Assembly: GCA_945929875.1 (NCBI GenBank)
Contig: CAMEOO010000009.1
Location: 1-36,356, forward strand
DNA: 36,356 nucleotides
Direction of reading: 5' to 3'
Source of the DNA: an uncultured Caryophanales bacterium
GTDB lineage: Bacteria; Bacillota_I; Bacilli_A; RFN20; CAG-449
The notes below the pieces were generated by a model. The model did no database searches and had not been told where the DNA came from. It saw nothing but the letters and a program-made list of their open reading frames with translations. The position numbers and the translations under genes were made by a program. Below are positions 1 to 36,356 of this stretch, piece by piece. How positions within the stretch are numbered: position 1 is the stretch's first letter; each line of letters starts with the position of its first letter.

Positions 1-161
1 TATTAAAGAATCGTCATATGCCTGAAGAAGTAAAAGAAGAAGTTGTAGAAACTAAAGTTGTCGAAGAAGTAAATCCAGAGAATATCTTGATTAATGAAAG
101 GACAATAAACAACCCTTCTATTGAAGAGAAGCCTGAATCTGAAGAAGATAAAAAGGATTAA
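1..161 (+). CDS. C-terminal end of an unidentified protein (5' truncated)
   Basis: The frame is open from position 3 to a TAA at 159-161, followed at once by a second TAA. It encodes about 52 residues of very charged, low-complexity tail rich in Glu, Lys and Val, with repeated EE/KEE clusters. No domain can be recognised. In Bacilli the gene upstream of dusB-lysS is often ftsH or a neighbour, and FtsH proteins can carry acidic tails, so an FtsH C-terminus is possible; this is a guess from synteny only. A terminator follows at 212-252, so this gene ends its own transcription unit. Confidence 0.55.
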   Translation, partial: LKNRHMPEEVKEEVVETKVVEEVNPENILINERTINNPSIEEKPESEEDKKD

Positions 162-211
162 TAAAAGTTCTCTTAGTCTTTTCAGTAGTAGATTAATATA
201 ATCAAAAAAAG

Positions 212-252
212 CTTCATTTTTTGAGTGAAAGTCTCAATAATGAAGTTTTTTT
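212..252 (+). terminator. Rho-independent terminator
   Basis: CTTCATTTTTTGAG (212-225) pairs with CTCAATAATGAAG (233-245) with one bulge, around a 7-nt loop. A run of seven T follows (246-252). It separates the truncated first gene from the HAD hydrolase. Confidence 0.8.
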
Positions 253-300
253 ATTAAACTTTATATTTATGTTATACTTTAAAAGCAAAGGATAGGATTA

Positions 301-924
301 GTGAAAGATATGAAAGCTAAATGGGTTTTCTTCGATATGGGATCTACTCTTGTAGATGAAAATGAGTGTTATGAAGTTAGGTTTAAAGAGACAACAAAAA
401 ATACTAACATATTTTATGAAGAATTTGTTGATAAATTCTTAGAAATGAAAATGAATAATATTTATTATCCTGATAAAAAAACAGCAGAGTATTTTCACTT
501 AGAATTAGCTCCTTTTTCTAGCGAGCATGAAAAATTATTTAAGGAAGTTAATGAAGTATTAGAGTATTTATCTAAAAAGAAATATAAACTAGGAATAATC
601 GCCAATCAAAACAAAGGATTAAAAGAAAGATTAAAGGAGTTTGGGATTTTACATTATTTTGACTTAATAATCTCTTCTTTTGAAAGTGGAATTAGTAAGC
701 CCGATAAACAAATATTCCTTCTTGCTTTGAAAAAAGCAAACTGTTTGCCAAGAGAGGCTTTTATGGTGGGAGATAGATTAGATAATGATATAATTCCTGC
801 AAAAGAAATAAAAATGAATACTATATTAATTAGGCAAGGTATGTATAAAGATTACGTTATTCCTAGTGAAGATAAGCCAACATATGTGATTGATAATCTA
901 TTGGATCTAAAAAATATTTTATAA
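301..924 (+). CDS. HAD superfamily hydrolase (IA-like phosphatase)
   Basis: A 207-residue cytoplasmic HAD-fold hydrolase, probably a small-molecule phosphatase of unknown substrate. Motif I is FDMGSTL near residue 11 and supplies the nucleophilic Asp. The usual second Asp of DxD is Gly here, a variant seen in a HAD subgroup. A helical cap follows, then motif II around GIIANQ, the motif III lysine in SKPD, and motif IV GDRLDND. The start is GTG at 301 with AAAGGA at 287-292 eight bases upstream; ATG at 310 is an alternative. It precedes dusB by 57 bp in the same direction and may share its transcript. The fold assignment is firm; the substrate cannot be told. Confidence 0.85.
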   Translation: MKDMKAKWVFFDMGSTLVDENECYEVRFKETTKNTNIFYEEFVDKFLEMKMNNIYYPDKKTAEYFHLELAPFSSEHEKLFKEVNEVLEYLSKKKYKLGIIANQNKGLKERLKEFGILHYFDLIISSFESGISKPDKQIFLLALKKANCLPREAFMVGDRLDNDIIPAKEIKMNTILIRQGMYKDYVIPSEDKPTYVIDNLLDLKNIL

Positions 925-981
925 ATTTGTATGTTATTTTTCTTTTTTATATGAGAAACTATATAAGAAAAAGGTGGAAAG

Positions 982-1968
982 ATGAAAGAAATATATATTA
1001 AAAATCTAAAAATAGAAACCCCAATTATTCTTGCCCCTATGGCGGGTATTACCAACTTCGCATATAGAAGGCTTTTGAAAGAATATTCCTGCCCTCTTGT
1101 AGAAACAGAGATGGTTTCTGACTTTGCTCTTTTTTATGGAAATAAAGAAACGATTAACATGTTAAAAACCGATGAAAGCGAACATCCCTTAAGCGTTCAA
1201 CTTTTTGGAGGATCAAAAGAATCTTTAGTTAAAGGAGCGAAAGTGTTATTTTCTTTAGGCGGATTTGAAATATTAGATATTAATTTAGGTTGTCCAGTCA
1301 ATAAAGTAGTTAAAGAAAACGCTGGATCTAGTTGGCTAAAAAATAGTAGGCAAGAAGAACTATATGAGGCGATAAAGGCTGTTGTAGATATTTCTCCAGT
1401 TCCTGTTACTTGTAAGATAAGGCTTGGTTGGGATGAAGAATCAATCAACGTAGTTTCTATTTGTAAAATATTAGAAAGCGCTGGGGTAAGCATGATTAGT
1501 ATTCACGCTCGAACTAGATCGATGATGTATTCCGGTACGCCTAAGTATGAATATATAAAACTAGCAAAACAAAGCGTAAATATTCCCATTATTGCAAATG
1601 GAGATATCGACTCTTTAGAAAAAGCCAAGGAAGTGTTAGATATTACTTCTGTAGATGGGTTAATGATTGGAAGAGGGGCTCTTGGAAACCCTAATCTAAT
1701 TAGGCAGCTAGTAACTTATTTTTCCACTGGAGGAATTATAAAAGATTCTACTTTAATAGAAAGAGTGGAAGCTTTAAAAAAGCACTTTTTATATTTAGAA
1801 GAATTAAAAGGAGAATATAAGGCCATATCTGAAATGAGAGGCTTATCTTCTCATTATTTAAAAGGATTTAATGATACAAAAAAATATCGAGTAAAATTTA
1901 CTACTATGAATTCAAAAAGTCAGTTTCTTGATATCTGCCAAGAGATATTGGCTAATTTGAAGCAATAA
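982..1968 (+). CDS. dusB: tRNA-dihydrouridine synthase (DusB family)
   Basis: An FMN-dependent TIM-barrel enzyme that reduces uridine to dihydrouridine in the tRNA D-loop, using NADPH. The N-terminus has the family signature APMAGITNFAYRRL. The catalytic cysteine lies in NLGCPV (about Cys104), the substrate lysine in CKIRLGWD, and FMN phosphate contacts in ANGDI and IGRGALGNP. Its 328 residues match the family's usual length. AAGGTGG at 971-977 sets the ATG at 982. In Bacillus dusB (yacF) also directly precedes lysS, which supports the name. No defect is seen. Confidence 0.95.
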   Translation: MKEIYIKNLKIETPIILAPMAGITNFAYRRLLKEYSCPLVETEMVSDFALFYGNKETINMLKTDESEHPLSVQLFGGSKESLVKGAKVLFSLGGFEILDINLGCPVNKVVKENAGSSWLKNSRQEELYEAIKAVVDISPVPVTCKIRLGWDEESINVVSICKILESAGVSMISIHARTRSMMYSGTPKYEYIKLAKQSVNIPIIANGDIDSLEKAKEVLDITSVDGLMIGRGALGNPNLIRQLVTYFSTGGIIKDSTLIERVEALKKHFLYLEELKGEYKAISEMRGLSSHYLKGFNDTKKYRVKFTTMNSKSQFLDICQEILANLKQ

Positions 1969-2105
1969 GCTCTAATGCTTGTATAAATACAAAAGACCTC
2001 GAGTTTCATTGTTCAAGTGGTTTATTTTGCTTTTTCACTAACTAAAAAATTTAAGAAATCACCTAAAATATTAATAAATATGCTAGATATAGAAGATAAT
2101 TAGAG

Positions 2106-2134
2106 TTGCTTGTGTTATTATTTTTTAGTAAAAT
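2106..2134 (+). promoter_or_regulatory. lysS promoter (sigma-A type)
   Basis: TTGCTT (2106-2111), a 17-nt spacer, and TAAAAT (2129-2134). This would give a leader of about 25 nt carrying the ribosome binding site AAGG at 2156-2159. The rest of the dusB-lysS gap has no T-box signature. Confidence 0.6.
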
Positions 2135-2165
2135 AATAAATGGCTTTTGAGAAAGAAGGTATCAT

Positions 2166-3668
2166 ATGCAAGAAAAATTATCAGATCAAGAAATAGTAAG
2201 ACGTCAAAAAGTTGAAAAATTGAAAGAGTTAGGAATAGATCCTTTTGGTCAAGCTTATGACAGAAGCGATTATTCGACTGATATTAGAAAAAAGGTAGAA
2301 GGAAAAACTCACGAAGAAGTAGAAGCATTAGACTTACATGTTTCTATCGCAGGTAGAATCATGTTTATCCGTAAAATGGGTAAGGCTAGTTTCTTTTCTA
2401 TCCAAGATATCAAAGGAAAACAACAAGTATACATTTCTATTAATGATGTAGGTGAAGACACCTATGCATTGTTTAAAATGGCTGATGTTGGAGATATAGT
2501 TGGAGTAAAAGGAAAAGTTATGTTGACTCAAACTGGTGAACCAACAGTTAAATGTTTTGAGTATACTCACTTAACTAAAGCTTTAAGACCTCTTCCAGAA
2601 AAGTTCCATGGATTAACCGATAAAGAAGAAAGATATAGAAGAAGATATGTCGATTTAATCATGAATGAAGAAGCTAAAAGAATTGCTCTTACTAGACCAA
2701 AAGTTATTCGCGCAGTTCAAGAATATTGCGATAGTTTAGGCTTTGTCGAAGTTGAAACTCCAGTTTTACAACCTATTCAAGGTGGCGCTAGCGCAAGACC
2801 ATTTATCACTCATCACAATGCTTTAGATAGAGATTTTTATTTGAGAATCGCTACTGAATTACCACTTAAGAGATTAATCGTCGGTGGACTTGAAAAAGTT
2901 TATGAAATAGGTAGATTATTTAGAAATGAAGGTATGGATTTGTCGCATAATCCTGAATTTACCACGATAGAATTATATGAAGCCTATGGCGATTTATCTT
3001 CTATGATGAGAATTACTGAAGGTATGATTAGATATGCCGCAGAAAAAGTTGCTGGCAAAACAGAGTTTATCAATATCTTTGATCCTGAAGCAGAAAAGAT
3101 TGATATTTCTAAGCCATTTAAAGTAGTAACGATGTGCGATATGATTAAGCAAGAAACTGGTATTGATTTTAAGGCTAACAACTATACTTTAGAGGAAGCA
3201 AAAGAACTAGCAAAACAACATGGAGTGGAAGTAGAAAAACATTTTACTACCGGTCATATAATCAATGCTTTCTTTGAAAAATTCTGCGAAGATAAATTAA
3301 TTCAACCAACCTTCTTATGCGGTCATCCAGTAGAAATTTCTCCATTGACTAAAATCGATCCAGAAGATAATAGATTTGTTCAAAGATTTGAATTGTACAT
3401 CGGAGGGCATGAATTCGCTAACGCGTATACAGAATTAAATGATCCTATTGAACAAAAAAATAGATTCTTAGAGCAATTAAAAGAAAAAGATGCGGGAAAC
3501 GCTGAAGCTAACGATATGGATGTCGACTTTGTGGAAGCTCTAGAATATGGTATGCCTCCTTGTGGAGGAGTTGGTATGGGAATCGATCGACTTGTAATGT
3601 TTATAACTGAACAAGTTTCTATTAGAGAAGTATTATTGTTCCCTACGATGAAACCACTCTTAGACTAA
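2166..3668 (+). CDS. lysS: Lysyl-tRNA synthetase, class II
   Basis: Charges tRNA-Lys with lysine, an essential cytoplasmic step of translation. The 500 residues show an N-terminal OB-fold anticodon-binding domain (about 60-150) and then the class II core: YRRRYVDLIMN, motif 2 around FRNEGMDLSHNPEFT, and motif 3 near the C-terminus containing GIDRLVMF. Length matches bacterial LysRS2. The start at ATG 2166 has GAAAGAAGGT just upstream. It has its own promoter (2106-2134) and terminator (3728-3768), so it appears monocistronic. Unlike in Bacillus, ctsR-mcsA-mcsB-clpC does not follow; the window's clpC lies 8 kb away without those partners. Confidence 0.98.
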   Translation: MQEKLSDQEIVRRQKVEKLKELGIDPFGQAYDRSDYSTDIRKKVEGKTHEEVEALDLHVSIAGRIMFIRKMGKASFFSIQDIKGKQQVYISINDVGEDTYALFKMADVGDIVGVKGKVMLTQTGEPTVKCFEYTHLTKALRPLPEKFHGLTDKEERYRRRYVDLIMNEEAKRIALTRPKVIRAVQEYCDSLGFVEVETPVLQPIQGGASARPFITHHNALDRDFYLRIATELPLKRLIVGGLEKVYEIGRLFRNEGMDLSHNPEFTTIELYEAYGDLSSMMRITEGMIRYAAEKVAGKTEFINIFDPEAEKIDISKPFKVVTMCDMIKQETGIDFKANNYTLEEAKELAKQHGVEVEKHFTTGHIINAFFEKFCEDKLIQPTFLCGHPVEISPLTKIDPEDNRFVQRFELYIGGHEFANAYTELNDPIEQKNRFLEQLKEKDAGNAEANDMDVDFVEALEYGMPPCGGVGMGIDRLVMFITEQVSIREVLLFPTMKPLLD

Positions 3669-3727
3669 AACAATTAATCAAAACACAGCAATATTAATTT
3701 AAAGATATAGCTAAATAAGTTTCATAT

Positions 3728-3768
3728 GCTCGAATTGAATTAAAAATTATTCATTTCGAGCTTTTTTT
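3728..3768 (+). terminator. lysS terminator
   Basis: GCTCGAATTGAAT (3728-3740) pairs with ATTCATTTCGAGC (3749-3761) with one mismatch, followed by seven T (3762-3768). Confidence 0.85.
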
Positions 3769-3837
3769 GCTTTAAAAAAAGAACTTTTCGAATGCACTAT
3801 AATGAGTATTACCGGTGAATGAACCATCTTGATATTG

Positions 3838-3855
3838 GTTATCATATATGATAAC
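3838..3855. promoter_or_regulatory. 18-bp perfect palindrome, candidate operator of the HTH gene
   Basis: GTTATCATATATGATAAC reads the same on both strands. It lies 30 bp before the GTG start of the HTH gene and just 3' of a possible -35 (TTGATA, 3829-3834). Auto-repression by the adjacent HipB-like protein is the natural inference; nothing shows binding. Confidence 0.55.
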
Positions 3856-3884
3856 ACAATACCAAAAGAAAATGGTGATTGTTT

Positions 3885-4400
3885 GTGAAAGATAAAGAAA
3901 TCCTGTCTGCAAGACAAAGTATTATAAAAAAATTTACGAATGCAAGACTTGAAAAAGGATTGACGCAAGAACAACTTGCAAGACTTATCTGTACGAAACG
4001 ATCTAACATTTGCCGTATTGAAAGCGGAACACAAAATCTCTCTCTTGATATGATGTTACGGATTGCTGAAGCGCTTGAAAAAGACATCAGTATTATTCTC
4101 AAAGAAAGGAGTAAAACTAAGGCGAATGTATACAGCCTTCGCCTGTATGACGAGGATTTGATTACTTTTTCTCTTGAAGAAAAAGAACTAGAAGGCTTAA
4201 AAACGAATATCCTTTATTCCAATACACAAAAAGCCCAGCTTCGCCATTTGATTGGGTTCCACTTTAAGCGCCATCCTTCACTTAATCTTCCTGAAGAACG
4301 GCTGATAGCTATTGAGAAGCAAATAAATGATCGGGTTATGGAACTACTTGCTATTCCGTCCTACAGAAAAGTAAAACAAAAAAACGAACTTACAAAATAA
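3885..4400 (+). CDS. HipB-like HTH protein fused to HipA-like remnants
   Basis: Residues about 8-70 are a clear XRE helix-turn-helix (LTQEQLARLICTKRSNICRIE core), as in HipB antitoxins. From about residue 80, YSLRLYDEDLITFSLEEKEL resembles, from memory, the N-terminus of HipA-like kinases encoded beside such HTH genes. The text then jumps to a charged tail (HPSLNLPEERL) that resembles the end of such kinases. I infer an internal deletion that joined antitoxin, kinase start and kinase end. The start is GTG 3885, with ATGGTGAT at 3872-3879; TTG 3879 is less likely. Codon use (CTT, CGC, CGG, ACG) differs from the neighbours and suggests transfer. HTH is firm; the HipA origin is moderate. Confidence 0.7.
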   Translation: MKDKEILSARQSIIKKFTNARLEKGLTQEQLARLICTKRSNICRIESGTQNLSLDMMLRIAEALEKDISIILKERSKTKANVYSLRLYDEDLITFSLEEKELEGLKTNILYSNTQKAQLRHLIGFHFKRHPSLNLPEERLIAIEKQINDRVMELLAIPSYRKVKQKNELTK

Positions 4401-4417
4401 TATCTAAAACAATATTT

Positions 4418-4454
4418 AGCCGCTTTATTTATTCTAAAAACCATGCGGCTTTTT
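4418..4454 (+). terminator. Terminator after the HTH gene
   Basis: AGCCGC (4418-4423) pairs with GCGGCT (4445-4450) across a 21-nt loop, followed by a short T run. The stem is modest but GC-rich for this genome. Confidence 0.6.
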
Positions 4455-4615
4455 GTTTCAAAAAGAAAAGTGTTTCATAATCAATGAACTAGACAGCAAG
4501 CTAATTATGAAAAGACATAGAAATAATATTATGAGAAAGTCATAAAAGTGATACTTTGATGTTTTTGAAATGTTGGGAAACCGCGCTATTTATGACGTTT
4601 TTATAAAAGTAGGCA

Positions 4616-4636
4616 CGATATTTAGTATAAATATCG
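4616..4636. repeat. Perfect 9-bp inverted repeat with 3-nt centre
   Basis: CGATATTTA (4616-4624), GTA, TAAATATCG (4628-4636). It lies 13 bp upstream of the -35 of the next promoter, where a regulator could bind. No T run follows, so it is not a terminator. Confidence 0.5.
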
Positions 4637-4648
4637 AAAAAGGCTATT

Positions 4649-4676
4649 TTGGAAAATGTAAATAATATGTTAAAAT
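4649..4676 (+). promoter_or_regulatory. Promoter of the GlmU-like gene, with leader hairpin
   Basis: TTGGAA (4649-4654), 16-nt spacer, TAAAAT (4671-4676). The transcript would carry about 93 nt of leader. A hairpin forms within it: AAGGTAAAAGA (4683-4693) with TCTTTTCCTT (4703-4712), one bulge. Confidence 0.5.
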
Positions 4677-4775
4677 CGCAGGAAGGTAAAAGAAAGAGAT
4701 TATCTTTTCCTTTTAGTGGTTATAATTATGCTTAAAATGTGTGCTTATTTTTTTAGTAATTAAATATTATTTAGT

Positions 4776-5336
4776 ATGGATAAACTATGCATTGGGAATA
4801 ACACATATATAGATAGTTCGTGTAAATTAAGTGGTAATATAGTTATTGGTAATAATTGTATTATTGGACCTTTTAATGTTTTAAAAAATGTTACTATCGG
4901 TGATAACAATGATATTACTAGCTCTTATATTGAAGATAGTAAGATAGAAAGTAATTGCGATATTGGTCCTTTTTCTCATATTAGAAATAATTCTTTAATA
5001 ATGTCTAATTGTCGAATTGGTAATTACGTAGAAATAAAAAATAGCATTTTACATTCAGGGGTAAAATGCGCTCATTTATCTTATATTGGGGATTGTGAAA
5101 TAGGTGAGAAAACCAATATTGGATGTGGAGTAATTACCGCGAATTACGATGGAAAAAAGAAACATCATACTAAAATTGGTAGTTCTTGTTTTATTGGTTG
5201 TAACAGCGTTTTAATCGCGCCTCTTGAAATAAAAGATAATTCCTTTATCGCTGCAGGAACAGTTGTTACTTCTTCTTTAGAAAAGAATTCTTTTGCCATC
5301 AGTAGAACAAAGCTAGAAATCAAAGAAAGAAAATAG
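4776..5336 (+). CDS. Stand-alone GlmU-type N-acetyltransferase domain (left-handed beta-helix)
   Basis: The 186 residues are hexapeptide repeats matching only the C-terminal half of GlmU, which acetylates glucosamine-1-phosphate with acetyl-CoA. Active-site landmarks are kept: the Arg in HIRNNS, the Lys in NYVEIKNS, His and Tyr in AHLSYIGD, and NYDGKKK. It ends in AISR like GlmU. The N-terminal uridylyltransferase domain of the usual roughly 450-residue enzyme is absent. The ATG at 4776 has no Shine-Dalgarno sequence. Either this lineage uses a split enzyme or an upstream rearrangement cut the gene at the domain border. GlmU homology is firm; whether it is functional is open. Confidence 0.8.
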   Translation: MDKLCIGNNTYIDSSCKLSGNIVIGNNCIIGPFNVLKNVTIGDNNDITSSYIEDSKIESNCDIGPFSHIRNNSLIMSNCRIGNYVEIKNSILHSGVKCAHLSYIGDCEIGEKTNIGCGVITANYDGKKKHHTKIGSSCFIGCNSVLIAPLEIKDNSFIAAGTVVTSSLEKNSFAISRTKLEIKERK

Positions 5337-5338
5337 AT

Positions 5339-5378
5339 GAATAAACAATTATTTAAGTTTTGTTTATTATTCGTATTT
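5339..5378 (+). terminator. Weak terminator after the GlmU-like gene
   Basis: GAATAAACAA (5339-5348) pairs with TTGTTTATTATTC (5360-5372) with a 3-nt bulge, followed by a mixed T-rich stretch. Stability is low. Confidence 0.35.
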
Positions 5379-5419
5379 TATTAATAATAAAAAAATTAAA
5401 ATAAAAGGAAAAAGACAAA

Positions 5420-5446
5420 TTAGCACTCTAGTGTTGACTTTGCTAA
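5420..5446 (+). promoter_or_regulatory. CIRCE-like HrcA operator at the htpG promoter
   Basis: The left arm TTAGCACTC (5420-5428) matches the CIRCE consensus exactly. The spacer is exactly 9 nt. The right arm CTTTGCTAA (5438-5446) matches GAGTGCTAA at 6 of 9 positions. It overlaps the -35 box. Repression by HrcA is inferred from the motif. Confidence 0.65.
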
Positions 5447-5461
5447 AAAATGTACTATACT
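5434..5461 (+). promoter_or_regulatory. htpG promoter
   Basis: TTGACT (5434-5439), 16-nt spacer, TATACT (5456-5461). The -35 lies inside the CIRCE-like element, a good arrangement for repression. Confidence 0.7.
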
Positions 5462-5503
5462 TATAATTAATGCGTAAAAATTGCAGAAAAGGAGGACTTA
5501 ATT

Positions 5504-7432
5504 ATGGCTTCTAATGTCGAAACCAAAGAATTTAAAACTGAATCAAAAAGACTATTAGACTTAATGATTCATTCTATTTATACAAATAAAGAAATATTTT
5601 TAAGAGAATTAATTTCAAATGCAAGCGATGCGATCGATAAATATCACTATTTATCCTTATCTGATGAAAGACTAGATAAAGGTAAAGAATTTGAAATAAG
5701 AATTACCCCAGATTCAAAAGAAAGAACAATATCTATTGAGGATAATGGTATTGGGATGACTTATGATGAGATCAATAATAATCTTGGTACTATCGCTTCT
5801 TCTGGTTCAGCGGAATTTATTAAGAAAATGCAACAAGCTCAAGAAGAAAATAAAGAAATTGACATCATTGGTCAATTTGGTGTTGGCTTTTATTCTTCTT
5901 TCATGGTAGCAAAAAATGTAGTTGTGGAAACTAAATCGCCTTTTAGTGATAAAGCTTATCGTTTTACAAGTACTGGAGAAGATAGTTATACCATTGAAGA
6001 AATTGATAAAGAAGAAAATGGCACAAAGATTACTTTATATTTAAGAGATGACTCTGAAGAAGATAATTACAGCGAGTTCTTAGAAACTTATGAAATTGAA
6101 TCTTTAGTGAAAAAATATTCAGACTATATCCGTTATCCTATTAAGATGAAAGTCACTACTTCAGTTAATGATGTCGATGAAGAAGGAAAAGAAATCGAAG
6201 ATAAATATCACGATGTAGTAGAAGATAAGACATTAAACTCTATGCTTCCTTTATGGAAAAGAAATAAAAATGAAGTTACTACTGAAGAATTAAATGAATT
6301 CTATAAGAGTAAATTCCACGATTCGGAAGATCCTCTTATTGCAACCTTTGTTAATGTAGAAGGAAATATTTCTTATAATGCATTGTTATTTATTCCTAAA
6401 AAAGCACCTTATGATCTATATTCAGAAAAATATGAAAAAGGTCTTCAATTATATACAAAAGGCGTCTTTATCATGGAGAAATGTAAAGATTTAATTCCTG
6501 ATTATTTAAAGTTTGTTAAAGGATTAGTTGATTCTTCTGATCTATCTTTAAATATTTCAAGAGAAATCCTTCAACAAAATAGCGAATTAAAGAAAATTGC
6601 TACTTCGGTAGAAAAGAAGATAGTTAAAGAACTTGAATCTTTAAAAGAAAATGATTTTGAAAAATATCAAGAATTCTTTAAAACTTATGGATCTCACATT
6701 AAATGGGGAATCTATGAAAACTATGGAATGAAGAAAGACCTTCTACAAGATTTATTAATTTATAATTCCATAAATCAAGATAAAATGATTAGCTTAAAAG
6801 AATATAAAGAGCAAATGAAAGAAGGTCAAAAAGCAATCTATTACGCTTCTGGTAAAGATAAAGCAGCAATCATCAATCTTCCTCAAATGGATGCGATGAA
6901 GAAACATGGATATGATGTTTTAATTCTTACTGATGACATCGATGAATTTACTTTAACTATTTTACATGATTATGATAAAGTTGAATTTAAATCAATAACC
7001 GATGAAACATTAGATTTAACTAGTGAAGAAGAAAAGAGCAAAGTTGAAGAACTTAAGAAAGAACATGAATCTTTATTAAATCGTATAAAGGAAGCATTAA
7101 ATGGTAAAGTAGATGATGTAAGACTATCTACTCGTTTAGTTGATTCTCCTGTGTGTCTTGCTTCTTCTGAAGGCTTATCATTTGAAATGGAAAAAGTATT
7201 AAATAATATGCCTAATTCTGAAAATGTAAAAGCGGGAAGAATACTAGAATTAAATCCTAATCACGATTTATTAAAAGCTATTAATAAAGTATATGAAGAT
7301 GATCCAAGCGTAGTTGATAAATATGCAGAACTATTATTTGATCAAGCTTTATTAATTGAAGGACTACCTCTTGAAAATCCTTCTGAATTCTCTAAGAATA
7401 TGTGTGATTTGATGATTAGATCCGCAAAATAA
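5504..7432 (+). CDS. htpG: Chaperone HtpG (Hsp90 family)
   Basis: A cytosolic ATP-dependent chaperone that works as a dimer. The N-terminal GHKL ATPase domain has the magnesium/ATP motif SNASDAIDK (near residues 36-44), DNGIGMT, and the lid motif GQFGVGFYSSF. The middle domain carries the conserved arginine in NISREILQQN. A C-terminal dimerisation domain completes 642 residues, close to the family norm. AAAAGGAGG at 5487-5495 fixes ATG 5504. It appears monocistronic, from a heat-shock type promoter (CIRCE-like element at 5420-5446) to a strong hairpin at 7444-7473. In Bacillus subtilis htpG is not CIRCE-controlled, so control here would differ. Confidence 0.97.
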   Translation: MASNVETKEFKTESKRLLDLMIHSIYTNKEIFLRELISNASDAIDKYHYLSLSDERLDKGKEFEIRITPDSKERTISIEDNGIGMTYDEINNNLGTIASSGSAEFIKKMQQAQEENKEIDIIGQFGVGFYSSFMVAKNVVVETKSPFSDKAYRFTSTGEDSYTIEEIDKEENGTKITLYLRDDSEEDNYSEFLETYEIESLVKKYSDYIRYPIKMKVTTSVNDVDEEGKEIEDKYHDVVEDKTLNSMLPLWKRNKNEVTTEELNEFYKSKFHDSEDPLIATFVNVEGNISYNALLFIPKKAPYDLYSEKYEKGLQLYTKGVFIMEKCKDLIPDYLKFVKGLVDSSDLSLNISREILQQNSELKKIATSVEKKIVKELESLKENDFEKYQEFFKTYGSHIKWGIYENYGMKKDLLQDLLIYNSINQDKMISLKEYKEQMKEGQKAIYYASGKDKAAIINLPQMDAMKKHGYDVLILTDDIDEFTLTILHDYDKVEFKSITDETLDLTSEEEKSKVEELKKEHESLLNRIKEALNGKVDDVRLSTRLVDSPVCLASSEGLSFEMEKVLNNMPNSENVKAGRILELNPNHDLLKAINKVYEDDPSVVDKYAELLFDQALLIEGLPLENPSEFSKNMCDLMIRSAK

Positions 7433-7443
7433 AGCATTATATT

Positions 7444-7473
7444 AAAAAAAGGAGTGGGTTTCCACTCCTTTTT
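7444..7473. terminator. Bidirectional terminator between htpG and the acyltransferase
   Basis: GGAGTGG (7451-7457), loop GTTT, CCACTCC (7462-7468), flanked by A7 on the left and T5 on the right. It can end transcription from both convergent units. Confidence 0.9.
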
Positions 7474-7486
7474 ATAAGCATTTGTT

Positions 7487-8284
7487 TTATTCTTCGATAT
7501 ATTCTTTTTCTTCTTCTACTTTTACATATTTTATGTACTCATAATTAGAATATTTCTTTGCTCTTTCACACATAACTTGGTATACTTTGTCTCTTAATTC
7601 CATACTAGCTTCATTAGCGCTTAATTCAGTATTAGGGTAAAATGGTCCATCGACAAAAGAAATAATCTTAGGTTTTTTAGAAAACTTTCTCTTTTGAAAG
7701 CAATGAGTGATTGCAAAGACCGGAGCGTTACATTTAACAGGATACTTAAATGAGATATTAGTAAAAGGTCTAATTTTCGTGTAGTAAGGCCAGATGTGAG
7801 CTTCTGGATAAATAGAAATCACTTGCTTTTCTTTTATTCTTTGCTCAATGCATTTTACCATCTCTTTGTGCTCCTTTAAAGTATTGGCCAAAGGAATAGC
7901 ACCCAGCATTTGCACAATATTCTTTAACCCTTTAATGGATAGAGCATCTGGATTACAAATGATATAGGCTCTTTTTGGAAGGGCCATAATAGGGACAGAG
8001 AAGCAATCGTTAAGATGGCTTGTATGATTTCCATAAACAAAATAACCGCTTTTTTTAACTTGCTTTAAAACTTTTTTATTCTTTAATCTTTGATGATGCA
8101 CGATCTTGTTGATAATAAAAACTAAAGGAATTGCAACTACGTAATAAACTATAAAACAAACAACTCGCCATAGGGTATTTTTATGTATATATTTATATTT
8201 AACACCCAAAGGTTTTCGTTGAATTTCGGTTTTAGCAAAATCATCATTAAGCTCATCAGTATAGTAGATTACTTTTTCTTTCAT
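7487..8284 (-). CDS. PlsC-like lysophospholipid acyltransferase
   Basis: A 265-residue membrane-associated acyltransferase, probably placing an acyl chain on a lysophosphatidate-type or glycolipid acceptor. A hydrophobic segment at about 36-60 anchors it. The catalytic block is NHTSHLND, with His and Asp one residue further apart than in the classical HX4D. The substrate block is YPEAHIWPYYTKIRPF instead of FPEGTRS. These changes are consistent throughout and suggest a subfamily rather than decay. It starts 1 nt after the stop of the upstream glycosyltransferase, with AAGGT inside that gene's end, so the two are translationally coupled. The pair likely builds membrane glycolipids. The exact substrate is unknown. 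Confidence 0.82.
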   Translation of the reverse strand: MKEKVIYYTDELNDDFAKTEIQRKPLGVKYKYIHKNTLWRVVCFIVYYVVAIPLVFIINKIVHHQRLKNKKVLKQVKKSGYFVYGNHTSHLNDCFSVPIMALPKRAYIICNPDALSIKGLKNIVQMLGAIPLANTLKEHKEMVKCIEQRIKEKQVISIYPEAHIWPYYTKIRPFTNISFKYPVKCNAPVFAITHCFQKRKFSKKPKIISFVDGPFYPNTELSANEASMELRDKVYQVMCERAKKYSNYEYIKYVKVEEEKEYIEE

Positions 8285-8285
8285 T

Positions 8286-9428
8286 TTACTTTTTTACCTT
8301 TTTTCTTTTATAGTTGTTTAATAGAAATTCTTCCATTTTATCCATGCACACTTTTAGATCAAAAACAAAAGAATTATTTCTATACTTATTTGAATACTCT
8401 TTCTTTTCTTCTGGGTGTTCGATCCAATAATCTATTTTTTTAGCTAGATCAGTTGAATCTTTATTAATAAATAATGATTTATCATCAAGAGCGAAATATT
8501 TTGTCGCACATTTTTTTGAGTTTGCTACGATAGGAACTAATCCGCACGATATAGCTTCTATACATGAAATAGATTCGATTTCAATTTCTGCTGGATGACA
8601 ATATAAATCAGAATAATTAATTACTTTAGCTAAATCTTCTCTTTTGAAGAAATTGAATTCACAATCGATTTTGGTCTTTTTGACTAGATGCATTAAACGG
8701 TTTTTATCTGGACCTGCACCTGCAAGAATTAAATGGATCATATCTTTATATTTACTTTGATCGATTGCTTTAATTAGTACGCTTTGATTCTTTTCACTAC
8801 AATATCTTCCTACATTTAGTATGACGAATTTATCTTTTAGACTATCTGGCTTCTCACAAGGATCATAATGGTATATTTGGTTAACACCATTAGAAATAAC
8901 TACTCCGTTAGTTTTTCCTACGATGCTTTCGAAGACATCTCTAATAAATTGAGTTGGGTAATGTATTGCATCAACATATCTATATACTCGTCTATAGAAA
9001 TATTTATATACCATATCATTTGCAGGCTTAAAATTCTTTAGAAAAAGATGGCTAGTAACATTTTCCGCTTGAGCATGAAAACTTGCAGTAAGAGGAATTT
9101 TATTCCTTTTACAATATTTTGCAGCATAATGTGAAAGAGAAAGAGGAATTAGTAGATGAACTAAATCAGCATTGTGTAAAGCCTCATTTAAAATCTTTTT
9201 ATCAAGTTTTGAAAGAGTAACTCCATTTCTATGCACGATTGGATTTAAAAATAATAGATTTAGTTCTGGAACAACATAGTATCCTTCTAAATTTTTCTTG
9301 TCTTTATCGTTGCATACTACTTTTACATCATGACCTTTTTCTTTTAAAGAACGAATAAGGTTCATTGCTGCGATAGTAGTACCATTATTTTCTTTTCCTA
9401 AGACATCACATACAATAGTAATTTTCAT
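8286..9428 (-). CDS. Glycosyltransferase family 4 (GT-B), probable glycolipid synthase
   Basis: The 380 residues form two Rossmann domains. The N-terminal Gly-rich acceptor loop is GKENNGTTIAAMNLI. The donor half starts at VILNVGRYCSEKNQ, and the E-x7-E nucleotide-sugar motif is EIESISCIE. This is the layout of diacylglycerol glucosyltransferases and phosphatidylinositol mannosyltransferases, which act on the inner membrane face. AGAGGTG at 9433-9439 (minus strand) sets the start. It is the first gene of a two-gene unit with the PlsC-like acyltransferase, which favours a lipid acceptor. A -10-like TATAAT occurs on the minus strand at 9458-9463. The family is firm; sugar and acceptor are not known. 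Confidence 0.87.
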   Translation of the reverse strand: MKITIVCDVLGKENNGTTIAAMNLIRSLKEKGHDVKVVCNDKDKKNLEGYYVVPELNLLFLNPIVHRNGVTLSKLDKKILNEALHNADLVHLLIPLSLSHYAAKYCKRNKIPLTASFHAQAENVTSHLFLKNFKPANDMVYKYFYRRVYRYVDAIHYPTQFIRDVFESIVGKTNGVVISNGVNQIYHYDPCEKPDSLKDKFVILNVGRYCSEKNQSVLIKAIDQSKYKDMIHLILAGAGPDKNRLMHLVKKTKIDCEFNFFKREDLAKVINYSDLYCHPAEIEIESISCIEAISCGLVPIVANSKKCATKYFALDDKSLFINKDSTDLAKKIDYWIEHPEEKKEYSNKYRNNSFVFDLKVCMDKMEEFLLNNYKRKKVKK

Positions 9429-9482
9429 AATACACCTCTACCAGTCATAATAATTATATTATACAGAGGTGATTAAAATATA

Positions 9483-9570
9483 TAAACTATTAAACTACTT
9501 TGTAAACTAATAGTATAATTTATTAACCTTATAGTTTATTTTACTACGATTTACTAGTATTATTAGTTTA
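9483..9570. promoter_or_regulatory. Cluster of five TAAACTA heptamers (candidate operators)
   Basis: TAAACTA occurs at 9483-9489, 9491-9497 and 9503-9509, and its complement TAGTTTA at 9532-9538 and 9564-9570. They lie in the divergent gap before the HTH-membrane regulator, around a TATAAT at 9514-9519. Confidence 0.5.
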
Positions 9571-9601
9571 TTTATTCTAAAATTAATGATAGGTGAAATT
9601 T

Positions 9602-10186
9602 ATGGAACTACAGAAAATAGTTGGAAACAACATTCAAATTTTAAGAAAGCAAAATAACATGACTCAAAAAGATTTAGCGGATATTTTTTCTTATACCCCT
9701 AATGCAGTATCAAAGTGGGAAAGAGGAGAAACCCTTCCTGAACTAGCTACTTTAAAGGCGATATCTGATTATTTTGGAGTTAGTGTCGATTGTTTAATCA
9801 CTGAAGATGGGGCAAATAACAAAGAGCATTTCCTTTTAGAGAAAGATAAGAGGAAGATCAGGTTAGTTCAAACTTTACTAATCATTTCTCTTTTTTGGAC
9901 AATAATTGTCGTCGTTTTTGTCTACTTATATCAAAATAACATAAATAGAGCTTGGACTTGCTTTGTTTGGATGGTGCCTATTTCGGCTTTAATTCCTACA
10001 GTTATCTATCGTAAAGAAAGCATGCCTATATTGAAATTTATCTTATCTACAATTGTTTTGTGGGGACTTCTAGTGTCTGTTTATATCCAATATATCGAAT
10101 TAAATTTGTTTTTGATATTTTTAATTGGCATACCAGCGCAGATTTCAATTTTTTTATGGTCAAAGATTATTAATATTAAGAAATAG
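9602..10186 (+). CDS. XRE-family HTH regulator with C-terminal membrane segments
   Basis: Residues about 5-65 are a canonical Cro/CI helix-turn-helix (MTQKDLADIFSYTPNAVSKWERG). From about 85 onward there are four hydrophobic segments, so the DNA-binding domain is tethered to the membrane. The true start is ATG 9602 with AGGTGA at 9591-9596; the GTG at 9593 lies inside that ribosome binding site. It is divergent from the glycosyltransferase and its end overlaps the convergent DUF4349 gene by 11 bp. Membrane-bound XRE proteins of this kind are common in Bacillota; a role sensing envelope state is inference. The repeats at 9483-9570 may be its operators. Confidence 0.85.
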   Translation: MELQKIVGNNIQILRKQNNMTQKDLADIFSYTPNAVSKWERGETLPELATLKAISDYFGVSVDCLITEDGANNKEHFLLEKDKRKIRLVQTLLIISLFWTIIVVVFVYLYQNNINRAWTCFVWMVPISALIPTVIYRKESMPILKFILSTIVLWGLLVSVYIQYIELNLFLIFLIGIPAQISIFLWSKIINIKK

Positions 10187-10946
10187 TTTTGTTTTTTCTT
10201 TTAAATACTAAATAAGCGATTAATACACTAGTTCCTGCAATTAGAGCGAAAGGTGAAGTGTAAAGTAAAATATATAGAATATTTATTCCTGCATCTTTTA
10301 ACGCATTAATGAAAATATCAAATCTACTTTGCTCTTTATTTTGGTTATAGGTGATATTTATCGTTACAAAATCCACTTTTTCACTAGTGGAATCTAGTTC
10401 TAAGTATAGTTGTTTTAGCGATATGTTTATTTCATCGATTTTATCATTTATTTTAAATATTTCATCAAAGGTTAAATTCTCATTTCTTAATAAATTCTCG
10501 TAAGCGGTTTTACTAGCTTCTAGGACGCTTATTTCCGCTTGGATATTATTATATGAAGTAGTAACATCTGTAGAAGTAAGAGATTGATAAGTGATAACAT
10601 CTCCTTGATCGTTCATAAAACTTAAGAAATCATTTAGTTTTTCCGTTGGAACTTTATATGTGAATCTAAAGTAAGAAGAGCTAGATTGAGTGGATGAAGA
10701 TATGTAACCATTTAATAAATATACTTCATCGCTTATTTTTTTCGCACTTGTGGAAATGTCAGTACAATTGATAGAGTAATCAAGTGTATAGATGATTTTA
10801 CGTGAAGAATCACTATAGATATTTATTTCATTAGTTGATCCATTATTTTGATTACTACTATCTATTACGCTAGAACTATTTGAGCAACTAAATAACATAG
10901 TTGAAATAAATAACAAACCTCCAATTATTTTTAAACTTTTATTCAT
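10176..10946 (-). CDS. DUF4349 lipoprotein with C-terminal membrane anchor
   Basis: The N-terminus is a lipoprotein signal (charged start, hydrophobic core, lipobox LFSC at about residues 18-21). A Ser/Asn-rich linker follows, then the DUF4349 domain: IIYTLDYSINC, YKVPTEKLNDF and a paired coiled-coil stretch around residues 130-185. A final hydrophobic helix (about 222-246) ends in a basic tail. Lipid anchor and helix place the domain on the outer face of the membrane. The function of DUF4349 is not known to me. AGGAGG overlaps the stop of the preceding HTH gene, so both form one unit. This pairing of an HTH-membrane regulator with an envelope protein suggests envelope sensing. Confidence 0.85.
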   Translation of the reverse strand: MNKSLKIIGGLLFISTMLFSCSNSSSVIDSSNQNNGSTNEINIYSDSSRKIIYTLDYSINCTDISTSAKKISDEVYLLNGYISSSTQSSSSYFRFTYKVPTEKLNDFLSFMNDQGDVITYQSLTSTDVTTSYNNIQAEISVLEASKTAYENLLRNENLTFDEIFKINDKIDEINISLKQLYLELDSTSEKVDFVTINITYNQNKEQSRFDIFINALKDAGINILYILLYTSPFALIAGTSVLIAYLVFKRKNKTIS

Positions 10947-10958
10947 TTTTCTTTCCTC

Positions 10959-11423
10959 CTAGAGATAAGCTCCAATGATGGATGCGATACAAAAAACAAT
11001 AGAAATAATTAATAAAGCGATCGGTAGAAACTTTCCTTTGTTTGTTTTGATGTTTATCGAACTTAAGACTATGGAAAATATATTAATGAAGATCGATATA
11101 ATAGGAACCATCCAAAGACATACACCAAATACTACGCTGAAAATGTTTATATATAAAAGAGTGTTTTTATTTTTTTCTTTAATATCTTTTTTGTTGTCGC
11201 TAGGAACACTATTTTTACATTCCATTATATTTTCGCTATTTAGTTGATCTAATGATACTGATAAATAAAGAGATATCTCCTTTAGTTTATCTAAAGTAGG
11301 CGTTGTTTGATCATTTTCCCAAAGGCTGACGCTTTGTCTAGAAACGTTTAAATAGGCAGCCATTTCTTCTTGAGATTTCCCTTTCATTCTTCTTGCATAA
11401 GCTATATTTTGTCCTAAACTCAT
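10959..11423 (-). CDS. XRE-family HTH regulator with membrane segments
   Basis: A 154-residue protein. Residues 3-60 are a Cro/CI helix-turn-helix (KSQEEMAAYLNVSRQSVSLWEND), followed by a charged linker and two or three hydrophobic helices from about 90 to the end. AGGTGA just upstream supports ATG at 11423. It is the first gene of a unit with the DUF4349 lipoprotein, whose ribosome binding site overlaps this gene's stop codon. An inverted repeat at 11460-11480, 36 bp before the start, is a likely auto-operator. Architecture resembles the HTH protein at 9602-10186, but the two differ in sequence, so they are probably distant paralogues. Confidence 0.85.
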   Translation of the reverse strand: MSLGQNIAYARRMKGKSQEEMAAYLNVSRQSVSLWENDQTTPTLDKLKEISLYLSVSLDQLNSENIMECKNSVPSDNKKDIKEKNKNTLLYINIFSVVFGVCLWMVPIISIFINIFSIVLSSINIKTNKGKFLPIALLIISIVFCIASIIGAYL

Positions 11424-11459
11424 ATTTTCACCTCAAGTTTATTATATTATTTTTTTAAT

Positions 11460-11480
11460 TTGCAAAACACCTATTTGCAA
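11460..11480. promoter_or_regulatory. Inverted repeat, candidate operator of the HTH-DUF4349 unit
   Basis: TTGCAAA (11460-11466), 7-nt centre, TTTGCAA (11474-11480). It lies between the divergent HTH gene and clpC, in the presumed promoter of the former. Confidence 0.5.
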
Positions 11481-11621
11481 TTATTATTTTAGCAAGATTT
11501 GTTTTACGTTGACTTGCAGGATGATAAATAAGATAAATAAGTTTATTTTTTGTTTAAAAAAATATTAAATGTCAATAATTCATTATGGATAAACATAAAT
11601 TAATTATGAAAGGAAATAAAT

Positions 11622-13640
11622 ATGCTTGAAAAGTTTTCTAGTGGCGCTCAAAGGATCATTTCTCTAGCGGAAGCTCTCGCCTTTGAATTTTCTCATCAAA
11701 GCGTCGGAAGTGAACATTTACTATTAAGTTTTTTAAAATGTAAAGATAATTTGCTATCAAAAGAACTAGGAAAATATGGAATTGATTATTTAAGTTTAAG
11801 AGATAGAATTCAAAATCTTTATCAAGAAGACGATAGCGGCAACCTTTATGTTCAATATACATTTGAATTAAAAGAAATACTTACCGATTCGATGAAGTTT
11901 GCTGATAAATATAACGAACCGCTCATCAGCGTCGATTCTTTAGCTATTAGTTTACTATCAAGTAAAAATGTAGCCTATGAATTATTAACTAAAGAAAAAG
12001 TAAATATTTCTTCAGTAATTAAGTCGATTAATAATTCAAAAAAAAGAAAATCAGAATTATCAACTATTCAAGATTTACATTTGCTAGGTTTTAATAATAA
12101 AGATCCTCTTATTGGTAGAGATAGTGAACTTTTTCAATTAATTAACGCATTGAGTAGAAGAAATAAACCTAACGCCATTTTAATTGGTGAACCAGGAGTA
12201 GGGAAAAGTGCAATTGTTGAAGAATTAGCAAAAAGATTAATTGAAAACAAGGTTCCTTCTTTAAAAGGGAAGACTATTTATGAGTTAGATATTGCTTCTA
12301 CAGTTTCTGGAACTAAATATCGAGGAGAATTTGAAGAAAAAATCAAAAAGATTATCAAAAAGGTTCAAGAAGATGGGAATGCAATACTATTTATCGATGA
12401 AATTCACACTATCGTTAAAGCAGGCGGCGCGGAAGGAGCCATCGATGCTTCCAATATTTTAAAACCATATTTGTCTAGAGGGGAGATTCAAATCATTGGC
12501 GCTACTACAGAAGAAGAATTCAATTTAACTTTCGACAAAGATAAAGCTTTAAAGAGGAGATTTCAACTTATTAGGGTAGAAGAGACCTCTTTAGAAGAGA
12601 CTCTAGATATATTAAAAAAAATCAAGCCCATATATGAGAAATATTATAAGATAAAAATTGATGATTATCTTTTACAAGAAATAGTTGACGTTTCTAAAAA
12701 GTATCTTTTAAATCAGAAATTCCCAGATAAAGCAATCGATATTTTAGATAACTCTTGCGTGATAAGTAAAGACCATTTAAAGGTAGAAGATATTTATTAC
12801 ACTTTAGAAAAATACTATAAAGTAGTGACTAATTATCAAAGGATTAATACTTTAAAAAAGATGCTAGAAGAAGAATTGATTGGTCAACAACAAGTTATCG
12901 ATGAAATTGTAAATGAGTTTACCATGATTGAAAAATCTTATGTGGATAATAATAAGCCTTTAGGCGTATTCCTTTTTAATGGCCCTTCTGGATGTGGTAA
13001 AACTCTATGCTCAAACATTATTTCTAAATGCTATTTTTCTTCTTTGCACACTGTTACCTTAAACATGAGTGTCTATAGAGATATCAATGGTTTAAGTAGG
13101 CTTATAAACTCTTCTTCAAACAACTATCTTGAATATATATCTCCTTTAGTAAAAACTTTAAATAATTGCCCTAATTCTTTAATTATTCTGGATGATTTTG
13201 ATAAAGTAACTAATGAGATAAAAGACTTCTTCTTAGATGTGTTTGACAAAGGATTTTTCTATGATAACCGCGGGAATTATATTAATTGTACGAATTCGAT
13301 ATTTATTTTAAATTCTAATTATTCTGAAACTAGCTATAACGATTTTAAAAATAATTTATCTAATTCTAACTCTCAATATGTTGATTTAGGAAAGAAATAT
13401 GGAGAAAGCTTTCTTTCAAGAATCACTAGAGTAATACAGTTTAACGAACTTAAAGAAAATAATATTAAATTGATTATGGGGAAGTATTTAAAAGAAAAAG
13501 GATTAGAATTTGAAACTGCGACTCTCGATGAAGCATTTAATTTGAGTTCTATAAACGAATATCGAAAAAGCGGAGCTAGACTAGGGTATAAAAATATTAA
13601 GAAAAAAATATTTCAAAAAGAGAAGATAAAAAATAATTAA
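11622..13640 (+). CDS. clpC: ClpC-like AAA+ unfoldase, shortened and with a divergent second ATPase domain
   Basis: The N-terminal Clp repeat domain (about 1-145) and first AAA domain (Walker A GEPGVGKS at about 189-196, pore loop GTKYRGEFEEK, Walker B ILFIDEIH) look normal. The ClpC middle domain is absent. The second AAA domain keeps Walker A GPSGCGKT (about 454-461), an arginine in FLSRI and GAR for sensor 2, but Walker B is ILDDFD with Asp for the catalytic Glu, the GYVG pore loop is missing, and no VGF/IGF ClpP-docking loop is seen. At 672 residues it is about 140 shorter than ClpC. ctsR, mcsA and mcsB are not adjacent. It may work without ClpP or MecA-type adaptors. Confidence 0.85.
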   Translation: MLEKFSSGAQRIISLAEALAFEFSHQSVGSEHLLLSFLKCKDNLLSKELGKYGIDYLSLRDRIQNLYQEDDSGNLYVQYTFELKEILTDSMKFADKYNEPLISVDSLAISLLSSKNVAYELLTKEKVNISSVIKSINNSKKRKSELSTIQDLHLLGFNNKDPLIGRDSELFQLINALSRRNKPNAILIGEPGVGKSAIVEELAKRLIENKVPSLKGKTIYELDIASTVSGTKYRGEFEEKIKKIIKKVQEDGNAILFIDEIHTIVKAGGAEGAIDASNILKPYLSRGEIQIIGATTEEEFNLTFDKDKALKRRFQLIRVEETSLEETLDILKKIKPIYEKYYKIKIDDYLLQEIVDVSKKYLLNQKFPDKAIDILDNSCVISKDHLKVEDIYYTLEKYYKVVTNYQRINTLKKMLEEELIGQQQVIDEIVNEFTMIEKSYVDNNKPLGVFLFNGPSGCGKTLCSNIISKCYFSSLHTVTLNMSVYRDINGLSRLINSSSNNYLEYISPLVKTLNNCPNSLIILDDFDKVTNEIKDFFLDVFDKGFFYDNRGNYINCTNSIFILNSNYSETSYNDFKNNLSNSNSQYVDLGKKYGESFLSRITRVIQFNELKENNIKLIMGKYLKEKGLEFETATLDEAFNLSSINEYRKSGARLGYKNIKKKIFQKEKIKNN

Positions 13641-13725
13641 CTCTAATGGAGTAAAAATAAAAAATCCCTCTAATATATTAATTGAAGGTTAATTTTGCAA
13701 AAACAATTTTTTCTCTTTACTCTTC

Positions 13726-13743
13726 CTATAACTTAAGTTATAG
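13726..13743. promoter_or_regulatory. 18-bp perfect palindrome at the rpsF promoter
   Basis: CTATAACTTAAGTTATAG is self-complementary. It sits inside a plausible promoter, TTTACT (13716-13721), 17 nt, TATAGT (13739-13744), overlapping the -10. It could be an operator, or the start of a leader hairpin if transcription begins upstream. Confidence 0.45.
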
Positions 13744-13750
13744 TTTATAC

Positions 13751-13816
13751 GGGTGTGAAGGCCCATTTACTCTCTGCTACTTAGGAAAGTAGCCAGATTA
13801 GACCATAGGGAGGTGT
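13751..13816 (+). promoter_or_regulatory. Structured rpsF leader, candidate S6:S18 autoregulatory element
   Basis: A stem GCTACTT (13776-13782) and AAGTAGC (13787-13793) with loop AGGA sits within flanking pairs. GGCCC at 13760-13764 could also pair with the GGG of the ribosome binding site AGGGAGG (13807-13813). Leaders of rpsF in many bacteria bind the S6:S18 complex; that this one does is inference from position and structure. Confidence 0.45.
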
Positions 13817-13821
13817 AAGAC

Positions 13822-14106
13822 ATGAAAAAATACGAGATTATGTATATCTTAAAAGCTGACCTTGATGATGCTAGCCGTAACGAACTAATCGGAAAGTTAA
13901 ATGAAATTCTTACTGTTGACGGAGGAACTATTGATAACGTTAACGAATGGGGATTAAGAGATTTAGCTTATGAAATCAAAAAGGAAGTTAAAGGTTACTA
14001 TGTTGTTGTTGACACAACAGTATCTAGTGCAAAAGTAGTCGAAGAATTCGGCAGAGTTGCAAAGATTAATACAAATGTTCTCCGTCATCTTGTTATTGCA
14101 AAATAA
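13822..14106 (+). CDS. rpsF: 30S ribosomal protein S6
   Basis: A small-subunit platform protein that pairs with S18. The 94 residues begin KKYEIMYILKADLDD and contain the family block WGLRDLAYEIKKEVKGYYVVVD. Length is normal and there is no C-terminal extension. GGGAGGTG precedes the ATG at 13822. It is the first gene of the conserved rpsF-ssb-rpsR unit, with a 24-nt gap to ssb, behind a structured leader that may provide feedback control by S6:S18. Confidence 0.97.
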   Translation: MKKYEIMYILKADLDDASRNELIGKLNEILTVDGGTIDNVNEWGLRDLAYEIKKEVKGYYVVVDTTVSSAKVVEEFGRVAKINTNVLRHLVIAK

Positions 14107-14130
14107 CCTAAATTAATAGGAGGAAAAAAT

Positions 14131-14589
14131 ATGATTAATCGTGTAGTATTAGTAGGACGCTTAACGCGTGATCCAGAATTAAGAAAAACCACTAGCGGGG
14201 CTTCAGTTGCATCCTTCACTTTAGCAATTGATAATCGTATGAAAGGACCAAATGGAGAAAAGACAACTTCTTTTATTCCATGTACAATTTGGAATCAACA
14301 AGCAGAAAATGTTGCTCGTTTTACCAAAAAAGGTGCTTTAGTTGGTGTTGAAGGAAGATTGAATCAAAGAAGTTACGATTCAAAAGATGGACGTCGCGTT
14401 TCGGTCATTGAAGTTATTTGTGACTCATGTCAATTCTTAGAAAGAAAAGATGATTCTTCTCCATCTTTAGTTGAACCAACAAGTGGAGATGTAGGATATC
14501 ATGCTGATCCAGAACCAGAAATGGAAACTGAACCAGAGAGCAAAAACGTTTCTTCTATCGATGTCACAGATGACGATTTACCATTTTAG
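14131..14589 (+). CDS. ssb: Single-stranded DNA-binding protein
   Basis: Coats single-stranded DNA in replication, repair and recombination. Residues 1-105 form the OB fold (MINRVVLVGRLTRDPELR, FTLAIDNR, EGRLNQRSY). A low-complexity acidic linker rich in Glu and Pro follows, and the protein ends in DDDLPF, the docking tip for partner proteins. Its 152 residues are typical. TAGGAGG lies upstream of ATG 14131. It lies between the two ribosomal protein genes that share its transcript, as in Bacillus. Confidence 0.97.
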   Translation: MINRVVLVGRLTRDPELRKTTSGASVASFTLAIDNRMKGPNGEKTTSFIPCTIWNQQAENVARFTKKGALVGVEGRLNQRSYDSKDGRRVSVIEVICDSCQFLERKDDSSPSLVEPTSGDVGYHADPEPEMETEPESKNVSSIDVTDDDLPF

Positions 14590-14636
14590 GTAAAAGTTAT
14601 TGTTCTCTTTTTTAAAGAGAGGAAAGGTAGGAAAAT

Positions 14637-14864
14637 ATGGGATTTAAAAAAGCAAGACCTAGAAAAAAGGTCTGTATCTTCTGCAAAAATAAAAATCAAG
14701 CAATCGATTATAAAGATGTTGAATTATTAAAACGCTTTATTTCACCAAATGGCAAGATTTCACCAAGACGTGTAACAGGAACTTGTGCAAAGCACCAAAG
14801 AGCTGTTGAACAAGCAATTAAGAATGCACGTTTTATGGCATTACTTCCATACATTGCAGACTAA
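14637..14864 (+). CDS. rpsR: 30S ribosomal protein S18
   Basis: A 75-residue partner of S6 in the small subunit. The core is [17 protein letters not shown], with [14 protein letters not shown] following. It keeps a CxxC pair (CIFC near residues 13-16) and a CxxH (CAKH), so it may be a zinc-binding form. AAAGGTAGG lies before ATG 14637. It is the last gene of the unit, ended by the hairpin at 14959-14986. The conserved gene order breaks here, where the accessory region starts. Confidence 0.97.
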
Positions 14865-14958
14865 AAATAATTTTTGTAATATTACAAGTTCGTTTTGGAA
14901 AAATATGACAATTTGAATTTGGAAAAATTACAGATAGCATTCGTATAAAAGAATATAT

Positions 14959-14986
14959 AAGATCGCTTAAAAGAGCGGTCTTTTTT
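14959..14986 (+). terminator. rpsF-ssb-rpsR terminator
   Basis: AAGATCGCT (14959-14967) pairs with AGCGGTCTT (14974-14982), one G-U pair, within a T run reaching 14986. Confidence 0.85.
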
Positions 14987-15016
14987 GCATTTTAAGGCAA
15001 AAAAGATAAATTGCGT

Positions 15017-15064
15017 TTGAAAAAGAGGGCACAATTAGATCATTTTATATTGAAAAAGAGGGCA
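15017..15064. repeat. 15-bp direct repeat pair, 33-bp period
   Basis: TTGAAAAAGAGGGCA occurs at 15017-15031 and 15050-15064, exactly 33 bp start to start. It lies directly before the first ATPase relic. A similar pair precedes the second relic at 15399-15446. Confidence 0.75.
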
Positions 15065-15096
15065 TTTCATAATATATATTTATGGAGATGATATTT

Positions 15097-15363
15097 ATGC
15101 TATGGAGAAAACGTTAAAAAGATATTATAGCTTGGATTTATAATGAGAAAAAAGAATTATTAGTAACTGGTGCTAGAACAATTGGTAAAACATATTTGAT
15201 TAAGAAAACATTAGAACAAGAAAATTGTGATTTCGTTGAATTTAATCTAATTAAACAACCTGAAACAGTTAAGCTTTTAGAATCTGTTTCTAATGATGAT
15301 TGTAAAACATTTTTAGAATGTTTAATATTAATGATTATTACATTCTGTGAAATAAATATGTAA
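15097..15363 (+). pseudogene. Relic of an AAA_14/DUF4143-type ATPase (first copy)
   Basis: With GGAGATGAT upstream, ATG 15097 opens a frame reading MLWRKR, then a TAA at 15115-15117, then KDIIAWIYNEKKELLVTGAR and IGKTYLIKKTLEQ. The GARxxGKTY block is the Walker A of the AAA_14/DUF4143 ATPases, of which only the first quarter remains; the frame stops at 15363. It is dead twice over, by a nonsense codon and by truncation. These ATPases are widespread in gut bacteria and their role is not settled. The N-terminal layout matches the second relic at 15491, so both came from the same family but not from a recent duplication. Confidence 0.7.
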
Positions 15364-15398
15364 ATAATATTATTATAATAAATAAAAAAACCTTTGAT

Positions 15399-15446
15399 GT
15401 TGGAAAAACGCAACAAAACGGCGTTAAATAGGTTGGAAAAATGCAA
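15399..15446. repeat. Second 15-bp direct repeat pair, 33-bp period
   Basis: GTTGGAAAAACGCAA (15399-15413) and GTTGGAAAAATGCAA (15432-15446), one mismatch, again 33 bp apart and again just before an ATPase relic. They share the core TTGRAAAAA with the pair at 15017-15064. Confidence 0.7.
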
Positions 15447-15490
15447 TTTAAGTGTTGTAATATGGATGTAAAGTTGAAGAAGTGATTTTT

Positions 15491-15795
15491 GTGCTAAAAA
15501 GAAAAACTTATAATTCTATAATAAAGTGGCATAATCAAAATTTAAAAAATGTCTTTTAGTAGATGGAGCAAGACAAATGGGCAAAACATATATCATGAGA
15601 AAATTTTTAGAAGAAAACTCAAAGTCTTTTGTGGAATTTCATTTCTGTGATGATAATTTAACTAAAAAGGCATTCGTAAAAGAACTAAGAACCTTACTAT
15701 GCGTAGGGTCCTTTTTTGTTGTCCATATGACGAACAATGTCAAAACGGCATATTATGTGATTATTGACAAGCCAAAATGGCTTAAACTGTGTTGA
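15491..15795 (+). pseudogene. Relic of an AAA_14/DUF4143-type ATPase (second copy, frameshifted)
   Basis: GTG 15491 opens LKRKTYNSIIKWHNQNLK. At the A6 tract (15544-15549) the frame breaks: adding one base restores CLLVDGARQMGKTYIMRKFL and the following SFVEFHF. Family similarity ends near 15690, where a terminator-like hairpin (15689-15717) interrupts it; the remaining codons to 15795 look unrelated. It is therefore a frameshifted, truncated relic. It shares with the first relic the plan MLxRK, W, LLVxGARxxGKTY, FVEF. The open part from 15577 should not be read as a real small gene. Confidence 0.7.
15689..15717 (+). terminator. Terminator-like hairpin inside the second ATPase relic
   Basis: GAACCTTAC (15689-15697) pairs with GTAGGGTCC (15703-15711) with one mismatch and one wobble, followed by six T. 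It may have arrived with whatever truncated the relic, and it insulates the toxin-antitoxin promoter downstream. Confidence 0.55.
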
Positions 15796-15820
15796 CACGT
15801 GTGCCATTAAGGGCTATAAT
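15792..15820 (+). promoter_or_regulatory. Perfect consensus sigma-A promoter of the mntA-hepT pair
   Basis: TTGACA (15792-15797), 17-nt spacer, TATAAT (15815-15820). The palindrome ACACGTGT (15795-15802) overlaps the -35, and the inverted repeat AAGCCA/TGGCTT (15769-15783) lies just upstream; both are candidate operators for the HTH domain of the antitoxin. Confidence 0.85.
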
Positions 15821-15837
15821 TAAAATGGGTGGAAGAA

Positions 15838-16314
15838 ATGAATTTGAAAGAATATAGAATTTCATTAGGAATAACAATTAAAGAAGCTTCAAATGCTACA
15901 GGTGTAGCATTAAGAACATACAATAGGTATGAACATGATGATAATTATGGAGATCCTTTAAAAAGAGCAAGTATTTTAAGTATTTTAAAGGAAAAATATG
16001 AAGTTACTGAAGAAAAAGGATTACTGACTATTGAATTAATAAAAGAACATGTGACTGATATTTTAAACAAATACAAAGAGAAAATTGATTTTTGTTATTT
16101 ATTTGGAAGCTATTCAAAAGGATATGCTAAGGAAAATAGTGATGTTGATTTATGTGTTTCTACTACATTGACTGGGTTAAATTTCATAGGTTTAATAGAA
16201 GAACTTCGTCAATCTTTACGTAAAAGAATTGATTTGATTAGATTATCTGATTTAAAGAATAATATTGAACTTTTAAATGAAATAATGAAGGATGGAATTA
16301 AGATTTATGGATAA
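15838..16314 (+). CDS. mntA: HTH-MntA fusion: nucleotidyltransferase antitoxin (type VII)
   Basis: Residues about 1-60 look like a helix-turn-helix (ITIKEASNATGVALRTYNRYE). The C-terminal part is a minimal nucleotidyltransferase with the exact GSX10DXD motif: GSYSKGYAKENSDVD, preceded by FCYLF. MntA enzymes neutralise the HEPN toxin HepT by adding AMP units to a tyrosine. Here a DNA-binding domain is fused on, so one protein could both modify the toxin and repress the operon. ATG 15838 with GGGTGG fits better than GTG 15829, and the leader would be only about 10 nt. It overlaps hepT by 8 nt. Confidence 0.85.
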   Translation: MNLKEYRISLGITIKEASNATGVALRTYNRYEHDDNYGDPLKRASILSILKEKYEVTEEKGLLTIELIKEHVTDILNKYKEKIDFCYLFGSYSKGYAKENSDVDLCVSTTLTGLNFIGLIEELRQSLRKRIDLIRLSDLKNNIELLNEIMKDGIKIYG

Positions 16315-16675
16315 CAAGAAAAATGATAAATATTATGTAGAAAAAATCTTGGAAAATGTTAATTTCATAATCAAATATACGAAAAATATATCATATGAAG
16401 AATATATTAATGACGAATTATTGATAGATGCTTCTATGTTTAGACTGATACAAATTGCAGAAAATATAAAGGGACTATCTGAAGATTATAAGAAAACTCA
16501 TGCGTCTATTCCTTGGGGATTAATATTAGGTTTTAGAAATGGGATAGTGCATGATTATGGTAAAACAGATTATTCGATAGTATATGAAATAATAAGTGAT
16601 GATATACATAAATTAAAGAATGAATTGGAAAATGATGAGTATTATGAGCCATTACTTTTAGATGAAGAAGGATAG
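16307..16675 (+). CDS. hepT: HepT-like HEPN toxin (DUF86)
   Basis: An all-helical HEPN protein of 122 residues, expected to be an RNase that halts growth when free. It has the full RX4HXY signature (RNGIVHDY near residue 80), in which Arg and His are catalytic and Tyr is the site that MntA adenylylates. DASMFRLIQIAENIK is the typical first DUF86 helix. ATG 16307 overlaps the mntA stop in ATGGATAA, giving translational coupling; the ATG at 16292 has poor spacing. All key residues are present, so the pair looks intact although the genes around it are decayed. Confidence 0.87.
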   Translation: MDNKKNDKYYVEKILENVNFIIKYTKNISYEEYINDELLIDASMFRLIQIAENIKGLSEDYKKTHASIPWGLILGFRNGIVHDYGKTDYSIVYEIISDDIHKLKNELENDEYYEPLLLDEEG

Positions 16676-16796
16676 TGTTAATTTTATAATCTCAAGCACT
16701 CAATTGTTCTTTAAAGGACAAAATGAATTTTCCTGGATATAAGCAAAATTAGTTAACAAATAGGTAAAGGAAGAATTAATAATGTCACTTAAAATT

Positions 16797-17231
16797 TTAT
16801 GGCCTTTTTCCACCATTTTTTGCTGTGTCGCAAGAATTGCGATAAACGACAAATCTAGTGTAGAGGAATTCAAGAATGAAATTGGATAACATAGTGAGGA
16901 TTTCCACTAGAAAGCCTTCAGCGCTATTTTCTGTCGCTAGATGCCCCAAATAGGTAGACATAGGTGTAAACACTGCGTAAAAAGCTAAGACTAGTAGCAT
17001 AGCTATTTTCACATTATTCGCAGATTTAAACGTAATTTTTCTATTGATTGTAAAATTCCAAATAATCTATAATAGTAAACTCACTAAGTAACTAACCCAA
17101 TAGTCCCAATGCATTAGCTCATACATCAGTGCGAATGTTCCTATTTGTATAAGGCCGGCACTTATAGATATTATAGTGAATTTAATTGCTCTAATTACTT
17201 CTTTATATTTTTTCTCTTTTTTATTTTCCAT
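16797..17231 (-). pseudogene. GtrA-family membrane protein broken by one amber codon
   Basis: From ATG at 17229-17231 (minus strand) a 144-codon reading frame gives KEVIRAIKFTIISISAGLIQ, then YWVSYLVSLLL, then a TAG at 17067-17069, then IIWNFTINRKITF and further helices ending LEFLYTRFVVYRN. Four hydrophobic segments, the N-x-x-x-x-R-K-x-x-F block and the final RFVVYR are typical of GtrA proteins, which help flip polyprenyl-linked sugars across the membrane. Both halves are in the same frame with no other lesion, so a single recent nonsense change explains it. The open piece at 16797-17012 is only the second half. Confidence 0.75.
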
Positions 17232-17385
17232 AAATACAACTCTCAAAAATATGAGTAATTATATATGAAAAAACTATAATTATCAAATATATGAAAAAAA
17301 TATTTCCAAATGAAGTATAATAAGAAATAAGTTAAAATGTTTTGTGTTACTTATTTTAATGTAAAAAGAAAACGGGAGGGCAGAA

Positions 17386-17814
17386 ATGAAAGTAAATATC
17401 CTATCCTTAGACTTAGGTAAAGGCTCTTTAGGAATTGCTATTTCACGTTCGGGAGTATTAGCTTCACCTTTACCAAATATTCGATTTCATATGGGTGATT
17501 ACGACGAGGCTTTGAAGTTATTAAAAGAGGCAATTAAATTTGAAAAAGTCGAACATATCATAATTGGATTACCACTATATCCTAGTGGCGATCCATGTGA
17601 AATGACTCCTATTGTGGAAATGTTCATTGAAAAATTACGTATAGTTTTTCCCAATGTTGATATTGTAAAAGTAGATGAAAGAAATTCTACCGTCGAAGCT
17701 AGCGAGATGCTCCACCTCAACAATAAAAAAAGCAAGAAGCAAAGAGCGGTAATTGACAGCGCTGCAGCAATGATTATTCTTGAAAGATATTTAAAGCAAA
17801 TCGGACAATATTAG
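17386..17814 (+). CDS. ruvX: RuvX/YqgF RNase H-like nuclease
   Basis: A 142-residue RNase H-fold nuclease implicated in 16S pre-rRNA 5'-end processing and formerly called a Holliday junction resolvase. Acidic residues sit in SLDLGKGSLGIAIS (strand 1), DERNSTVEA (middle) and VDSAAAMIILERYL (C-terminal helix); GLPLYPSG is the family glycine turn. GGGAGGG precedes ATG 17386. It lies alone after the accessory region, 129 bp before gdpP. A TATAAT at 17316-17321 may be its -10, with no good -35. Confidence 0.93.
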   Translation: MKVNILSLDLGKGSLGIAISRSGVLASPLPNIRFHMGDYDEALKLLKEAIKFEKVEHIIIGLPLYPSGDPCEMTPIVEMFIEKLRIVFPNVDIVKVDERNSTVEASEMLHLNNKKSKKQRAVIDSAAAMIILERYLKQIGQY

Positions 17815-17890
17815 TTGCCTTACTTTTCATATATAATTTTTATAATTTGATTTTGATTGCGTTAGTTTACTTAATATGAAAAAATATTTT

Positions 17891-17922
17891 TACTATATAT
17901 TGTAAAAAATATATAGTATAAT
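17891..17922 (+). promoter_or_regulatory. Inverted repeat overlapping the gdpP -10 box
   Basis: TACTATATATT (17891-17901) and AATATATAGTA (17908-17918) are exact complements around GTAAAA. The right arm overlaps TATAAT (17917-17922). No good -35 is present, which fits a promoter needing an activator or blocked by a repressor. Confidence 0.5.
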
Positions 17923-17943
17923 AAGGCATAAAGAGGTGTTACT

Positions 17944-19926
17944 ATGCAAAAAAAACTAAAAAAATATATGATGATTGCTTTTTGGCTATTTTTTGTACAA
18001 CTAGCGCTGATTACTTCTTTATATATTCTGTATGTAATTGAAGGAAATGATTTATTGGTAAAAATATTATTAAGCACTTTAACAGGATCAATTTTTATTG
18101 ACTTAGTTTATATTTGGATCGTCTTATCTAAAATATCTCACTCTAGATTAAAAAACGACGTTGCGGCAGTAGATATTATCGGCGATGATATTCAAGATGT
18201 TTATACTTTTGCCCAAATTGGATTAATTTTAATCGATGATAAAAACATGGTTATTTGGGTCAACGATTGGTTTGAGGATGAACAAATTGATATCGTTGAT
18301 AGAAATATTTATGAATGGAAAGAAGAATTATCAAAATTAAACGAAGGCGCTGAAAGTGTTACTGTCGAGCATAATAATCGAATGTATGATGTTAAATTCT
18401 TAAAAGATGCTAGATTATTTATCTTTAAAGATGTAACAGATTTCAATACGATCTCTAGTTTCTCTAAAGCTCACGCGCCAGTGGTAGGTATTATTACAAT
18501 TGATAACTATCAAGATTTTGCTTCTCTGGTCGATGACGTTAAAGCAAACGACATGCTAGCGTCTGTTCAAAAGATTATAGTTAATTATGCTAGAAAGTAT
18601 AACCTTTTAATTAAGAAATATCGTTCTGATAGTTATTCTTTATATGGAAATTATGAACAATATGAAAGAATGCTCGCGGATCATTTCTCATTAATTAATG
18701 AAGTTAGAGAAGAAAATAGTGACGATGATTATGAACTTACTTTGTCAATTGGTATCGCTCTTGGCTTAAATGACGTTGTAAAGTTAAATGATTTAGCCAC
18801 TTCCGCCTTAGATGTTGCTTTATCTAGAGGTGGAGATCAAGTAGTCATTTCTCCGTATGGAGAAAACTTAATCTTCATTGGAGGAAGAACGGAAGCGAAA
18901 GTTAAGAGAAATCGCGTTAAGATTAGAGTGTTATCAAGATCGATTGAGACATTGATAAAAGATTCCTCTAACGTTTTGATTATGTCTCATAAAGATATGG
19001 ATTTAGATGCTTTAGGTTCTGCTTTGGGCTTATATTATTTCAGCAAAGAATGTGGAAAGCAAACAAAAATCATTTATGATGAAAAATTAGTGGAATCTAA
19101 GACTAGAAAAGCTTTAAAACAAATGTTTACTCCACAAGAAATTAAAGAAATGACTATTTCTTCTAAGGATGCTTTAGAAGAACAAAAATATACTACTTTA
19201 TTAATTTTAACCGATGTTCATAGACCTTCAATTACGATGAATCCTAAAATTGTCGAATCCGCTTTAAAAGTGGCAATTGTCGATCATCATAGAAGAGGGG
19301 AAGAATTCGTTGAAAAACCAGCGTTCTCTCATATTGAACCTTCTGCTTCAAGCGCTTCTGAATTAGTCGCGGAATTGATTAGATACAATGAAAAGAGAAT
19401 GATTATTCCAAATAAAATAGCAACGATGATGCTAAGTGGAATCTTACTAGATACCAACTATTATCGTATTAGAACTGGGCCTAGAACTTACGACGCTTCA
19501 TTGATTTTAAAAGAATTTGGCGCGGATAATGCTATTGCTGATTCTTTCTTAAAAGAAGAATTTGAAGAATACGCCTTGAAGATGAAGATCATGTCTAGCG
19601 CGATAACTCCTTATTTTGGCATAGTGGTTTGTAAAGCTGATGAAGAAGATGTAATCGATCGAACTACATTAGCTATTTGCGCTCAAGAAGCACTTCAAAT
19701 TAAAGGGATTAACGCTTGCTTTGTAATTGGAAGAATCGAACAAAAGAAAGTAGGAATATCATCTCGAAGCGATGGAACGATAAACGTTCAACTATTAATG
19801 GAAAAAATGGGTGGCGGAGGGCACTTCTCTGGAGCCGCCGCACAATTTGACAATTTATCGATTAAAGAAGTTAATGACCAACTTCTTAACATATTAGATA
19901 TGTATTTAAATGATGCAAGAGCATAG
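17944..19926 (+). CDS. gdpP: Cyclic-di-AMP phosphodiesterase GdpP
   Basis: A membrane-anchored enzyme that cleaves c-di-AMP and so influences potassium and osmotic balance. Two transmembrane helices (about 10-30 and 38-60) are followed by a PAS-like domain (about 80-165), a degenerate GGDEF domain (about 175-315) without the catalytic GGDEF residues, and DHH/DHHA1 domains. Metal-binding motifs are SHKDMDLDALGS (His349) and VDHH (446-449); GGGGHFSGAA begins at 623. The 660 residues match GdpP. AGAGGTG precedes the start. As in Bacillus, rplI and dnaB follow, with an 11-nt gap here. Confidence 0.95.
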   Translation: MQKKLKKYMMIAFWLFFVQLALITSLYILYVIEGNDLLVKILLSTLTGSIFIDLVYIWIVLSKISHSRLKNDVAAVDIIGDDIQDVYTFAQIGLILIDDKNMVIWVNDWFEDEQIDIVDRNIYEWKEELSKLNEGAESVTVEHNNRMYDVKFLKDARLFIFKDVTDFNTISSFSKAHAPVVGIITIDNYQDFASLVDDVKANDMLASVQKIIVNYARKYNLLIKKYRSDSYSLYGNYEQYERMLADHFSLINEVREENSDDDYELTLSIGIALGLNDVVKLNDLATSALDVALSRGGDQVVISPYGENLIFIGGRTEAKVKRNRVKIRVLSRSIETLIKDSSNVLIMSHKDMDLDALGSALGLYYFSKECGKQTKIIYDEKLVESKTRKALKQMFTPQEIKEMTISSKDALEEQKYTTLLILTDVHRPSITMNPKIVESALKVAIVDHHRRGEEFVEKPAFSHIEPSASSASELVAELIRYNEKRMIIPNKIATMMLSGILLDTNYYRIRTGPRTYDASLILKEFGADNAIADSFLKEEFEEYALKMKIMSSAITPYFGIVVCKADEEDVIDRTTLAICAQEALQIKGINACFVIGRIEQKKVGISSRSDGTINVQLLMEKMGGGGHFSGAAAQFDNLSIKEVNDQLLNILDMYLNDARA

Positions 19927-19937
19927 GAGGAATATTT

Positions 19938-20387
19938 ATGAAAGTAATTTTATTGCAAGATGTAAAAAATATTGGAAAGAAGAACCAAGTTGTTGAAGTC
20001 TCTGATGGATATGGCCAAAATTATTTAATCCCTCGCCGTTTAGCGGTTAAGTCGACAGAAAAAGGACTTGAAGTTAGAGATCGTCAAATTCAACAAGAAA
20101 AAGATGAATACTTAAGAAAGCAACAAGAAGCTCGTTTGTTATCAGAAAAAATAAATTCGTTAGTTTTAGAATTTGAAGCTCCATCTAGTAAAGATGGGAG
20201 AATGATGGGAACTATTTCTCAAAAGCAAGTTGTTGAGCTATTAAAAGAGAAATATGGAATTGCCGTAGATAAAAGAAAATTTCAAGATAAATATCCAATC
20301 AACGCCTTTGGATATACCAATTTAAAAATTGAATTATTTAAAGATGTTTATGCAACCATCAAAGTGCATGTAAGTGAAAAAAAGTAG
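19938..20387 (+). CDS. rplI: 50S ribosomal protein L9
   Basis: A 149-residue protein with the N-terminal RNA-binding domain (MKVILLQDVKNIGKKNQVVEVSDGYGQNYLIPRRLA signature over residues 1-35), the long connecting helix (about 40-78) and the C-terminal domain (FEAPSSKDGRMMGTIS). Its ribosome binding site TAGGAGG includes the gdpP stop codon, so the two are coupled. dnaB follows after 6 nt. No defects are seen. Confidence 0.97.
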   Translation: MKVILLQDVKNIGKKNQVVEVSDGYGQNYLIPRRLAVKSTEKGLEVRDRQIQQEKDEYLRKQQEARLLSEKINSLVLEFEAPSSKDGRMMGTISQKQVVELLKEKYGIAVDKRKFQDKYPINAFGYTNLKIELFKDVYATIKVHVSEKK

Positions 20388-20393
20388 GTATAT

Positions 20394-21788
20394 ATGGATA
20401 AAGTAGTATTGAGTAATTTAGAAGCAGAGCAAGCCGTTCTTGGAGCCCTTTTAGAATCAAAAAACGCGAGAGACGAGATTGTTTCTTCTTTAGATGTCGA
20501 CGATTTTGTCGATAAGAGAAATAAGATCGTTTTCCAAGCTATTTATACGCTTATCACTAATGGAATTGAAGTAGATATTCCTTCAGTGGTTAATCAAATT
20601 AATGTCGCGATGAAAAAATTAGATCAAGTAGGAATCGACTATCTTAGCGAACTACAAGAATCTTATTATGGTGACACTAATGCTTTTTATCATGTGCAAA
20701 TATTAAAAGATGCTTCTTTATCAAGAAAATTAATTTCTACTTTGCAAGAATGCATAGATGGCTTTCAAAAAGAGAAGATAAAAGATGTCTCTCAATATAT
20801 TGCCGAATGTGAAAATAAAGTATTAGCTATCACTCAAAAAAGAAGAGTTGCGGAATTTGTTACCGCTCAAGAAGTAGTATCTAAAGTGACGAGCAAATTA
20901 AAGATCGCCCAAAATCAAGAAAAGACCAATCGTTATTGTATAGGTCTACCTACCGGATATGAAACCTTAGATCGTTATACTCAAGGCTGGCAAAAAGGTA
21001 ACTTTATCATTATTGCTGCCCGTCCTAGCGTTGGTAAGACTGCCTTAACTATCAATTTGATTTATAATGCTGCAAGTTTAGCTAATAAGCCAATTGCTTT
21101 CTTTTCCTTAGAAATGGACGCCGAATCAATTTGTAGACGTTTAATTTCAATGGTTTCAGGAATTAACTCCGTTTCTTTAGTGACTGGAAATTTAACTCCA
21201 GATGATTGGTTAGCCCTTGATGTAGGCACTTCTAAATTAAAATCTACGCAAATATTTATTGATGATACTTCTGCCCAAAAGTTAAATGATATTCGAACTA
21301 AAGCAAAGAAGCTAAAAGCTTCTCATCCAGATTTAGGGGCGATATTTATCGATTATCTAGGTTTAATTACTACAAATTTGAAACTAGGAGAAGTATCTAG
21401 AGCAAATGAAGTTGCAGAGATTTCTAGATCTTTAAAAGCTTTAGCTAGAGAACTTGAAATCCCAGTTATTTGTTTAAGTCAATTATCTAGAGCTAGCGAA
21501 AAAAATGCTAGACAACCTATTTTATCCGATTTAAGAGATTCTGGAAACATTGAGCAAGATGCCGATCAAGTATTGTTCATTCATCGAGATGACTATCAAA
21601 AACCTGAAAAGCAACAAGAAGAAGCAAAAAATAATCCTAGCGCTGAAGGAGAAGGCCCTTTTGATGTGGATAAACCAACAAAGATTATCGTCGCTAAGAA
21701 TCGTAATGGGAAAGTCGGAACTATCGAATTACATTTCTTAATGAATATTGGTCGATTTATCGAAATTGACGCTCATCAAGGAGAATAA
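20394..21788 (+). CDS. dnaB: Replicative DNA helicase DnaB
   Basis: The hexameric 5'-3' helicase at the fork, called dnaC in Bacillus subtilis. An N-terminal helical domain (NLEAEQAVLGALL onward, about 1-110), a linker helix and the RecA-like motor follow. Walker A is ARPSVGKT at about 209-216, Walker B is GAIFIDYLGLI, and the DNA-binding loops and arginine finger lie in the LSRASEKNARQPILSDLRDS region and beyond. At 464 residues it is full length with no intein. No AGGAGG motif is seen before the ATG, only AAAGTAGG from the end of rplI. It sits 2 nt before walJ. Confidence 0.97.
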   Translation: MDKVVLSNLEAEQAVLGALLESKNARDEIVSSLDVDDFVDKRNKIVFQAIYTLITNGIEVDIPSVVNQINVAMKKLDQVGIDYLSELQESYYGDTNAFYHVQILKDASLSRKLISTLQECIDGFQKEKIKDVSQYIAECENKVLAITQKRRVAEFVTAQEVVSKVTSKLKIAQNQEKTNRYCIGLPTGYETLDRYTQGWQKGNFIIIAARPSVGKTALTINLIYNAASLANKPIAFFSLEMDAESICRRLISMVSGINSVSLVTGNLTPDDWLALDVGTSKLKSTQIFIDDTSAQKLNDIRTKAKKLKASHPDLGAIFIDYLGLITTNLKLGEVSRANEVAEISRSLKALARELEIPVICLSQLSRASEKNARQPILSDLRDSGNIEQDADQVLFIHRDDYQKPEKQQEEAKNNPSAEGEGPFDVDKPTKIIVAKNRNGKVGTIELHFLMNIGRFIEIDAHQGE

Positions 21789-21790
21789 GA

Positions 21791-22552
21791 ATGCAATATC
21801 ACATATTTGAATCAGGATCAAAAGGTAATTGCACTTTAATTTCTTCTAAAGGAAGATATCTTTTAATAGATATGGGAATTTCTAAAAGAAAGTTAAAATC
21901 GAAATTAGAAGAGATTAATGTCGATATCAATAAAGTCGATCATGTTTTATTAACTCATTCTCATATTGATCATATTTCTGGAATTGATTTTTTTGACAAA
22001 AGTCAAATATTTACCACTAGAGATGTAATAGAAGGACTACCTTTATCAAATCAACTAATTCCTTATCAAAGTTATAAGATAAATGGATTTAATGTATTAG
22101 TTTTACCAACTTCTCACGATAGCGATGGATCTATTGGCTTTGTGATTGAAGATGAAAATGAAAAACTAGTTTATATTACTGATACGGGATATCTATTTGA
22201 AAAAGTTGTGGAACTAATAAAAGATGCCACCTACTATATTTTTGAATCTAATCACAATGTAAAAATGCTAATAGAGACTAACCGCCCTCAATCATTAAAG
22301 AAAAGGATTATGGGTGATTATGGTCACTTGTCTAATGATGACAGCGCGAATTACTTGTGCGACGTGGTTTCTTCTAACACTAAAGAGATCGTTTTAGCCC
22401 ATCTTTCTGAAGAAGCTAATAGCCCAGAACAAGCTCTTTGCGATTTAATGAAAGTATTTAAAAAAAGAGGAGTGGACTTTGATAAATATTACATTAGATG
22501 CGCTAGTCAAAAAGATACAGTATCAGGTGGTAAGGTTGAGGTTGAAGCCTAA
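21791..22552 (+). CDS. walJ: WalJ/YycJ-type metallo-beta-lactamase-fold hydrolase
   Basis: A 253-residue MBL-fold protein. The metal motif is LTHSHIDH (about 55-62), with TSHD, DTGY, ESNH and a C-terminal AHLSEE. MQYHIFESGSKGNCTLISS is the typical YycJ start. YycJ proteins are linked to cell-division timing and DNA repair in Bacillota, with an exonuclease activity reported for some. Here walK and walR are not adjacent; the gene follows dnaB and overlaps rlmH by 1 nt (TAATG). The ribosome binding site AAGGAGAA lies in the end of dnaB. Confidence 0.92.
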   Translation: MQYHIFESGSKGNCTLISSKGRYLLIDMGISKRKLKSKLEEINVDINKVDHVLLTHSHIDHISGIDFFDKSQIFTTRDVIEGLPLSNQLIPYQSYKINGFNVLVLPTSHDSDGSIGFVIEDENEKLVYITDTGYLFEKVVELIKDATYYIFESNHNVKMLIETNRPQSLKKRIMGDYGHLSNDDSANYLCDVVSSNTKEIVLAHLSEEANSPEQALCDLMKVFKKRGVDFDKYYIRCASQKDTVSGGKVEVEA

Positions 22553-23028
22553 TGATTAATATTAAACTTGTATGTGTAGGAAAGATTAAAGAATCTTTTC
22601 ATAAAGAAGAAATCGGAGAATATCTTAAAAGATTGTCAAAATATTGTAAAATAAATATTTTTGAAGTGGAAGAATATAAAATAAAAGAAGAATCACCTTC
22701 CTTAATAGAGCAATGCTTAATTAAAGAAGGAGAAAATCTTCTTAAAAATATTAAAGATGATGAATATTTAATCTTACTAGATTTGCATGGATTAGAGATG
22801 ACTAGCGAGAGATTCTCAGAAAAGATTGATGAACTAGTATCACTTGGAAAAAATATAACATTTGCTATCGGTGGATCTTATGGTTTATCTAATCAAGTTA
22901 GAAAAAGAAGCAATGTACAATTAAAATTATCGGAGATGACCTTCACTCATCAAATGACTAGAGTAATAATTTTAGAGCAGATATATCGTGCATTTAAAAT
23001 TATCAATAAAGAAACGTATCACAAATAA
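22552..23028 (+). CDS. rlmH: 23S rRNA pseudouridine-1915 N3-methyltransferase
   Basis: A SPOUT-class methyltransferase that modifies helix 69 of 23S rRNA in the assembled 70S ribosome, with SAM as donor. The 158 residues show LVCVGKIKE at the N-terminus, LLDLHGLEMTSERFS, the SAM knot FAIGGSYGLS and the C-terminal TFTHQMTRVIILEQIYRAFK, all diagnostic. It ends with the usual YHK. The start overlaps the walJ stop, which implies translational coupling; the yfhO-like gene follows after 11 nt. Confidence 0.97.
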   Translation: MINIKLVCVGKIKESFHKEEIGEYLKRLSKYCKINIFEVEEYKIKEESPSLIEQCLIKEGENLLKNIKDDEYLILLDLHGLEMTSERFSEKIDELVSLGKNITFAIGGSYGLSNQVRKRSNVQLKLSEMTFTHQMTRVIILEQIYRAFKIINKETYHK

Positions 23029-23039
23029 AGGAAGAAAAA

Positions 23040-26000
23040 ATGACGCTGACAGAAAAAGTAAAAACGAATAAGTATTATCAGAAATTTATTAATTCTAAGT
23101 TCTATAGTTTACTTAAAAGATTTATTGAGCATAAGAATGTTAAATATGTACTTTTTCTTTACTTTGTAAGCTTTTGTCTTTTTGCCTACACTTTAATTAA
23201 TAATTATTTTGTAATTCCTTTAAGTGGAGATTTTTACCTTCAAGAAATTCCATTTTATTACAATGGATATGATGATTGGTGGAGTTATCTAAAAAGTGGA
23301 GAATTTGTCTTTTGGGATGAAAATACAAATATTGGTGTAAATAATATCGGCTCAAATAGTTTTTACTATTTGTTAAATATTTTCTTTTTACCAACTTTAT
23401 TAGTGCCAAGGTCATTAGTTCCTCAAATGCAAGCTTTCTTGATTATGACTAAGCTTGTTCTTGCGGGTTATTGCATGAAAAGACTATTAAATGATTGCTT
23501 TAATATCAGTGAGGATACTTCCAAACTAATTGGAGTTTGCTATGCTTTCTGTGGATGGAATTTATATTATTTATGGTTTAATCACTTTTTAGAAATTTCC
23601 GTTTTATTTCCTCTTGTTATTTATGGAGTAGAGCAAGTAATCCAAAAGAGAAAAGTATCTCCTTTAATTTTATCTTTAGTCTTATCAGCGGTAACGAACT
23701 ATTTCTTTTTTATCATGATTTGTTTTTGCACAGTTATTTATGCTGTGTTTAGATATTTTCAATCATTTCCAAAGTATGATAAAAAAGAAAAAAGAGATGT
23801 AATATTATTGGGTATTTCTTCTTATGTAGTTGGACTTATAATGTCTTTGGTGATTTTACTTCCTTGCTTCTATGTGGCGATGCAATCTTCTCGTGCAGGT
23901 TCTTCCTCGTATGTAGAAGCATTAACTAAATCTCTAGAATGCATAGTTTTAAGCATAAAACAAAAAGATTTTAGTAATTTTTTCAATAATTTAAATTCTT
24001 TAATTAAAAATATGCTTTACTTTAATGCGGGAAGCGGATATAGTACCGCGAATGTAAGTAATTTAGCAAGAGTTTATCTCTATCCTCTTGCAACTTTCTT
24101 CTATCCAACAGTTTCTTGTAACGACCATATAATCATTAACAATAACGGATATGATAACGCATTAAGTTCTTTATTTGTTTTTACTCCAGTGATGTTAATG
24201 CTTATTCCTTCGATATTTCAAAGTTTTAAAGAAAAAAAGATCTCTCATATAGTTGCTGTATGTGGAATTTTAATTTTGATCTTCACTCCTTTTGCTTACT
24301 ATTGTTTCTCTGGTTTTACTAATGTGTGCTATGGTAGATGGCAACTTTTCCCAGTTGTATGCCTATTGATTTATGCAGCGATTAATTTAGATAAAAGAAA
24401 AGAACTCAAGAAATGGTATTTTGATATTTCCGTTGTATTTTGTTTAGTTATGGAAATCCTTTGCCTTGTTTTAGCAATAAAATTACAAGGGACAAGCGGT
24501 GTCAATAATATGGATGTAGATGCCAAAAATGTCTGCTACGCTCAAATGGCGTATGTAGTTCTTCTTTACATATATATTAGGTGGAAGAAGAACTCTAAAG
24601 AATTTTTAAATAATCTAACTTGGGCTACCGCTATTGAAGCTTTAGTTTCATTTAATCTATTACTGGGATTTACCATAAATATTGGAAATGAAGACCTTTA
24701 TGTAGGTTTTTTTGGAACCCAGGATTATGAGAAGATTTATGGAGGAAAAGATAGCGTTGAATTAGAAACAAAACTCATTTCACAAATTAAAAAAGAAGAT
24801 GATTCTTTCTATCGAGTCTATAATACTTCAATGATGAGAGATAGTAACAATTTAGGAATGGTGGAAGGATATAATGGAATGGGAACTTTCCATTCAATCT
24901 ATAATTATGAGATTGACGATTTTGCTATGTGGACTCATTTTAAATATAACAATAGTTGGTCAATGGGCGCACATGAAAAGAAAGCCAACATGGATTCTTT
25001 CTTAAATGTGAAATATTATTTAACTAGCACTAGCGATACAAATATTCCTTTTGGTTATTCTAAACATCTAGAAGAAGGAGACAAAGTCGTTTATAAAAAT
25101 GAAGATTATGTACCTTTAGGATATAATTTTTCTTCTATTGTTAATGCTGATTATGTCAACGAAACTATGAATAGATGGAGTAGGAAAACTTCTTATAGCA
25201 ATTATACTTATACTGGTGCTGTTCCAAAGATAGAATCTTTATTAACTAGCGATGCAATTTTATATGAAGAAGATGTAGAAGAAATACTAGAAAAATATCC
25301 AGAGTTTAGTTCTTCTTATCACTCTTCTGTTAACTTTAGTTCTTACTTTAATGGTAAAGTTAATTTACGATTATTAAATAATAGCGAAATACAAATTGAA
25401 AGAGCTATTTGGAATGATGGTCCAGGCGGAGATGGAAAATTCGTAGGAAGAGAAGATCCGGTTAGTTATTCAAAAGAAGCAGCTACAGGATTAAAATGGA
25501 ATTCCTTAGTGACAATTTCTTTTAACGAACCAATTTGTAAATTTGCTAGTGAAACTAATAAAGCCTACGTTACTCTTGTAGCCAGAATGGGAGAAAACTT
25601 AGTTATTACTTTTAAAGATAATAATGGTGAACCAATTTGTTCAGATAGCCATATGAAAAATACTTTTAATCGAGATGGCGATACTAAGTTTGAAAGAGGA
25701 TTTTATGTTGATCGACCAGTTAAAACAATCGAAATATTAGTGAAAGATACTTTTAAGAGCAATGCTTTACTTTATAAACCAGATATCACTTATCAATATT
25801 ATGATAGCTATCATAATAACATGGAAAAGCTAAAAGAAACTCAATTTACTAATGTTGTTAGAAAGAATAATCTTTATCAATTTGATAGTTCTCTTTCAGA
25901 AAATATGATTTCGGTTTTATCAATTCCTTACGACATTGGATGGAGTTTAACTAGAATTAATGAAGATGGAACTAAAAACGATGTCAAAATCTATAAAGGG

Positions 26001-26195
26001 CAAGGTGGGTTTGTAAGCTTTGTTAATGAAAAGGGTAATTGCACGTACAAGCTTACTTATCATACTCCTTACTTAAGTTTAGGATTAGTTGGATTTATTT
26101 TCGGCTCAATGATTTTCGCTGGACTATATTATTCTCTTGAAGTCTTTAAAGAAGATAAGAAGTACTTAGATTCTTGCTTAAAATTTAACGACTAA
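23040..26195 (+). CDS. YfhO-family polytopic membrane protein
   Basis: A 1051-residue integral membrane protein. Hydrophobic helix 1 spans about 36-58 and is followed by the GT-C-like first loop with PLSGDFYLQEIPFYYNGYDD. At least ten more helices run to about 570. A large, probably extracytoplasmic domain (about 575-1010) follows, and a final helix lies near 1015-1035 before a short basic end. YfhO proteins are thought to transfer sugars to lipid-linked wall polymers. GGAAGAAAAA lies before ATG 23040. It is the last gene of the gdpP unit and its end overlaps the convergent ZIP gene by 4 bp, with no terminator visible. Confidence 0.85.
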   Translation: MTLTEKVKTNKYYQKFINSKFYSLLKRFIEHKNVKYVLFLYFVSFCLFAYTLINNYFVIPLSGDFYLQEIPFYYNGYDDWWSYLKSGEFVFWDENTNIGVNNIGSNSFYYLLNIFFLPTLLVPRSLVPQMQAFLIMTKLVLAGYCMKRLLNDCFNISEDTSKLIGVCYAFCGWNLYYLWFNHFLEISVLFPLVIYGVEQVIQKRKVSPLILSLVLSAVTNYFFFIMICFCTVIYAVFRYFQSFPKYDKKEKRDVILLGISSYVVGLIMSLVILLPCFYVAMQSSRAGSSSYVEALTKSLECIVLSIKQKDFSNFFNNLNSLIKNMLYFNAGSGYSTANVSNLARVYLYPLATFFYPTVSCNDHIIINNNGYDNALSSLFVFTPVMLMLIPSIFQSFKEKKISHIVAVCGILILIFTPFAYYCFSGFTNVCYGRWQLFPVVCLLIYAAINLDKRKELKKWYFDISVVFCLVMEILCLVLAIKLQGTSGVNNMDVDAKNVCYAQMAYVVLLYIYIRWKKNSKEFLNNLTWATAIEALVSFNLLLGFTINIGNEDLYVGFFGTQDYEKIYGGKDSVELETKLISQIKKEDDSFYRVYNTSMMRDSNNLGMVEGYNGMGTFHSIYNYEIDDFAMWTHFKYNNSWSMGAHEKKANMDSFLNVKYYLTSTSDTNIPFGYSKHLEEGDKVVYKNEDYVPLGYNFSSIVNADYVNETMNRWSRKTSYSNYTYTGAVPKIESLLTSDAILYEEDVEEILEKYPEFSSSYHSSVNFSSYFNGKVNLRLLNNSEIQIERAIWNDGPGGDGKFVGREDPVSYSKEAATGLKWNSLVTISFNEPICKFASETNKAYVTLVARMGENLVITFKDNNGEPICSDSHMKNTFNRDGDTKFERGFYVDRPVKTIEILVKDTFKSNALLYKPDITYQYYDSYHNNMEKLKETQFTNVVRKNNLYQFDSSLSENMISVLSIPYDIGWSLTRINEDGTKNDVKIYKGQGGFVSFVNEKGNCTYKLTYHTPYLSLGLVGFIFGSMIFAGLYYSLEVFKEDKKYLDSCLKFND

Positions 26196-26941
26196 ATCGT
26201 TTCAAGAATTATCATTAAACAAAAGCCAATGATAAAGGACCAAACCCCTAGAAGTGGGCGTCCTTTATTTTTTGAACTTGGTATCAATTCTTCAATGGTG
26301 ATATATATCATCGCTCCACCGGCAAAAGAGAGTAGCCAAGGAAGTAGATAAGTGACATCCCAAAATAAGAATAAGCATAAAAAGGCAAAGATAGGCTCAA
26401 CAATTCCAGATAATACTCCCATGATAAATGATTTTATTTTTGAATAACCATAATCGTATAAAGTTAAAGAAACCATAAGCCCTTCTGGAACATTTTGTAG
26501 AGCAATTCCTAAAGTCAAACTAATTGCACTTATTAGTAAAGAAGAATCATTATTTATTAAAGCTAGATAATAGCATAGACCTACCGCTAATCCTTCTGGA
26601 ATATTATGGGTGGTTACTGCGATAAAGAAGCGAAGTGAAGATTTATCTTCTTTGTTCCTATTTAAAAAGATATCTAATAAATAAAGAAATAAAGAGCCTA
26701 ATATTATACTAACGACAATTGGAATAAAGGATATTTTATAGAGAATTTTAGCTTGCTCTATCGAAGGGATAATTAAACCAAAGATCGATGCGGACATCAT
26801 AATCCCAGATGTGATTCCAAAAATAATATTGGAGAATAATTCATTTGGTTTTTTTCTCAATAAAAAAACCATACTTGCGCCAAAACTTGTCGCGACAAAT
26901 ATGGAAATAATCGATATTACAGCGTGAGATAGTATACTCAT
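26192..26941 (-). CDS. ZIP-family divalent metal transporter
   Basis: The 249 residues form about eight helices. The metal-binding helices carry HNIPEGLAVGL and NVPEGLMVS, the two signature motifs of ZIP zinc or iron importers such as ZupT; the first has the His, the second an Asn instead. A later EELIP motif is also conserved. GGGTGA lies before the start. It is the last gene of the dnaX-rsmI run, 40 bp after rsmI. A minus-strand AGTATAAA in that gap could be an extra -10, so it may have its own promoter too. The metal cannot be predicted. Confidence 0.9.
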   Translation of the reverse strand: MSILSHAVISIISIFVATSFGASMVFLLRKKPNELFSNIIFGITSGIMMSASIFGLIIPSIEQAKILYKISFIPIVVSIILGSLFLYLLDIFLNRNKEDKSSLRFFIAVTTHNIPEGLAVGLCYYLALINNDSSLLISAISLTLGIALQNVPEGLMVSLTLYDYGYSKIKSFIMGVLSGIVEPIFAFLCLFLFWDVTYLLPWLLSFAGGAMIYITIEELIPSSKNKGRPLLGVWSFIIGFCLMIILETI

Positions 26942-26981
26942 ATTTTCACCCAGTTTATACTATGAAGTATTCAGGCGCGCG

Positions 26982-27836
26982 CTACTTATTTTTTATGGAA
27001 TTAGCAAGTTGATAGACGTAGTTTTTCTTTAAAGAATAGTTTAAACTAACATTTTTAACTGCATCTTTAATAGAAGAACCGCTACTTATTTCATCTTCTA
27101 AAAGGGAAATTATATCTTCATCAGTTAATAGTTTTATTTCTTTATTGCCTTCAACTACCACGACCATTTCTCCTTTTATAGAAGAAAAATCAAAGTCTTT
27201 AAATTCATCTAAATCTCCACGAATATATTCTTCATGAATCTTTGTAAGTTCCCTAGCGATTGATACTTTTCTATTTCCTAAAACTTCGTTTAATAAAAGG
27301 ATTGTTTCTTCAATTCGATGAGGAGATTCATAGAAAATCATCGTCTCCTTCTTATTCTTTAACTCTTCGATTTCTTTTTTCTTTTCTTGGTATTTACTAC
27401 TTAGAAAGCCATGAAAATAGAAGTGAGAGGTATCTAGTCCAGAGCCAATAAGTGCAGGAATAAAAGCATTAGAGCCATTAATTACTGATACGGCAATATC
27501 ATTTTCGATGCAATGTTTAATTAGTATTGCTCCTGGATCAGATATTCCTGGATAACCCGCATCGCTAGTTAAGGCAATCTTCTTACCTTCTTTTAATAAA
27601 GAGATAATCTTTTGACTTTGCTCTTGTTCGTTATGTTCATGATAAGAGAGAAAGACCTTATTTTTAATGTTGAAGTTACTAAGTAGACTAGAGGTAGTTC
27701 TTGTATCTTCACTACAAATTAAATCAACTTCATTAAAGACTTCTATAGCTCGAGGAGATAGTTCTTTTAAATTGCCAATAGGAGTGGACACGACATAGAG
27801 AATAGAGTCTAAAAAATTTGTTTTGACTCGATTCAT
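26982..27836 (-). CDS. rsmI: 16S rRNA (cytidine-1402-2'-O)-methyltransferase
   Basis: A tetrapyrrole-methylase-fold SAM enzyme that methylates C1402 in the ribosomal P site. It is identified by LYVVSTPIGNLKELSPRAIE at the N-terminus, EDTRTTSSLL, ALTSDAGYPGISDPG and FYESPHRI. The 284 residues are normal. AAAGGAGA lies about nine bases before ATG 27836, within the end of ricT; the genes are 1 nt apart. Following ricT in a dnaX-recR-tmk-holB run agrees with the usual Bacillota order (yabC). Confidence 0.96.
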   Translation of the reverse strand: MNRVKTNFLDSILYVVSTPIGNLKELSPRAIEVFNEVDLICSEDTRTTSSLLSNFNIKNKVFLSYHEHNEQEQSQKIISLLKEGKKIALTSDAGYPGISDPGAILIKHCIENDIAVSVINGSNAFIPALIGSGLDTSHFYFHGFLSSKYQEKKKEIEELKNKKETMIFYESPHRIEETILLLNEVLGNRKVSIARELTKIHEEYIRGDLDEFKDFDFSSIKGEMVVVVEGNKEIKLLTDEDIISLLEDEISSGSSIKDAVKNVSLNYSLKKNYVYQLANSIKNK

Positions 27837-27837
27837 T

Positions 27838-28686
27838 CTAATTGTCTCCTTTATTTGAAGAAAGAGGAGTGTCTTTAGGTAGAATGTTATCTTTTATTTC
27901 TTCATAGTTTACATTAACTACTTCATCGCGATTTTCTAATCGGATCACTTGAGTAATGACATTCATTGAAGTAATTTTATAGACTTGATCTTTATATTTT
28001 ACTTTTGAACCAATACGAGGTAATGAATTTTGAAGGTCGCTATAGGTATCATTTTCATATTTTAAACAACACATTAATTTTCCACATTGGCCACTTAATT
28101 TTGGAATGTTTAAAGCAAGCATTTGGTTTTTAGCCATCGTGATGGAAATCCCATCAAATTCGTTTAAAAAAGTGGTGCAACATAGTTTTAATCCACAGAC
28201 GCCAATTCCTCCAATTAATTTAGCTTTGTCTCTAGAACCAACTTGTCTTAGTTCGATACGACAATGAAATTCTAGGGCGAGTTCTTTTAATAGATCTCTA
28301 AAGTCTACGCGGTTTTCTGATAGGTAGTAGATGATTACTTTTGATAAATCAAACATAAATTCACTAGCGATTACTTTCATTTCTAGATTTTGCTTATCCG
28401 CGCATTTTTGACATACTCTTATCGCTTCTTCAGCTTTTTTTAAGTTGATTTCATGAATTTTTAAATCGTCAGAATCTCCTTTTCTTAAAATTGGAGGATA
28501 CTCTTCTAAATTCTTACTTTCTTTAATGATTGATTTATCAAAAATCTTACCGATTTCTATTCCTCTTGTAGTTTCACAAATAACGATGTCATCTTTTTTT
28601 AAAGAGTCGTCATTTGAGACAAAATAAAGAGTCTTACCCATGGTAAGTAAGGTGACAGGGAATAATCTAATTTTATTGTTTTCCAT
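27838..28686 (-). CDS. ricT: PSP1-domain protein RicT (YaaT)
   Basis: A 282-residue cytoplasmic protein with the PSP1 domain at about 55-145 and two cysteine clusters, GVCGLKLCC and QCGKLMCCLKYE, that in the Bacillus Y-complex help bind iron-sulfur clusters. RicT with RicA and RicF promotes RNase Y-dependent mRNA processing. No ricA or ricF is in this window. Its start lies inside holB (14-nt overlap) with GGAGGAAATGTAA as ribosome binding site. The gene is kept in this position in Bacillota with no sporulation genes nearby, which supports an RNA role. Confidence 0.93.
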   Translation of the reverse strand: MENNKIRLFPVTLLTMGKTLYFVSNDDSLKKDDIVICETTRGIEIGKIFDKSIIKESKNLEEYPPILRKGDSDDLKIHEINLKKAEEAIRVCQKCADKQNLEMKVIASEFMFDLSKVIIYYLSENRVDFRDLLKELALEFHCRIELRQVGSRDKAKLIGGIGVCGLKLCCTTFLNEFDGISITMAKNQMLALNIPKLSGQCGKLMCCLKYENDTYSDLQNSLPRIGSKVKYKDQVYKITSMNVITQVIRLENRDEVVNVNYEEIKDNILPKDTPLSSNKGDN

Positions 28687-29671
28687 TTACATTTCCTCCG
28701 TTGATGATAAAGATAAATAGATGTTCAAGTATTAATCCAAGAGAGACGTTAGATTCAATTTTTCCTCTTGAAAGCAAGATCTCTAAATATATTTTATCAA
28801 TATTTTTTAAAGATTTAGATAAATTTGTTAAAGTTTTTCTATACATTTCTATAACGATATCTTGGTCTAAAGTGATGCTAAGTATATCTTTAAATGCCAT
28901 GGCAAGAAGATCTAAATACATTCTTAGCGACTCTTTGGTTTTGATTCTTCCAACTAGTTCATTTTGACAATAGAATAATCCTTTTAATGGTGATTCTTCT
29001 AAGGCATCTAGAGTGTCGAATAAACATTCTTTCATGTTTTTATAGGTATCATCATCTACGTTATTCATTATCGCTTCCACATTAGTGTACATGCTAGAAA
29101 GAATTTGACAATCATCGATGGAAAGACCTAGGCGAAGCACTTCATCTATAACCATTTTTCTATCGATAGGAAGGAGCTTTAGAATCTGACATCTTGATAA
29201 AATAGTAGGAAGAAGTTTTGATTCGTTTCTAGTGGTAATGAAACAATAGACGTTATCGTGAGGTTCCTCTAGAGTTTTTAATAAGGCATTTAGAGTTTCT
29301 TTGTTAGAATTTTCAAGACAATTTATAACGTAAATCTTCTTTCCTTTTTTCTCCATACACGTCGAAGAGATAAATTCTTGAAGAAGTTCGATATCACTTA
29401 CTTTTAATGTTTGCTTATTCCCATCTAAAAGTAAGAAATCCGCATAATTTCCTTCATCAAAGCGAATGCAGTCAAGACAAGAAGAGCAAGCTAGAAGTTC
29501 ACTTTCTTCACAGACTAAAGATTTACTAAGGAAAAGAGCCGTCTCTAAAATTGGCGCGCCATCTTCTCCTTTAATTAAATAAACTTGAGCGAGTTTATTA
29601 TTTTTTTTCGCGTTTATAAAAGTGTTATATACAAATGGCTGATTTTCCTCTAAATACTTTTTAAAATCCAT
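28673..29671 (-). CDS. holB: DNA polymerase III delta' subunit
   Basis: A clamp-loader subunit. The 332 residues have the AAA+ fold with degenerate ATP site (GEDGAP in place of a P-loop), four cysteines for zinc (VCEES, ACSSCLDC), LNALLKTLEEP and the SRC motif (ILSRCQIL) that supplies an arginine finger to the neighbour subunit. This matches delta' rather than DnaX. AGGAAGGT before ATG 29671 comes from the tmk end (2-nt gap). The C-terminal collar domain is weakly conserved, as is usual. Confidence 0.92.
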   Translation of the reverse strand: MDFKKYLEENQPFVYNTFINAKKNNKLAQVYLIKGEDGAPILETALFLSKSLVCEESELLACSSCLDCIRFDEGNYADFLLLDGNKQTLKVSDIELLQEFISSTCMEKKGKKIYVINCLENSNKETLNALLKTLEEPHDNVYCFITTRNESKLLPTILSRCQILKLLPIDRKMVIDEVLRLGLSIDDCQILSSMYTNVEAIMNNVDDDTYKNMKECLFDTLDALEESPLKGLFYCQNELVGRIKTKESLRMYLDLLAMAFKDILSITLDQDIVIEMYRKTLTNLSKSLKNIDKIYLEILLSRGKIESNVSLGLILEHLFIFIINGGNVNGKQ

Positions 29672-29673
29672 TT

Positions 29674-30300
29674 TTACCTTCCTAGTTTTTTTATAATCTC
29701 TTCAAATACTTTACTAGACACTTCCTCTAGAGGTTTAGAAGCATCTAAAACGATGTATCTATCAGGAAATTTTTTACTTAATAATAGATATCCTTCTCTA
29801 ACTTTTTGATGGAAAGAAAGTTTTTCTTCATCTAAACGATTAACTTCTCGGTCTTTATTTTTATTAATGCGTTCAAGTCCAATTTTTGGATCGATATCAA
29901 AAAGAAATGTGATATCTGGGAAAGTTCCTTCGGTTGCATAATTATTGACATTTAAAATCTCTTGAATTCCTAAGCCTCTTGCATATCCTTGATAAGCTAA
30001 AGAAGAATCTAGATAACGGTCGCAAAAGACGATTTTTCCTTGTTTTAAACTAGGCCAAATCTTTTCCACTAGATGCTGCCTTCTACTTGCGGCATAAAGA
30101 AGAGCTTCCGTTCTTGGATCCATCATCGTGTTCTTTTTATCTAAGATGACTTCTCGAATTTGCTCGCTTATTAAAGTTCCTCCAGGTTCTCTTGTCATTT
30201 CTATCTGATAACCTAAAGATTCTAAACGATCTTTAACAATTTTAATCGCAGAAGTCTTTCCACTTCCTTCAGGTCCTTCTAAAGTAATAAATAAAGACAT
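29674..30300 (-). CDS. tmk: Thymidylate kinase
   Basis: Phosphorylates dTMP to dTDP with ATP. The 208 residues begin LFITLEGPEGSGKT, with the P-loop at 9-16, then the DRX-like TREPGGT, CDRYLDSSLAYQG and the LID region around NKNKDREVNRLD. Length is normal. AAAGGATTAGCT precedes the start, formed by the end of recR (2-nt gap). It lies in the conserved recR-tmk-holB order and supplies dTTP synthesis next to replication genes. Confidence 0.97.
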   Translation of the reverse strand: MSLFITLEGPEGSGKTSAIKIVKDRLESLGYQIEMTREPGGTLISEQIREVILDKKNTMMDPRTEALLYAASRRQHLVEKIWPSLKQGKIVFCDRYLDSSLAYQGYARGLGIQEILNVNNYATEGTFPDITFLFDIDPKIGLERINKNKDREVNRLDEEKLSFHQKVREGYLLLSKKFPDRYIVLDASKPLEEVSSKVFEEIIKKLGR

Positions 30301-30302
30301 AG

Positions 30303-30905
30303 CTAATCCTTTCTAATGATGGATCTTCCTTCTAAAGCTTTAGTTAAGGTTAATTCATCAGCGTAATCTAATTGACCTCCCATTGGTAAACCATAGGCAA
30401 GTCGAGAAATAGTAACAGGGTAATTTTCTAATAATTTAGAAACATATAAAGCGGTTGTTTCTCCTTCTAAAGTTGGATTTGTGGCTAGGATTACTTCCTT
30501 AATTCCTCCTTTTTCTATTCTTTTAATTAAAGAAGGAATGTTGATATCATTAACTCCTACTCCTTTAGAAGGATTGATTGAACCATTTAAAATATGATAT
30601 AGACCGTGATAACTTTTGAGCTTTTCAAACGCTAGAGCGTCTTTAAAATAACTGACTACGACGATAGTGTCTTCATCTCTTTTATCGTCGTTACAAAAAG
30701 GACAAACACCTTTTTCCATATAAGAAGAACAGATGGGGCAAAGAGAAATATCGTCGATACTTTTAAAAGCGAGAATCATTTCTTCTCTAGTCTCTTTTTT
30801 CATATCGAGGATTTGATAGGCCATTCTTTCTGCCGATTTAATTCCTACCCCAGGTAGTTTTCTTAAACTATTAATTAATTTTTCTATCGTTTCAAATTGT
30901 TCCAT
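30303..30905 (-). CDS. recR: Recombination mediator RecR
   Basis: A toroidal DNA-binding protein that with RecO loads RecA at gaps. The 200 residues have the helix-hairpin-helix LRKLPGVGIKSAERMA (about 13-28), the four-cysteine zinc finger (CPICSSYMEKGVCPFC), a TOPRIM domain (VVVSYFKDALAFEK onward) and the Walker-B-like C-terminal region. The ATG at 30905 has no clear Shine-Dalgarno sequence; it lies 3 nt after the ebfC stop and probably depends on coupled translation. Confidence 0.97.
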   Translation of the reverse strand: MEQFETIEKLINSLRKLPGVGIKSAERMAYQILDMKKETREEMILAFKSIDDISLCPICSSYMEKGVCPFCNDDKRDEDTIVVVSYFKDALAFEKLKSYHGLYHILNGSINPSKGVGVNDINIPSLIKRIEKGGIKEVILATNPTLEGETTALYVSKLLENYPVTISRLAYGLPMGGQLDYADELTLTKALEGRSIIRKD

Positions 30906-30908
30906 ATT

Positions 30909-31211
30909 TTAAAAAGGCATCTTCATTCCACTTGTTAATTTAGCTTGGAGCTTTTCATTTTCTTTATCGATAGCTTCTAAAGCTTCATTTAGAGCGATTT
31001 TGATCATGTCCTCAAGCATTTCTTTATCTTCAGGATCGATGGCATCTTTATCGATAGTAATTTTTTCAACTTTTCTATTGCCATAGATTGAAAGGTGAAT
31101 AGCTCCTCCACTAGAATCAAATTCAAATAATTTTTCATCTAATTCTTTTTGAGCTTTTGCTAAGTCTCTTTGCATTTTTTGAGCTTGTTGCATCAACGCG
31201 TTGATATTCAT
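30909..31211 (-). CDS. ebfC: YbaB/EbfC nucleoid-associated protein
   Basis: A 100-residue homodimeric DNA-binding protein. MNINALMQQAQKMQRDLAKAQ is the usual N-terminal helix, then the beta hairpin with IHLSIYGNRKVEKITID and the C-terminal helix with ALEAIDKENEKLQAKLTSG. It is kept between dnaX and recR in most bacteria. AAAGGAG lies about 9 nt upstream of the ATG. No anomaly. Confidence 0.95.
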   Translation of the reverse strand: MNINALMQQAQKMQRDLAKAQKELDEKLFEFDSSGGAIHLSIYGNRKVEKITIDKDAIDPEDKEMLEDMIKIALNEALEAIDKENEKLQAKLTSGMKMPF

Positions 31212-31226
31212 ATAGTATTTTCTCCT

Positions 31227-32849
31227 TTATAATTGAATGTTTGTTGGATAAGGGGCAGGCAACTTATTTGCTTGCCTTAGGTTTTGAAATTTTTGGACTC
31301 GATCTAAACTTTCTTGATAAGTTAGAGCAAGCACTACATAAGATTTTCCACATATTTTTTGAATTAATTCTGAAAAGCCTTTTTGATTGGCTTTGATTTT
31401 CACTTTATTAGCAATGTGAGCAAAATTAGTGTCTAGAACTAGTATATTTTGGCTGACGATTCTTGGTGAACATTTAGAAAGGACATTCGCGTATTTTCCG
31501 ATTTCTTCATTTTGAATATAATCTTCTAATTTATTCCAATTTTCAATGATTTTATTCTTTTGAATCTTATCTCCTTGAAGCATTAAATTAATTGTATCTT
31601 CTTCGCTTAATGAATATGATTCTCCTACTTCTACAAAAGGAGGAACATTAAATTTTTCACTTGGATTATTAACTATTTTTTTAACTTCCGCTTTTGTTTC
31701 TTCCTTTTTAATTTCTATTTTTTCTTCAGGCTGAACTTCTTTAACTTGAGTTACTTTAACTTCAACCTTATCTTCTTCTGAGCATAGAGAAGATACTTTT
31801 AGAAGAGAAATTTCAAGAAGGGATTTAATGTTAGAAACAAATCTAAATTGAGAGTATGTGTCTACGAAAATATCGATGATTTGAGATAACTTATCTTTAG
31901 AAATTTTAATGGAAGAAACTTGTTCCCCATTTAGTATTTTTAATATAGAAGTATTTTTTGTGACTTTATATATCAATAGATCTTTTAATATTTCAATGAT
32001 ATCGCTAGTGAGCCTTTTGATGTCGATTCCTTGCTTGACGTAATCATCTAGTTTTTTGCTGCAACTTAAGACATCTCCACTTATTACTAATTTTAATAAA
32101 GTCAATTTTTCTTCGACAGTGGATAAACCATATAGTTCTTGGATAGCTTTTACATTAAGGGAACTACCAGAATAGGCGATTGCTTGATCAAGTAGCGATA
32201 ATGAATCTCTAACACCACCATCAGAAAGAGAAACAATTAGTTTTAAGGCTTCTTGATTATAGATTATCTTTTCTTTGTCACAAACTCTAATTAAATTGTC
32301 TAATAAATCCTTATCGCTAACCTTTGTAAAGTCGTATCGTTGAACTCTAGAAAGAATGGTAGGCATTAGTTTATATGGTTCAGTGGTGGCTAAAATAAAC
32401 ACTACATTTGAAGGAGGTTCCTCTAAAGTTTTTAATAAGGCATTAAATGCTTCGGAAGTCATCATATGAACTTCATCGATAATGTATACTTTATATTTTC
32501 CTTTAATAGGCGCGTATTTTACTTTGTTGATTAAATCTCTTATATCGTCGATACCACGATTGCTCGCCGCATCGATTTCAATGACGTCTGGATGAGTTCC
32601 TTCGCTGATTGCCTTACAGTTTTCACACATATTACATTGATGACCAAAGCCATTTTCACAATTTAAAGCTTTAGCGAATAATCTAGCCATCGTGGTTTTT
32701 CCAGTTCCTCTTGGGCCACAGAAAAGATAAGCGTGAGCTATTTTATTTTCTTTAATTGCATTAGTTAAGGTTCTAACGATATGTTGTTGCCCATAGACTT
32801 CATTAAAAGTGCTAGGACGATATGTTCTATATAAAGCTTTGTAAGACAT
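31227..32849 (-). CDS. dnaX: DNA polymerase III subunits gamma/tau
   Basis: The clamp-loader ATPase. The 540 residues start YKALYRTYRPSTFNEVYGQQ. Walker A is GPRGTGKT (45-52), the zinc site is NCENGFGHQCNMCENC, Walker B is YIIDEVHM, and sensor 1 and the arginine finger lie in FILATTEPYKLMPTILSRV, where SRC reads SRV. Domain III follows, then a charged Glu/Lys linker (about 365-395) and a tau-like C-terminal domain. I see no need for a frameshift site. GGTGAT precedes the ATG and a promoter lies at 32868-32895. It heads the dnaX-ebfC-recR-tmk-holB-ricT-rsmI run. Confidence 0.97.
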   Translation of the reverse strand: MSYKALYRTYRPSTFNEVYGQQHIVRTLTNAIKENKIAHAYLFCGPRGTGKTTMARLFAKALNCENGFGHQCNMCENCKAISEGTHPDVIEIDAASNRGIDDIRDLINKVKYAPIKGKYKVYIIDEVHMMTSEAFNALLKTLEEPPSNVVFILATTEPYKLMPTILSRVQRYDFTKVSDKDLLDNLIRVCDKEKIIYNQEALKLIVSLSDGGVRDSLSLLDQAIAYSGSSLNVKAIQELYGLSTVEEKLTLLKLVISGDVLSCSKKLDDYVKQGIDIKRLTSDIIEILKDLLIYKVTKNTSILKILNGEQVSSIKISKDKLSQIIDIFVDTYSQFRFVSNIKSLLEISLLKVSSLCSEEDKVEVKVTQVKEVQPEEKIEIKKEETKAEVKKIVNNPSEKFNVPPFVEVGESYSLSEEDTINLMLQGDKIQKNKIIENWNKLEDYIQNEEIGKYANVLSKCSPRIVSQNILVLDTNFAHIANKVKIKANQKGFSELIQKICGKSYVVLALTYQESLDRVQKFQNLRQANKLPAPYPTNIQL

Positions 32850-32867
32850 TTTTTAATCACCGTTAAC

Positions 32868-32896
32868 ATTATACACTTAAAAAGTGTATTTTGAAA
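32868..32896 (-). promoter_or_regulatory. dnaX promoter with overlapping inverted repeat
   Basis: On the minus strand, TATAAT (32868-32873) with a poor -35 (TTCAAA) 17 nt upstream. The spacer and -10 contain TACACTT and AAGTGTA around three bases (32872-32888), a 7-bp perfect inverted repeat that may be an operator. Confidence 0.55.
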
Positions 32897-32938
32897 GAAT
32901 TAACGCAAAATAGGTGATATCTATATAAGCGAAAAAGA

Positions 32939-34042
32939 TTATTGATTAATTATTGAAATATTGATTAATGACTCTTCTTTAGTTGACCCAGCGTGAGCCC
33001 CAATGAAGGTTTCTTCTTGATAATTGGTAAAGCCATATTCTGATATGCTCGTGGCCATAAAATCTCCGATGAAATCACTAAATAACGGATGATATTCTTT
33101 TGGGCCGAACCATTCTTCTTTAATAACTTCTTCTTTGGTCTTCAAAACAAAATATTTTCCATAGTATTTGTCGAAAAGTAGAGGAAATTCATTAATTTTG
33201 TCAGGTTTCACATGAAAGAAAGATGAACGAGAATCTAATGAAGTAATGGTTTTCAAGCATGAAGAAAAGTCATCGTGCTCAAAGGTGTAAAAAAATTTGG
33301 TGTCGACAAGAGAATGATCGGCAAGAACTAAAATTAGATTATCTTTATTTTCTTTTGCAAGTTTTTGAACCATTTGGTTAATCTTTTTTACGTTGCTTCT
33401 AATACAATAATGATTTGTTCCAAACTCGTGGATTAATGAATCTGGTTCAGGCCAGTACATATAGATAAAATGAGGCTCATCTTTTTTCATCATTTCGTCC
33501 GCTTTTATAAAAAAGTCATTGAGATCTTTTGCTCCCTTAGGATCTATTTTGTCGGGGTAAAGAGAATATGCTTTTGCAGCGCTATTTGAATTTATTAGAT
33601 CAAGTATTGAAGTATATCCACAATATAAACTAGATAAATATGGAGGGTTGATCCTTTCTCTTGTTAAAGGATTGACGTTAGTGAACATTTCGACGATTAA
33701 ATCGTGTTGTTTAAAATATTGTTGCCAGCCAAGCCATCCATTTTGACTAGGATAAAGGCCAGTTAAAAAACTCGTTGTTGCAGCAACTGTTGTGGGAGGG
33801 AATACTGAAGAAATAGTTATCTTTTCTTTTTTTCTTAAGAAATCATTCTCCGATAAATGCTTTTCTCTAATTGAAGCCCCTAATCCATCAAAAAGCATGA
33901 CTACTATCTTTTTGTACTCTTTCTTTTCTAATATAGCATCTAGTTCTTTGCAAGTTTTGTTGAGTTTAATTCCAGTGAAGTGCTTTAAAATAGAGTTTGA
34001 CACAGTCACTAGATTGCTCTCTTCATTATATTTGTATAACAT
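32939..34042 (-). CDS. Alkaline-phosphatase superfamily phosphodiesterase-like protein
   Basis: A 367-residue type I phosphodiesterase/nucleotide pyrophosphatase-like protein. Metal and nucleophile positions fit the superfamily: FDGLG (Asp52), PPTTVAATTSFLTGL (Thr nucleophile), PEPDSLIHEFG, LADHS and a late AHAGS. No signal peptide or membrane helix is seen, so it would act in the cytoplasm. AGAGGA (34048-34054) precedes the start. It lies 89 bp upstream of dnaX in the same direction, but dnaX has its own promoter. The substrate is unknown; nucleotide, lipid headgroup and sugar-phosphate hydrolysis are all possible. Confidence 0.82.
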   Translation of the reverse strand: MLYKYNEESNLVTVSNSILKHFTGIKLNKTCKELDAILEKKEYKKIVVMLFDGLGASIREKHLSENDFLRKKEKITISSVFPPTTVAATTSFLTGLYPSQNGWLGWQQYFKQHDLIVEMFTNVNPLTRERINPPYLSSLYCGYTSILDLINSNSAAKAYSLYPDKIDPKGAKDLNDFFIKADEMMKKDEPHFIYMYWPEPDSLIHEFGTNHYCIRSNVKKINQMVQKLAKENKDNLILVLADHSLVDTKFFYTFEHDDFSSCLKTITSLDSRSSFFHVKPDKINEFPLLFDKYYGKYFVLKTKEEVIKEEWFGPKEYHPLFSDFIGDFMATSISEYGFTNYQEETFIGAHAGSTKEESLINISIINQ

Positions 34043-34345
34043 AATTGGTCCTCTAATGTTATTACTAATTGTATCATCTTTTGCTTATAAAAGTATAATT
34101 AATTAATTAATTTAATTAATTTCAGCGAATTATCCTAGTTAGGACAATATCTTTTTAAAAGATTCCTATTCCCCAAAAATATAAAATATTTGATTTTGGG
34201 AAATAGCTTTAGGTATTTATAAAAGTAAAATAATATATTTTTATATTGTTTTTCTAAACAATAAAACAATCCATTTTCTATTTATAGTTTATTTTCTTAT
34301 ATTTTTTTGATATTATTGTAAAGGCTTATTTATTAGGAGACATTT
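34043..34345. other. 303-bp divergent gap between the phosphodiesterase-like gene and prfA
   Basis: No gene is seen. It must hold two divergent promoters but neither is clear; for prfA a weak TTTATT, 17 nt, TATTAT (34288-34316) is possible. The gap contains an AATT-type simple repeat (34097-34122), a 13-bp imperfect inverted repeat (34166-34206) and an 8-bp inverted repeat (34245-34270). Confidence 0.6.
34166..34206. repeat. 13-bp inverted repeat with one mismatch
   Basis: CTATTCCCCAAAA (34166-34178) and TTTTGGGAAATAG (34194-34206), 15-nt AT-rich loop. No T run follows on either strand, so a simple terminator is unlikely. Confidence 0.6.
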
Positions 34346-35437
34346 ATGGCGGATAAAATGATTGAAAGATTAGAAGCTATGTCTCAAAGAGTTATCGATA
34401 TCGATAATTTACTTTGTGAAGAAGAGACAGCTTCAGATGTAAAAAAATTAACTTCATTAAATAAAGAAAGAGCTTCTTTAATTGAAGCGGTAGAAGTATA
34501 TTCTCAATATAAAAAAGATCTTCAAGATTTAAAAGATGCAGAAATAATGGTTAATGAAGAAGATGAAGAAATTGTCAACTTCGCTAAAGAAAGCATTAAA
34601 GAATTAACCGAAAAAACCACTCAAACTTATGAAAAGTTAAAGATTATGCTTCTTCCAAAAGATCCAAACGATGATAAAGATATCGTTTGTGAAATTCGAG
34701 GGGCAGCTGGAGGAGATGAAGCGAACATTTTCGCTGGCGACTTATTTAGAATGTATACCCGTTATGCGGAAAGTCAAGGTTGGAAGATTCAAATTGTCGA
34801 TGAATCACCTTCAAGTGCCGGTGGATTTAGTAATATCTCCTTTATCGTTAGAGGAAATAACGTCTATTCAAAATTAAAATTTGAATCAGGAGCTCACCGC
34901 GTTCAAAGAATTCCTTCTACTGAAGCAAGTGGAAGAATTCACACTTCTACCGCGACTGTTTTAGTGATGCCAGAAGCGGAAGAAGTCGATGTAGAAATCA
35001 ACCCTCAAGATTTAAAGATCGACACCTATCGTTCTTCTGGAGCGGGTGGACAAAACGTCAATAAAACTGAATCTGCGGTTAGAATTACTCATATTCCAAC
35101 GGGAATTGTTGTGGCTTGCCAAGTAGAAAGAAGTCAAATTCAAAATAGAGAAATTGCTATGAATTTATTGAAAACTAGAATTCTTGCCGCTAAACAAGCA
35201 GAACAAGATGAAAAGATTGGAAATGAAAGAAGATTAAAGGTAGGTACTGGTGAAAGAAGTGAAAAAATAAGAACTTACAACTATCCTCAAAATAGAGTTA
35301 CAGACCATCGTATTTCCTTTACTGTTCAAAAGTTAGATCGCGTTATGGAAGGTGAACTTGACGAAATTATCGAAGCTTTAGTTAACGCTGATCAACAAGA
35401 TAAGATGGAACAAGAAGCTAAAAAATATGGCGAATAG
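34346..35437 (+). CDS. prfA: Peptide chain release factor 1
   Basis: Terminates translation at UAA and UAG. The 363 residues have the N-terminal helical domain (1-100), the codon-recognition domain with [18 protein letters not shown], and the catalytic GGQ at 234-236 in [20 protein letters not shown] precedes ATG 34346. prmC, which methylates the GGQ glutamine, overlaps the end by 11 nt. This is the usual Bacillota pair. Confidence 0.97.
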
Positions 35438-36263
35438 ACTTGTTAAAGATATATTGCTAGAAGCACTAAAAATTAATAGTGATGAAGCCTATAAACAGGA
35501 TATTTATTATCTTGCTCAAAAGGCTTTTTCTTTAAGTTTAGAAGAATTAATTTTAAAAGAAAACGAAATAGTAGATGACGCTATTTTTATTCAATATTTA
35601 AAAAGGTATTTAGATAAAGAACCTCTATATTATATTCTTGGAAAAGCTCCTTTTTATAAGAGAGAGTTTACCGTTAATAATAATGTATTAATTCCTAGAA
35701 ATGAAACGGAAGAATTAGTTTATTTAACTTTAAATAAAATTAAAGAAAAGAAAATAATTAACCCAAGAATTATCGATGTTGGTTCAGGAAGTGGATGTAT
35801 TTCCATCACCCTTGATAAAGAAATAAAAGACTCGTTTGTTACAGGTGTAGACATATCTTTAGAAGCTTTAAAAGTAGCAAAAACTAACAATGAAGAATTA
35901 AAAGCAAATGTGAATTTTTATCAAAGCGATTGCTTAAAAAATGTTGTAAAGAACAAAGAAAAATATGATGTTTTAGTATCAAATCCCCCTTATATTGATA
36001 AAGAGCAATTCGTTGAAGAATCAGTGTTAAAGTATGAACCTCACCTTGCTTTATTCGCGGAAAATAAAGGCTTAGCTATTTATGAGAAAATTTTTCTTGA
36101 TTTAGATTTAGTTTTAAATGAAAATGGGTTTGCTTTTTTTGAAATTTCTCCTGATTTAAAGGATGGATTAATTAAACTAATAAATAAGATATTACCAACA
36201 TACAAGTATGATTTTATTTTTGATATCAATAACTTTCTAAGATTTCTTTATTTAGAAAAATGA
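35427..36263 (+). CDS. prmC: Release factor glutamine methyltransferase
   Basis: A SAM-dependent enzyme that methylates the Gln of the GGQ motif in release factors. The 278 residues show an N-terminal helical domain (1-90), PRNETEELV, the SAM motif [13 protein letters not shown], and the catalytic NPPY (186-189). The start lies within prfA (11-nt overlap), with only a weak ribosome binding site, so it is probably coupled. It ends in TGA at 36261-36263, evidence that UGA is a stop in this organism. Confidence 0.96.
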
Positions 36264-36271
36264 ATATATTT

Positions 36272-36310
36272 CCTCTTTTGAAGAATAATTAACTTTAAAG
36301 GAGGTTTTTT
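36272..36310 (+). promoter_or_regulatory. Possible hairpin covering the ribosome binding site of the last gene
   Basis: CCTCTTT (36272-36278) can pair with AAAGGAGG (36297-36304, one bulge), which is the ribosome binding site, followed by six T. It could hide the site or act as an attenuator. Chance pairing of purine and pyrimidine runs is also plausible. Confidence 0.3.
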
Positions 36311-36356
36311 ATGAATAGCAAAGTATTAATTTCGCTTATTTCTACAGGTATTTTAT
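36311..36356 (+). CDS. Start of an unidentified gene (3' truncated)
   Basis: AAAGGAGG (36297-36304) and six T precede ATG 36311. The 15 visible codons give MNSKVLISLISTGIL, a short charged start followed by hydrophobic residues that could be a signal peptide or first membrane helix. Nothing else can be said. It lies 47 bp after prmC in the same direction. Confidence 0.6.
   Translation, partial: MNSKVLISLISTGIL

Follow-up and report, generated by a model that had tools for sequence, protein, structure and literature searches.

A ClpC-type unfoldase with a canonical first ring and an eroded second ring, with an altered ClpP in the same genome

Can a ClpC-type unfoldase still serve ClpP when its second AAA+ ring (D2) has lost the canonical pore loop and docking tripeptide? 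The question arises from a gene in the window, a 36,356-nucleotide stretch of DNA from an uncultured Caryophanales bacterium whose genome is 1.5 Mb and 96% complete. The first-pass annotation, made from the sequence, had described a normal N domain and first ring (D1), no middle (M) domain, an altered D2, and a length of 672 residues, and had inferred either that the protein no longer feeds ClpP or that its second ring is mainly structural. We found that the open reading frame (11622-13640, + strand) starts with ATG and is intact. Pfam matched Clp_N (residues 16-65), AAA (186-315), AAA_lid_9 (323-400), and AAA_2 (445-600) in the 672-aa product; together with the motif alignment, this confirmed the length, the N domain, and D1. 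The features are as follows, with residue numbers in parentheses.

11622-13640, + strand: gene for a ClpC-type, M-domain-less double-AAA+ unfoldase, 672 aa (from Pfam, profiles, and the AF2 model)
11622-12056, + strand: N domain (1-145; Clp_N, with helices at 7-142 in the AF2 model)
12084-12815, + strand: D1 AAA+ domain and lid (155-398), fully canonical, motifs kept in 39/39 relatives
12186-12209, + strand: D1 Walker A GEPGVGKS (189-196; motif alignment)
12309-12326, + strand: D1 pore loop GTKYRG (230-235), identical in 39/39 relatives
12387-12407, + strand: D1 Walker B LFIDEIH (256-262; motif alignment)
12828-13637, + strand: D2 AAA+ domain (403-672), eroded, in frame (alignment; fold kept in the AF2 model)
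12981-13004, + strand: D2 Walker A GPSGCGKT (454-461), intact (motif alignment)
13101-13142, + strand: D2 pore-1 loop LINSSSNNYLEYIS (494-507), GYVG lost, Tyr502 (13125-13127) kept
13182-13205, + strand: D2 Walker B IILDDFDK (521-528), catalytic Glu replaced by Asp525
13317-13385, + strand: ClpP-docking (P-)loop region (566-588), shortened, no xG[FYL]; Phe575 at 13344-13346
13410-13427, + strand: D2 arginine-finger motif FLSRIT (597-602, R600), present
13572-13580, + strand: D2 sensor-2 GAR (651-653), present

Both Pfam and the AF2 model give the ClpC layout, an N domain followed by two AAA+ modules. The M domain is absent: the D1 lid ends near residue 398, and D2 follows directly at about residue 403. 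In a PDB sequence search, the best matches were the ClpC proteins of Staphylococcus aureus and Bacillus subtilis. The AF2 model, built from an 11-row alignment, has a mean pLDDT of 80.5, and its D2 fold is retained and well predicted. Over D1-D2, the model matched ClpA best (6w20_A, Z 30.8) and also Mtb ClpC1 and S. aureus ClpC; the Bacilli ClpC structures matched were 9gi1, 9rai, and 7abr. The best NCBIfam match was the ClpA profile TIGR02639, at 408.1 bits below its cut-off of 993.15, and the ClpB profile TIGR03346 also fell short (402.1 bits versus 1232.1).

The gene lies downstream of htpG and dus-lysS, with rpsF-ssb just beyond it. The arrangement dus-lysS-clpC-rpsF-ssb, in which a single gene separates lysS from clpC, is also found in two other genomes (G031 and G090). 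As the first-pass annotation had noted, ctsR, mcsA, and mcsB are not beside it. Because dus-lysS precede the gene, as in the B. subtilis order dus-lysS-ctsR-mcsA-mcsB-clpC, the locus resembles the clpC position with ctsR-mcsAB lost. No CtsR-like site was found in the window. Elsewhere in the window, a CIRCE-like inverted repeat (5420-5446, + strand; 3 mismatches, 0.02 expected by chance) precedes htpG (5504-7432), which suggests that this Hsp90 gene is under HrcA control. A nucleotidyltransferase-like (Polbeta) open reading frame at 15829-16675 (+ strand) is overlapped by a 127-aa open reading frame, and the pair could be a candidate two-gene MNT/HEPN-type system.

We compared the protein with 39 relatives, 28 from the 279 genomes of its order (match E <1e-80) and 11 from a sample of its class. 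Relatives of the window's genome in public assemblies are "uncultured Bacilli bacterium Lapin-005" (L042) and "Erysipelotrichaceae bacterium SIG219" (L043). The Walker A motif, KYR pore loop, Walker B motif, and arginine motifs of D1 hold in 39/39 relatives, and ALKRRF is also present in the canonical D1 of the window protein. None of the 39 has an M domain, and its loss therefore predates the D2 changes. Relatives with a canonical D2 also lack it, and its absence therefore gives no account of those changes; the annotation was right that the domain is absent but not in tying this to D2. The M domain is also missing in most Clostridia relatives. Those at loci L047-L051, from Clostridia MAGs, are about 720-750 aa long, most with an IGF-type loop.

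D2 is where the window protein departs from the canonical form. Its pore stretch reads NSSSNNYLE in place of GSPPGYVG. GYVG is indeed gone, as claimed, but the pore tyrosine probably remains as Y502, with "NNYLE" aligned against "PGYVG." The reported Walker B ending in DD held up, and slow ATP hydrolysis could be retained through Asp525. We sought an [AVILM]G[FYL] tripeptide between sensor 1 and the arginine finger of this D2 and found none. The annotation's statement that a VGF/IGF-type tripeptide is missing thus stands, except that one loop phenylalanine (F575) remains; a Phe lies 7-9 residues past sensor 1 in 14/14 members of the window's family (f1). Loop residues 569-586 have pLDDT values of <50. 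We rejected a hidden IGF loop: although F575 is conserved, the accompanying Gly has been lost, and F575 may match an older upstream loop Phe (f8 "xMFHK") instead of the IGF Phe. No D2 motif (GSPPGYVGFE, LDEVEK, and a KIGY/NMGF loop) is missing from relatives at 41-45% overall identity, and the D2 changes are therefore losses on the window's branch.

These losses extend beyond the window protein. D2 is canonical in 15 of the 39 relatives (f3 without G031, f6, f8, and seven f20 genomes), which combine a GYVG-type pore loop with an M/I/L/V-G-F/Y docking tripeptide. It is eroded in the other 24. Within the order, a tree built from the N domain and D1 only placed two D2 changes, one in the f1+g35+g33 clade (support 94/91) and one in G031. 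When the class sample was added, four changes were counted, of which well supported branches require only two; the f25 branch is long and uncertain in position, and its D2 loss is counted as probable only. Perhaps, then, D2 erosion arose in three to four separate events.

The extent of loss differs among lineages. Every member of the f1/g35/g33 clade has altered pore-loop glycines and an altered docking tripeptide. In genus g1, 6/7 members subsequently lost the Walker B Glu as well, and in G001, G003, and G005 the Walker A motif, arginine finger, or sensor 2 is gone to a varying degree. Groups g3, g4, and g35 keep the Walker B Glu, and their D2 Walker A and B motifs are intact or nearly so; D2 may therefore still hydrolyze ATP there. 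Genus g214 (G568 = L098, G603 = L104) has lost the D2 pore and ATPase motifs and has kept an [ML]GF docking loop together with ClpP Leu115; ClpX was not found in either genome. In G031 (L028/L092), an independent case, the clpC open reading frame is 593 aa, the D1 motifs are intact, and the end of D2 is missing; ClpP was not found in this genome.

Mean identity within genus g1 was 70% for D1 and 32% for D2, compared with 76% and 71% within f8. The D2/D1 branch-length ratio was 4.2x in g1, 3.1x in g4, 4.7x in g35, and 1.8x in g3, against 1.2-1.5x in the canonical groups. For the most similar g3 and g35 pairs, the D2 dN/dS was about 0.03-0.06, showing that D2 is constrained by purifying selection there; dS in g1 is near saturation, and g1 dN/dS ratios were not relied on. 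D2 is open in every eroded f1 and g35 copy except those cut by a contig end. We therefore rejected a pseudogene for g3 and g35 on dN/dS and open frames.

Gene content ties the unfoldase to ClpP. With true ClpP defined as a match of at least 217 bits with no internal stop, 25 of the 279 order genomes have one. All 25 carry a clpC-type gene, and conversely ClpP is present in 25 of the 28 genomes with that gene (Fisher p ~1e-32, with ancestry ignored and the genomes mostly fragmented MAGs). ClpP was not detected in G005 (94% complete), where the absence may be an assembly gap, or in G031 and G076 (61% complete), whose D2 is wrecked, so that they are not clean ClpP-less cases. A single ClpP was found in the window's genome (L069:512-1102, - strand). 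The family's ClpP looks orthologous by position, with neighbors resembling pgk and tpiA in G000, G006, and G022. Two genomes have a second, divergent ClpP with a changed N terminus (L080 in G013 and L084 in G017), and in several f4 genomes two ClpP-like genes lie side by side, in some cases with an internal stop.

No ClpX (TIGR00382) scored above the cut-off among the 41 genomes of relatives, and ClpX was not found in 9/11 class-sample genomes with a clpC-type gene. MecA was found in 0/41 genomes; the MecA search did match in the B. subtilis and Lactococcus lactis controls. The search of the organism's own genome that the first-pass annotation had proposed gave one ClpP, ClpB, and no MecA; its only ClpABC-type proteins are the window protein and a separate 860-aa ClpB. 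At profile sensitivity, a hidden ClpX or other partner was rejected: the AAA_2 matches in this genome are ClpB, the window protein, and weak matches to other AAA+ proteins, one of them DnaX. With ClpP confined to genomes that have a clpC-type gene, ClpX not found, and ClpB the only other Clp ATPase, the claim that the protein no longer feeds ClpP is weakened.

The ClpP of this family is itself altered. Among the ClpPs aligned, residue 115 (B. subtilis numbering) is Tyr in 13/13 main family proteins and Leu in 19/19 other main ClpPs, a table without the f20 ClpPs of G373 and G462. Residue 113 is Lys or Arg in 7/13; in ClpP-acyldepsipeptide structures, residues 113 and 115 line the docking pocket. 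Pocket residue 93 and the axial hairpin are likewise changed. Ser98 and His123 of the triad are kept, and the third member is changed (D172N) in 8/13 main family ClpPs, including that of the window's genome. No link between D172N and Walker B loss was seen: g4 has Asn172 and an intact Walker B. In S. aureus, the ClpP axial hairpin contacts ClpC (PMC12521514), and mutation of the hydrophobic patch of Mtb ClpP2 abolished chaperone-dependent degradation (PMC4416901). Change of the pocket in the same family is no less compatible with a remodeled dock than with a lost one.

Taken together, these data favor, with a probability of roughly 55%, an unfoldase that would be the sole partner of ClpP and be driven mainly by D1, with D2 a structural ring docking through a remodeled interface. 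The window gene would be a positional descendant of Bacilli clpC in a gut-bacterial lineage where ClpX and MecA were not found, and the hexamer probably still works with ClpP, the roles of its two rings having changed. D1, with all its motifs complete, would act as the motor, gripping substrate and pulling it at the expense of ATP. D2, ordinarily the stronger motor, would be mainly nucleotide binding and structural, stabilizing the hexamer and carrying the shortened docking loop, and this loop may bind the changed ClpP pocket (L115Y, K113 or R113, and the altered hairpin). The second inference of the first-pass annotation, a mainly structural second ring, is supported: D1 is kept in 39/39 relatives, while D2 has shed ATPase and pore motifs and, in most eroded groups, evolves 3-5x faster. 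In genus g214, a D2 stripped of ATPase motifs seems to retain its dock, and this favors demotion of D2 over a parting of ATPase and ClpP as the common theme; f1 alone is not decisive. Only tentatively do we extend this to a repeated inversion, three to four times, in Bacilli where the ClpC-type protein is the only ClpP unfoldase, with D1 the sole motor, D2 an inactive spacer or adaptor ring, and the f1 dock rebuilt without the near-universal xG[FL].

Other readings account for part of the evidence. In the main rival reading, the ATPase and ClpP would have parted, leaving a ClpP-independent, D1-driven remodeling chaperone and a ClpP that is a lone peptidase or fading. The family's lack of an xG[FYL] loop and its changed ClpP residues 113, 115, and 93, with a triad that is often S-H-N, would agree with this; the changes in ClpP could just as well reflect decay once docking had gone. 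G005, G031, and G076 keep the ATPase with no ClpP detected. We nevertheless consider it unlikely: within the order ClpP was never found without a clpC-type gene, a lone ClpP would have no unfoldase, the triad Ser and His are fully kept, the loop Phe is conserved, and two of the three ClpP-less genomes have a wrecked D2.

A D2 that is still an active motor with divergent motifs, Tyr502 gripping substrate and Asp525 or a neighbor supporting hydrolysis, seems improbable. The window protein does have the Walker A motif, arginine finger, sensor-2 Arg, and Tyr502 that this would need, its D2 fold is well predicted, and g3, g4, and g35 keep the Walker B Glu; against this stand the loss of that Glu in most of g1, the variable loss of Walker A, arginine finger, or sensor 2 in three genomes, and a D2 that evolves about four times faster than D1. 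It is very improbable that the gene is simply decaying, D2 being the first part to go. In its favor, clpC and clpP are both gone from sister genus g2 and from most of the order, and the end of D2 is missing in G031. However, every family member has an intact open reading frame unless a contig end cuts it, the D1 motifs are kept, and D2 dN/dS is well below 1 in the close g3 and g35 pairs. Decay in close relatives, which the first-pass annotation had raised against its own reading, is thus not of the ordinary kind, as D2 stays in frame and under purifying selection in g3 and g35.

Stepwise loss of the D2 pore loop, docking loop, and ATPase residues beside an intact D1 is a natural experiment on the roles of the two rings, and the lineage series bears on the capacity of a machine driven by D1 to serve ClpP. 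The series further provides matched natural variants of the unfoldase and of ClpP at the surface where the two meet, the target site of acyldepsipeptide antibiotics. Among open-licence papers, we found none on a ClpC with a degenerate D2.

The window protein shares with the ClpC of S. aureus and B. subtilis the N domain, D1, the D2 fold and their order, and the position dus-lysS-clpC. It differs in lacking the M domain and in its eroded D2 motifs, and MecA was not found in the 41 genomes. The P-loop tip of S. aureus ClpC is AGF at 671-673 (PMC12521514), and the window protein has no AGF-type tip. Escherichia coli ClpA also lacks an M domain and gives the best structural match and best NCBIfam profile, but it carries an IGL docking loop, which the window protein does not; in ClpA, D2 is held to do most of the motor work, with D1 assisting (PMC9663308). 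ClpB/Hsp104 likewise has two AAA+ rings and no ClpP-docking tripeptide, but the window protein has no middle domain, and its nearest relatives are ClpC-type proteins with a docking loop. Listeria ClpP1 carries Asn172 in its triad, and the S-H-N state favors inactive heptamers (PMC5361862); ClpP1 accompanies a normal ClpP2, however, whereas one ClpP was found in the window's genome. The M-domain-less ClpC-type proteins of f20 Bacilli and Clostridia have the same N-D1-D2 layout at 31-42% identity, and most of them, unlike the window protein, have a canonical D2 with a VGF/IGF loop.

What the first reader, a model, noticed from the sequence alone, without database searches (positions are those of the whole stretch)
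15792..16675. HTH-fused MntA with HepT: a type VII toxin-antitoxin pair that could self-regulate transcription
The antitoxin joins an HTH-like domain to an exact GSX10DXD nucleotidyltransferase; the toxin has the full RX4HXY motif. The promoter is perfect consensus (TTGACA, 17, TATAAT), the leader only about 10 nt, and palindromes lie on and beside the -35. One protein could thus both modify the toxin and repress its promoter, a combination not described in the MntA/HepT pairs I know.
Basis: partly seen in the sequence, partly recalled or inferred. Interest (0 to 1): 0.62.

Follow-up and report, generated by a model that had tools for sequence, protein, structure and literature searches.

The report
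Toxin antidote carrying its own repressor
A gut bacterium carries a toxin-antidote gene pair whose antidote enzyme is fused to a DNA-binding domain, and comparison of about 150 relatives shows that this domain almost certainly reads a row of three matching sites at the pair's own start point, so the antidote probably also switches its own genes down.

Summary
MntA (ATG 15838-16314) is an Xre-type HTH (PF01381) joined to a minimal nucleotidyltransferase with GSX10DXD. HepT (16307-16675) overlaps it by 8 nt and carries RX4HXY. The promoter is 12/12 consensus. The real operator is not the palindrome on the -35. It is three 6-3-6 inverted repeats exactly 32 bp apart (15737-15751, 15769-15783, 15801-15815), the last wedged between -35 and -10. 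The array recurs in 61 of 99 homologous promoters above the 99% level of shuffles. The pattern shared by the first two sites occurs nowhere else in the 1.5-Mb genome. Two HTH helix-3 residues (29, 30) predict two operator bases: a rule written down before new genomes were fetched was right in 46/50 cases for each base. An MntA that both modifies HepT and represses its promoter is not new: Shewanella SO_3165, without an HTH, does both (PMC4621449, PMC7641770). What I did not find published is the dedicated Xre domain, its three-site operator and the recognition code. The fusion is common (111/279 genomes of the order). Toxicity, AMP transfer and DNA binding are untested here.

The parts
15737..15751 (.). 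Operator O1, ATGTCAAAACGGCAT (6-3-6 inverted repeat, centre -94 from ATG)
   Evidence: Array score 21.4 against a shuffle maximum of 12.1; same position and spacing in homologues
15769..15783 (.). Operator O2, AAGCCAAAATGGCTT (perfect 6-bp arms, 3-nt centre, -62 from ATG)
   Evidence: the pattern NGYCAAAAYGGCN occurs only at O1 and O2 in the whole 1.5-Mb genome
15792..15797 (+). -35 TTGACA
15801..15815 (.). Operator O3, GTGCCATTAAGGGCT: conserved left half-site inside the -35/-10 spacer, right half degenerate and running into the -10
   Evidence: 32 bp from O2; O3 lies 3-5 nt after the -35 in 46 of 61 homologous promoters
15815..15820 (+). -10 TATAAT
15838..16314 (+). MntA-like antitoxin, 158 aa: Xre HTH (residues about 1-55) plus minimal nucleotidyltransferase (about 62-158, GSX10DXD at 90-104)
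   Evidence: Pfam HTH_3, Polbeta, NTP_transf_2 above gathering scores; AlphaFold2 model; Foldseek to MNT structures 8xeh and 7bxo; profile to PezA, MqsA and HipB HTH domains
15910..15936 (+). HTH helix 3 (residues 25-33, LRTYNRYEH); residues N29 and R30 covary with operator bases 2 and 5
16307..16675 (+). HepT-like HEPN toxin, 122 aa, RNGIVHDY; start overlaps the mntA stop by 8 nt (ATGGATAA)
   Evidence: PF01934 HepT-like E 4e-19; motif RX4HXY; overlap seen in most homologues

Best explanation
This is a chromosomal type VII (HepT/MntA) toxin-antitoxin operon in a Bacilli genome. The antitoxin has two jobs. Its C-terminal nucleotidyltransferase transfers AMP to the tyrosine of the HepT RX4HXY motif and so switches off the HepT RNase (inferred from motifs and homology). 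Its N-terminal Xre HTH, acting as a dimer on each 6-3-6 palindrome, binds O1, O2 and O3. The three sites lie on one face of the helix at 32-bp (about three-turn) intervals. O3 fills the -35/-10 spacer, so occupancy excludes RNA polymerase and represses the operon. Specificity is set mainly by residue 29 (half-site base 2) and residue 30 (half-site base 5). HepT, which in a known relative binds MntA in a hetero-octamer, probably tunes this binding, as toxins do in other modules (inferred). The circuit appears dedicated: O1 and O2 are the only matches to their shared pattern in the genome.
For: HTH and nucleotidyltransferase domains; HepT with intact motif. Operator: 68 of 98 promoters hold an exact inverted repeat against 12.8 in shuffles; self-repeat at lags 31/32/33 in 16/43/13 promoters against 0.0. 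Three-site score: 61 of 99 above the 99% null, 57 above the null maximum, window 21.4, against 4.5% of control windows. Residue 29 against base 2: Q-C 6/6, R-G 7/7, F-A 2/2, others-T 38/39. Residue 30 against base 5: R-C 31/31, N/K/E/D/T-A 22/22. Pre-stated rule on new homologues: 46/50 and 46/50 right, permutation maxima 29 and 39. Partial Mantel with the nucleotidyltransferase domain held constant: r 0.43. Solved relative: MqsA uses N97 and R101 of its HTH on TAACCT-N3-AGGTTA (PMC4901048); its SRYE aligns with NRYE here, so R101 corresponds to R30, and base 5 is C there too. In L001 the toxin gene is degenerate and DXD has become DVE, while HTH and operators remain.
Against: No binding, repression, toxicity or AMP-transfer experiment exists for this pair. 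Both proteins score below the NCBIfam MntA and HepT equivalog cut-offs (52.9 and 36.9 against 60). The covariation rests on few independent switches on the tree (3 supported pairs for R29/G2, 1 each for Q29/C2 and R30/C5), although every one goes the expected way. About 38 of 99 homologues, including a tryptophan-31 clade with other repeats and others with no detected array, lack this exact layout. O3 in the window is only half conserved. Repression rather than activation is inferred from site position.
Confidence: 0.8

Rival explanations
1. The HTH binds the array, but mainly as an activator or as a docking platform for HepT, not as a repressor.
For: O1 and O2 lie upstream of the -35, where activators often sit; the direction of regulation was not measured.
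Against: O3 lies in the -35/-10 spacer at a fixed place in most homologues; the promoter has 12/12 consensus and hardly needs activation; Xre-type antitoxins such as MqsA repress (PMC5422877).
Confidence: 0.08
2. The operator belongs to a separate host regulator, and the covariation with MntA helix 3 is shared ancestry.
For: Few independent switches on the tree.
Against: The pattern occurs only at this promoter in the genome; the partial correlation remains after correcting for the nucleotidyltransferase domain; the highest mutual information falls exactly on helix-3 residues 29 and 30; the pre-stated prediction held in 46/50 new promoters for each base.
Confidence: 0.05
3. The pair is a decaying relic or an antibiotic-type nucleotidyltransferase, not a working toxin-antitoxin module.
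For: Toxin gene lost or broken in some relatives; flanking DNA holds ATPase gene remnants; motifs alone do not prove activity.
Against: Both reading frames and both catalytic motifs are intact here, and 74 of 99 homologues keep a HepT with RX4HXY; overlapping genes in the antitoxin-first order; best structural matches are MNT antitoxins.
Confidence: 0.07

Closest known systems
HepT/MntA of Shewanella oneidensis (SO_3166/SO_3165), type VII toxin-antitoxin
   Same: Antitoxin-first overlapping pair, GSX10DXD and RX4HXY motifs, same folds; SO_3165 also binds its own promoter, which has palindromes near -10 and -35 (PMC4621449, PMC7641770).
   Different: SO_3165 has no recognised DNA-binding domain and two dissimilar palindromes; here a dedicated Xre domain with three matching 6-3-6 sites at 32-bp spacing. 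Similarity to 5yep is low and covers the nucleotidyltransferase part only (E 7.6e-6).
MqsA (type II antitoxin, Xre-like HTH)
   Same: Related HTH; Arg101 corresponds to Arg30; operator of 6-3-6 form with C at half-site base 5.
   Different: MqsA carries the HTH behind an N-terminal zinc domain (from general knowledge), is a type II antitoxin and has no nucleotidyltransferase.
Legionella pneumophila HEPN-MNT
   Same: Closest solved MNT by sequence profile and by fold (8xeh).
   Different: The matched chain covers only the nucleotidyltransferase part; that paper mentions neither HTH, DNA binding nor autoregulation (PMC11586414).
Xress-MNTss of Streptococcus suis
   Same: An Xre protein and an MNT protein in one autoregulated pair (PMC8406773 abstract and title).
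   Different: Separate proteins, with MNT named as the toxin; not a fused two-domain antitoxin.

Membership tests
Type VII HepT/MntA toxin-antitoxin | GSX10DXD nucleotidyltransferase (CL0260) antitoxin | tested here: met
   GSYSKGYAKENSDVD; Polbeta and NTP_transf_2 above gathering scores
Type VII HepT/MntA toxin-antitoxin | RX4HXY HEPN toxin (PF01934) encoded next to it | tested here: met
   RNGIVHDY; PF01934 E 4e-19; genes overlap by 8 nt
Type VII HepT/MntA toxin-antitoxin | NCBIfam equivalog cut-offs NF047752 and NF047751 (an annotation threshold, not part of the published definition) | tested here: not met
   52.9 and 36.9 bits against 60: best-matching models but below cut-off, so a divergent subfamily. 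The published criteria (motif pair in neighbouring genes, PMC7641770) are met
Type VII HepT/MntA toxin-antitoxin | HepT is a toxic RNase | not testable with these tools
   needs an expression assay
Type VII HepT/MntA toxin-antitoxin | MntA adenylylates the HepT tyrosine and neutralises it | not testable with these tools
   needs an in vitro AMP-transfer and rescue assay
Xre/HTH_3 autorepressor antitoxins | HTH_3 fold | tested here: met
   PF01381 above gathering score; AlphaFold2 helices; profile matches PezA, MqsA, HipB
Xre/HTH_3 autorepressor antitoxins | Palindromic operator over the own promoter, matched to the recognition helix | tested here: met
Xre/HTH_3 autorepressor antitoxins | Binding and repression shown | not testable with these tools
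   needs EMSA and reporter assay

The most novel reading that the evidence does not exclude
Bacilli hold a large subclass of type VII toxin-antitoxin modules in which the AMP-transferring antitoxin carries its own repressor domain and binds a three-site, three-turn-phased array with a readable two-residue, two-base code. Occupancy of the array would report the ratio of antitoxin to (modified) toxin, so that transcription is tied to the AMPylation state of HepT.
Probability: 0.3. Interest if true: 0.75.

Novelty: new variant of a known kind. Interest (0 to 1): 0.55.

Why it matters
[quoted passage not shown] Here regulation and toxin modification sit in separable domains of one protein. The two functions can therefore be cut apart and tested, and the operator code gives ready mutants. 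The natural variation in 32-bp arrays across many species is also a ready data set for Xre specificity.

Tried and rejected
Palindromes on the -35 (GTGTTGACAC, ACACGTGT): not conserved in homologues, rejected as operators. Alternative start codons GTG 15829 and ATG 16292: rejected, since homologues start at MNLKE and MDNxK. A wider regulon: the genome-wide pattern search found no exact site outside this promoter, although degenerate sites were not excluded. Mobility: no hit in 72,556 plasmids, one full-length phage-record match at 43%, five viral-contig loci, so mainly chromosomal. The model of a second MntA-like protein of this genome was of low confidence (pLDDT 54), so a ribbon-helix-helix is not claimed for that protein. 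Independent-pairs tests alone lack power, so an out-of-sample test was used. Literature searches found no report of the fusion, but the library holds only open-licence papers.

Full report
Observation. MntA runs from ATG 15838 to 16314 and HepT from ATG 16307 to 16675, overlapping by 8 nt. Pfam finds HTH_3 (24.9 bits, gathering score 23), Polbeta and NTP_transf_2 in the first and HepT-like PF01934 in the second. Both exact motifs are present. The promoter TTGACA-17-TATAAT is the only exact match in the window, with 0.08 expected. The AlphaFold2 model has mean pLDDT 94, with four N-terminal helices followed by the nucleotidyltransferase fold. Foldseek places the C-terminal part on solved MNT antitoxins (8xeh, 7bxo); none of the significant matches covers both domains. 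A profile of 86 homologues matches the HTH domains of PezA, MqsA and HipB.

How common it is. The window lies in a 1.5-Mb genome; its named relatives are Erysipelotrichaceae, Anaeroplasma and unnamed Bacilli MAGs. The full-length fusion occurs in 62 of 395 genomes sampled from the class at E 1e-15 or better and in 111 of 279 genomes of the order at E 1e-20 or better; a few of these matches are partial or interrupted. Of 99 analysed homologues, 74 have a HepT with RX4HXY directly downstream.

The operator. Sixty-eight of 98 promoters contain an exact inverted repeat against 12.8 in shuffles. Repeat centres cluster at about -94, -62 and -32 from the start codon, and sequences repeat themselves at lags of 31, 32 and 33 bp in 16, 43 and 13 promoters against none in shuffles. 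In the window the sites are ATGTCAAAACGGCAT (15737-15751), AAGCCAAAATGGCTT (15769-15783) and GTGCCATTAAGGGCT (15801-15815), spaced exactly 32 and 32. A three-site score puts 61 of 99 promoters above the 99% level of shuffles, 57 above the shuffle maximum, and the window at 21.4 against 12.1. Control windows from the same loci reach the threshold in 4.5%. O3 begins 3-5 nt after the -35 in 46 of 61 promoters, and the -10 begins 12-14 nt after the start of O3 in 46 of 61, so a protein on O3 would cover the spacer. The pattern shared by O1 and O2 occurs nowhere else in the genome.

The recognition code. The sequence of the array differs between homologues, and it changes with helix 3 of the HTH. 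Residue 29 goes with half-site base 2 (Q-C 6/6, R-G 7/7, F-A 2/2, others-T 38/39). Residue 30 goes with base 5 (R-C 31/31; N, K, E, D, T-A 22/22). Mutual information over residues 20-35 and all six bases is highest at exactly these two combinations. Five promoters with off-register fits were left out of that count. Operator distance correlates with recognition-helix distance after the nucleotidyltransferase domain is held constant (partial r 0.43, p 5e-4). On the tree the independent switches are few, but all go the expected way. I therefore wrote the rule down first, fetched new genomes and tested it on homologues under 90% identical to any used before: 46 of 50 correct for base 2 (permutation mean 19.8, maximum 29) and 46 of 50 for base 5 (mean 28.3, maximum 39). 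The solved relative MqsA fits: Asn97 and Arg101 of its HTH bind TAACCT-N3-AGGTTA (PMC4901048), its SRYE aligns with NRYE here so that Arg101 corresponds to Arg30, and base 5 there is C.

Mechanism. Shown by computation: domain make-up, operator array, and covariation of HTH with operator. Inferred: that MntA binds as dimers; that occupancy represses; that MntA AMPylates the HepT tyrosine and HepT is an RNase (by homology with SO_3166/SO_3165, PMC7641770, where MntA and HepT form a 2:6 hetero-octamer); and that HepT modulates DNA binding. Homologue L001 is informative: its toxin gene is degenerate and DXD has become DVE, yet HTH and operators persist.

Comparison with what is known. It is described: SO_3165 binds its own promoter in EMSA, the promoter is 1.6-fold more active in the deletion strain, and palindromes lie near -10 and -35 (PMC4621449). 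SO_3165 has no predicted DNA-binding domain, and the later paper describes MNT antitoxins as having a nucleotidyltransferase instead of one (PMC7641770). I found no report of an Xre-MntA fusion, its operator or a recognition code in the searchable library; closed papers were not covered. Hence: a new variant of a known kind, common in Bacilli.

Noticed in passing
L047 1376-1828 (-), i.e. G000 contig C2 near 67.9 kb; also L042, L043, L044, L061, L062: A second MntA-like/HEPN pair in the same genome has a different N-terminal extension (MYQFRVKK..., strand-helix-helix in a low-confidence model, weakly ribbon-helix-helix-like) and a palindrome CATATGATATCATATG just upstream of the start, shared by five of the six loci. 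It suggests that MntA antitoxins acquired DNA-binding domains more than once.
   Followed up: partly
L060 (G003 contig C15), ORF starting MNKDSNIIIRID: An MNT protein with an N-terminal RelB-type ribbon-helix-helix (PF04221, E 9e-6, above gathering score) followed by a HEPN gene with RNFLVHQY: another possible self-regulating type VII arrangement.
   Followed up: partly
window 15130-15700 (+): Two broken remnants resembling the ATP-binding part of AAA_14-type ATPases (LLVTGARTIGKTYLIKK..., LLVDGARQMGKTYIMRK...) sit between rpsR and the toxin-antitoxin pair; the intergenic region looks like an insertion and decay site.
   Followed up: partly
L001 4001-4474 and downstream: A 73%-identical homologue has a degenerate HepT gene and a changed catalytic motif (DVE) but keeps the HTH and operators: a possible orphan repressor.
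   Followed up: partly
L102, L109, L110, L113, L115, L117: A clade with NWEQE in helix 3 has a different layout: two TACCCCAATGGGGTA-type repeats 31 bp apart.
   Followed up: no
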